DNA of 29,472 nucleotides from a virus. The stretch lies in IMG/VR virus record IMGVR_UViG_3300005096_000060, positions 1 through 29,472 of that record. One strand, written 5' to 3'. The position numbers and the translations under genes were made by a program. The notes below the pieces were generated by a model. It worked only from the letters and a program-made list of their open reading frames with translations. It had not been told where the DNA came from and made no database searches. Shown here piece after piece: positions 1 through 29,472 of the stretch (position 1 is the stretch's first letter; every line of letters begins with the position of its first letter).

Positions 1-1304
1 GGAGGGGCTTCCGGCAGCGGCGTCTTGCGGCCGACGAAGGCCCCGACGGCCCCCGTGGCGAGGGTGAACCCGACGCCGGCAGCGGCCCCCGCAGCGGCCC
101 CTGCGACCGCGTGGGTAGGAATCTCCTCGCCCGGGAGCTGACCCAGCCGCCAGCGGCCGACGGCCTGTCCGGTGGCCGTGGTGGCCCCCACGCCGGCCCC
201 CACGGTGGCCATCTCGGGGGCGGTCTTCAGCGTCCAGCGGGCGATGTCCTTCATCCCGTAGGCCGGGCCGGTGACGATCTTCAGCCCCAGCTTCCGGCCG
301 CCGGCCGCCCGGGACGCCTCCTTCACGAGGGTGGACAGCTCCTCCATCGCCTCCGGGCCGATCCGTCGGGGGACCACGATCTTCCCGTCGATCACCCGGG
401 CCCCGTAGGCCGACAGGCGGGACTCCAGCCGCCCGAGGGCCCGCGCGAGGGCCACGCGGCCCTCCGCCGTCGGGGCGACCCTGCCCAGCGCCTCACCGAT
501 CGCCTCGCCCACCGTGCGACCGGCGGTCTCGGGCAGCAGCTTGCCGGCGAGGAACTCCCCCACCGGGCGGCCGACCGTCCTCCCCAGCCAGCCGAACGCC
601 TTCCCCACCGGGCTGGCGAACATCGCCACCAGGTTGGGGATGAGAAGGGAGGGATCGCCCGGGCGAACCATGAGCTGGTCCCGCAGGCGATCCTCGGCCT
701 CCAGCATGTCCGGCCACAGGGCACTGGACGCCTCGAAGGTGAGCCCCCGCAGGGCGGCCATCCCCATGAGGAGGGCTTCCCTGGCGGGATCCGCCGCCGC
801 CCGCTTGGCCGCCGACAACCCCAGCGTCTCCGCCCGGCGCTGGACGTCCCTCGGCGTGTCACCGTCGAAGACGGGCACCAGCACCGTCCGGACGGCTCCC
901 GCCGGCTCCCCGCCGGGCTCGACCTCCCACGGGGAGAAGGTCGCCTTGATCCCCTCCCACAGGCTCTCCGGCTGCTTCCGGAGGATCCGGTACGGGACGA
1001 TCGCCTTCACCGGACGGTCGTCCCAGTAGGGCATCGTCCCCTCGGCGATGGCGATCTCGCGGAACCGCTTCGAGGCGACGGGATCCGGGGGCGTGGCCTC
1101 CGCCACGGCCTGCATCATCGGGGCGGCGAGCGGGTTCCCCGCCGGCGGTTGGGCCCCGGGGACCATCGGCTGATGGGAGGGAACGGGCTGCGGCAGCCCC
1201 TCCGGCTGGGGCTGGGGAGCCCCCGGACCGAGCTGCGGCTCCGGCTGGGGCTGCGGCTGCTGGAACTCCGGCTGCACGCCGGCGGTCAGCGGGTTCGCCG
1301 ACAT
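1..1304 (-). CDS. Large virion/ejection protein candidate (3' end beyond window)
   Basis: The frame is open from an ATG at 1304 to the left edge, so about 434 residues are visible and the C-terminus is missing. The N-terminal 60 residues are rich in Pro, Gln and Gly, which suggests a flexible tail. A mixed helical region follows. Near the edge are Gly/Ala-rich stretches such as THAVAGAAAGAAAGVGF, which look like glycine-zipper membrane-insertion segments. A GGAGGG-type ribosome site overlaps the end of the transglycosylase gene, whose stop lies 2 bases upstream. Position after two other ejection-protein candidates, large size and amphipathic Ala/Gly segments suggest an internal virion protein that enters the host envelope with the DNA. 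This is inferred from context and composition; I recognise no named domain. Confidence 0.75.
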   Translation of the reverse strand, partial: MSANPLTAGVQPEFQQPQPQPEPQLGPGAPQPQPEGLPQPVPSHQPMVPGAQPPAGNPLAAPMMQAVAEATPPDPVASKRFREIAIAEGTMPYWDDRPVKAIVPYRILRKQPESLWEGIKATFSPWEVEPGGEPAGAVRTVLVPVFDGDTPRDVQRRAETLGLSAAKRAAADPAREALLMGMAALRGLTFEASSALWPDMLEAEDRLRDQLMVRPGDPSLLIPNLVAMFASPVGKAFGWLGRTVGRPVGEFLAGKLLPETAGRTVGEAIGEALGRVAPTAEGRVALARALGRLESRLSAYGARVIDGKIVVPRRIGPEAMEELSTLVKEASRAAGGRKLGLKIVTGPAYGMKDIARWTLKTAPEMATVGAGVGATTATGQAVGRWRLGQLPGEEIPTHAVAGAAAGAAAGVGFTLATGAVGAFVGRKTPLPEAP

Positions 1305-1305
1305 C

Positions 1306-3390
1306 CTACTGTCCCTCCTGCGGCTGCGCGACGGCCTGCGAGGTCGCCTGGTTCAGGAAGTTCGCCATCTGCTCCTCGGTCCACGCCTCGCCGGCGACGC
1401 CGGGGAGCGGGCGGGCGTACCACGGGGCTCCCGTCGTCACGTCCTCGATCCACTTCCACGCGAGCTGCTTGGCGAGGTAGACGTCACCGCCGGTCACCTT
1501 CAGCGCCTCGGCCAGCGCCTTCTGCGCGACGGCCGGGCCGTACTTCTCGACCCAGTCCACCCTCCCGGTCCCGAGCGCGTTCTCCACGAACCACTTCATG
1601 GTCATCCCGGGGTCGGCCCCGGGGATCTGCCAGCTCGTCACGTTCCGGAGCTGCATGTGGCCCCGGAAGATGTCGTAGGCCGTCTCCGGGTCCCGGGGCA
1701 CCGGGTTGTCGGGGTTCAGCGCCCCGGCGGCGGAGCCGCTCTCGATCAGAGCCTCGATCCTCCGGAGCCGCTCCTGCTCCTGGAGCATCCGGTCGATGCC
1801 GGCCCGGATCTGGGCGATGGCCGAGTCGTAGGACTTCCTCTGCCACGGCCACGCCCGCTCCCGCAGGAACTCCAGCTCGGCAACCTGCTGCTGGTACAGG
1901 CGGATCTCGTCCTCCAGCCGGCCGAGGGTGCTCTTCGTCTCGGTGATCGCCCGGGCCTTGTCGATCCCCGTGAGCTGCTGGATCCGGTCGGCCTCGGCGG
2001 CGGCCCGACGGGCGGCGGCGAGGGCCTGCTGCCCCTGCTGCTGAAGCCGCTGCATCTCGGCCCTGGCCATCTCTTCGGCCTGACGCTCCTGCTCCTCCAG
2101 CTTCTCGACGGTGGAGCGCAGCTCGGGACGGTCCTTCCAGTCCGGGTAGAGAGTCTTCAGCATCTCCGACCCGGAACCGCCCTTCCGGCTGAGGTCGATG
2201 GCCTTCTGGACGTTCTCCGTGAGCTGCCTCCGCCGGTTCTCGGTGGTCTTCACCTTCGAGTACGCGGCGAGCCACTGGTCGAGCGCGGCGTTCGCCCGTT
2301 CCAGTTCCTCGGGCGTCTCCACGTTCGCCGGGATGTCGGGGAGCTGGTCGGCCTCCGGGATCTCGATCCCGTCCTTCGCCATCTGCTCCAGGAGCTGCCG
2401 GTGCCGGCGGTGGAACTCGTTCACCTGCTGGCGGAAGAGCATGTCCTCCTGCTTCTGCTCCATCCGCCTGCCGATCATCCGCTCCCGCAGCAGGTTCAGC
2501 CCCGCCCGGACAGCCTGCGCCCGGCCGGCCTGCGCCTGCGAGAGCATCTGCATCGCCATCTGGGGGTGCTGGATGGCGAGGATGGCGATCCCCAGCCGCT
2601 GGGTCGGCGTCAGCTCCGCCGACTCGATGATCTGCCGGAGCTGCTCCTCGTCCTCCGGGCTGAGCAGGGCCTCCTCCTCGTCGGGGGTGACCTCCCGGGC
2701 GGCCTCCAGCGGGTCCTGCTCCACCTCGGCGGCCGTGACGGGCTGCCCCTCGGGCGTCTCGGCGATCGGCTCGCCGGACTCGTCCACCGGGGTCTCGCCG
2801 GGCTCCTCCCCGGTCACCTGCTCCTGCGCCGCTTCCCCGGGGGTCTCGGTCTCCTCCTCGGACGTGGAACCCAGCGCCTCCGGGCCGAGGATCCGGGCGA
2901 CGTACTGCCGCGTCTCCTCCGGCCACTCCTCCGGCGGCTTGCCGATCACCGACGGGCCGGCGTTGTAGGCCGCCAGCAGCTCGGCGTCCGACTTCGCCCC
3001 GTACTGCTCCCGCAGCTTCCGGGCGTAGGTCCCGGCGATCTCCGCCTCCTTCAGCGGGTCCCCGAGCACCGACTCGTCGGCTCCCACGTCCTGGAGGGCG
3101 GGCGGGGTGAGCTGGAACAGGCCCCGGGCACCCTTCGGGCTGACGGCATCGGGATTCCCCGAGGACTCGACGTGGACCAGCTTCCGGGCCAGCTCGGGGT
3201 CGAGCCCGGAGGTCTCCGCGAACCGGGCGATCGCCGCCTCCCGGGGGTCCTCCTCGGGAGCGGGCTCGGGCGCGTGGCTCGGAACCGGCTGCACCTGCGG
3301 CTGCCCCTCTCCGGCCGCCGAGAGGGCCCGGGCGAGGCCGGCGTAGAACTCGGCCTGCGGGTCGTTGGGAACTCCGGGAAAGAGGCTCAT
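1306..3390 (-). CDS. Internal virion protein with N-terminal lytic transglycosylase (SLT) domain
   Basis: This 694-residue protein has an SLT-like domain at roughly residues 50-165. The motif VESSGNPDAVSPKGARGLFQ begins at about residue 74 and carries the expected catalytic Glu (E75). The AYNAGP motif follows at 141-146. An acidic Glu/Pro linker comes next (about 170-250), then a long Gln/Arg/Glu-rich helical region (about 380-560) typical of elongated ejection proteins. The domain family cleaves peptidoglycan glycan strands. In short-tailed phages such domains sit on proteins ejected from the capsid and open the cell wall for DNA entry. The gene lies between two other ejection-protein candidates. 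Its start has a GGAGA ribosome site. Confidence 0.85.
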   Translation of the reverse strand: MSLFPGVPNDPQAEFYAGLARALSAAGEGQPQVQPVPSHAPEPAPEEDPREAAIARFAETSGLDPELARKLVHVESSGNPDAVSPKGARGLFQLTPPALQDVGADESVLGDPLKEAEIAGTYARKLREQYGAKSDAELLAAYNAGPSVIGKPPEEWPEETRQYVARILGPEALGSTSEEETETPGEAAQEQVTGEEPGETPVDESGEPIAETPEGQPVTAAEVEQDPLEAAREVTPDEEEALLSPEDEEQLRQIIESAELTPTQRLGIAILAIQHPQMAMQMLSQAQAGRAQAVRAGLNLLRERMIGRRMEQKQEDMLFRQQVNEFHRRHRQLLEQMAKDGIEIPEADQLPDIPANVETPEELERANAALDQWLAAYSKVKTTENRRRQLTENVQKAIDLSRKGGSGSEMLKTLYPDWKDRPELRSTVEKLEEQERQAEEMARAEMQRLQQQGQQALAAARRAAAEADRIQQLTGIDKARAITETKSTLGRLEDEIRLYQQQVAELEFLRERAWPWQRKSYDSAIAQIRAGIDRMLQEQERLRRIEALIESGSAAGALNPDNPVPRDPETAYDIFRGHMQLRNVTSWQIPGADPGMTMKWFVENALGTGRVDWVEKYGPAVAQKALAEALKVTGGDVYLAKQLAWKWIEDVTTGAPWYARPLPGVAGEAWTEEQMANFLNQATSQAVAQPQEGQ

Positions 3391-3403
3391 CGGTGGTCTC
3401 CCT

Positions 3404-4126
3404 CTACTGCTGCTTCGTCCCCGTCAGCCACGAGACGAACGGGTTGGCCGCTCCCTCCTTCTGCATGGAGCTGGCCAGCAGGGATCCGAACATGTTCCCG
3501 AGCCCACCGGCAGCCCCGCCGGCGTACTGCGGATTGATCCCCGGGATCGGGGCGTTGATGAGCGTCTGCGCCTCGGCGAGCTGCTTCTGGAGGATCGGGC
3601 CCAGCAGGGAGGCGTAGATCCCCTGCCCCAGCCCGATGTCCTGCCGCCGGAGACCCTCCTGCATCATGGCGAGCTGCCGGAGGGCGTCGTTCGTCTGGGC
3701 CTGCGCGTTCATCATCCCCGAGGTCAGCATCGCCCCGGGGATCCCCGCTCCGCCGGCCGGGGTGTTGAGATCCGCCGCGACCCCCGCCTGCGCGGCCGCC
3801 CCGGGCACCATGAACCGCAGCATGTTCATCGCCCGGTTCTGGGCCTCCACGATCCGCTCCCGGTGCTCCGGCCCGATCTGGCCCGGGTTCTGGAGCAGGT
3901 TCAGGGCCTGCTGGACGAGGGCACCACCGACGGGAGACTGTCCGCCCTCCAGGAATCCCGGGGCGAACATGCCGAACGCCTGCTGGTACGCCCGGTCCGA
4001 GATCCGCTGCTTGCCCTGCTTGTAGTGCTTCTTCGCCATCTTGAACGGCAGCATCGCAGCCTGGGACTGGTTGTGGCCCCCCATCAGGCTGCTGGCGATG
4101 CCGAGCGCCGGTCCGACCCAGCTCAT
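3404..4126 (-). CDS. Small internal virion/ejection protein candidate
   Basis: The protein has 240 residues and is rich in Ala, Gly, Met and Gln. The start MSWVGPALGIASSLMGG is a hydrophobic glycine-rich segment of the kind found at the N-termini of T7 gp14-like internal core proteins. A predicted helical body follows. The ATG lies 2 bases past the nozzle gene stop, and a GGAGGG ribosome site lies inside the end of that gene, so the two are translationally linked. Placement between the nozzle-like protein and the transglycosylase protein matches the T7-type order nozzle, small core protein, large core proteins. No domain is recognised with certainty, and the role rests on order and composition. 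Confidence 0.7.
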   Translation of the reverse strand: MSWVGPALGIASSLMGGHNQSQAAMLPFKMAKKHYKQGKQRISDRAYQQAFGMFAPGFLEGGQSPVGGALVQQALNLLQNPGQIGPEHRERIVEAQNRAMNMLRFMVPGAAAQAGVAADLNTPAGGAGIPGAMLTSGMMNAQAQTNDALRQLAMMQEGLRRQDIGLGQGIYASLLGPILQKQLAEAQTLINAPIPGINPQYAGGAAGGLGNMFGSLLASSMQKEGAANPFVSWLTGTKQQ

Positions 4127-4128
4127 CC

Positions 4129-6624
4129 TCAGCCCTCCACCGTCCCACCGGGACGGATCTTCAGCACCAGCGCCCCGATCGCGCCGGTGGCCTGTCCGGT
4201 GTGCGTCAGCCTGAACTTCATGGATTGCCCTCCTCCCGAGCCGGCGGCCTCGAAGGTGGAGAGGCGCTCGCCGGTGAGGGGGATGGCGCTCTGGACGAGA
4301 TGCTGCGAGGTCCCAGAGGAGTCGTTCCGCCCCTGGAGTTCCAGCATCAGGGTGTGACTTCCCCAGTCGTTATGGTAGCACGCTCCCCGCACGACTTCCG
4401 CGTACTCCAGCGGGCCGGCGGGGTAGATCCAGCCGGTTTCGAGCACCGAGACGATGTCCCCGCCGAGGCCGGCGAACTGCGCGCCGTCGCCGGTTCCGTA
4501 CATCTCGACGTAGACCTTCCCCTCCGAGGAGAGGGACCACAGCCGGAAGATCGCCGAGTGCTCGCCGGCCGCGAGGTCCACGAGCCGCTTCGAGTTGTCG
4601 GAGACCGGGTGCGGCCCGCTGGCCTTGGGCACGGGCTTCGAGGCGGGCGAGAGCTGGACCCAGTGCTCCGGGGCGACGTGGAACCACACCTCCCGCCGGT
4701 TGCCGTCCGGATCGTAGTACTGGAACCGGAGGATCTGGTCGGCCGTATCGTAGGCGAGAACCGTCTCGTCCAGCCGGTCCGTGTCCACGTCCTCCTCCCA
4801 GTCGAGGGCGAGGGAGACCTTCATCACGCCCGTGCCCCGCTCGGAGGGCAGGCCCCCGTCCGTCATCCAGATCCCGTTGTCGGCGACCCAGAAGACCAGC
4901 GGGTAGCCGTCGAAGGCGTGGGCGAGGCAGACCGCCGACGGGGTCCCGGCCAGCCCGATGGCCGGAGAGAGGACCGTGATGTCCGTCTGGGAGAGGTCGA
5001 AGTTCGGCCGGCTGGCGAAGGGCAGGCCCCGGACCCGGAACACCTGGTTCCGGGAGAAGAGCAGCATCACGTCCCCGAGGGAGATGATCGCCTTCAGCCG
5101 GTCCTGCCGCTCCGTCGGCAGCAGCCGCATCGTGTGGATCTCCGTCGGCCAGTACTCCGCGAAGCCGGGCAGGGACCAGTAGATCCGCCGGTTGTCCACG
5201 GCGGAGATCCCCACGAGGGCTCCCCGGTAGAAGCAGACGTCGATCAGCGAGGGCGGTACGCCGCAGGCGTTGTACCAGGCGTCCCCCGCGTTCACCACCG
5301 GCAGCGGGGGCTGACCGAGGGAGTCGTAGTCCACCGTCTGGAAGTCGTCGAGGTAGGTCGTCGCCGTGATCGGGCACTCCCCGATCATCCCGAGGTCCGG
5401 CCACGTCCCCGTCGAGGTGGTCCGGTAGATCCGCCGGAAGAGGTAGGTCGAGGAGTAGCCGTCGGACGCCTGGTTCTGCCGGTCCGGCAGGGTGATCTCG
5501 ATCCCGTAGTAGCTCGGCGAGGAGGGGACCGTGATCGTCTTCACCTTCGTCGGGAGGGACTCCACCTCGATCGTCTGCCCGTTCGAGAGCTGCCGGCGGT
5601 AGACCTCGGAGACGGCGTAGCCGTAGGTGCCCGGCTCGATCGGGTTCGACGAGTCACCACCCGAGCCGGCCCAGATTTCGTAGACGTAGCAGGTCACCGG
5701 CAGGTGGGAGAGCCCGTCCACAGCCTTCGTGTGGGAGACCCGGACGACGATGTCCCCGGAGTCCACCGAGGAGCCGAGCTGGTGCTGGAGCGTCCGGCGG
5801 GTGGTCAGGATCGCGTCGTAGATCGTGGTAAAGCTCGTCCCGCCGTCCTCGGAAATCTCCACCTTGACGTGCGTGTAGACCGACCCGCCCAGCTCCGGGT
5901 TCAGGTCCAGCGCCTTGTCCGGCGGCTGGCGGGAGTTCATGTCCCCTTCGAGGTCGATGTTGATGTAGAAGTTGCTGGCATCGGTCCCCGAGGCGAACGT
6001 CCAGTCGGTCGTCTTCCAGGACCCGACCTCCGACTGTCCGTGGGCGGCCGTCTCGTCGTCGTCGTCGTAGGCCCGGTCGGGATCGTCGAAGCCGGTTCCG
6101 GACGATGCGTTCGGCCGGATCAGCGTCGGCGTCGAGGAGACGAGGGAGAGGGACGGGATCTCCTTCGGCCCGACCAGCCCGGCCCGCCGCCAGTTGCCGT
6201 CGTAGTCCCGCACCAGCGGCCGGTCGTTCTCCCCGACGATGCACCACCACTGGTTGTTCCCGTCGTGAGCCACCCGGAGGTAGTCGCCGTCCGGGGTGAA
6301 GTCGTTGCCGTCCGCGTCCTGCGCCGTGGAGAAGGTCAGGCCGGAGAGGCCGGCCGAGGACTCGTACAGCCGAGTGTTCGCATGGGCCACGAGCACGTCC
6401 GTCTCGTCCTCGTACTGGATGTGCTTGAGCCCCTTCACGCCCGTGGAGGTCCCCAGCGAGCCGGCCTCCTGCCGGCCCTTCATCTTCCAGACCCGCGTCT
6501 GGTCACCGAGCCGGTAGTACCAGTTGCGCAGCAGCTCGACCGTCCCCTCCTTCATCCGGAGGCGATCGCTGGCCGTGCAGAGGCCCTTCTCGAAGGTCAG
6601 CTCGGCGTAGTCCTTCTCCGGCAT
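4129..6624 (-). CDS. Large tail nozzle / beta-propeller-like virion protein
   Basis: This is an 831-residue beta-rich protein rich in Asp, Ser, Thr and Trp. The middle contains RGALVGISAVDNRRIYWSLP followed by a FAEYWPTE stretch. The pattern 'was this value queried, was it drawn on a Trp/Pro strand' recurs in short-tail phage nozzle and stabilisation proteins with propeller folds, as in the T7 gp12 or P22 gp10 type. I chose MPEKDYAELTFEKG at 6624 rather than an in-frame ATG at 6681, because 6624 has a purine-rich AGGTAGG site and avoids overlap with the endolysin gene. It is followed directly by the ejection-protein candidates. Large structural protein is secure; the nozzle assignment is inferred from size, composition and position. 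Confidence 0.75.
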   Translation of the reverse strand: MPEKDYAELTFEKGLCTASDRLRMKEGTVELLRNWYYRLGDQTRVWKMKGRQEAGSLGTSTGVKGLKHIQYEDETDVLVAHANTRLYESSAGLSGLTFSTAQDADGNDFTPDGDYLRVAHDGNNQWWCIVGENDRPLVRDYDGNWRRAGLVGPKEIPSLSLVSSTPTLIRPNASSGTGFDDPDRAYDDDDETAAHGQSEVGSWKTTDWTFASGTDASNFYINIDLEGDMNSRQPPDKALDLNPELGGSVYTHVKVEISEDGGTSFTTIYDAILTTRRTLQHQLGSSVDSGDIVVRVSHTKAVDGLSHLPVTCYVYEIWAGSGGDSSNPIEPGTYGYAVSEVYRRQLSNGQTIEVESLPTKVKTITVPSSPSYYGIEITLPDRQNQASDGYSSTYLFRRIYRTTSTGTWPDLGMIGECPITATTYLDDFQTVDYDSLGQPPLPVVNAGDAWYNACGVPPSLIDVCFYRGALVGISAVDNRRIYWSLPGFAEYWPTEIHTMRLLPTERQDRLKAIISLGDVMLLFSRNQVFRVRGLPFASRPNFDLSQTDITVLSPAIGLAGTPSAVCLAHAFDGYPLVFWVADNGIWMTDGGLPSERGTGVMKVSLALDWEEDVDTDRLDETVLAYDTADQILRFQYYDPDGNRREVWFHVAPEHWVQLSPASKPVPKASGPHPVSDNSKRLVDLAAGEHSAIFRLWSLSSEGKVYVEMYGTGDGAQFAGLGGDIVSVLETGWIYPAGPLEYAEVVRGACYHNDWGSHTLMLELQGRNDSSGTSQHLVQSAIPLTGERLSTFEAAGSGGGQSMKFRLTHTGQATGAIGALVLKIRPGGTVEG

Positions 6625-6628
6625 CGTC

Positions 6629-6943
6629 CTACCTCTTCGGCTGCCACTCGACGTGGATGTGGTCCTCTTCGAGGATGACATCGAACTCCGGTCCCAGCCG
6701 CTCCGCCAGCTCGTCGCGGAGCGCCTGCCGGTAGCCGACGGGGATCCCGTGGATCCGGAGGTCCACGGCGAAGCCGGCGTAGTGCAGGGACGTCCGGCTG
6801 TGCCGACCCTCCGTCACCGACGTGACGGTCAGCTCCTGGGCCCCGTACTTCTCCCAGAGGGCCTGGGCCGTGACGATGGCGAGCACCACCTGGGGCTGGA
6901 TCCCCAGGAGCTGGACGTCCTCCTTGATCCGCAGGGGAATCAT
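6629..6943 (-). CDS. Endolysin, M15-type zinc peptidase (D,D- or L,D-carboxypeptidase-like)
   Basis: The 104-residue protein carries the M15 signature SLHYAGFAVDLR (residues 52-63), with His54 and Asp61 as likely zinc ligands. A C-terminal EEDHIHVEW (92-100) supplies a further His (H97) and acidic residues for the active site. M15 enzymes cut the peptide stems of peptidoglycan, and small stand-alone versions serve as phage endolysins. It has no signal peptide, so release would depend on the holin encoded at 9975-10523. The start overlaps the stop of the upstream basic-protein gene as ATGA. It is short but contains the complete motif set. Confidence 0.85.
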   Translation of the reverse strand: MIPLRIKEDVQLLGIQPQVVLAIVTAQALWEKYGAQELTVTSVTEGRHSRTSLHYAGFAVDLRIHGIPVGYRQALRDELAERLGPEFDVILEEDHIHVEWQPKR

Positions 6944-7167
6944 CGCTTCTTCCTCCGCTTCCTGGCCGCCGAGATCCGCCGGACGCGGGGCTTCGACTTC
7001 GTCGTGTTCCGGGAGAGACCGGCCTCCGACAGGGCGATGGCGATGGCCTGCTTGCGGTTCGTCACCTTCTGCCCCGAGGAGGAGCGGAGCTTCCCGACCT
7101 TGAACTCGTGCAGCACCCGGCGGACCTTGGCCCGCTTGCCCTTCTTCGTCTTCGCCCGGCTCCTCAT
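6940..7167 (-). CDS. Small basic protein, DUF6496-like
   Basis: This 75-residue protein is very rich in Lys and Arg at both ends. The centre, VLHEFKVGKLRSSSGQKVTN followed by RKQAIAIALSEAGLS, matches from memory the core of the DUF6496 family (HEFK, SSG-K, KQAIAIALSEA). That family occurs in bacteria and phages and has no established biochemical role. The ATG overlaps the stop of the upstream basic gene (ATGA), and the gene overlaps the endolysin start in the same way. The charge suggests nucleic-acid binding, which is inference. It is one of five basic genes in a row. Confidence 0.8.
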   Translation of the reverse strand: MRSRAKTKKGKRAKVRRVLHEFKVGKLRSSSGQKVTNRKQAIAIALSEAGLSRNTTKSKPRVRRISAARKRRKKR

Positions 7168-7652
7168 GACTTCTTCCTCCCCTTCTTCACCTTCTTCGCC
7201 AGCGTCCGACGGCGGCGCTGGACGGCCTCGGCGATCTCGCGGGTCCGGGAGCCGTAGCGTCCGGCGGGGGAGCGGGTGTCCTCGCGGGTGGGCATCGCCT
7301 TCGCCGCGTAGGAAGCCGCCCGCCGCTTCTTCGGCGTGGAGAGGTCCACCGGCTTCCTCTGCGCCGTCCGGGGCCCGGACGAGACCGCCTTCCGGAACCG
7401 CCCCTCCGCCGCCCTGGCGGTCCGGAGCATCGACATGGCGATCTTCCGGGAGGTCGCGGTCGTCAGGAGACGGGGGTCCAGACCGGCGGCGGAGGCCGCC
7501 CCACGGGGAACCTGCCCCCGCTTGAGCTGGGCGAGCTGGCGGTCCCGCTGGGACGGCGAGATCGACACCCAGTACTGCTCGAACTTCCGGAGCTGTGGGC
7601 GGATCGTCCGGCCGACCCGTCCGATGGTCGGCCGCTTCTTCTTCATCGCCAT
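7164..7652 (-). CDS. Arg/Lys-rich protein of unknown function
   Basis: The 162-residue protein is strongly basic throughout and ends in a Lys/Arg tail (KKVKKGRKKS). Visible motifs include FEQYWVSISPSQRDRQLAQL, possibly a small helical domain, and a central Ala/Arg-rich helix near AMSMLRTARAAEGRFRKAV. I see no Cys and few acidic residues. The start MAMKKKRP is placed at 7652, 2 bases after the stop of the 78-residue gene, within a GTGACGATGG initiation context used by three other genes here. I do not recognise the family. A nucleic-acid-binding or DNA-compacting role is possible from composition. Confidence 0.75.
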   Translation of the reverse strand: MAMKKKRPTIGRVGRTIRPQLRKFEQYWVSISPSQRDRQLAQLKRGQVPRGAASAAGLDPRLLTTATSRKIAMSMLRTARAAEGRFRKAVSSGPRTAQRKPVDLSTPKKRRAASYAAKAMPTREDTRSPAGRYGSRTREIAEAVQRRRRTLAKKVKKGRKKS

Positions 7653-7654
7653 CG

Positions 7655-7891
7655 TCACTTCCCCTTCTTCCGGGTCGTCCGCTTCCGGGTCGCCTTCTTC
7701 CGGCCCTTCTTCGGACGGAGCTTGTTGAGCGTCTTCGCCAGCGCGGCCTGCCGCTTCGTCCGCGTGGACGCCTTCACCCGCCCGGACAGCACCGCCGAGG
7801 CGTACTCGGAGACCGACATCCCGGCGGCCTTCGCCTTCTTCGTGAAGGCCCCGGGCCGCTTGATCGCCTTCTGGATCCACTTCTTGGCCAT
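7655..7891 (-). CDS. Small basic protein with WIQKAIKRPGA motif
   Basis: The 78-residue protein begins MAKKWIQKAIKRPGAFTKKA and contains RQAALAKTLNKLR before a Lys/Arg tail. This combination of WIQ-AI--PGA near the N-terminus and Q-ALAKTL towards the C-terminus recurs, as I recall, in small phage proteins of unknown function. About two fifths of the residues are basic. It starts with an AGGTGA site 8 bases after the preceding stop at 7900. It is the third of five consecutive basic genes. No enzymatic motif is visible. Confidence 0.8.
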   Translation of the reverse strand: MAKKWIQKAIKRPGAFTKKAKAAGMSVSEYASAVLSGRVKASTRTKRQAALAKTLNKLRPKKGRKKATRKRTTRKKGK

Positions 7892-7899
7892 GGGTCACC

Positions 7900-8193
7900 T
7901 CACTTCTTCCTCCGCTTCTTCGGCTTCGGCCACTTCTCCACTCTGGGGTTCCGGTACGGCCCCCGCTTGCGGGGCTTGACACCCTTCTTGCGGGTCTCTT
8001 CGAGGATCTCGTAGGTCCGCTCGCCGTAACCGGTGTTCACGACGCCACCCCGGCCGTACTTCTTCATCGCACCCGGGTTGAGGGTGGCGATCCGCTTCGC
8101 GGCGACCTGTCCCCGGTAGGTGTCGGAGATCGACCGCTTCTTCGCCGGGCGCTTCCGGGCCTTCTTCTTCGGAGCCTTCACCCGCTGCACCAT
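7900..8193 (-). CDS. Lys/Arg-rich protein with RIATLNP motif
   Basis: This 97-residue protein has a basic N-terminus (MVQRVKAPKKKARKRPAKK) and a basic C-terminus (KWPKPKKRRKK). The middle holds AAKRIATLNPGAMKKYGRG and a TGYGERTYEILEETRKKG helix. RIATLNP matches RIANLNP in the neighbouring 143-residue protein, so the two may be distant paralogues. I chose the ATG at 8193: it has a GGAGGG site, it starts 2 bases past the upstream stop, and the longer open frame upstream overlaps that gene. The function is unknown. Confidence 0.78.
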   Translation of the reverse strand: MVQRVKAPKKKARKRPAKKRSISDTYRGQVAAKRIATLNPGAMKKYGRGGVVNTGYGERTYEILEETRKKGVKPRKRGPYRNPRVEKWPKPKKRRKK

Positions 8194-8195
8194 CG

Positions 8196-8627
8196 TCACG
8201 CCCTCCGTGTCCGCTTGATGGGCTTCTTCCGCTTGGCCACCTTCCGGCTTGCCTTCTTCTTCACCACCCGCTTCTTCGCCACGACCTTCGTCGTCGTCTT
8301 CTTCTTGGAAATCTTCCCCGGCTTGCGCTTCTTGGGGGCCTTGTAGACCGCCTTCGGGTTCGGGGTGATGTCGTCCTCCTGCCCCGCCCTGTAGATGTTC
8401 GCGCGGACCCTGGGACCGTACCCCTTCCACCAGTTCTTGAAGGAGAGGGGCATCTTCTCCGGGTTCTCGGCGATGTCGGCGTTGGAGGGGCCGAGGAGCC
8501 GTGGCGCCAGGGTGCTCGCCTTCGCCCCCATCCTGCTGGCGGCCCGCACGTCCTTGGGGTTCAGGTTGGCGATTCGTTGGAGGGACCGCTTCTGGCGCGG
8601 AGTCAGCTTCTTCTTCTTCTGGGCCAT
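8196..8627 (-). CDS. Histone-tail-like Lys-rich protein with RIANLNP motif
   Basis: The 143-residue protein has a moderately structured N-terminal half (QKRSLQRIANLNPKDVRAAS, then SFKNWWKGYGPRVRANIYRA). Its C-terminal half (about residues 95-143) is low-complexity Lys/Arg/Val/Thr, similar in composition to bacterial histone H1-like tails. About one third of all residues are basic. A GAGGAGG site precedes the ATG. It is the first of five basic genes in transcription order. It could condense DNA, bind RNA or be packaged in the virion. No sequence motif decides between these, and the family is not recognised. Confidence 0.78.
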   Translation of the reverse strand: MAQKKKKLTPRQKRSLQRIANLNPKDVRAASRMGAKASTLAPRLLGPSNADIAENPEKMPLSFKNWWKGYGPRVRANIYRAGQEDDITPNPKAVYKAPKKRKPGKISKKKTTTKVVAKKRVVKKKASRKVAKRKKPIKRTRRA

Positions 8628-8636
8628 CGTTCCTCC

Positions 8637-8825
8637 TCACAGCCAGCCGGCGCAGTAGGCCAGCACCAGGAAGGCGAAGCCGACCACGAACAGCCACGTC
8701 ACCAGCTCGCCCCACGCGATCCTGCGGCGCGCCTTCCCGACGGGCTCCGGCTTCTCCAGTTTCACGTCGTCATCCGAAACACCCCGGCCCCGGATCCACC
8801 ACCGGGGGTCGAACATCCTGCGCAT
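8637..8825 (-). CDS. Small single-TM protein (C-terminal membrane segment)
   Basis: The 62-residue protein has a basic/acidic N-terminal half (RWWIRGRG, then VKLEKPEPVGKARRR). One hydrophobic segment lies near the C-terminus, about residues 40-60 (VTWLFVVGFAFLVLAYCAGW), so the N-terminus is probably cytoplasmic. A GGAGG site stands at good spacing before the ATG. It sits next to another small membrane protein in the lysis region. An accessory holin or antiholin role is possible but inferred only from size, topology and position. Confidence 0.7.
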   Translation of the reverse strand: MRRMFDPRWWIRGRGVSDDDVKLEKPEPVGKARRRIAWGELVTWLFVVGFAFLVLAYCAGWL

Positions 8826-8827
8826 CG

Positions 8828-9085
8828 CTACCTCCTTTCCAGCCGGGCGGTGTTGCGTTCCACCGCCCGGACGAGCGTGTCCAGCTTGCGTTCGAGGTTG
8901 TCCAGCTTGTGGAGGATCTGCCGCTGGTCCTCGGTGTAGCGGGCGACCGGCAGGTACTTCTCGGCGACGGACGCCTGGGCCTGGAGTGTGCCGACCCGGA
9001 TGCCAACCATGAAGGAGGCCGCCGTCAGGACGACCATCACCACCGCCGGCCAGTTCCCGTTCAGTCCGCTGCTGCGCTGGGCCAT
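8828..9085 (-). CDS. Small membrane protein with TM and coiled coil (spanin- or antiholin-like candidate)
   Basis: The 85-residue product has one N-terminal membrane segment (about 12-32, PAVVMVVLTAASFMVGIRVG). A charged heptad-like helix follows to the end (DQRQILHKLDNLERKLDTLV). An N-terminal anchor with a coiled coil is the layout of inner-membrane spanin subunits, but it also occurs in unrelated small phage proteins. I chose MAQRSS at 9085 over the ATG at 9100, because the latter directly abuts the previous stop and lacks a good ribosome site. No outer-membrane lipoprotein partner with a clear lipobox is visible nearby. Confidence 0.65.
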   Translation of the reverse strand: MAQRSSGLNGNWPAVVMVVLTAASFMVGIRVGTLQAQASVAEKYLPVARYTEDQRQILHKLDNLERKLDTLVRAVERNTARLERR

Positions 9086-9100
9086 CGTCACTCTCTCCAT

Positions 9101-9496
9101 CTACTCTTCGCCACCGATGAAGTCGTCACGCGGGATGTACGGCTTCACCCTCTTCGGCTCGCCGAGCTTCGGCCGGCCTCCCATCCGCAGGAGCATCCCC
9201 TCCTTGTTCAGCTTCCGGAGGAAGACGACCTCCCAGTAGGGGCCGGTCAGGGTCCAACTGTCCTCGACTCCCCACATCCGCCGCAGTTCTGTGACGGGGA
9301 AGCCGTGGGACAGCAGGATCCCCACGGCTCGGTAGCCCTCCCCGGCATCGCCGTGAAAGCGGACGGTCGGCTCGGGGAAGGAGTGACCTTCCCCGCCCTC
9401 GCAGGACTCGAACGTCTCGACTCCGAACCTGTTCAGCAGCTCGACCGCCGGCCGGATCCCGGGATCGAGCTTCTCCGGGTCGTAGTTCAGGGACAT
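9101..9496 (-). CDS. Conserved phage-type protein with ESCEGGEGHSFPEPTVRF motif, unknown function
   Basis: The 131-residue soluble protein has a short N-terminal part (DPGIRPAVELLNRFGVETF). The motif ESCEGGEGHSFPEPTVRF follows, and I recall similar motifs in phage proteins of no known role. The Cys, His and acidic residues in the motif could bind metal, but no assigned catalytic set is seen. It overlaps the end of the exported Cys-rich gene by 10 bases. The ribosome site is a moderate AGAGG. Placement in the lysis/accessory region gives no firm clue. Confidence 0.75.
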   Translation of the reverse strand: MSLNYDPEKLDPGIRPAVELLNRFGVETFESCEGGEGHSFPEPTVRFHGDAGEGYRAVGILLSHGFPVTELRRMWGVEDSWTLTGPYWEVVFLRKLNKEGMLLRMGGRPKLGEPKRVKPYIPRDDFIGGEE

Positions 9497-9975
9497 GGTT
9501 CGTACCTCTCGGGCAGCCGTCGCCAGTCGGTGTCCGGCTGCCAGTCGTAGCAGGGTTTCTCACACTGGACCGCGTGGCCTCCCACGCAGTTCCCGTCGGA
9601 GTCACGGTTCAGACAGGGATCCCAGTCCCGGGCGTCCAGGCAGGCGTGGGGCAGGATCACGACCTGCTCGTCCGACCAGGGCGAGCAGCCGGCGTCGTTG
9701 CAGGCACGCACGACGAAGCCTTCTCCGGTGTTGATCTCGTCGCATGGCGTACCGGAGACGAGGTAGGACGTGGAGCCGACGACGGTGGCGCAGATGTCGT
9801 AGCTCCCGTCGCAGATGGCCGCGATCTCGTAGTACGTCGCCCCCGGGGAGGGATCCCACGCCAGCTCCTCGTTCCCGAGCACCCCGTCCACGTCGTCGGA
9901 GCACCAGTGGTCCAGGCAGCCCGCCCGGGCCGGCAGGACCGCGAGGAGCACGAGGAGCAGGACGAGGCGACGCAT
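9487..9975 (-). CDS. Exported Cys-rich protein with fibronectin-III-like segment
   Basis: The 162-residue protein starts MRRLVLLLVLLAVLPARA, a clear Sec signal peptide with cleavage expected near ARA/GC. The sequence ARAGC is not a good lipobox, so lipidation is doubtful. The mature part has 13 Cys, probably paired after export. A segment around YYEIAAICDG to FVVRACNDAGCSPWSDE resembles a fibronectin type III strand pattern. The start overlaps the holin stop as TGATG. A phage-coded secreted protein beside the holin could act in lysis, surface modification or superinfection exclusion; none is shown by the sequence. Confidence 0.72.
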   Translation of the reverse strand: MRRLVLLLVLLAVLPARAGCLDHWCSDDVDGVLGNEELAWDPSPGATYYEIAAICDGSYDICATVVGSTSYLVSGTPCDEINTGEGFVVRACNDAGCSPWSDEQVVILPHACLDARDWDPCLNRDSDGNCVGGHAVQCEKPCYDWQPDTDWRRLPERYEPCP

Positions 9976-10523
9976 CAGTCCTCCAGATCCACCGGCGGGG
10001 CCTTGGCCAGCGCCCGGGTCTTCTCCTTGGAGCCCAGCGAGGAGCCGAACCAGAAGGCCATGATCCGGGGCACCTCGCCCGTCAGGACGCCGAGGAGCGT
10101 GGTCGAGAGGCCGAGGACCCAGTCGGGCACCTCCCCGAGGGCCCCGGCCCGCAGGTGGGCGAAGAGGGCCCAGAGGATGGCGAAGTACCCGCCCACGAAG
10201 AGCGCCGAGAGGGTAACCTGCGGCCAGATGTTCACCTTGAACATCCGCCGGGCCGAGTCCCGGTCCTTCACCTCCAGCGCCGCGAGGTCGATGTCCAGCT
10301 TCCGCATCTCGGCCTGGAAGTTCCGGTCCAGCTCCCGCAGCTTGACCAGCACCTCCGGCCCCGACGTGAGGATCGCCTGCTCCACCTCCTCCGGCGAGGC
10401 GTCCGGCCTGCCGAGCACCTCCCGGGCGATGGTGGCCGTCGCCATCCCCGCCAGCGGCCCGCCGAGGGCCGTGGCGAGGGCGGGGGCGACCGAGGCGAGG
10501 ATCTTCTTCAGCCTAGGACGCAT
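9975..10523 (-). CDS. Holin, three-TM gene-transfer-agent-type family
   Basis: The 182-residue protein has hydrophobic segments at about 5-33, 98-124 and 132-160. The middle is a charged helix (LRELDRNFQAEMRKLDIDL), followed by KDRDSARRM. The C-terminal hallmark is VPRIMAFWFGSSLGSKEKTR, which I recognise from the 'holin of 3TMs, for gene-transfer release' family. Such holins permeabilise the inner membrane so that endolysin reaches the cell wall; here the likely partner is the M15 peptidase at 6629-6943. GGAGGAG precedes the ATG. The start overlaps the end of the upstream 93-residue gene by 11 bases. Confidence 0.85.
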   Translation of the reverse strand: MRPRLKKILASVAPALATALGGPLAGMATATIAREVLGRPDASPEEVEQAILTSGPEVLVKLRELDRNFQAEMRKLDIDLAALEVKDRDSARRMFKVNIWPQVTLSALFVGGYFAILWALFAHLRAGALGEVPDWVLGLSTTLLGVLTGEVPRIMAFWFGSSLGSKEKTRALAKAPPVDLED

Positions 10524-10794
10524 CGGACTTCTCCTCCTCCGGCAGCTCCAGCGGCTCCGGCGACGGCAGGTCCTCCGGCTTCGCGTCGCCGAGCAGCCGG
10601 AACGAGAGGGCGTCGTTCCCGAGCTGCTGGACGATGGCGTCCTTCAGCAGGATCACCAGCGGCTCGCCGAACCGGGAGGCCGGCACTGTGATCTGCACGG
10701 GGGACACGGACTCGATCGGCATCCCCTCGTCGGGACGCACGGCGATGTTGAAGGTGATGACGGCGTTGATCGGGTCGATCAGCTTCTGCTGCAT
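10513..10794 (-). CDS. Small acidic-tailed protein of unknown function
   Basis: The 93-residue protein is beta-strand-like in its first two thirds (INAVITFNIAVRP, SPVQITVPASRFGEPLVILL). It ends in a Pro/Glu-rich acidic tail (EPLELPEEEKSDAS). There is no signal peptide or TM segment. A GGAG-like site sits before the ATG, 10 bases from the preceding stop. I do not recognise the family. Its place between the exported LamG-like protein and the holin is compatible with a tail or lysis-regulatory role, without evidence for either. Confidence 0.68.
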   Translation of the reverse strand: MQQKLIDPINAVITFNIAVRPDEGMPIESVSPVQITVPASRFGEPLVILLKDAIVQQLGNDALSFRLLGDAKPEDLPSPEPLELPEEEKSDAS

Positions 10795-10804
10795 GGTTCG
10801 CTCC

Positions 10805-11842
10805 TTACCGCTGCACCGAGCTGGAGGGCTCGGCGATGAGCTGGACGTAGTCGATGTAGACGGTCTGGTCGGTCGGGGAGGCGTTCCCCGTCTCCGCCGT
10901 GAACGGCACGACGTAGTAGGCGGTCGTGGGATCGAAGTAGCTGGACGAGCAGGAACCGACGGAGGTGCCGTCCTTGTAGAAGGTCATCGTCGAGGACGAG
11001 TTGTCCCACTCGATGGTCCACCGGTGCCAGTTCTCGTCCACCGCCCACTGCGTCGAGAACTCGGCGTGCTTGCTCTCCGTGGTGGACTTGTAGCAGTAGA
11101 TTTGCCCGTAGGCCGGATCCGAGAAGGAGCCCGTGTTCGAGAGGAACTCGATCACGGCCGACTTGTTCCCGGAGCAGTCCCCGCCGGAGATGGAAGTGCA
11201 GAACCCGATGTGGGCCTGGATGTCCGCCGGGGCGGAGACGCCGGAGCCGTCCAGCTTGAGGACGACGTGGAGGGTCAGCTTCGAGTAGTTCCCCGGGACG
11301 ACCTGGAAGGGGCGGTCCTCCGAGGAGCCGGGACTGCGCAGCCCGCCGTCGTCGTTGTCCCCGAGGACGAACTTCACGATCCCCAGGTGCCCCTCGTCGC
11401 TGGTGGCCGCCACCGGGCCGAGGGAAGCCGAGGAGGAGGTGATCGACGAGGGGAGCCACCACCAGCGGAACCGGTCCGTCTCCACGAGCTGGGCGGTGGA
11501 CATGTTCGCGTTGGCGATGGAGTCCACCTGGAAGAAGTCGTCGTGGAGGAGCGGCTTCTGCCGGAGCTGGGCGGCCGTGGAGGCCCCGCTGATGCACTGC
11601 ATCTCCCCGCCGGCGTAGAAGCAGAGCTGCTCGTCGTCCGAGTCCACGCAGACGTCCCCCGTCTTCAGCTCCGGATCGGTCGTCGAGTCCCCGTCCACGT
11701 CCGTGCAGGAGGAGGCCGCCGGGACGGCTAGGTGCTGCCGGACTTGGAGCAGGCGGTAGGTCTTCCGGCTCTTCGCCGGCGAGTCGGCGAGGGTGGGGAG
11801 GAAGACGACGATCAGGGTGAGCAGGCTAACGAACATACGCAT
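10805..11842 (-). CDS. Exported LamG/concanavalin-like protein
   Basis: The 345-residue protein begins MRMFVSLLTLIVVFLPTLAD, a likely Sec signal peptide with cleavage near TLA/DS. A tail-fibre-like part with several Cys (to about residue 95) follows. The C-terminal two thirds are beta-rich with ENWHRWTIEWDNSSSTMTFY, FYKDGTSVGS and YIDYVQLIAEP. That pattern is typical of LamG/concanavalin jelly-roll domains, which bind glycans or act as structural modules. The ATG has a GGAGGG site and overlaps the preceding gene by 17 bases. A signal peptide on a protein next to the fibre genes is unusual for a virion component, since assembly occurs in the cytoplasm. Confidence 0.72.
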   Translation of the reverse strand: MRMFVSLLTLIVVFLPTLADSPAKSRKTYRLLQVRQHLAVPAASSCTDVDGDSTTDPELKTGDVCVDSDDEQLCFYAGGEMQCISGASTAAQLRQKPLLHDDFFQVDSIANANMSTAQLVETDRFRWWWLPSSITSSSASLGPVAATSDEGHLGIVKFVLGDNDDGGLRSPGSSEDRPFQVVPGNYSKLTLHVVLKLDGSGVSAPADIQAHIGFCTSISGGDCSGNKSAVIEFLSNTGSFSDPAYGQIYCYKSTTESKHAEFSTQWAVDENWHRWTIEWDNSSSTMTFYKDGTSVGSCSSSYFDPTTAYYVVPFTAETGNASPTDQTVYIDYVQLIAEPSSSVQR

Positions 11843-12407
11843 GGAAAACCCTCCTTCGGGTCACACCCCCGGTCGTGTACTCCACCGTGAGGACCGGCCA
11901 GTAGGACGTCGAGGAGCTGTCCACCGAGTGGCAGGAGAGGAAGTAGTACTGACCGTCGATGGACGGCGTGCCGGGATAGCGCCAGCAGATGTCCGTGTTA
12001 CCCGTCGTGGAGACGGCCGACGTCGGAACGGCGATGTCCACCTTCGTCGGCGACGAGCTGGACGTCGAGACGCTGGAGGAGTTCACGGACCCCATGTACG
12101 TCATCGAGACGTAGTCGCCCCAGTCACTGGTGGACAGCGGCGTGGAGAACTTGTTCGGCCCGGCGTAGAAGTAGAAGGTTCCAGTCAACCCCGAACGGTA
12201 GGCGTAGATCGTCAGGGTCGCCGAGGTGACGGTCACCCCGGAGCCGAGGGACGAAGTGTCGAACCCAAGGTAGCCCCGCCACTCGTAGACCGTCCCCGAC
12301 CAGCGGCTCTTCCCACCATCGACGTGGGTCGCCGTCGTGTCCACGGACACGCCGTTCAGGATGTACCCCTCCCGGTTCGTGGTCGGGTTGACGGTCAGGG
12401 TAGCCAT
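11826..12407 (-). CDS. DNRLRE-like carbohydrate-binding virion protein
   Basis: The 193-residue beta-rich protein contains RGYLGFDTSSLGSGVTVTSA with TLTIYAYR. This is the characteristic pattern (L-FD-S-l-----V-SA-L-l--) of DNRLRE/CBM-like jelly-roll domains that often bind polysaccharide. Ser/Thr-rich linkers follow, and the C-terminus is basic (GVTRRRVFHAYVR). The start overlaps the fibre stop as TGATG, so translation is likely coupled to the fibre. A role as a fibre-tip or accessory receptor-binding protein is inferred from the domain pattern and adjacency. Confidence 0.72.
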   Translation of the reverse strand: MATLTVNPTTNREGYILNGVSVDTTATHVDGGKSRWSGTVYEWRGYLGFDTSSLGSGVTVTSATLTIYAYRSGLTGTFYFYAGPNKFSTPLSTSDWGDYVSMTYMGSVNSSSVSTSSSSPTKVDIAVPTSAVSTTGNTDICWRYPGTPSIDGQYYFLSCHSVDSSSTSYWPVLTVEYTTGGVTRRRVFHAYVR

Positions 12408-15400
12408 CAGTCGCCCTCCGAGGAGCTGGCGTCCTTGATGGTGTAGTAGACGGTGATGGAAAACTCATCGACCGTCCCGGATACTGTCGAGATGTCCAAC
12501 CAGAGGAACGCCTGCCGGGAGAGTATCCTGTTGACCATCCCCCCGTGGTTCTGGGCCGTCGAGGTGTTGGCAGTCTGGTCGGTGGACCACAGGGAGTACG
12601 GGGAGGAGGACGCCCGGTCCGTGCTCCACTTCAGGTTGAAGTTGACAGACGGGGTGGACGATCCCCGAACGCACGTCTTGACGGCCCGGATGTAGATGCG
12701 GTCCTCGGTCTCCAGGAGGGTGATCGAGTCCCCGGACTGCGGGTCGAGCACGGAAACCGTGAGCTGCTTGTAGGCGACGTAGACGGTGCCGCCCTGCTGG
12801 ATGACCCGGTCTCCCGTCCAGCCCCTCGTGTTCACCTGCCCGATCCGCAGGCAGATCGAGCCCGTGTTGGCCGGGGCGGCGGTCGCCGACGAGGAGATGT
12901 CCTTGATCCGCGTGTCCGAGGCCGCCGAGGCGTCGATGGTGCCGGAGGAATCGACCGTCACCGTCCCGGTGACCGACGTGGACCCGGAGATCGAGGCGGA
13001 CGAGATCGAGGGAGACGAGAGGGTCTTGTTCGTCAGCGTCTGGGTGTCGCTGGTGCCGACCACGTCGCCGGTGACCCCGTGGATCCCGGACGAGGCCGCG
13101 ATGTGCGAGTCGATGGCCGCGTGGTCGTTCGTTCCGGCCCCCGAGAGGTTCTGGTGGACGATCTTCGTCTCGTCCAGGGTGAAGAGGGCGTTGTCCCCGT
13201 GGGTGGCGTCGTCGTTCGTGACGGCGATGGTCAGCCGGTCGTTGGCCGATCGGAGCTTGAAGGTGTCGCTCCCCGAGGCCGTCGCGGTGGTGGTGCCGTC
13301 CGTGATCGAGGCGTAGGCGTCCGACAGCCCGCCTCCGGCCGAGGAATCGACGTAGGCCTTGGTGGCCGCGTCCTGGGCGTTCACCGGGTCCGAGACGTTC
13401 TCGATCCGCCGGGAGGCCACGTCGATGGTCGATCCGATGGCGAAGTCGTAGTCCGTCGCCGAGGTCGGGGCGCTCGCCGAGAAGCGGAGGACGCCGGAGG
13501 TCGCCCAGACGTGGCCGGTGTTGAGCTGGAGGTGGCCGGTGTTCCAGTCCCCGCCGGCCAGGTAGACGTTCCCCTTCGTCGCCGAGGAGAAGGACTGGGA
13601 GTCCACCTTGATCGCGTGGCCGTCGCCGGGCTGGGTGGAGGAGGTGGACGAGACGCCCATGTCCTCGATGAGGAGCCCGGTCAGCGAGGAGATCGTGCCC
13701 GTGGAGGAGATGTCCGGCTGGAACGCCCGGAAGAGCACGGCCTCCGTGATGGTCGCCGAGTCGGCGACCCAGACCTTCGCCTCGACGGTGTGGGAAGCGT
13801 CGTAGGTGTTGGAGGAACCGCACTGGACGCCGGCCCGCAGGCCGATGGCGAGCCCGATCTGGGCCGAGGTGGCCGCTCCTTCCGTCTGGACGGCCGCCAC
13901 CATTCCGCGCAGCTCCGTCTTGGTCTCCGTGACGTTCGCCGCCAGCGTCCCGAAGCCGGCGACGCCCGTGAGACCGCGCCCGTCGGCGGAGCCGCCCGTC
14001 AGGGATGCCTCCGCCTTGATGGCGTCGGGGTAGGTGACGTCCGACCGGTCGCAGTCGAACTGGACCTTGATCCCGTAGCGGAAGTTGTTGATGTCCGAGC
14101 CTTCCGACTGGGTCAGGCCGACGAAGACCTTCCCGTAGGGGCTCGTGGAGTCCTTCCAGCCTACCGTCACGCGATCGAGGGCCTGGTCCGCGATGTGGAC
14201 GTGGCCGAGGGTCGCCCCGGCGGTCGAGCGCAGGACCAGGTCCTCCGAGTCCGCCGAACCGCCGTGCAGCGTCTGGCCCCCGGAACGGCCCGCCAGCAGG
14301 GCGTACTGCGGGTGGTCGTCGTCGGAGAGGCCACCGAGGGAACCGTGGTCCGTGACGACGGTGGCATCGACGTAGGCCTTCGTCGCGGCGTCCTGGGCGT
14401 CGGTGGGATCGACCAGGTTCACCCCCCGCCGGGAGTGGAAGTCCACGGTCGAGGCGAGGACCGAGAAATCCGCATCCGTCGAGGACGTCGGCTCCGTGCG
14501 GGAGAGGTGGATGTCCCCCGAGGTCGCCCACAGGTGGGCCGCCCCGAACTGGAAGTGGCCCGTGTTCCAGTCGCCCCCCGCCATCCGGATGTTCCCGGAG
14601 AGCCCGTCGAAGCCCGTGTCCTGCGCGTCCACGAGGATCGCGTCGCAGGAGTCCCGTGCGCTCGCCCCGAGATCCCCGATGTGCAGGCCCCGGATGTCGT
14701 TGATCCCGGCGGCGATGATGTCCGGCACCGCCGCCTCGAAGGCGTTGTAGGTCTGGATCTTCCCGGAGCCGTAGACCGCCGCGATGGCATGGAACCCGTA
14801 GGCGGTGGTGTAGTTCCCGGTGTTCGAGACCTCCACCCGCGAGGTCACGCCGATCGCCTCGGTGGCCGTCGGGCTGTTCGAGCCGGCGACGGAGACGTAG
14901 GCGTAGAGCCCCCGGGCGAGGGTGGCGGCGACGGAGTCCTGGAACTGGGCGTTCACGAACAGCGCCGAGCCGCTGACGCCCTTGAACAGCCGCTGGACGA
15001 CGGAGAGGGCATAGGGGTAGGTCTCGCCGTTCTTGACGTACTGGGCGACGTGCAGGACCGCGTTCGGGTTGTTCGGCCCCTCCTGGTCCTCCGCGCTGAT
15101 GAAGAAGCGCCCCGAGTAGACGTTGCTGGAGACGTAGGGGTCGTACTCGTAGTTCCCCACCACCAGCCGGCCGGCCGTGTTCGGCTCCAGCCAGAGGGTC
15201 CCCGGCGTGGCGTTCGAGGAGGACTGGAGGACCAGGTTCTCCGAGGCCCCCGTGCCCCCGTACAGCGTCTGCCCGCCCGAGCGGCCGGCGAGGAGCGCAT
15301 ACTGGGTGTGGTCGTCGTCCGAGAGGCCCGAGATGGAGCCGTGGTCGATCCCCGACTGGTCGAGCCCGAGGGTCAGCGTGTCCCCGCCGTCGAAGTTGCC

Positions 15401-15730
15401 GGGGTGATTGTTGACCGTCTTCGTCAGCGGCGCATCGACCAGCAGCTTGTCATCGAGGTACCCGGACTCCTGGTCGTCGTCGTCGATGAGGACCTGCCCC
15501 GCGCCGGCGGAGATCGCCTCCCGCGAGGAGGGGAAGATGAACCGCTCGTGGCCGATGCGGATGACGATCTTCCCGACCGGGTTCGCCGCGTCCGAGGTGT
15601 CCTTCCAGAAGACGACCTCGCGGTCCCCGACCGAGGGGATCGAGTTCCCGGCGACGATCTTGAACTGGAGCGGGACGCGGCGGAGCAGGTCGTCCAGCAG
15701 GTGCTCGTTCGCGTCCACCCGGCGGGGCAT
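12407..15730 (-). CDS. Tail fibre/spike protein with two tandem modules
   Basis: The 1107-residue protein contains GLSDDDHTQYALLAGRSGGQ (about residue 135) and a second copy with DDDHPQY (about 464). DDH-QY and DAATKAYVD are typical of phage tail fibres. Two modules of about 330 residues are visible: each has the DDDH-QY start, a central beta-rich region, GGDWNTGH (about 385 and 723) and a terminal DAQDAATKAYVD (or VNAQDAATKAYVD). The C-terminal 300 residues differ and end acidic (SSSEGD). The N-terminal 100 residues probably attach to the tail. The protein should carry receptor recognition. The 'GG-T/S' pattern suggests beta-helical trimers. Confidence 0.9.
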   Translation of the reverse strand: MPRRVDANEHLLDDLLRRVPLQFKIVAGNSIPSVGDREVVFWKDTSDAANPVGKIVIRIGHERFIFPSSREAISAGAGQVLIDDDDQESGYLDDKLLVDAPLTKTVNNHPGNFDGGDTLTLGLDQSGIDHGSISGLSDDDHTQYALLAGRSGGQTLYGGTGASENLVLQSSSNATPGTLWLEPNTAGRLVVGNYEYDPYVSSNVYSGRFFISAEDQEGPNNPNAVLHVAQYVKNGETYPYALSVVQRLFKGVSGSALFVNAQFQDSVAATLARGLYAYVSVAGSNSPTATEAIGVTSRVEVSNTGNYTTAYGFHAIAAVYGSGKIQTYNAFEAAVPDIIAAGINDIRGLHIGDLGASARDSCDAILVDAQDTGFDGLSGNIRMAGGDWNTGHFQFGAAHLWATSGDIHLSRTEPTSSTDADFSVLASTVDFHSRRGVNLVDPTDAQDAATKAYVDATVVTDHGSLGGLSDDDHPQYALLAGRSGGQTLHGGSADSEDLVLRSTAGATLGHVHIADQALDRVTVGWKDSTSPYGKVFVGLTQSEGSDINNFRYGIKVQFDCDRSDVTYPDAIKAEASLTGGSADGRGLTGVAGFGTLAANVTETKTELRGMVAAVQTEGAATSAQIGLAIGLRAGVQCGSSNTYDASHTVEAKVWVADSATITEAVLFRAFQPDISSTGTISSLTGLLIEDMGVSSTSSTQPGDGHAIKVDSQSFSSATKGNVYLAGGDWNTGHLQLNTGHVWATSGVLRFSASAPTSATDYDFAIGSTIDVASRRIENVSDPVNAQDAATKAYVDSSAGGGLSDAYASITDGTTTATASGSDTFKLRSANDRLTIAVTNDDATHGDNALFTLDETKIVHQNLSGAGTNDHAAIDSHIAASSGIHGVTGDVVGTSDTQTLTNKTLSSPSISSASISGSTSVTGTVTVDSSGTIDASAASDTRIKDISSSATAAPANTGSICLRIGQVNTRGWTGDRVIQQGGTVYVAYKQLTVSVLDPQSGDSITLLETEDRIYIRAVKTCVRGSSTPSVNFNLKWSTDRASSSPYSLWSTDQTANTSTAQNHGGMVNRILSRQAFLWLDISTVSGTVDEFSITVYYTIKDASSSEGD

Positions 15731-15734
15731 CGCC

Positions 15735-16353
15735 CTACTCCGCCACCTCCGGACCCAGCTCGAACAGCGGCAGGGCGATCCTCGGCGTGCCGGTCCCGTC
15801 GATCACGAGCAGGTCCACGGCCACGCGCCCCGAGTCCACCCAGCCCCTGAACGATCCACCCGAGCCGGTCAGGAGGTAGTCGAGGGAGGACGTCTCGTCC
15901 CCCACGGGGTCCGTGTAGATGGTGACGTCGGACCCGTCCCAGGAGGGTTGGGAGGTCGGATCCGAGGCCGTGTCCGCTCCGAGGCACAGCACCCAGTCCC
16001 CCTTCGAGGCGGTGATCGCCGAGGAGAGGTTGAGCTGGGTCGTGCCGGTCGCCGAAGCCGGGTCGGTCGCCTCGTTCGTCCCGAAGGAGGCGATCTTCCG
16101 GATCCGGTTCATGTTCGGGATGAACAGCGTCGAGTTGCCGTAGTCCGTCTTCTCGCAGAGGATGACGTAGTCGTTCGCGGCGAACTCCGCGTAGCTGCCG
16201 ACTGGGAGGGCGGTCTCCGAGGTCACGGACGAGGCTACCGCCGAAGGGATAGACCCGCCAGCCGGAGCGGGCGTAGAAGGTCTGCCAGGGGCCCGGCGTG
16301 GCGACGGTGCCCCGCAGAAGGGGAAGCGAGATCAGACCGGAGTAGAGGGCCAT
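15735..16353 (-). CDS. Beta-rich virion protein of unknown role, interrupted by a frame change
   Basis: The gene starts at 16353 (MALYSGLISLPLLRGTVATP) and keeps good codon use to about YPFG. It continues in another frame (VASSVTSETALPVGSYAEF) to the stop at 15735. Reading skips one base near 16239 (16240-16353 then 15735-16238) and gives 205 residues. The product is rich in Ser, Thr, Asp and Gly and looks beta-stranded. Position between the head-tail adaptor and the fibre suggests a neck or tail-connector component. The frame change may be a sequence error, a real mutation, or recoding; no classical slippery site is visible. Family not recognised. Confidence 0.65.
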
Positions 16354-16355
16354 GG

Positions 16356-17147
16356 TCAGATCCTCACCGTGTAGGTCGTCGCCCCGGCCACGTTCACGTT
16401 GGCGCTGCGGGAGACCTCCATCGGGATGGCCCCGCCGTCGAGGACCCGGTGCAGCCGGGCGTCGGCGGCCTTCGCGCCGGACACGGCCGTCTGGAAGTCG
16501 GTCCAGAAGGCGGCAACGACGGCCGGGTTGTCCCGATACCGCTGCTTCACCAGGAAGAACTCGCCGCCGGCGATCAGGGCCTCCCGGGACTCGGGGGTGA
16601 GGAAGAGGGTGTCCTGCGAGGTGAACGTGGCGATCCGGCGGAAGTAGGGCAGCTCGATCCGCTTGACGGTGTCCCCGTCGATCGGCGGCCAGACGTAGAC
16701 GGTGCCGTCCTCCGGGGACCGGACGGAGAGCATCTTCGGCGTCCCGGACTGGGAGTCCGTGTTCCGGGTGGTGTAGGCGCGGAAGACGTGCCACGGGGTC
16801 CACGAGGGCTCCGCCAGCACGTTGCCGTCCTCGTCGTAGATGAGCCCGCCACGGGCCGGCCAGGCCCAGTCGTCGGGCAGCGTGAGGGTCTGCGCGTCGT
16901 CCCCGAACTCGTCGTCGGAGGACGGGGAGGCCGCGTAGGTCCAGGTGTGCTGGCTCCGGGCGGCGAACCAGATGCCCCGGGCGTTCATCCGCGCGGCGGC
17001 CCGGACGAGGGCCGAGAGGGCCCGGCTCCGGACCTTGGGATCGTCGGGCTGGCCGAGAAGGGCGGCGACCTCCGAGACGAGGGCGTCTACCGGCTCAAGG
17101 TCCGGAGTCTGGCTCTCCGGTGGCGTCGGCGTCAGGCGATCCGGCAT
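16356..17147 (-). CDS. Head-tail adaptor / tail tubular A-like protein candidate
   Basis: The 263-residue protein has an N-terminal helical part with ALSALVRAAARMNARGIWF and FAARSQHTWTYA. A strand region follows with LTLPDDWAWPARGGLIYDED and GTPKMLSVRSPEDGTVYVWP, then KRIELPYFRRI. This order, helices then 'LP-D', 'P--y', 'v-P-p-d', 'i-L-Y-r', is typical of adaptor proteins connecting portal and nozzle in short-tailed phages. GGAGG stands 9 bases before the ATG. The start overlaps the GT4 gene by 53 bases. The assignment comes from the strand pattern and the position before the fibre. Confidence 0.65.
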   Translation of the reverse strand: MPDRLTPTPPESQTPDLEPVDALVSEVAALLGQPDDPKVRSRALSALVRAAARMNARGIWFAARSQHTWTYAASPSSDDEFGDDAQTLTLPDDWAWPARGGLIYDEDGNVLAEPSWTPWHVFRAYTTRNTDSQSGTPKMLSVRSPEDGTVYVWPPIDGDTVKRIELPYFRRIATFTSQDTLFLTPESREALIAGGEFFLVKQRYRDNPAVVAAFWTDFQTAVSGAKAADARLHRVLDGGAIPMEVSRSANVNVAGATTYTVRI

Positions 17148-18243
17148 GGGGCAGCGCCTCCGCCATCTCTACGGACTCGATCCGTGGACGGCTGCGAACA
17201 TCCTCGATTACATCTTCCCACAAGGGTGCCGCCCTTGCCACCGTTCCCACGTCCAGCACGAACTCGCGGGCCCGCTTCGCCGCGCGCCGCAGGGGTCCCG
17301 GGTCCCGGACCGCCTCCCGCAGGAAGTCGTACCAGGCATCCGGATCGTTGGGGAGGGTGAAGAAGGCGTCGGAGGGGAGATCGCGGTACGGACCCACCCG
17401 TGACCCGAGGAACGGAACCCCCTGGATCCCCGCCTCCAACGCCTTGATGGCCGACTTGGCCTCGTTGAACGGGTGCTCCGCCAGCGGGGCGATGGCGAGG
17501 TCGAACCCGCCCCAGGCGACGGCCGCCGGGTAGTCCCGGAACGGGACCCAGCGACAGAGGATCACCCGGGCCGGGTGCCGCCGGCGGAGGTCGTGCAGCC
17601 ACTTCGGGATCGTCCCGAAGCAGATCAGCCGCACCGGGGCGGGCGGGTCGAGGAGGAACCGCTCCAGCCCGGTGCGGACAACGTCGAGGTCCCCGTAGTG
17701 CCCGGAGGCCCCGCCGTAGAAGATCCGGAAGGCCGGGTCGGCCTCCCGCTCGGGGTTGACGGGGTGCCCCTCCCAGTCGGCCGGGTCGAGCACGTTCGGC
17801 ACGACCCGGATGGCATGGGACTTCGGACGGAACCGGTCGGCGAGCGTGGAGGTGGTGACGGTCGTCATCTCCGCCCACATCATGTGCCAGGTGGCGGCGT
17901 TCCACGCGGCCTGACCGGGGTTGTAGTCCCCCCGGGCGAGGTTCCACGGGGGGACGTTCGTGAAGTCGTCGTCGTAGTCCACCACCATCCGCCCGTCCGG
18001 CATCAGGTGGCGGAGACCGACGAGGAGGCCCAGCCTCCGGGGGTCCACCTCCCGGTCCACGAGCAGCACGTCGTGGCGGGCGGCGACCTCCCGGATCCAG
18101 TCCTCAAGCTGCGGGCGCTTGAACCACGGGTGCTCCTCCTGCCACGTCACCTCGTGCCCCGCCCGGGCGAGGGCGCGAGCGGGGATCCACTGGCGGTAGT
18201 ACCCCACCGCCGACTGCTGCCTGTGCAGGACGAGCACCCTCAT
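17095..18243 (-). CDS. Glycosyltransferase, GT4-like (GT-B fold)
   Basis: The 382-residue protein starts with a Rossmann strand (MRVLVLHRQQSAVGYYRQW). It has VVPNVLD (147-153), FYGGASGHYGDL (about 175-186) and a C-terminal FNEAKSAIKALEAGIQGVPF (about 259-278). These are the standard GT-B/GT4 landmarks for nucleotide-sugar binding. The enzymes transfer a sugar from an activated donor, but donor and acceptor are not readable here. Its start lies 3 bases past the 74-residue gene's stop. It belongs to a block of three glycosyltransferases within virion genes, suggesting modification of virion protein, host surface or phage DNA. The C-terminus is acidic and Pro/Asp-rich. Confidence 0.85.
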   Translation of the reverse strand: MRVLVLHRQQSAVGYYRQWIPARALARAGHEVTWQEEHPWFKRPQLEDWIREVAARHDVLLVDREVDPRRLGLLVGLRHLMPDGRMVVDYDDDFTNVPPWNLARGDYNPGQAAWNAATWHMMWAEMTTVTTSTLADRFRPKSHAIRVVPNVLDPADWEGHPVNPEREADPAFRIFYGGASGHYGDLDVVRTGLERFLLDPPAPVRLICFGTIPKWLHDLRRRHPARVILCRWVPFRDYPAAVAWGGFDLAIAPLAEHPFNEAKSAIKALEAGIQGVPFLGSRVGPYRDLPSDAFFTLPNDPDAWYDFLREAVRDPGPLRRAAKRAREFVLDVGTVARAAPLWEDVIEDVRSRPRIESVEMAEALPHAGSPDADATGEPDSGP

Positions 18244-18246
18244 GGA

Positions 18247-18471
18247 TCAGCCCTTCTTGCCGGAACCGGCCTTCTCCTGCTCCTCCCGGAGGGCCTTCTC
18301 GTACTCGCCGGCCTTCCACCGGAGCCGGTACTCCATCTCCTTCACCTTCTCCGACCAGTTGGCGGTCTTCTCCTCGATCTTCTCCCGGAGCTTCTCCAGC
18401 TTGACGGCGGTGCGCTGGACCTCCTTGAGGAGCTGCTTCAGCGCGGCCTTCGAGGTGACCTTCTTGCTCAT
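18247..18471 (-). CDS. Small coiled-coil protein
   Basis: The 74-residue protein is almost entirely charged helix, with a heptad-like KLEKLREKIEEKTANWSEKV and a Lys-rich C-terminus. It starts by ATGA overlap with the upstream unknown gene, preceded by AGGAGGA. There is no TM segment or Cys. Lying inside the glycosyltransferase block, it could be a subunit or scaffold for these enzymes, but nothing in the sequence proves it. The family is not recognised. Confidence 0.7.
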   Translation of the reverse strand: MSKKVTSKAALKQLLKEVQRTAVKLEKLREKIEEKTANWSEKVKEMEYRLRWKAGEYEKALREEQEKAGSGKKG

Positions 18472-19061
18472 GTCTCGTCCTCCTCTCCCGCAGCCGGGGA
18501 GGCTGCGGTCAGTTCCCTGATGATCTCGATCGGCTCCTCCGCCAGGACCGTGGCGGCCCGGGCGAAGTGGTTGAACCGGAGCAGGGACTCCGGCGTGAAG
18601 AACGGATGCCCCTCCGGCGTGGCGAGCTGGCGGTAGAGCGGGTCGAAGGAGGCCCCGAGGCTGGCGACGAAGCCGGACTTCCGGACCCGCAGGCCCCGGT
18701 GGATCCGGACCCTGGCCCGGTTGATCCCCTCCAGCGTGTCGAGGTCGAAGAGGTCCCACGGGGCCATGAAGGTGGGAACGAAGCCCCGGTCGATGGCCGC
18801 GAGGACCCGCTCCTCCGTCTGGTCCGCCGTCCACGAGAGGCACTCGCCGGGATGCCCGTCCCAGCCGAGGATCCCCACGTCGAGCCAGTGCGGACGGTCA
18901 TGGACGGAGCCGACGACGTCCGGCGCGAGGTAGGCCGTCACGCGGAGATCCTCCACCTGCGCGTGCAGCGGGGCGAAGAACTCCACCACGCGGGCCAGCG
19001 AGGACCCGCCGATCGTGTAGATGGCGATCGGCTTCAGGACCACGTCCTTGGGTTGATCCAT
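18468..19061 (-). CDS. Unrecognised gene in glycosyltransferase block
   Basis: The 197-residue protein starts MDQPKDVVLKPIAIYTIGGSS. Visible features are a first strand (IAIYTIGGSS), LRVTAYLAPDVVGSV, WLDVGILGWDGHPGECLSW, and FVPTFMAPWDLFDLDTLEGI. The N-terminal strand and following alternation look like an alpha/beta fold, and the Asp/Trp-rich segments resemble sugar or nucleotide-handling enzymes. No defining motif is present. The upstream GT2 gene ends at 19034, so the two overlap by 28 bases. An alternative ATG lies at 19073. A role in the same glycan pathway is inferred from position only. Confidence 0.68.
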   Translation of the reverse strand: MDQPKDVVLKPIAIYTIGGSSLARVVEFFAPLHAQVEDLRVTAYLAPDVVGSVHDRPHWLDVGILGWDGHPGECLSWTADQTEERVLAAIDRGFVPTFMAPWDLFDLDTLEGINRARVRIHRGLRVRKSGFVASLGASFDPLYRQLATPEGHPFFTPESLLRFNHFARAATVLAEEPIEIIRELTAASPAAGEEDET

Positions 19062-19771
19062 GGCCAGTACCATCCCATCCGCCGGACGTGCGCGGCCTCC
19101 GGCGAGTCCTTGGCTTCGAGGTCGTCCGTGCGGTGGACGACCCGGATGTTGGGGAAACGGACCAGCAGCCCGCCCACGCGCCGGCACCAGATGGCGATCG
19201 CCTCCGGGTCGCCCCGCCCGATGGCCTCGTCCAGCGGGGGCTCGAAGCCGTCGAGCAGGCGGACCGGGTGGAGGCGGCAGACGCCCCCGAGCAGTTCCAT
19301 GAGCTGGGCCTGGTAGGGCTGCCCCTTCTCCAGCACGGCCCGGATCTTCGGCTGGTTCCGCAGGCCGATCACCTTCGGGGCGACCACCAGCCGGTCCACC
19401 GGGTCGCCGGCACGGGCCCGGAGGTCGAGGGTCTGCTGGATCAGCTTCTTCAGCCACCGCTTGGTCTTGAACCGCACGTCGTCGTCGAGCCGGAGGAGCC
19501 AGCGGTAGCCTCCCTGCCGCGCCAGCGCCAGGGCCTCGGCGAAGGCGTGGTGCTGGCCCCGGTTCTCCGGCCACGCGACGAGGTGCTGGATCCCGGCCTC
19601 CGCCTCCAGCGCCGCCTTGGCCACGGCGTGCTGGCGGGCGGAGACCCCCGAGAGGACCACCAAGTAGCCCGCCGTGCCCCGGGCCAGCCGGATCGTGTCG
19701 GCGAGGAAGGGCCGGTCCCCGTGGGTGACCGTGAAGGCGAGCACCCGGCCGGTCGCTTCGGGCAGGCTCAT
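19034..19771 (-). CDS. Glycosyltransferase, GT2-like (second of pair)
   Basis: The 245-residue protein has a GT-A fold layout: VLAFTVTHGDRPFLADTI at the start, an Asn/Gln-rich PENRGQHHAFAEALALA, then RWLLRLDDDVRF with the DDD metal motif (96-98). After that come KVIGLRNQPKI and a C-terminal region with RVVHRTDDLE. This family uses nucleotide-sugars and a divalent metal at the Asp motif. The start overlaps the end of the first GT2 gene as ATGA. A purine-rich AAGGGG lies upstream, inside the previous gene's EKGTGR codons. Acceptor unknown. Confidence 0.82.
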   Translation of the reverse strand: MSLPEATGRVLAFTVTHGDRPFLADTIRLARGTAGYLVVLSGVSARQHAVAKAALEAEAGIQHLVAWPENRGQHHAFAEALALARQGGYRWLLRLDDDVRFKTKRWLKKLIQQTLDLRARAGDPVDRLVVAPKVIGLRNQPKIRAVLEKGQPYQAQLMELLGGVCRLHPVRLLDGFEPPLDEAIGRGDPEAIAIWCRRVGGLLVRFPNIRVVHRTDDLEAKDSPEAAHVRRMGWYWPWINPRTWS

Positions 19772-20547
19772 CGGCCGGTCCCCTTCTCGTTGCGGGAGAG
19801 GAGGTCCTCCACGACGGTCTCCGGCATGGAGAGGACCTCCGGCTTCCGCGTGAGCTGGATGTTCTCCCCGTGCCAGTGGTAGATGTTCGTCGCCGCGTCC
19901 ACGGCGGCCCCCGGGGCCCCGATCAGCGCCAGCCGCCGGGCCATGTCCCAGTCGCCGAAGCGCCGGAGCTCCGGGCTGAAGAAGGCCCCCGTCTCCTTCG
20001 CCAGCCAGTAGAGCGTGCCCTTCCCGATCAGCAGGTCGCCGGAGTCGATGAAGTTGTGGGAGGGTCCGTTCAGCAGCCGGGCGATGGCCTCCGAGTTCCA
20101 CGGGACGAAGGGGCTCTCCCCGAGGGCCGGGGGCTCCCCCTCGAAGCCGGGGTCCGCGACGTAGCGCCGGCGGCTGTAGGCGAAGGCCGGGCGGGCGTCC
20201 TGCTCCCGGACGGCCCGGACGAGGTTCAGCAGGTGGTCCGGGGCGAACTCGTTGTCCGCGTCCATGAAGGCGATCCACGGGGTGGCGACGTGGGGAATCG
20301 CCCGGTTGCAGGGGACCGCGTAGTAGCCCGTCGGCTCCGGCTGGACGACGACGTGACCCCGCACCTTCCCCAGCGTCGGCTCGATCGCCTCGTTCAGCTC
20401 CCGCTCGTCGGGCTGACCGTCGAACAGGATGAAGACGAGGAAGTCCCGGAACTCCTGCTCGGCGAGGGAAGCGAGGGCGCGAGGGAGGAAGCGGGTGTAG
20501 GCCGGATGGGCCCGCAGGATGACGGTGACGGTCTCGCTGACCAGCAT
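19768..20547 (-). CDS. Glycosyltransferase, GT2 family
   Basis: The 259-residue protein is a classical GT2: TVTVILRAHPAYTRFLPRAL strand-loop-helix, an ALASLAEQEFRDF helix, WIAFMDADNEFAPDHL with the D-A-D metal motif (96-98), and GDWDMARRLALIG (198-210) where GT2 enzymes carry their ED-D-like acceptor-base segment. It should transfer a sugar from a nucleotide donor; the product is unknown. GGAG precedes the ATG. The last residues are EKGTGR, which also end two small proteins upstream. It is cytoplasmic with no TM segment, unlike many polysaccharide GT2 enzymes. Confidence 0.87.
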   Translation of the reverse strand: MLVSETVTVILRAHPAYTRFLPRALASLAEQEFRDFLVFILFDGQPDERELNEAIEPTLGKVRGHVVVQPEPTGYYAVPCNRAIPHVATPWIAFMDADNEFAPDHLLNLVRAVREQDARPAFAYSRRRYVADPGFEGEPPALGESPFVPWNSEAIARLLNGPSHNFIDSGDLLIGKGTLYWLAKETGAFFSPELRRFGDWDMARRLALIGAPGAAVDAATNIYHWHGENIQLTRKPEVLSMPETVVEDLLSRNEKGTGR

Positions 20548-20571
20548 CGCTCGCTCCGGTGCGGGACGGGG

Positions 20572-21039
20572 TCAGGCGTCCCGGTGGGACCCGATCAGCC
20601 AGAGAAGCTCCGGATCCCGCCGGCGAAGATATCCCTTGTTCCGGAGCTGCGCAAGGATTCCCCGCCACCCCCGCGTGATCGTGCCGCTGACGAACCGCCG
20701 CTGGCCGTCGTCGTACTTCCCCGTGTTGATGTTCTCGTAGGGGATGAGCCCCAGCGGGATGGCGATGCCGGGGAAGACCCGCTTCGAGCCGGAGGCGATC
20801 CACAGCGCGCCGGCCTCGTCGAAGCCGAGACGCTTGCGGGCCTGGAGCAGGTCCTTCGAGGTGGAGACGCCGACGGAGATCCACGGCGGAGCGAGGAAGC
20901 GGTAGATCGTCTGGCACAGTTCCTCGGTGGTCATCACCCGGGGCGGGGCCCGGTTGATCGAGAGGTACTGCCGCTGCAACTCGCCGACGCGCTTCTTCTC
21001 GGCCAGCTCGCCGCCGGCCTCCCCGACCCACAGCGGCAT
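20572..21039 (-). CDS. Conserved-looking phage protein of unknown function
   Basis: The 155-residue protein starts MPLWVGEAGGELAEKKRVGE, preceded by GGGGAGGGG. I chose it over an in-frame ATG at 21066, because it begins exactly at the upstream stop (TGATG overlap). It contains MTTEELCQTIYRFLAPPWIS, then ALWIASGSKRVFPGIAIPLG and GTITRGWRGILAQLRNKGYL. It appears alpha/beta and moderately basic, with no TM segment. It follows the capsid region and precedes the glycosyltransferases. I cannot assign it to a family. Confidence 0.7.
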   Translation of the reverse strand: MPLWVGEAGGELAEKKRVGELQRQYLSINRAPPRVMTTEELCQTIYRFLAPPWISVGVSTSKDLLQARKRLGFDEAGALWIASGSKRVFPGIAIPLGLIPYENINTGKYDDGQRRFVSGTITRGWRGILAQLRNKGYLRRRDPELLWLIGSHRDA

Positions 21040-21191
21040 CAGCCCCTCCCCGTGCCCTTCTCCCAAGGCGAGGGATTCGCGGCCCGGGCACCCGGGTTCG
21101 CCGGGGTGGACTTCCGGGCGTACTGCTCCTTCTTCACGGGACGGCCCTTCAGGACGCCGATGTCGGCCTTCTGGATCCGCGTGGTGGCCAT
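21039..21191 (-). CDS. 50-residue protein ending in EKGTGRG
   Basis: The short protein starts MATTRIQKADIGVLKGRPVK after a GGAGG site in a GTGACGATGG context, and ends EKGTGRG. It is basic and low in hydrophobic residues. The reading frame continues upstream to 21236, but the SD placement favours 21191. It stands just after a 12-bp hairpin and overlaps the next start as TGATG. Its C-terminus is shared with the 60-residue protein upstream and the GT2 protein downstream. Function unknown. Confidence 0.65.
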   Translation of the reverse strand: MATTRIQKADIGVLKGRPVKKEQYARKSTPANPGARAANPSPWEKGTGRG

Positions 21192-21208
21192 CGTCACCTC
21201 CAGAGGAA

Positions 21209-21237
21209 GGTGGGCAGGGGGAGAACCCCTGCCCACC
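21209..21237 (-). terminator. 12-bp perfect hairpin after capsid genes
   Basis: Positions 21209-21220 and 21226-21237 are perfect inverted repeats of 12 bases with a 5-base loop. The hairpin lies between the 60- and 50-residue genes. Downstream on the minus strand is a short TTCCTCT stretch rather than a strong U tract, so it may be a weak intrinsic terminator, an mRNA stabiliser, or a processing site. It would reduce expression of the glycosyltransferase block relative to capsid. Confidence 0.55.
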
Positions 21238-21258
21238 CTCGGTTGCCGTTCGCGGGGA

Positions 21259-21441
21259 TCACCCCCGCCCGGTGCCCTTCTCCTGGTCGGCCGGGACGCT
21301 GGCCGAGTAGGACACCCGGTCGGTCCCGTTGTTCAGAGGACCGGGCCGGAAGGGCTTCTGGTTGGAGCCGGCGACCCCGGTGGGGTTCTTCGGCCGGGGG
21401 GCGGCCGGCCGGCGGGCCTTCGCGTTTCCGACGCTCTTCAT
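21259..21441 (-). CDS. 60-residue protein ending in EKGTGRG
   Basis: The short, basic, Pro/Asn-rich protein starts MKSVGNAKARRPAAPRPKNP and ends QEKGTGRG. The start has GGAGG and shares a 15-base leader with the portal gene. It follows the capsid stop by 11 bases and precedes a 12-bp hairpin, so it could be the last gene of the capsid transcript. It could be a decoration or cementing protein from its place, but no motif proves it. The family is not recognised. Confidence 0.65.
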   Translation of the reverse strand: MKSVGNAKARRPAAPRPKNPTGVAGSNQKPFRPGPLNNGTDRVSYSASVPADQEKGTGRG

Positions 21442-21452
21442 GGCTGGTCCTC

Positions 21453-22483
21453 CTAGTGCATGGACAGGGCGTGGGTGAACCACCACAGCCGCTTGTCGGC
21501 GGCCGGGGCGGCGACGACGCCGTAGTAGACCTTCACGGCGAGCGTCCCCTTCATGTTCGCCGGGTCGTTGGTCCCGGCGGACCCCGGCGGGTGGTGGATC
21601 ACGCTGACGCCACCGCCCTCCTGGGTGATGACGTAGAAGGCGTCCGGCGCGACGACGTAGGCGTGGCAGCCGGTGACGCCGGTGGAGGCGGTCGCCGACA
21701 GGAGGCCATCGGCGGCACCGCGATGGCGACGATCGGCAGGTTGTTGGTCTGCACGAACCGGATGCCGTACAGCCGCCCGACCTCGCCCCGGTAGATGGGA
21801 CCCGGGTCGGTGTACTTCGCCACGTCGAGGAAGCCCGTGGCGGCGGTGTCGGTCATCAGGTCGTACATCGCCAGCGGGTGAACGACGCAGACGAAGGTCT
21901 CGTCCTCCCATCGGGGCACGTTGTACGAGTCCATCAGCGGACCGATCTTGGCGACGGACGCGCCGTCGATGTAGTCGGTGGACGTGACGTGCCCGTTGGC
22001 GTTGGTGGACCCGGTCTCGTTCGAGGAGCCCACGGAGGAAATCTGCGTCCGGGTGTGGGTGTCCAGCTTCCAGACGAGGTCCTTGACGAGGTTCTCGGTG
22101 GCACCGTCCGTCAGGGAGGCGTGGGACACGAGCACGGACTTCTCGGTGTAGGCGATCGCACCGACGAAGATGGAGACGTCGCCGGAGATCGACTCCGCCG
22201 AGATCAGGCCGGTCGTGATGGACGCGCTCTCGTGGACGGTCGTCACGGTGGCGTAGGTCGTCGCCGAGGGGTTGGGGTAGCTCGACCGGATGAAGTACGG
22301 CGACTTCCAGCGCGGGATCTTCACCGTCTCGTAGCCGCGCGGGACGGTGACCTCGGTGCCGAGCTGGCGGAAGTAGAGGGACGACCAGAGGCGGTCCCTC
22401 ATGAAGTCCGCGTAGAACTTCGGGATCAGCGGACCACCGGGGCCTCCGAGGCCGCCGGCAGAGGTGCTGGTGGTGATGGCCAT
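21453..22483 (-). CDS. Major capsid protein, N4-gp56-like, interrupted by a frame change
   Basis: The first frame starts MAITTSTSAGGLGG at 22483 with GGAGG. It contains FYADFMRDRLWSSLYFRQLG, VVHPLAMYDLM (201-210) and IYRGEVGRLYGIRFVQTNN (230-248), a pattern I recognise from N4-gp56-family HK97-fold capsid proteins. Coding continues after about residue 259 in another frame (GLLSATASTGVTGCHAYVV) to the stop at 21453. One re-read base near 21707, or one missing base, restores a 343-residue protein. The scaffold gene lies upstream. The uninterrupted first frame alone would replace the last 84 residues with an unrelated Pro/Ser/Arg tail, likely nonfunctional. No classic heptamer slippery site is visible. 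Confidence 0.85.
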
Positions 22484-22509
22484 GGTTCAGAGCCTCCAGG
22501 CTCCCGGGG

Positions 22510-23436
22510 CTACTCCTGTACCCAGTCGAGGTCGAACAGATCCCTCATGCCACGGCCGCCGGTGGCGATGCGGGTGAGCTGATCCGCCACCTCCTCGGCC
22601 TGCTTCCACAGTTCGAGCTGCTCGCGGCCGCGCGCCTTGCGGGCCTCGGCACGGAGGCGGTCGTACTCCTCCTGGAGCTTGCGCACCTCGTCCTCGGCCT
22701 GCGGCTCCTCGATGGAACCGCCGGGCTGTTCGACCAGGGGTACGGTCCCCGGGGCGGGTTGTACGTTGGGGGAAGGATTCGCCTGGGGCTGCGGAGCCTG
22801 CGGGGTGGACGCGGCGGCCTGGAGCGTCGCCTGCTCGGTGCCCTTCTGGACGAGACCGAGCGTCTCGGCGGCGTTCAGGATGAACCGCGTCTGGTCCGGC
22901 TCCGGGAGTCGCTGCGCTTCGGGAAAACGGGCGAGCACCTGCTGAACATGCTCGTCCGTCAGGGGCCAGGTGGCCCGGATCGCCTTGGCCGTGACCTGCT
23001 GGTCGATGATCTGCGGCAGGACACTGAACGCTTCCATGAGCTGACCGGCCGTCACGGGCTGGTCAGGGTCGATCTCCTGCGGGGTCGGGGCCTGCTGCTG
23101 CTGGGCATAGGCCCCCTGGGCGAACTGGCCCTGCTGGGGCTGCGCCTGCGCCTGGAGCGCCTGGAGCCGGAGCTGGAACTCCTTCTGCTGGAGTTCCATC
23201 TGCTTCCGCAGCTCGCCGATGGTGCGGGCCATCTCGCCGATCTGCTGCTTCAACTCCAGCTCCTGCGCCTTCTCCTGCGGGTTCGCCGGCGGCGGAGACT
23301 GCTCGCGGGTGACCGGCTCCTCGGGCTGGACGACGGTGCCGTCCGGCGTGGCGGTGACCTCCTTCGATGGCCCGAGGGCGATCTTGCGGCGCGGCTCCGG
23401 CGCGGGACCGCTGTGAGGCTGGATGGTGTCCATCAT
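22510..23436 (-). CDS. Capsid scaffold protein candidate
   Basis: The 308-residue protein is Gln/Glu/Pro-rich. It has a coiled-coil segment at about 55-100 (ELELKQQIGEMARTIGELRK), a Gln-rich linker (about 100-120), a central helical domain (about 130-195), another Pro/Gln linker and a terminal helix (RKLQEEYDRLRAEARKARGR). It ends WVQE. Alternating coiled coil and low complexity, directly before the capsid gene, is typical of scaffold proteins that shape the procapsid and leave before packaging. The start MMDT is preceded by GGAGG. No protease triad is visible. Confidence 0.82.
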   Translation of the reverse strand: MMDTIQPHSGPAPEPRRKIALGPSKEVTATPDGTVVQPEEPVTREQSPPPANPQEKAQELELKQQIGEMARTIGELRKQMELQQKEFQLRLQALQAQAQPQQGQFAQGAYAQQQQAPTPQEIDPDQPVTAGQLMEAFSVLPQIIDQQVTAKAIRATWPLTDEHVQQVLARFPEAQRLPEPDQTRFILNAAETLGLVQKGTEQATLQAAASTPQAPQPQANPSPNVQPAPGTVPLVEQPGGSIEEPQAEDEVRKLQEEYDRLRAEARKARGREQLELWKQAEEVADQLTRIATGGRGMRDLFDLDWVQE

Positions 23437-23461
23437 GGGAAATCCTCCTGCGCTCGGTTGT

Positions 23462-23485
23462 GGGAACGGGTTTCAGCCCGTTCCC
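23462..23485. repeat. 9-bp perfect hairpin before the scaffold gene
   Basis: Positions 23462-23470 and 23477-23485 are perfect inverted repeats of 9 bases with a 6-base loop (TTTCAG on the plus strand). It lies in the 61-base gap before scaffold. No U tract follows on the minus strand, so a 5'-UTR stabilising hairpin is as likely as a terminator. Confidence 0.55.
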
Positions 23486-23491
23486 GATTCC

Positions 23492-23521
23492 AAGTTATCA
23501 CTTCCCCTCGGCGAAGTTCAA
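23492..23521 (-). promoter_or_regulatory. Possible sigma-70-like promoter for scaffold/capsid
   Basis: On the minus strand TTGAAC (23516-23521) and TAACTT (23492-23497) are spaced by 18 bases at the end of the 132-residue gene. Transcription would begin near 23485, with the hairpin as the first part of the message. The match to consensus is moderate and the host is unknown, so this is a candidate only. Confidence 0.3.
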
Positions 23522-23896
23522 TCCTTTCCGCTCGGCGGCCCACGAGATGGCCCGCAGGCCGGAGCGGGCGTGGATCTCGACCTCGGCGGGGATCGCCAGC
23601 AGCGATTCGAGAACGGAGATGACCGCGCGGATCTCGTTGGACCGGTCACGTTCGCCGGGCTTCGGGGCATGCCGCAGCTCGCGGGAGAGGATGTCGATCT
23701 TCCGCCGGAGCATGGCCCGGTAGAACTTCCACGCCTCCTCCCGGTTCATCCTCTCGAAGGAGATGGAGAGCCGCTGGAGGTGGCCCGGGTCCTTGAAGAC
23801 CTCCTCGGCCCAGGTGACCGGGTCGGGCGGCAGGCCCTGCATGGCCCGCTCGATCAGTTGCTCGATGTCACGGTTCTTCCGTCGGAAAGGCCACAT
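23498..23896 (-). CDS. Small helical virion-region protein of unknown function
   Basis: The 132-residue protein starts MWPFRRKNRDIEQLIERAMQ and is mostly amphipathic helix, with EEAWKFYRAMLRRKIDILSR and IRAVISVLESLLAIP. It starts 3 bases past the portal stop, with a GGAG site within the portal's last codons. It has no TM segment. Position between portal and scaffold would suit a head-maturation or portal accessory protein. I do not recognise it. Confidence 0.75.
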   Translation of the reverse strand: MWPFRRKNRDIEQLIERAMQGLPPDPVTWAEEVFKDPGHLQRLSISFERMNREEAWKFYRAMLRRKIDILSRELRHAPKPGERDRSNEIRAVISVLESLLAIPAEVEIHARSGLRAISWAAERKGLNFAEGK

Positions 23897-23899
23897 GCG

Positions 23900-25853
23900 C
23901 TACAGCTCCATCGTCCGGGGCTGGACGGGTTCGGCTCCCGCCTGGGGCGGGGTTCCGCCGGCGCGGGAGAGGGCGGCGGCGATGGCCGGGAGGCCGGCGG
24001 ACCCGGCGGGCTGGGAAGCCGGCATCGGGCCGGCCTCGACGGGGGCCTCCTGCCCCGGGGCCTTGAGGTATCGCTTCGGGTCGGTCTCTCCCTGCCAGCG
24101 GGCGAAGTCTTCGAGGATCGTCCGGGGCTCGATGAGCGGAGCGAAGGCCGGCGAGGAGGCGAGTTCCAGCCAGGTGCGGATGTTGGTCAGGCGCTCCTCT
24201 CGGGTCATCTCGTACAGGCCGCCGCCGATCTTGAGGTCGATGGCGGTCCGGAGCATGGAGATGTCCACCGGCCGGCCGACGATGCGCTCGATCTGCTCCG
24301 GGGTCATCTTCTGCCGGATGAGGGCGAACGATCGCCGCAGAAGGGGGCGCATGAAGGCGACCTGGTGGTAGAGGATGTCCACCTGGTGCCGGGCACCGCC
24401 CTGCATGATCCGCTGCTGGATCTCGGTGGCGGTGACGTCCCGGGACTTGGTGGTGGCCTCCGCGCCCATCTGGACCGCGTCCGTGGCGGCGGTCGATTCG
24501 GCCATCCGCTGGCGGTAGGACTCCTCCGTCCACGCCTCCTGGAAGACGGGCCGCCGGGGCAGGATGGCGAAGGTCCGGTCGAGGGGTTCGCCGGGTTCCG
24601 ACTCGACGACGATGGAACCGCCGGGGCGGAAGAGGAGCTGGTCCGAGTGGATGACCCCGGCCCGGACGATGTACTGCTGCCAGATGGAGAGCAGGATCTC
24701 GTCCATCCGGGCCCGGGCGATGCGGGTCTGGTACTCGTGCAGCGGGCCGGTCCAGTTGAGGATCGAGTCGCCGTAGGGCCGGTTCGGGACGGGGACCGCC
24801 TTGGTGGCGAAGTAGGGGGACCTGCCATCGGGCGTGGGAGCCCGGCCGGCGGCGATGACCACCTGCCCGTTGACGATCTTGGTCAGGGTGCCGCGCCGGT
24901 GGTCCCAGCAGAGCCAGAGGTCCACCACCTTCTCCGAGTCCGACCACGACGAGGGCTTGTCGAGGCCGTCGTCGGGGGGCCAGCCCTCGGTGTCCCGGGG
25001 CTCCTCCAGCGAGGTGCGGTCCATGGCGGTGCGCTCGGCGGCGAGGAGGTTCGTGTAGAGCGGCCGCCCCGTGGCCTGCTGCCAGCGGCGGTTCTCCTCG
25101 GCGAGCGCCTCGATGGTCGTGCGCACCTTCTCGATGGTCCAGGTGCGGGGCCCGGTGAGGTTGAAGGCGATGGAGTCCACCGGGAGCCAGTGGATGTCGA
25201 GGCCGTCGTAGAGGGTCTCGATCACCTCGACTTCCCGCCACGAGAGCTGCTGCGTGTCCGGGTCGAGGACGAGGGTGGGCACCTTCATCGACTCGGACCG
25301 GGAGCGCCACCAGACGCGCCACCAGACGTGGCCGACGATCTGCTCGTAGCGGAGGCCCTCGATGGCCCGGACGATCAGGCCGTCCCCGTCCTCCGAGTCC
25401 ATCCCCACCTCGCCCAGCTTGGCTTCGAGCAGCTTGCGGACCACCTCCTCGAACTCGGCGTCGGTCTTCTCGACTCCCTTGACGGCCATCCAGTCCCGGC
25501 GGCCGAACATGCCGAGGACGAGGCGGGCGACGCGGGCCTCGATGACCTTGAACGCCTCGGGGATCACGGTCCGGTCCCGCGGGAGCGATGCCGGAGGCGA
25601 AGGGCTCCCGCGAACGGTAGAGCTGCCAGTAGCGGGTGAGGCTGGCCCGGATGCCCGTGTTGAACAGCTTCTCCCAGTTGTGGTAGCGGTTCTGCCACAG
25701 GCTGGTCGTCGGGGTTCCGCCGGGGACGTAGGACGGCCGGGCGGTGCCGATGACGCCGATGGCCGGCGGGGGCTTGACGGCGGGGTTCGGGATCCTCCGA
25801 CGCGGGTCCGGGGCGGGCCGGTCGGAGCCTCCGATGACGTCTGGACGGGGCAT
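23900..25853 (-). CDS. Portal protein, interrupted by a frame change
   Basis: The N-terminal part (25853 to about 25587, 89 residues) has a portal-like segment WQNRYHNWEKLFNTGIRASL followed by TRYWQLYRSREPFASGI. The rest is in another frame, beginning LPRDRTVIPEAFKVIEARVA, to 23900, with VWWRVWWRSRSESMKV, GTLTKIVNGQVVIAAGR, and FQEAWTEESYRQRMAES. Skipping one base at about 25586 restores 650 residues. Portals form the DNA-entry vertex and follow the large terminase in many phages. The GTG at 25567 has no ribosome site, so independent translation of the second part is unlikely. The 5' start has GGAGG. Confidence 0.85.
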
Positions 25854-25883
25854 GGCTGGTCCTCCCGGTTTCAGGATACTCCG

Positions 25884-27830
25884 TCAGCGGCCGGACCGCC
25901 TGCCCGTTCCGGCGTCCGGGTCGGCGATGGTGGGTACCGGGCCGGGCGAGTCCGGGCGGAAGAGGATGCGGGGACTGGCGAAGGAAGATCCCCACGAGGC
26001 GTCGAGGATGGCCTTCATCCGGTCGCGGGCCGGGTCGGGGGGCTCGAAGGAGATGCGGGGTCCGGCGGGCTGGGGTGAGAAGGAGGGCCGGTAGGTGTCG
26101 AGGGAGGGCGGGGTGATGCCCTCGGCGACCTCGATGCCCCGGTTGGGCTTCATCACCCGGACGTTGGGCTGGAAGAAGAGGGCGAGCGTGTCGGCGACGT
26201 CGTCGTGGGTCACCTGCCCGAGGTTCGTCAGCTCGTAGATCAGCCGCTCGGCGATGTCCTTCGAGAGCCCCGAGCCGAAGATGATCTCGCCCCGTTCGGC
26301 GGGGGCCTGGAGGGACTGGACGATGAAGTCCTCCTTGGCGAGGCCCCGGGTGCGGGGGACCGGAAGGAGGGCCGGCGTGCGGAACTTCTCCCGGAACGCG
26401 CGGCCGAGGTCGGCGAGGAAGGCGTCCTCGCCCACCTTCTCCTTGACGACGAGGTTCGGCCACCAGTCGAGGGCGACACAGGCGGTGATGATCCGCCGGA
26501 TGAACTCGTCCTTGGTCCAGCGGTTGCTGCGCAGGCCGTGGCGAAGGAGCAACCGGCCGTCGTCGGCGAAGGAACCGAAGAGGGCGACCATGTAGTCGCC
26601 GGTGCCGGCCTTCTGGAAGTCCTTGGCCGCCGAGTCGATGGCCAACACCCGCTTCCGCGTGCTGGGCCAGTCGGCCCACTGGGCGGTGACGAACCAGTCC
26701 TTCTCGAACGCCTGGGAGCCCGGCGACTTGCAAACGTTCATGTACTGGTGCCACCAGAGGGCCTCGCCCAGGTTTTCATCTCGCCGGTAGCGGGCGAGTT
26801 CGGCCATCAGCATGTCCCGGGTGATGATCGGGTAGAGGATGGGCTCGCCGTTCTGGACGTCGGGATGGCCGTGGGGCCACTGCTGCATGACGTGGTCGGG
26901 GCAGTACTCGCAGGGACGATCCGGGTCCTCGAAAGCATGTCGGACGACGACCTTGAGGTTCCGTCGGAGAAAGTCGGAGAGCAGCTCGTCGATCTCCTCG
27001 TCGTCGTCTTCCGTGCGTTCTCCGATGATTTTCCCGTAGGGATCGTGGTATGCCCAGCGGGTGCCGAGGTAGATGGTGTTCCGGTATTTGGATTTCATGT
27101 CAACGAGCGGCGAGAGGTCAAGTATATTTCGCAGCGCCTTCTTCGACTGCTCCGGGGTGGTGACGTTCCGCCGCTCGATGACGTCGTCGAGGATCAGGAT
27201 GTCGCAGCGCCAGCCCGCGCCGGTGACGCCGGCATAGGTGGCCCGGAAGGTCGGATCGGGCAGGACGAGGCGTCGGCGGGGATGTGTGAACTGGAGCGAC
27301 TGGAGGATGTGCTTGTACTGCCGATGTGTGATTACGAACTCCGGGAAGGTCTGTCGGAAGGTCTCGAAGCCGGGGGTGTCGGGGAGGAAGGACTGGAGGA
27401 TGGTCCGGGCGAAGGGCTTGACGGTGTCCTCCCGGGCTCCGACGAGGAGGATGCGTACGTCCGGGTCCTGGACGATGCGCCAGATGCAGTGGGCGACGGT
27501 GAAGATGTAGGACTTCCGCGACTGGCGGGGGAGGAAGATGGCCAGCTCCTCGCCGGTGCGGAGGGAGGTGAGCATGTCGCAGAGGGGCCGGTGGAAGTCG
27601 GGGTGGTAGTGCTCCTTCCAGGTCTCGGGGAAGAGCACCTGGGTGAGGAAGAACCAGAAGTTGTCCGAGCCCTCCCGGAGGGTCTCGACCAGGGCCCGGT
27701 CGAGGATGGTGAGTTCCTTGTGCAGGAACATCGACTCCTCCGGCCGGACCTTGATGTGCAGCTCCTCCGGGACGACATCGTCCAGGATGAAGTCGGCGAT
27801 CGGGTTCGAGGTCTTCGGCTTGCGGCCCAT
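25884..27830 (-). CDS. terL: Terminase large subunit
   Basis: The 648-residue protein has an ATPase domain with a variant Walker A LPRQSRKS (100-107), Walker B ILILDDVIE (211-219) and the coupling motif YLGTRW (254-259). The nuclease domain has LAIDSAAKD (Asp399), KEKVGED (around 463-469) and HDDVADTLA (Asp543, 544, 547). Terminase packs DNA into the procapsid through the portal and cuts it. A CEYC pair (307-310) with nearby His lies between domains. The ATG at 27830 has GGAGG at good spacing; the frame extends upstream without a site. Portal follows 30 bases later. Confidence 0.96.
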   Translation of the reverse strand: MGRKPKTSNPIADFILDDVVPEELHIKVRPEESMFLHKELTILDRALVETLREGSDNFWFFLTQVLFPETWKEHYHPDFHRPLCDMLTSLRTGEELAIFLPRQSRKSYIFTVAHCIWRIVQDPDVRILLVGAREDTVKPFARTILQSFLPDTPGFETFRQTFPEFVITHRQYKHILQSLQFTHPRRRLVLPDPTFRATYAGVTGAGWRCDILILDDVIERRNVTTPEQSKKALRNILDLSPLVDMKSKYRNTIYLGTRWAYHDPYGKIIGERTEDDDEEIDELLSDFLRRNLKVVVRHAFEDPDRPCEYCPDHVMQQWPHGHPDVQNGEPILYPIITRDMLMAELARYRRDENLGEALWWHQYMNVCKSPGSQAFEKDWFVTAQWADWPSTRKRVLAIDSAAKDFQKAGTGDYMVALFGSFADDGRLLLRHGLRSNRWTKDEFIRRIITACVALDWWPNLVVKEKVGEDAFLADLGRAFREKFRTPALLPVPRTRGLAKEDFIVQSLQAPAERGEIIFGSGLSKDIAERLIYELTNLGQVTHDDVADTLALFFQPNVRVMKPNRGIEVAEGITPPSLDTYRPSFSPQPAGPRISFEPPDPARDRMKAILDASWGSSFASPRILFRPDSPGPVPTIADPDAGTGRRSGR

Positions 27831-27951
27831 GGGAACCTCCAGAAAAAGTTGAGCAGAGAGAGGAAGAAAAGACAACCATCAAAGGAAGAACAAGTGAACC
27901 CCCCGCCGGTTGGGGGCAGCGGGGGGTTCGGGGGTCGGAAGGGAGTGAGCG
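27831..27951. other. Gap between terminase genes: hairpin and pyrimidine-rich leader
   Basis: The 121-base gap holds the 11-bp hairpin and, on the minus strand, a CU-rich unstructured leader that ends in GGAGG before the large terminase ATG. The stretch is AT-richer than the flanks. It could be an attenuator leader or a packaging recognition site. Confidence 0.6.
27896..27929 (-). terminator. 11-bp perfect hairpin between terminase genes
   Basis: Positions 27896-27906 and 27919-27929 are perfect 11-base inverted repeats with a 12-base loop. On the minus strand the stem is followed by CU-rich sequence to 27841, including TTCTTCCTTT and CTTTTCTTCC. It could end small-terminase transcripts or attenuate into the large terminase gene. 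The tract begins a few bases from the stem and is interrupted by G/A, so efficiency is uncertain. Confidence 0.6.
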
Positions 27952-28428
27952 TCAGGTGCAGGTTTCGGAGCCTTCGGTCGGTTGGGGGGAATCCTGACGC
28001 TTCACCGTCCGGAGTTCCTTCGTCACCTCCAGCAGGCGGGCCCGGACACGGGCCACCTTCTGGACGATCCCGTCCTCGGAGGAAAGGTCCCGCTCGGTGA
28101 GCCGGAGCGGGGCGAGCTGGAGGGACTCGACGTGCTTGATGTACGCCAGGGCACGCTGGATGATCTTGTCCTGCTTCTCGAACGGAAGGTCCCGCCGGTA
28201 CTGGCAAAGGTACTGCCAGAACGCGACGTAGGAGCCCGCGTAGATGAGCCGGGCCAGGCGAGCGGCGTCGTCCTCGTCCAGCGAGTCCTCCGGCACGTCC
28301 GCCAGGACGAGCTGAGCGTAGTGCCGGCCACTGGCGGGAACAGCGGCCATCAGGTTGTCCGGGTCCGGCGGCGGGGGAGGAGAAGGATCCACCGGTTCCG
28401 GGTCGAGGAAGTCCAGATCCAGCTTCAT
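27952..28428 (-). CDS. Terminase small subunit candidate
   Basis: The 158-residue protein has a Pro/Asp-rich N-terminus (EPVDPSPPPPPDPDN). A helical core follows (ARLARLIYAGSYVAFWQYLC, then KIIQRALAYIKHVESLQLAP) with a C-terminal charged helix (ARVRARLLEVTKELRTVKRQ). No clear HTH is visible. Being first in the cluster, immediately before the large terminase, and of usual size, it is the natural small subunit that recognises phage DNA. The ATG has no GGAGG, and the candidate promoter places the start of transcription at the ATG, so translation may be leaderless. Assignment is by position. Confidence 0.7.
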   Translation of the reverse strand: MKLDLDFLDPEPVDPSPPPPPDPDNLMAAVPASGRHYAQLVLADVPEDSLDEDDAARLARLIYAGSYVAFWQYLCQYRRDLPFEKQDKIIQRALAYIKHVESLQLAPLRLTERDLSSEDGIVQKVARVRARLLEVTKELRTVKRQDSPQPTEGSETCT

Positions 28429-28463
28429 GGGAACAGGGTAGCGTTCGGGGAAAAAATTGTCGA
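28428..28463 (-). promoter_or_regulatory. Candidate promoter for a leaderless first virion gene
   Basis: On the minus strand TCGACA (28458-28463) and TACCCT (28435-28440) are separated by exactly 17 bases. The first transcribed base, 7 bases beyond the -10 end, would be the A of the ATG at 28428. The gene lacks a ribosome site, which fits leaderless translation. Consensus match is 5/6 and 3/6 including the key T, A and final T. Confidence 0.45.
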
Positions 28464-28775
28464 TGGGGGCTTGACAGTGATATCGCCGGGGGGTTGGGGG
28501 GGCCCGGCCGCCCCGGGGGCCCATCCTTCTGTTTCTGCCGCGCGGCCGTCGGGACCCGGCCCCGTCCCCCGTCCGCTGGCGTCCGCCCGGGTCGGCGCGG
28601 GGCCGCCGTGACTTGTTATGTCCCATCCGGATCCTGGCTGCGGGTGGCGCATCATCTTTTATAGGTCGGCGCGGCGGATTCTGCTTGCCCCGCGCCCGGG
28701 TCGCCGTACCTTTCCAGCGTCCGCCCCCGACGGGCCCGCGCCGGGCGCGCCGCATGGGGCGGACGGGAGGAAGCC
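28429..28775. other. Divergent non-coding control region
   Basis: This 347-base stretch separates the minus-strand virion genes from the plus-strand genes. It holds the candidate leaderless promoter at the left, a very GC-rich palindromic stretch around 28501-28546 (including the self-complementary GCCGCGCGGC at 28537-28546), and AT-richer patches near 28612-28625 and 28651-28664. A weak plus-strand promoter candidate is TTGCCC (28685-28690), 16 bases, TACCTT (28707-28712). No tRNA, tandem operator repeat or convincing short gene is seen. Confidence 0.6.
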
Positions 28776-29060
28776 ATGGACGCGAAGGCTGCGCTGGTCA
28801 TGACGTGGGACCCGGACCACGGCGACACGTGGGACATTCTGTTCCTGCCGCTGAACCGCTGGCGCAAGCGTCGGCCGCTGGCGGTCGGCGAAGTGGTCCG
28901 CCGGTCCGCCACCGGGCACGGCGGCATTGGCAACCGGTGGGAAGAGGAGATTGTCGGGATCGCCATCGGGGTCGCGGAAGCGCGCAAGCGCATCGGCGGC
29001 CGGAACCCTCTTACGCACGGATCGGCCCGGAATGCGGCCGCAGCCTATGGTTTGCTGTAG
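28776..29060 (+). CDS. Plus-strand gene of unknown function (94 residues)
   Basis: The protein starts MDAKAALVMTWDPDHGDTWD after a GGGAGGAA site. It continues with PLNRWRKRRPLAVGEVVRRS and a Gly/Ala-rich C-terminal part (GRNPLTHGSARNAAAAYGLL). It is basic in the middle, soluble, with no TM segment. It is transcribed away from the virion genes and is followed 20 bases later by another plus-strand gene, so it is probably first in an early or replication-side operon. Family not recognised. Confidence 0.72.
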   Translation: MDAKAALVMTWDPDHGDTWDILFLPLNRWRKRRPLAVGEVVRRSATGHGGIGNRWEEEIVGIAIGVAEARKRIGGRNPLTHGSARNAAAAYGLL

Positions 29061-29080
29061 GCGGCCGGAAGGGAGGAACC

Positions 29081-29467
29081 ATGCATCCGAACAGCTACCC
29101 CGAGGAAATGGAAGTCTTCCTTACCGCCCTCGCCGCGCTGGGCGACGATACCGCCCGCACCTATCTCGGCGAGATTCTGGCGCACCGCCGGATCGCCCGG
29201 ATGCTGGGCGACCGGCACTATGACGTGGACGATACCTTCGAGCGGCACCTCGACTTCCTGTTCCGCACCATGCGGACCCTCGCCAACGGTGCGGACAACG
29301 AAAGCCTCCGCCCCTACGACTGCGACCGGTCCCGATACTGGGCGGCCGAGGCATGGGTCGCCGACGCGACCGAAGCGTGGGACGCGGGGACGATAGAGGA
29401 ATGGCTCCGAGACGACGGTGCCCGGTGGGCGGCCGACATACTTACCGGCATCCTCGAAGGTTCCTGA
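29081..29467 (+). CDS. Acidic plus-strand protein of unknown function (128 residues)
   Basis: The protein starts MHPNSYPEEMEVFLTALAAL after GGGAGGA, and the complete gene ends 5 bases before the window edge. It is acidic and helical with LAHRRIARMLGDRHYDVDD, FERHLDFLFRTMRTLANGA and YWAAEAWVADATEAWD. It has no signal peptide or TM segment. Small acidic early proteins of phages often bind host enzymes, but nothing here identifies a target. Confidence 0.75.
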   Translation: MHPNSYPEEMEVFLTALAALGDDTARTYLGEILAHRRIARMLGDRHYDVDDTFERHLDFLFRTMRTLANGADNESLRPYDCDRSRYWAAEAWVADATEAWDAGTIEEWLRDDGARWAADILTGILEGS

Positions 29468-29472
29468 ACCGT

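Follow-up and report, generated by a model that had tools for sequence, protein, structure and literature searches.

Two predicted proteins with hydrophobic N-termini, one lectin-like and the other very rich in cysteine, lie among the fibre and lysis genes of a virus. The locus raises the question of whether the two proteins leave the host cytoplasm and, if so, where and to what end they would act. The window, that is the whole stretch of DNA analysed here, is the linear IMG/VR record IMGVR_UViG_3300005096_000060 (29,472 bases, 69% GC, genes on the minus strand). Its gene content identifies it as a tailed phage: it encodes a terminase (phrog_38 match, E 4e-52), an SU10-type portal (E 2.5e-20), a capsid protein, an SLT internal virion protein and a fibre. 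A close relative was sought in the phage collection and none was found; the 66.8-kb IMG/VR record IMGVR_UViG_3300028908_000009 has syntenic counterparts of almost all window genes and is referred to below as the relative.

Gene neighbourhood and conservation

All window genes described in this section are on the minus strand. The tail fibre gene (12407-15730; T7-type fibre N-terminal domain match, phrog_1640) and the gene of the lectin-like protein (10805-11842; 345 aa, 8 Cys) are separated by a gene for a 193-aa protein without a signal peptide (11826-12407; 85% identical in the relative). A 93-aa protein of no family (10513-10794) is encoded between the lectin gene and that of a phrog_1544 membrane protein, a holin candidate (9975-10523), whose stop overlaps the start of the gene for the 13-Cys protein (9487-9975; 162 aa). 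An Rz-like (i-spanin-like) single-TM coiled-coil protein (8828-9100; weak PHROG match, E 0.0029) and an M15-type peptidase, the endolysin candidate (6629-6943), follow. The peptidase gene's own matches are weak, and those of its counterpart in the relative (HH_signal, E 0.0018; Peptidase_M15_3, E 0.037) are both below the Pfam cut-offs. The placement of the pair next to fibre and lysis genes, as given in the initial annotation, is thus borne out.

The order of the lectin and 13-Cys genes is the same in the relative. Across the block from the fibre to the 13-Cys protein, identity between the two phages is mostly 73-91%, with the 93-aa gene (65%) as the exception, whereas the capsid protein, at 63%, is less conserved than most of this block, which suggests that the lectin and 13-Cys genes travel with the host-contact module. 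The dN/dS values against the relative are ~0.35 for the two genes, 0.33 for the fibre and 0.19 for the holin-type gene, and by this measure both genes are under purifying selection. That the relative has kept the pair implies that the genes matter to the phage. Two stretches nearby are more changeable. The gene after the 13-Cys protein (9101-9496) is replaced in the relative by an unrelated one (L002:9014-9274), so this is a variable slot among conserved genes, and of the small Lys/Arg-rich basic proteins encoded from the lysis genes to the M15-type peptidase (6940-8627) the relative keeps only some.

Predicted export of both proteins

A strong Shine-Dalgarno sequence precedes each start. The lectin-like protein has AAGGAGGGTTTTCC-ATG, with GGAGGGTTTTCC-ATG in the relative; the 13-Cys protein has GGAGGACTG-ATG, which overlaps the stop codon of the holin-like gene before it. 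The lectin-like protein begins with MRMFVSLLTLIVVFLPTLA|DSP, where residues 1-19 (11786-11842, minus strand) form the predicted Sec signal peptide with a likely cut at TLA|DSP. The 13-Cys protein begins with MRRLVLLLVLLAVLPARA|GC, its signal peptide region (9919-9975, minus strand) ending in ARA|GC, and the relative has the lipobox VLAG|C in the same place. By a 12-residue Kyte-Doolittle measure applied to 31 genes of the window, the pair has the two most hydrophobic N-termini (3.03 and 3.28), followed by the Rz-like membrane protein (2.44). A crude signal-peptide rule (positive n-region, uncharged h-region, small residues at -3 and -1) was passed, among SD-preceded starts on the coding strand, by the pair and the Rz-like protein only; on the other strand it picked one weaker, spurious ORF among 104 starts. 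The predicted Sec/SPase I pattern is found by this rule in both proteins of both phages.

The pair are also the two most cysteine-rich of the 31 proteins, with 2.3% in the lectin-like protein and 8.0% in the 13-Cys protein, compared with 0.47% elsewhere (Fisher p 4.5e-4 and 8.6e-12, respectively). All 8 cysteines of the former and 12 of the 13 of the latter are conserved in the relative. The signal-peptide residues are 56-61% identical to those of the relative, against 76-79% in the mature parts, yet they have stayed hydrophobic; when the sequences were mutated at random to the same distance, that level was kept in ~7% and ~4% of runs (p about 0.07 and 0.04), which gives modest support to an export signal. 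At the predicted cleavage regions, PTLADSPAKSR of the lectin-like protein is identical in the relative, as is AGC of the 13-Cys protein. Taken together, the signal peptides, the cysteine content and the conservation of both in the relative make Sec export into an oxidising compartment the best reading for both proteins. The prediction of two Sec signal peptides and the expectation of export made from it in the initial annotation are therefore well supported at the sequence level. In the relative there is a further Cys-rich protein that looks exported, the third of its kind (L091:7644-8222; 192 aa, 6 Cys, predicted signal peptide MKYGAIIATLFLLLAPIAQA); it adjoins replication-type genes and has no family match.

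Predicted domain structure of the lectin-like protein

The lectin-like protein, 77% identical to its counterpart in the relative, consists of an N-terminal module with four cysteines (at 46, 65, 74 and 83), for which no family match was found, and a predicted jelly roll at ~150-341 with the other four. The structure model is of low confidence (mean pLDDT 45). Its best fold match is the CRD of Emp47p (Z 12.6, 174 residues aligned, rmsd 3.4), and the other top matches (Z 11-12.6) are galectins, ERGIC-53, legume lectins and a GH16-type glucanase. BFVD matches include viral ConA-like proteins, and several of the best are phage fibre or virion proteins. The model thus points, with low confidence, to a ConA-like jelly roll, and the earlier description of the protein as LamG-like appears right at the level of the fold. 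Assignment to the Pfam L-type lectins (PF18483) was rejected: the match (E 3.5e-4) covers the C-terminal part only and scores 20.9 bits against a gathering score of 78.3. Glycoside hydrolase family 16, whose Pfam match was also below the cut-off, was rejected because the catalytic ExDxE motif is absent from both copies, and this absence makes glycan binding likelier than cutting. In another virus, an SO2946-like lectin without a signal peptide is encoded directly before a member of the same holin family, phrog_1544 (L004:7204-8001); a search of the phage collection with this lectin gave no match.

Predicted domain structure of the 13-Cys protein

The 13-Cys protein (73% identical in the relative) comprises an FN3-like domain (~37-106) and a Cys-rich C-terminal tail (110-162), for which no match was found. 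FN3tt is the first PDB match by sequence profile (E 0.0013) and also by Foldseek (E 0.017), and its Z score against the model (mean pLDDT 48) is weak, at 4.5. Residues ~37-106 thus look like a fibronectin type III domain, although the Pfam fn3 threshold is not reached. The LAGC of the relative conforms to the lipobox rule [LVI][ASTVI][GAS]C, whereas the RAGC of the window breaks it, and ARA|G of the window copy is a fair signal peptidase I site. Each copy has 13 cysteines, so that 12 are left to pair if the first is lipidated, which hints that the protein may be a lipoprotein.

Distribution of the pair

Neither protein had a homologue in single-protein scans of IMG/VR or in tblastn of the phage collection, pair-profile scans of IMG/VR recovered the known relative only, and the same scans of GTDB genomes returned nothing, as did PADLOC and NCBIfam. 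One match to the 13-Cys profile (L008) was discarded as chance, being LDHWCSDD within an unrelated gene of a 148-kb virus. Across IMG/VR, GTDB and the phage collection, the pair is carried by two genomes only, the window and its relative. A survey of 83 loci with the phrog_1544 family likewise found the lectin and the 13-Cys protein together in this lineage only, and no further homologue of either; the signal-peptide rule picked mostly short or spurious ORFs in these loci, and we claim no rate from it. A literature search on secreted phage lectins found nothing relevant.

Probable host and destination of the exported proteins

Members of the phrog_1544 family directly follow endolysins in other phages, a GH108 protein in Rhodoferax phage P26218 and an M15-type peptidase in Vibrio phage 1.275.O, and for this reason we regard the window protein as a holin candidate. 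Isolated carriers of the family with a named host all infect Gram-negative bacteria. This holin-type family, known from Vibrio and Rhodoferax phages, together with the Rz-like protein, makes a Gram-negative host most likely. In Gram-negative cells, Sec delivers its products to the periplasm; the pair would thus be periplasmic or, if it carries lipid, attached to the periplasmic side of the outer membrane, and would become exposed only through lysis or some additional step. The initial annotation had gone on from export to a role on the surface of the infected cell (receptor masking, release from surface glycans, or altering neighbours). That step is not well supported, as an outward-facing role would need lysis or another step, and for the 13-Cys protein a role in lysis seems at least as natural.

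Possible roles of the pair

Tentatively, we favour the reading that the two are a Sec-exported, disulfide-stabilised pair made late in infection, in which the lectin limits the capture of progeny and the FN3-like protein is its membrane-held partner. From their position, both genes would be expressed late, with the fibre and lysis genes; the signal peptides would carry the products to the periplasm, where the cysteines could form disulfides. The 345-aa ConA-like lectin would wait there in soluble form and, once the envelope opens, could bind glycans of the host envelope or surface, as its fold suggests. The likeliest payoff, in our view, would be that fewer progeny are captured, through their fibres, by the host cell or by debris from it. 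The 162-aa FN3-like protein would be kept at the membrane, where a lipid on its first mature cysteine may hold it, and would act beside the lectin or in lysis. Of the roles considered, the binding of envelope glycans late in infection and during lysis is the likeliest. A bolder form of this proposal, in which a fibre-type lectin has become a secreted protein, locked by disulfides, that covers the glycans recognised by the phage's own fibres, with a membrane-held FN3 partner, so that progeny are left untrapped at lysis, we regard as improbable; if it were true, progeny would escape trapping on debris or on infected neighbours. To our knowledge, the exported phage proteins known to date are mostly small lysis or exclusion proteins. 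A conserved secreted lectin encoded between fibre and holin would exemplify phage control of glycans beyond the cytoplasm as infection ends.

Both proteins could instead be periplasmic parts of the lysis cassette, which we consider rather unlikely for the pair as a whole. The 13-Cys gene overlaps the holin-type gene, whose family directly follows endolysins in other phages, and the Rz-like protein, itself weakly matched, is encoded two genes on. As in two-component spanins (lambda Rz/Rz1, T4 PseT.3/PseT.2), the 13-Cys protein thus sits in a lysis cassette near an Rz-like protein; the copy of the relative has a lipoprotein-like N-terminus with a canonical lipobox, and 12 cysteines are left in both copies once a lipidated one is set aside. 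However, the window copy breaks the lipobox rule, and no o-spanin family match was found. Moreover, the FN3-like domain is unlike Rz1, and known o-spanins have at most 4 periplasmic cysteines in a survey of 526 (PMC6139136), against 12 here in addition to the first one and to a predicted FN3-like domain, which weighs against the 13-Cys protein as an ordinary o-spanin. The standalone SH3 protein of a Drexlerviridae lysis module (KanT1, PMC13164509) has a different fold from either member of the pair, and the accessible portion of that source describes no export signal for it, whereas the pair has predicted signal peptides.

Superinfection exclusion or receptor blocking in the style of T5 Llp or T1 Cor, with an exported lipoprotein or lectin disabling the receptor, is unlikely. 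Like those proteins, the pair would be Sec-exported and act in the host envelope; it adjoins the fibre gene, and the 13-Cys copy of the relative has a canonical lipobox. Llp, a lipoprotein of the outer membrane on its periplasmic side, jams FhuA (PMC9586334). Nevertheless, such exclusion proteins are early products (PMC9586334, PMC13164509), whereas the pair lies in the presumed late fibre and lysis block. It also differs in its far more numerous cysteines and its FN3-like domain; neither the lectin nor the window copy of the 13-Cys protein has a lipobox, and neither protein gave a sequence match to a known exclusion protein.

Alternatively, the lectin might mature in the periplasm and attach to virions at lysis as an accessory tip of the fibre, which we hold to be unlikely. 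ConA-like domains of phage fibres (SO2946-like, LamG-type) are usually virion parts, and the lectin-like protein shares with them the predicted jelly-roll fold and a position beside the fibre gene. The fibre and virion proteins among its best BFVD matches and the lectin before the same holin family in the other virus are consistent with such a role, and by eye the GDVCVDSDDEQLCFY module may resemble the GELAVNT-type hairpin of fibres. On the other hand, tailed phages assemble in the cytoplasm, no fibre-docking domain was found in the lectin-like protein, and BLASTP detects no similarity between it and the lectin of the other virus, which lacks a signal peptide, whereas here there are a predicted signal peptide and 8 conserved cysteines. 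That both signals remain uncleaved and anchor the proteins on the inner membrane, facing the periplasm, is very improbable: h-regions of ~14 residues might serve as anchors, but the h-region has diverged from that of the relative, whereas the small residues and the proline at the expected cleavage point have been kept.

Two further observations concern the structural gene region. The capsid protein frame (21453-22483) is broken near 21700, with the C-terminal part in another frame; the gene of the relative is fully open, and the break is probably a sequence error. Between the capsid and tail genes (17095-20547) there are three to four glycosyltransferase-like genes, 37-68% identical in the relative, with matches to phrog_7162 (E 3e-28) and GT2 (E 2e-12 and 1e-3) and a 200-aa neighbour, and from these matches a function in virion or surface glycosylation is possible.
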